Part shown: positions 1 to 6,906 of the stretch, piece by piece
Layout of the letters: each line of letters starts with the position of its first letter
How positions within the stretch are numbered: position 1 is the stretch's first letter
From: Pleurocapsa sp. MO_226.B13
GTDB lineage: Bacteria > Cyanobacteriota > Cyanobacteriia > Cyanobacteriales > Xenococcaceae
NCBI GenBank assembly: GCA_030064795.1
Contig: JASJEI010000365.1
Location: 1-6,906 of the forward strand
Reading direction: 5' to 3'
DNA: 6,906 nucleotides
The notes under the pieces: generated by a model
What the model was told of the DNA's origin: nothing
Databases searched by the model: none
Seen by the model: only the letters and a program-made list of their open reading frames with translations
Made by a program: the position numbers and the translations under genes

Positions 1-100
1 GCTATGGCATCACTTCAACAACACCAACAACGGCTTTATCAGTTGGAATTTCAAGTTCAGACTTATTCCTACAATATTTCCTAAAAGTTTTGTCAGTCAA
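1..100. other. Continuation of broken tnsA or unidentified sequence inside the element
   Basis: On the minus strand, in the tnsA frame, there is an open run of 32 codons (98 down to the TAG at 2-4) beyond the TGA that truncates tnsA. Its end reads IPTDKAVVGVVEVMP. By position this could be the decayed stretch before the catalytic Asp of TnsA, since E. coli TnsA has a VM pair shortly before its STDF motif, but the similarity is too weak to assert. On the plus strand an open run from 1 to a TAA at 82-84 encodes a glutamine-rich 27-residue peptide with no recognisable features. Nothing here can be named with confidence. Confidence -1.
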
Positions 101-355
101 TCAGGGATACTGCTCTCTAATATCTTGTACTTCCTTACTCCACTCAAATATATAGAAAAGTCTCGACTCCCAATCTGACATTAAATGATGCGTGCGATCA
201 CTTTTCCAGCCAGGCGATCGTGATGCTCTACCCACAGACGGAAAATCTTGAATAGTTATCCAAGGCTTGTAGTCTTTTCCCCTACCTTTGCCCCTTCCTT
301 CTTTAACATATCGCTCAAACTTAGCGGTCGTCCAATCGTATCTGCTTCTAGCCAT
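101..355 (-). pseudogene. tnsA: Truncated TnsA, Tn7-like transposase endonuclease subunit (N-terminal part)
   Basis: TnsA is the endonuclease that cuts the 5' strands at Tn7 ends and works with TnsB as a heteromeric transposase. The 84 residues seen from the ATG at 355 match the start of E. coli TnsA as I remember it: a KEGRGKGRGKDY motif (E. coli KEGRGQGHGKDY), PWITIQ, FPSVGR, HHLMSDWE and ends DIREQYP (E. coli DIREQFP). The Glu of SDWE falls at residue 63, the same number as catalytic Glu63 of E. coli TnsA, which favours this ATG over an in-frame one at 370. A TGA at 101-103 stops translation directly after REQYP. The catalytic Asp, Gln and Lys further on, and the C-terminal TnsC-contacting domain, are therefore missing; full TnsA is about 270 residues. 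The same frame stays open for 32 more codons to a TAG at 2-4. The gene reads away from glmS, as tnsA does in Tn7. No good ribosome binding site is visible. It is a pseudogene unless the TGA is a sequencing error. Confidence -1.
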
Positions 356-397
356 GAGAAAACTGCACAATACAGAATTACTATGATTGTACAGCTT

Positions 398-416
398 GAG
401 TTACCAACTTTATTGT
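398..416 (-). repeat. TnsB-type binding site, inner copy
   Basis: The minus strand reads ACAATAAAGTTGGTAACTC. It lies 42 bp upstream of the tnsA ATG at 355, so a TnsB-family protein bound here would sit over or next to the tnsA promoter. I see no fourth good copy further in. Confidence -1.
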
Positions 417-427
417 TAATTTCTCTT

Positions 428-446
428 AAGTTACCAACTTTATTGT
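428..446 (-). repeat. TnsB-type binding site, middle copy
   Basis: The minus strand reads ACAATAAAGTTGGTAACTT, identical to the inner copy over 18 bases. Its spacing is 20 bp to the outer copy and 30 bp to the inner one. Closely packed sites are typical of Tn7R, whereas left ends have widely spaced sites. Confidence -1.
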
Positions 447-447
447 A

Positions 448-466
448 AAGTTACTAACTTTATTGT
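448..466 (-). repeat. TnsB-type binding site, outermost copy
   Basis: The minus strand reads ACAATAAAGTTAGTAACTT. It is the copy nearest the terminus, starting at base 10 of the element, and differs from the two inner copies at one base of the GTTGGTAAC core (GTTAGTAAC). The leading ACAATAAAGT matches the conserved half of Tn7 TnsB sites. It is 20 bp from the next copy. Confidence -1.
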
Positions 467-475
467 CATTCTACA

Positions 476-540
476 TTTATTGTAAATATTTTCTATTTGC
501 TACTCAACAGTGACGCTTTTCGCCAAATTTCTTGGCTGAT
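476..540 (-). other. attTn7-like attachment site at the glmS 3' end
   Basis: This covers the 24 bp between the element terminus and the glmS stop (476-499) plus the last codons of glmS, which encode NLAKSVTVE as in E. coli. In Tn7, TnsD binds this conserved glmS end and directs insertion about 25 bp beyond the stop codon, and the spacing here matches. Bases 476-480 (tttat) are the expected single visible copy of the 5-bp duplication. The binding range is inferred from E. coli Tn7. No terminator hairpin lies between the glmS stop and the element. Confidence -1.
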
Positions 541-2383
541 CGACATCTAAACCTTTGATCGCTGCAATGTGATAAGACAAGATCTGCAAGGGTACAACCG
601 CCAATACGGGAGAAATCAACTCATCTACCTCTGGTACGGTTAAAATATCATCAAAAGTATGGGCTGCTTCGGTAGCATTCATTGCCGTAGTCACGCCGAT
701 CAGACGGGCATCGCGGGCTTTGGCTTCTTGAGCGTTAGAAATTACCTTGTCGTAGACGCTTCCTGGCATAGCTACTGCGACTACAGGTACTGTATTATCC
801 AATAAAGCGATCGGGCCGTGTTTCATTTCCCCTGCGGGATAGGCTTCTGCGTGGATGTAAGAGATTTCTTTGAGTTTTAAGGCACCTTCCAGGGCGATGG
901 GGAAGTTAATTCCTCGTCCAATAAAGATAAAGTCTTCGGTTTCGGTAGTAAATTCGTGGGCTAATTCTTCGATCGCTTCGGCTTGGGTATCTAAAATAGT
1001 CTCGATCTGACTGGGTATGTGGCGTAAGGCTTCAATTATTTCCTCTATTTGGCTGTTGGATATCGTTTGACGACGATAGGCTAAATCTAAAGCCAGGAAA
1101 TAAAAGCTCATGACTTGAGCGATAAAGGTTTTAGTAGCAGCAACGCCAATTTCAATTCCCGCGTGGGTGTCGATAATGCGATCGCAGATTTGAGCAATAC
1201 TACTTTCAGCGCGGTTGGTAATCGCCAGTAGTTTGGCTTGAAATTTTGGTTTTAAATCTGCGCGTCTAGCTCTTTCGGACTCCAGTGCTGCAATGGTGTC
1301 GGCGGTTTCTCCAGATTGGGTAACGCCAATGGTTAAAGTGTGAGGAATTACTGGTTTGGGTGCATAACGAAACTCGGAGGCATAATCAATGGTGGTGGGA
1401 ATACCAGCAATTTGTTCTAAAAGGTATTTACCAACTAAGCCAGCATGCCAACTCGTACCGCAAGCGAGGATTTGAATATGTTCTAAATCGTCAGTGAGAT
1501 TCCCAGATAAACCGAGATTAATGGGACTAAAATTAGGATTTTCATCGGCGTGCCAATTGGGATTGATATAACTATCCAAGCAGTTTCTTACTACTGCTGG
1601 TTGCTCGTAGATTTCCTTGAGCATATAGTGACGGAAACCCTGTTTTTCTACCTGTATGGGATTCCAATCTAGGGTGCGGGGAAAACGAGAAACGCGATCG
1701 CCTGCAAAGCTATAGATTTCTACTCCCAAGGGTGTCAGTCTGGCAATTTCTTGATTTTCTAGATTGAGAATCGTGCGGGTGTGGGGCAATATTGCTGTCA
1801 TATCAGAGGCGCAGAAAAATTCCCCCTGTCCAAAACCCAATACTAGGGGTGCTTGTTGACGAGCCACAATTAATTCGTAGGGATGTTCGGCACTGACTAC
1901 GGCGATCGCAAATGCGCCTTCTAGTTTAGAAATAGTTTTCTGGACAGCTTCCATTAGGGAATTAGAACTGTGCAAAAATATAGTAACTAAATGGGGAATT
2001 ACCTCGGTATCGGTTTCGGAACGAAATTCAATCCCCTTGCTAATCAGTTCTTCTTTGATTTCTAAATAATTTTCGATAATGCCATTTTGCACTACCGCCA
2101 AACTCAGGTCAGAATTTAAGTGTGGATGGGCGTTGTGTTCTTCAGGTTTACCATGAGTTGCCCAACGGGTATGCCCGATGCCTAGTTGTGCTTTATGTTC
2201 ATCTCGTTCTAGTTTTTCTCGCAGATTAAATAACTTCCCCTTGGCTTTGATGCAGTTAATTTTGCCCTCCTCAACTGTCGCTACCCCCGCAGAGTCATAA
2301 CCCCGATATTCTAATCGTTCCAAACCAGCAATTAAAATGTTTGTCGCTGCTTGAGTACCGATATAGCCGACAATTCCACACAT
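500..2383 (-). CDS. glmS: Glutamine--fructose-6-phosphate aminotransferase (isomerizing), GlmS
   Basis: This cytoplasmic enzyme converts fructose-6-phosphate and glutamine to glucosamine-6-phosphate and glutamate, the first step towards UDP-GlcNAc for peptidoglycan and other cell-envelope sugars. Its 627 residues are close to the E. coli 609. The N-terminus MCGIVGYIG supplies the Cys nucleophile of the class II glutamine amidotransferase domain (about 1-220), with HTRWATHG at 71-78 and QNGIIENY at 99-106. Two SIS isomerase domains follow. The first has CGTS at 308-311 and TQSGETADT at 355-363; the second has EGALKLKEISY near 499-509 and AEAYPAGEMKHGP at 512-524. The end AKSVTVE is canonical and intact. 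The start is fixed by the Cys directly after Met; no strong ribosome binding site precedes it. No glmS ribozyme is expected outside Firmicutes and none was recognised. It lies 73 bp downstream of the DUF3172 gene without an obvious terminator between them, so co-transcription is possible. A Tn7-like element sits directly behind its stop. Confidence -1.
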   Translation of the reverse strand: MCGIVGYIGTQAATNILIAGLERLEYRGYDSAGVATVEEGKINCIKAKGKLFNLREKLERDEHKAQLGIGHTRWATHGKPEEHNAHPHLNSDLSLAVVQNGIIENYLEIKEELISKGIEFRSETDTEVIPHLVTIFLHSSNSLMEAVQKTISKLEGAFAIAVVSAEHPYELIVARQQAPLVLGFGQGEFFCASDMTAILPHTRTILNLENQEIARLTPLGVEIYSFAGDRVSRFPRTLDWNPIQVEKQGFRHYMLKEIYEQPAVVRNCLDSYINPNWHADENPNFSPINLGLSGNLTDDLEHIQILACGTSWHAGLVGKYLLEQIAGIPTTIDYASEFRYAPKPVIPHTLTIGVTQSGETADTIAALESERARRADLKPKFQAKLLAITNRAESSIAQICDRIIDTHAGIEIGVAATKTFIAQVMSFYFLALDLAYRRQTISNSQIEEIIEALRHIPSQIETILDTQAEAIEELAHEFTTETEDFIFIGRGINFPIALEGALKLKEISYIHAEAYPAGEMKHGPIALLDNTVPVVAVAMPGSVYDKVISNAQEAKARDARLIGVTTAMNATEAAHTFDDILTVPEVDELISPVLAVVPLQILSYHIAAIKGLDVDQPRNLAKSVTVE

Positions 2384-2456
2384 AATTAAGAGTTGATTGA
2401 TAAATAAATTGTTTAATCGCCTCTAGTTTAGATCGAAAATTTTGAAAGTACCTGTT

Positions 2457-3041
2457 TTAAAAATTATCTGATTCTGGTATTGGGCCAGATTTGCCATTTT
2501 GATTGAGAAATAAATTACCCGCAGAATCGTTTTGATAGACACAGTCAATTTTAGGATTGCCTTCCAAAGGGCCAACGAAGCCAAAAGTGTTCATGCGTCT
2601 TTTACAATCTCTAACCTGTTCCGAACTTACTAGGTTTTGCTGTTCTAGTACTGACCAATTAGTACGTCGTAAAACACATCCAGGCTGCATCCGGGGTTGG
2701 GTGAGATAGACGCTAAAGGGATTGAGAGTCAAAAATACCCTCATATCAGTGACAACAGCACTGGCACCAAATTGCTGACAAACTTCAGGATTGGGGGCTT
2801 TACGGTCGATTTGCAGACTAGAATCAACTGTAGCTAAATTATCCGAACCAGTAGTTAGGTTGAGAGATAATCCAATTACAATACCGATGACAAAAACACT
2901 GGCTAAAACAGCGATTTTTGCCACATCTAGAGGACTTTTTTGATCGGGTGGATTGGGAGTGGAACGATAGTTGTTAGGAGGATCGTAACGATCTACTCGT
3001 TCTCGACTGCGATAATTACCGTTGCGGTTTCTACGGGCCAT
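2457..3041 (-). CDS. DUF3172 domain-containing membrane-anchored protein
   Basis: This 194-residue protein belongs, from memory of the family, to DUF3172, a cyanobacterial family without known function. The first 40 residues are rich in Arg, Asn and Pro (starting MARRNRNGNYRSRERV) and should stay in the cytoplasm. One hydrophobic helix follows at about 41-61. The remaining 130 residues would lie outside the membrane, in the periplasm or thylakoid lumen by the positive-inside rule. This part contains the conserved-looking stretches CQQFGASAVVTDMRVF (88-103), TLNPFSVYLTQPRMQPGC (105-122) and RMNTFGF (149-155). It also holds four Cys residues (88, 122, 146, 167), which could form two disulfides; that is an inference. 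The start is the first ATG with the basic MARRNR beginning, and no clear ribosome binding site is present. It is upstream of glmS on the same strand. No function is assigned. Confidence -1.
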   Translation of the reverse strand: MARRNRNGNYRSRERVDRYDPPNNYRSTPNPPDQKSPLDVAKIAVLASVFVIGIVIGLSLNLTTGSDNLATVDSSLQIDRKAPNPEVCQQFGASAVVTDMRVFLTLNPFSVYLTQPRMQPGCVLRRTNWSVLEQQNLVSSEQVRDCKRRMNTFGFVGPLEGNPKIDCVYQNDSAGNLFLNQNGKSGPIPESDNF

Positions 3042-3133
3042 AATAAGATTACTGATTAGCGATCGATCTAGTACAGTGATAAATTATTTCTAGTTTATCT
3101 TGCCTGAGATAGTAGTTTTTATTTCTGGGACTA

Positions 3134-3162
3134 TTGACTTGGCAAGACAACTTTTTTATTTT
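3134..3162 (+). promoter_or_regulatory. Possible promoter reading towards the tonB-family gene
   Basis: TTGACT at 3134-3139, a 17-bp spacer, then TATTTT at 3157-3162. The -35 and spacer are near consensus, while the -10 matches TATAAT at four of six positions. The -10 lies in the left arm of the 24-bp palindrome. The predicted start near 3169 would leave a leader of about 220 bases before the ATG at 3389, so a closer promoter may exist. This is a pattern match only. Confidence -1.
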
Positions 3163-3180
3163 AGGCGATCGCCTAAAATA
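3157..3180. repeat. 24-bp perfect palindrome centred on a HIP1 octamer
   Basis: The arms TATTTTAGGCGA and TCGCCTAAAATA are exact reverse complements meeting at the centre of GCGATCGC (3165-3172). No T-run follows the palindrome on either strand, so it is unlikely to be an intrinsic terminator. It could be an operator for a dimeric regulator acting on both flanking promoter candidates, or a chance extension of a HIP1 site. Confidence -1.
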
Positions 3181-3202
3181 GCAGATAAGTGTATTCTGTC
3201 AA
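3175..3202 (-). promoter_or_regulatory. Possible promoter for the DUF3172 gene (and perhaps glmS)
   Basis: On the minus strand there is a consensus TTGACA (3202-3197), a 16-bp spacer and TATTTT (3180-3175). The -10 lies in the right arm of the palindrome, mirroring the plus-strand candidate. The predicted start near 3168 would give a leader of about 127 bases to the ATG at 3041. This is a pattern match only. Confidence -1.
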
Positions 3203-3388
3203 TTGTTTATCGCTAAATTTGTTAATCTTAGAGTCAAGTAAAATTTTTATGTAATCTAATATAAAACAAAAATAAATTTTAATCTATTCAGCCTTGAATC
3301 TAGGGATGAATCACGATTTACCCCGACAAGATCTAGCTTTTATAAGATCCCAGTTTTTGTCCAAGTAGTTGGAAAAATGGTATGAGCA

Positions 3389-4360
3389 ATGACCAATCTA
3401 AAACCAGCACCTCAGCAAGATCGAGTCCGAGAAACTAAAACTAAGAACTATCGCGATTTTCGTTCTTTACACCTGTTTTTATTTATCCTGGCTTCGGCAA
3501 TTGTTCACGGTTTGATTTTGCTGCTTTTGGCTCGATACGAAGCTACTAAACTCGCACGAGAGGAAGTAGATCCCAAACCAATTGAATTTGTAGTCGTTCC
3601 TCCTGAAGAAAGCAGCGAAACACCACCAGAAACCGATAAACAAGCTAATGAAAATTCTGTCGCTCAACCCAATGACGAGCCGAAAAATACCACCCCCTCT
3701 GAGGAAATTGGTGAAGATTCCGTGTCTACTTCACCACCTCAGCCCGCACCCGCACCAGTACCGACTCCTCAAGTAGCCACACAACCCGCACCTACCCCCG
3801 AACCCGCATCTACCCCCGAACCGACAGAACCTCCAACTAACGAAGTGATGTCTGGTTCTGATGCTCCTGTTGCTTCACCTCAACCCACGGAACAAGAGCC
3901 AGTCGCGACTCGTCTGCCACCCGAACCAGAACCATCTCCTCCTGGTGGTAGTGCTGCGGATTTATTGGGAGGAGACTACAAAAGAACCCTAGCTGACGGG
4001 GGAGCAGATGCTTTTTTTAGTCCTGAAGCCTTAGCTCATGAAACTGTTCTCAATCCAGGTCAAATAGATGCTCTCAAAGGTCTCGATCTCAGTGCTTATT
4101 TTGCCGAAATTAAACGACGGGTAAAGAGTAACTGGCATCCATCCTATTCATCCCAAGAGCTTACGACTTATTTGACTTTTGATATCCAAAAAAATGGTCA
4201 AATTACAGGGTTAAGAGTAACCCAAAGCTCTGGTTCAGAAAAACTAGACCGCGAGTCCCTCACAGCAGTTCAAAATTCTGCCCCTTTCGATCCTCTTCCT
4301 GCTGAATTTCCCTTGGAAGCATTAGAGATTGAATTTAGTTTTAATATATATCTTTATTAA
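3389..4360 (+). CDS. TonB-family energy transducer protein
   Basis: TonB-type proteins span the periplasm and pass energy from an ExbB/ExbD proton channel in the inner membrane to outer-membrane receptors. The 323 residues show the standard layout. A short cytoplasmic N-terminus precedes one membrane helix (about 27-49) containing Ser36 and His40, the SxxxH spacing needed in E. coli TonB for coupling to ExbB. A Pro/Glu/Thr-rich periplasmic spacer (about 60-190) follows, with runs such as PAPAPVPTPQ and repeated TPEPA/TPEPT units. A TonB C-terminal domain (about 232-323) has WHP, an LTFDIQKNGQITGLRVTQSSG strand pair ending in SSG (281-283), LDRESL and a final FSFNIYLY. The ATG at 3389 is the first in frame after a TGA at 3383. 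The ExbB-family gene follows after 64 bp on the same strand, supporting a shared role. TolA-like proteins share this layout, so the substrate and exact subfamily (TonB versus TolA) are open. Confidence -1.
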   Translation: MTNLKPAPQQDRVRETKTKNYRDFRSLHLFLFILASAIVHGLILLLLARYEATKLAREEVDPKPIEFVVVPPEESSETPPETDKQANENSVAQPNDEPKNTTPSEEIGEDSVSTSPPQPAPAPVPTPQVATQPAPTPEPASTPEPTEPPTNEVMSGSDAPVASPQPTEQEPVATRLPPEPEPSPPGGSAADLLGGDYKRTLADGGADAFFSPEALAHETVLNPGQIDALKGLDLSAYFAEIKRRVKSNWHPSYSSQELTTYLTFDIQKNGQITGLRVTQSSGSEKLDRESLTAVQNSAPFDPLPAEFPLEALEIEFSFNIYLY

Positions 4361-4424
4361 TAAGATAGCTGGAGAGCGATGAGTTTAAGTCGCTCGCTGA
4401 CAACAACAAATCTGAAGAAAATTT

Positions 4425-5069
4425 ATGGAAACTATTTGGCAACTATTCAGAAGTGGTGGAGTGGTTATGTATCCCTTGTTGGGACTATCAATCTACTCGG
4501 TGGCAATGATTTTAGAGCGATCGCTTTTTTGGCTCAGAACCTCCCGCGAACAAGACAAGATAATTAAACAATTATTAAATCTTTACCGCGATGATACCGA
4601 AGCTGCCAAAGTAATGCTGCAACGTCATCTTAATCTATCTCTTGCCCGGATTTTCTTGGTTGCTTTATCTCTCAAAAGATCTACTCCCCAAAAATTCAAG
4701 TTGGCATTAGAGACTGCTGCTCAAGCAGAAGTCCCTGTCTTGAAACGTTTTAGCAATTCTTTTGAAACGGTGATTAGTGTTGCTCCTCTCTTGGGCTTGT
4801 TGGGGACGGTAATTGGTTTGATTACCTCATTGTCTTCTTTAAAATTAGGCGATATAGAATCATCCCAAGCAGCAGGGGTTACGGGAGGTATTGGCGAAGC
4901 CTTGACTTCCACCGCAGCGGGTTTAATCATTGCGATCGTCACTCTGTTTTTTGCCAGTATTTTTCGGGGACTTTATCTACAACAAATTGCCCTAATTCAA
5001 GAAGTCGGCGGACAGTTAGAACTAATTCACTTAGATAAAAGCGATCGCCAAGAAGTTTATACCCAATAA
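4425..5069 (+). CDS. exbB: MotA/TolQ/ExbB-family proton channel protein
   Basis: This family forms the inner-membrane proton channel that drives TonB or TolA. The 214 residues fit the family. The start METIWQLFRSGGVVMYPLLG resembles ExbB N-termini, with a first helix at about 13-30 followed by Glu31-Arg32, a cytoplasmic stretch at 33-112, a second helix at about 115-138 (VISVAPLLGLLGTVIGL) and a third at about 158-180 (EALTSTAAGLIIAI). Thr128, Glu158 and Thr163 align with the conserved polar pore residues of E. coli ExbB (Thr148, Glu176, Thr181). A purine-rich stretch GAAGAAAA about 5-12 bases before the ATG may serve as ribosome binding site. It lies 64 bp behind the TonB-family gene, with no terminator seen between them. 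The usual third partner, ExbD or TolR, does not follow. ExbB rather than TolQ is favoured by the TonB-like neighbour and length. Confidence -1.
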   Translation: METIWQLFRSGGVVMYPLLGLSIYSVAMILERSLFWLRTSREQDKIIKQLLNLYRDDTEAAKVMLQRHLNLSLARIFLVALSLKRSTPQKFKLALETAAQAEVPVLKRFSNSFETVISVAPLLGLLGTVIGLITSLSSLKLGDIESSQAAGVTGGIGEALTSTAAGLIIAIVTLFFASIFRGLYLQQIALIQEVGGQLELIHLDKSDRQEVYTQ

Positions 5070-5145
5070 AAAAAGCTCAGAGCAAAACTTTAATTTTCCT
5101 TCTCCATAAACCTAAAATAAATAGGAGCGACTATTTGTTACATTG
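5070..5145. other. Short spacer after exbB, no clear terminator
   Basis: An A-rich stretch with a small GCTC/GAGC repeat at the start that is too tight to form a useful hairpin. AGGAG at 5123-5127 is 18 bases before the next ATG, further than usual for a ribosome binding site. No exbD reading frame is present. Confidence -1.
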
Positions 5146-5313
5146 ATGAGCGATAGTTATTATGACTTTACTCTAAAACTCGATAACATCAAACACTTAT
5201 TCCAAGACCCAGAATTCGATCTTTTTCTGCCACAGACAGATTATACTTCTGGGATCGAGCGTATTGTTAACGAACTCAAACCAACATCTTTAACAGACAA
5301 AGAACGAAGCTAA
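5146..5313 (+). CDS. Small hypothetical protein, possibly a truncated gene start
   Basis: A 55-residue ORF starting MSDSYYDFTLKLDNIKHLF, containing DPEFDLFLPQTDYTSGIERI and ending DKERS at a TAA (5311-5313). It is acidic with no membrane helix or signal peptide. From memory it resembles the first 45-50 residues of a longer cyanobacterial hypothetical membrane protein family (beginning YYEFTL, with a SGIE motif, about 170-180 residues), but I cannot verify this. If so, the gene is broken here. One base beyond the TAA a second short frame (5315-5374) begins MAIPEIKNFLDIMF in the +1 frame, as a frameshifted continuation might, and then also ends. It may be a genuine small gene, but a decayed remnant is at least as likely. 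It lies 76 bp downstream of exbB on the same strand. Confidence -1.
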   Translation: MSDSYYDFTLKLDNIKHLFQDPEFDLFLPQTDYTSGIERIVNELKPTSLTDKERS

Positions 5314-5420
5314 TATGGCAATACCTGAAATTAAAAATTTTCTCGACATCATGTTCAATATAGTTGCTTTTTAGTAAAAAGTTTTGTCTGATTTATCGTC
5401 TATTTTCTCTCTGTAAATCC

Positions 5421-5444
5421 AAAAAAAAAGCGATCGAGATCGCT
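5421..5444 (-). terminator. Rho-independent terminator of the nucleoside transporter gene
   Basis: On the minus strand, AGCGAT, a CTCG loop and ATCGCT form a 6-bp stem with a four-base loop (5444-5429), followed by nine Ts (5429-5421 region). It lies about 60 bp past the stop of the nucleoside transporter gene. On the plus strand no T-run follows, so it should act in one direction only. Confidence -1.
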
Positions 5445-5504
5445 CTGTCGTATATTATGTTGTGTAATAACAAACTAAGCTATTAGATAAAGAAAAGCTA
5501 TCGA

Positions 5505-6710
5505 TTACAGTAGCATTCCCGTTACACAAGCTGTCAAAAAACAAGCCAAAGAACCAGCAATCATTGCTCGCAATCCTAAAACAGCCAAATCCTGCTGTCG
5601 AGAGGGGGCGATCGCACTAAGTCCCCCAATTTGAATGCCAATCGAACCTAAATGGGAAAAACCACACAAAGCATAGGTAGCAATAATCGTAGTTCTTTGG
5701 GAAAGATTGGGCATCATCTCTTTCAAATCCAGATAGGCAATAAATTCATTGAAAATAATTTTTTTTCCCAATAAAATCCCTACAGATAAACAGTCAGCTA
5801 AAGGTATGCCCATCAACCAAGCAAAAGGAAACATCAAATAGGACAAAATCCATTCTAAAGATAGCTGAGGTAAACCTACTTGCTCTCCCATCCAGCCCAA
5901 AATCGCATTAACTAAAGCCAATAATCCTAAAAAGGCGATTAACATCGCTCCGACATTAAGGGCTAATTTCAAACCATCTAATGCTCCCGTCGTAATCGCA
6001 TCGATCGCATTGACATAAATCCGTTTAACTTTAACTTCGATTTTCCCCTTAGTTTCGGGTTTAGCCGTCTCTGGATAAAAGATTTTTGCCATTGCTAAAG
6101 CTGCTGGTGCAGACATTACCGAAGCTGCAATCAAGTGTTCTGCTGGTATGCCAAAAGAAATATAGGCAGCCATGACTCCCCCAGCAATGGTGGCGAAACC
6201 GCCAGTCATCACTGCATGGAGTTCCGATACTGTTAGAGTAGGTAGATAGGGTTTAATTAATAATGGTGCTTCTGTAAGTCCGACAAAAATATTAGCAGCA
6301 CAACTGAGAGACTCCGCACCAGAAGTTTTCATCGTTCGCATCATTATCCATCCCAAAGCCCCGACAACTCTCGGTAAAATCTGGTAGTGATAGAGTAAAG
6401 AAATAAAAGCCGAGAAAAAGATAATCGTCGGTAGAATTTTAAACGCTAGAAAATGTTCCTCAAATCCATCTCCAAAGACAAATTTTGCCCCCGCATCGGA
6501 AAAATCAAGAAATTGTCTGACGCGATCGCCTAGAAATTGAAACAGCGTCAATCCGACTGTAGTTTTGAGAATCAAAAACCCTAGAACTAATTGTAATCCA
6601 ATTCCCCAAAGTACCGTAGACCAGCGGATTTTTGCCCGATTGACGGAACACAGATATCCACACGCTATAAAAACTATTAATCCTAGTAAAGAAATTAGTC
6701 GTTGGTTCAT
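5505..6710 (-). CDS. Concentrative nucleoside transporter (CNT/NupC family)
   Basis: CNT proteins import nucleosides across the inner membrane with a Na+ or H+ gradient. The 401-residue length matches bacterial members. An N-terminal helix pair (about 5-50) precedes a gate-like region. The core carries the signature GAESLSCAANIFVGLTEAPL (131-150), then SELHAVMTGGFATIAGGV (162-179), NEFIAY (321-326) and ALCGFSHLGSIGIQIGG (347-363). Compared with Vibrio cholerae CNT, Thr146 and Glu147 keep the TE of its GQTE motif, Glu322 corresponds to Glu332, Phe351 to Phe366 and Ser356 to Ser371. However, Gln154 is replaced by Leu145 and Asn368 by His353, so substrate preference may differ from typical family members. 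The ATG at 6708-6710 gives a family-like N-terminus; no strong ribosome binding site precedes it. A terminator lies downstream at 5421-5444. Family assignment is firm; the substrate is not. Confidence -1.
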   Translation of the reverse strand: MNQRLISLLGLIVFIACGYLCSVNRAKIRWSTVLWGIGLQLVLGFLILKTTVGLTLFQFLGDRVRQFLDFSDAGAKFVFGDGFEEHFLAFKILPTIIFFSAFISLLYHYQILPRVVGALGWIMMRTMKTSGAESLSCAANIFVGLTEAPLLIKPYLPTLTVSELHAVMTGGFATIAGGVMAAYISFGIPAEHLIAASVMSAPAALAMAKIFYPETAKPETKGKIEVKVKRIYVNAIDAITTGALDGLKLALNVGAMLIAFLGLLALVNAILGWMGEQVGLPQLSLEWILSYLMFPFAWLMGIPLADCLSVGILLGKKIIFNEFIAYLDLKEMMPNLSQRTTIIATYALCGFSHLGSIGIQIGGLSAIAPSRQQDLAVLGLRAMIAGSLACFLTACVTGMLL

Positions 6711-6906
6711 TTAAATCAAACAAGCATCTGGCACATCCAACCAATCATTCCATATTTTTGAGGCTTAATTGTACTGCAAAGATACAAAACATAAGGGGAA
6801 AACCTCTTTTGGCAAAGTCGATAATCGCGATCGCCCTTCTGACTCAAAGTTTTGAAGGTGAGTTGGTACAGCTAGACGACAGTAAAAGTCAAATCTTGAA
6901 GGCAGA
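6711..6906. other. Edge region without an assignable gene
   Basis: Upstream of the transporter start, with a HIP1 site at 6827-6834. A minus-strand open run enters from the right edge and ends at a TAA (6765-6767), giving 46 residues ending PLCFVSLQYN. This could be the tail of a gene outside the window. A plus-strand open run from a TTG at 6809, with AAGGGG 10 bases before it, also reaches the edge. Neither resembles anything I know and at most one can be real. Confidence -1.

Follow-up and report, generated by a model that had tools for sequence, protein, structure and literature searches.

What occupies the stretch downstream of glmS in the DNA of Pleurocapsa sp. MO_226.B13 considered here (6,906 nucleotides, henceforth the window), and to what kind of mobile element does it belong? 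The original prediction read it as a Tn7-like transposon inserted 24 bp behind glmS, and the terminus, the recognition sites, the spacing and the match to TnsA (PDB 1f1z, E 5.4e-22) all bear this out: positions 106-475 are confirmed, at the level of sequence, as the right end of a Tn7-like element lying 24 bp behind the glmS stop codon. The features of this end, of its neighbouring gene and of the insertion sequence (IS) that abuts it are collected in Table 1.

Table 1. Features of the window at and around the element end behind glmS.
Feature	Position	Strand	Evidence
Terminal part of a ~1.3 kb IS, cut by the contig end	1..105	+	Dispersed copies, transposase frame, terminus, DDE_Tnp_1 for the L122 copy
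Start of tnsA; 83 codons intact, gene interrupted in codon 84	106..355	-	PDB 1f1z, E 5.4e-22; 91.9% identical to TnsA of Waterburya (86 positions)
TnsB-type site 3	398..416	-	19-bp site; spacing 20 and 30 bp, like Waterburya L006
TnsB-type site 2	428..446	-	19-bp site, sequence
TnsB-type site 1	448..466	-	19-bp site, sequence
Right terminus TGTAGAATGACAATAAAG	458..475	-	Sequence; strict string only behind glmS across 80 loci
tttat, candidate 5-bp target duplication	476..480	within spacer	One copy visible, other element end outside the window
Spacer between glmS stop and element, 24 bp	476..499	-	Sequence; 23-26 bp at the 11/79 best-scoring loci
glmS (627 aa), attachment-site gene	500..2383	-	SIS and GATase Pfam domains; relatives at 80 loci, best 90% identical

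The TAG of glmS occupies positions 502-500 and the terminal TGT of the element positions 475-473, with a gap of exactly 24 bp between them (499-476). Counted from the TGT terminus, ACAATAAAG begins at base 10, and the start of tnsA lies 120 bp into the element. We fetched the right end of the E. coli Tn7 (TGTGGGCGGACAATAAAG) and found the same layout, namely a TGT terminus, ACAATAAAG at base 10, repeated sites, and tnsA at the glmS-side end, its start being 134 bp in; the end stands 25 bp from glmS in Tn7 as against 24 bp in the window. The two are unlike in that their recognition sites diverge outside ACAATAAAGT. TnsB-type sites with up to three mismatches number three in the window, versus none in 200 dinucleotide shuffles. 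The Tn7-like hallmark of a TGT terminus combined with repeated TnsB-type sites is therefore present in the window, at one end of the element, and the expectations of a Tn7-style terminus, of repeats running inwards from it, and of the Tn7 homing distance have all held up. Farther along, positions 2457-6710 of the window are ordinary, with genes for a DUF3172 protein, a TonB-like protein, a MotA/TolQ/ExbB protein and a nucleoside transporter.

We examined how such ends are distributed in a sample of 80 cyanobacterial glmS loci, which comprises 2,715,254 bases when both strands are counted. The strict string TGT-N6-ACAATAAAG occurs six times in these bases, and all six occurrences lie 23-24 bp behind glmS. 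A score over 27 positions of the end reached at least 19 at 11 of 79 loci, always 23-26 bp from glmS, and the remaining 68 score 18 or less; L070 was left out of this scoring, its glmS being cut by the contig end. Two loci with a score of 17 (L039 and L075) do carry tnsA behind glmS, and the score therefore misses some occupied sites. In total, tnsA was found at seven of the 80 loci. The comparison with glmS loci of related strains, as originally proposed, gave the anticipated result: the close relatives L001-L004 have no such end behind glmS. The strict placement of the ends behind glmS, together with their absence from these four loci, therefore marks the feature as an insertion and not a part of the glmS region itself.

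The identification of tnsA follows from the PDB match, in which the 84-residue frame aligns without gaps with residues 1-84 of Tn7 TnsA. Pfam and NCBIfam returned no match for this short 84-aa fragment; the Pfam model for the TnsA N-terminal domain covers full-length relatives only from residue 73 onward. The fragment retains Glu63, which we take to be one of the TnsA active-site residues, and the further ones, presumably Asp114, Gln130 and Lys132, all lie past the break. For the 83 codons, the dN/dS values are 0.046 relative to Waterburya and 0.078 relative to the genome G215; selection thus acted on tnsA through most of its past, and its break is probably young. The claim that tnsA reads away from the end thus stands for its start and 83 codons, but the gene is broken in codon 84 by an IS that had been missed. 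The reading frame runs to a stop at 103-101, inside the IS end. Positions 1-84 on the plus strand encode the last 27 residues of the IS transposase, as they do in dispersed copies, and positions 1-104 match copies that do not adjoin tnsA (96% in G001:C62, 87% in G003:C229, and others), the IS being dispersed across other cyanobacterial genomes. In L122 a complete copy (1693-3015) is bounded by matching inverted ends and, as read, apparently flanked by the 7-bp duplication TTACCGA; its transposase matches DDE_Tnp_1 at 4.8e-5, just above the family cut-off. The idea that positions 1-105 represent tnsA or another transposon gene was dropped because they match these dispersed copies; the tnsA of the window is evidently interrupted by the IS.

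Using the terminal 475 bp as a query against 388 genomes from the order of G001 (Waterburya KI4), we obtained matches in 50, many of them only via the IS part or short repeats. The best matches to the element itself are in Waterburya KI4 (89% DNA identity over 371 bp) and in G215 (88%). In a tree of TnsA N-termini with 30 rows (the window plus 29 of 39 hits, with nine pieces shorter than 80 aa and the duplicate L024 left out; L162 and L179 represent one gene), the window pairs with Waterburya at a support of 98/91, and G215 joins next with a weaker 96/79. This TnsA groups with glmS elements that bear Cascade, and other members of the wider clade are seen without Cas genes. A search of the PLSDB plasmids with the Waterburya TnsA gave 504 records, all below 60% identity and no close copy among them.

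The surroundings of these relatives support the original suspicion of a CRISPR-associated kinship, as the two nearest both come with I-B Cascade genes. In Waterburya, one stretch (L006) carries tnsA, tnsB and the start of tnsC, and another (L089) the remainder of tnsC and a tniQ that an insertion with two transposase-like frames has divided, as well as cas6/Cmx6 and the beginning of cas8a1/Cmx1; the cas6 and this part of cas8 are the only Cas genes seen in Waterburya, where a search for a full TnsD found none. In G215, contig C131 carries tnsA and tnsB along with a tnsC and a tniQ that a deletion has fused, and contig C18 carries cas6-cas8-cas7-cas5, a TnsD of 624 aa (Pfam TnsD, 9e-122) and five copies of the CRISPR repeat. 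In each of the two genomes, the two contigs would join into one element, and both elements are damaged. On the C18 contig no left end was found. Past the TnsD gene on C18 (L215, L216), a gene cluster encodes a phage-tail sheath protein together with an eCIS_core protein; it is an extracellular contractile injection system and the probable cargo of the element. The terms Tn7-like and contractile injection occur together in three papers.

A review presents the type I-B1 CAST as a close Tn7 relative in which a glmS-targeting TnsD is accompanied by a TniQ working with Cascade I-B, and as found in nature only in cyanobacteria (PMC11406308); glmS is also given as the homing site of the CAST I-B TnsD in a survey paper (PMC10293859). 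With this type (AvCAST, Tn7743) the window's element has in common the glmS attachment site and a cyanobacterial host (PMC11406308), the glmS insertion that marks the type being found here 24 bp past the glmS stop, and its nearest relatives carry tnsA, tnsB, tnsC, tniQ and Cascade I-B, with TnsD in G215. In contrast to the type as described, the window shows only a right end and the IS-cut stump of tnsA. Tn7 differs from the relatives of the window in not being described with Cascade, which they carry. The type I-B2 and I-D CASTs are likewise cyanobacterial and have two TniQ-family proteins, but they use tRNA-gene sites and a fused TnsA-TnsB (PMC11406308), whereas the window has glmS as its site, and its relatives (L006 and L013) encode TnsA and TnsB separately. 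Because the nearest relatives, Waterburya KI4 and G215, carry tns and I-B Cascade genes, the element is most likely a type I-B1 CAST of the AvCAST kind or its leftover. We accordingly hold it to be quite probable that positions 106-475 form the right end of a Tn7-like transposon that homes to glmS and belongs to the type I-B1 CAST lineage, and that an IS later cut its tnsA. The window has no element gene beyond the tnsA stump, and we infer the rest of the element, including its Cascade genes, from these relatives.

A whole relative is found in G365. It is an element of 33,937 bp, with its right end 25 bp behind glmS, which encodes tnsA-B-C-tniQ, cas6-8-7-5 and a 635-aa TnsD and has five CRISPR repeat copies, one of them 68% alike; its left end bears inverted sites, and ATTGT is present on both sides as a 5-bp duplication. 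This is the anatomy that the review gives for the type I-B1 CAST. A regular-expression search for a left end with an exact duplication in six genomes found none. With a fuzzy site search, inverted sites were seen to cluster in G365 and G074 but in none of the other four. Only G365 also has an exact 5-bp duplication; in G074 the base pairs outside the end-like sequence do not match. The left end was not recognised in the 53-120 kb examined in G162, G082, G355 and G177. In G365 (L184, from ~16563) a second right end, TGTACAACAATAATAAAGTC, comes directly after the left end and ATTGT; two Tn7-like elements are apparently in tandem behind this one glmS.

By analogy to Tn7 and AvCAST, the steps of transposition we infer start with the binding of TnsD to the end of glmS; TnsC and the TnsA/TnsB transposase, recruited by TnsD, would then have placed the element 24 bp behind glmS in one orientation, with the tnsA side facing glmS. 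The three 19-bp sites would be where TnsB binds, and RNA-guided jumps to other places would be the task of Cascade and a second TniQ. The ~1.3 kb IS would later have inserted into codon 84 of tnsA, recently, judging by the conserved tnsA fragment. With the IS in codon 84, the window copy can therefore supply no full TnsA, and it should not excise alone unless TnsA comes from elsewhere.

The tnsA being cut by an IS, the element may therefore be broken or partly lost. One alternative is that a deletion, perhaps an IS-driven one, has removed everything except the end, the tnsA stump and the IS; such a remnant would represent the preferred reading at a later stage, with the same origin, and we regard it as possible though on the unlikely side. 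Such remnants are frequent behind glmS. For instance, L005 has an element end and a few codons of tnsA, and L129 (2298-2743, in G170) has a 446-bp mini-element with both ends of 28 bp, 86% complementary, between which an internal deletion has left ~31 tnsA codons. This mini-element is flanked by TTAAT and TTATT (4/5 alike), and besides its TnsA stump no other TnsA and no TnsD were found in G170. In Hyella patelloides (L011, 11894-12130 onward) a right end is joined to a 35-codon piece of tnsB. Furthermore, TnsC was matched in five of nine genomes with such ends, and the other four have no match. On the other hand, the tnsA fragment of the window is well conserved up to the break, as expected of a young one, and a simple IS insertion requires no deletion. 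The original prediction had named, among what would count against it, the presence of the 1-475 sequence behind glmS in strains without any transposon genes. This test is not a clean one: related ends with no full transposon gene beside them do occur (L005, L129 and L011), but they look like remnants of the same elements and not like a host feature. Other copies are also damaged, with the tnsA frame split near codon 55 in L008 and L128 and cas8 cut in L013, and decay appears to be common in this group of elements. Two side observations concern the same loci: L011 has a type III-A csm3 gene farther along, and in L013 a shortened CAST TnsD gene (10557-11386) adjoins a DDE transposase fragment, with a later TnsD piece at 11643-11858 of the contig.

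A plain, CRISPR-free glmS-homing element of Tn7-like type, with an end that merely resembles that of a CAST and homing by TnsD alone, has in its favour some relatives in which no Cascade gene was matched. In a comparison of 44 stretches with queries supplied by L128, all four Cascade genes were matched in L128, L164, L167, L170 and L171, three in L133 up to the end of the stretch, and cas6 only in L169. In the same TnsA clade, L165, L168 and L024/L090 (beside glmS) and L166 (with no glmS in the stretch) have tnsA-B-C and tniQ with no Cas match in the stretch fetched. Cascade thus seems to be the rule in this clade, though one with exceptions, and it is chiefly on this account that the CAST assignment calls for caution. 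However, these loci are farther off in the TnsA tree, and the nearest two rows whose surroundings are known (L006 and L127/G215) both accompany I-B Cascade genes, and we consider a plain element improbable. Weaker still, to the point of being very improbable, is that the tnsA-IS junction arose by misassembly at a repeat and that tnsA is in reality uninterrupted: the contig does break inside the IS, only 105 bp into a dispersed repeat where assemblers can err, but the junction falls at position 105, exactly at the IS terminus known from other copies, as expected of a real insertion.

Read as a glmS-homing insertion of the type I-B1 CAST lineage, the element of the window belongs to a known family and is ordinary within it; it adds one more glmS site occupied by this lineage, here with an IS in tnsA. 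Its relatives outrank it as material for delimiting the ends and the smallest substrates of this CAST type, namely the 33.9-kb whole element with both ends and a duplication, the 446-bp mini-element, and the tandem ends. It is conceivable, if rather doubtful, that I-B1 CASTs of Pleurocapsa-type cyanobacteria spin off non-autonomous forms, such as elements with a dead transposase and mini-elements, with that of the window among them; the term miniature was not met among the listed matches in the literature on Tn7-like elements and glmS. If this were true, mini-elements like the 446-bp one of G170, with both ends retained, would occupy the glmS site and could be moved in trans by an intact copy.
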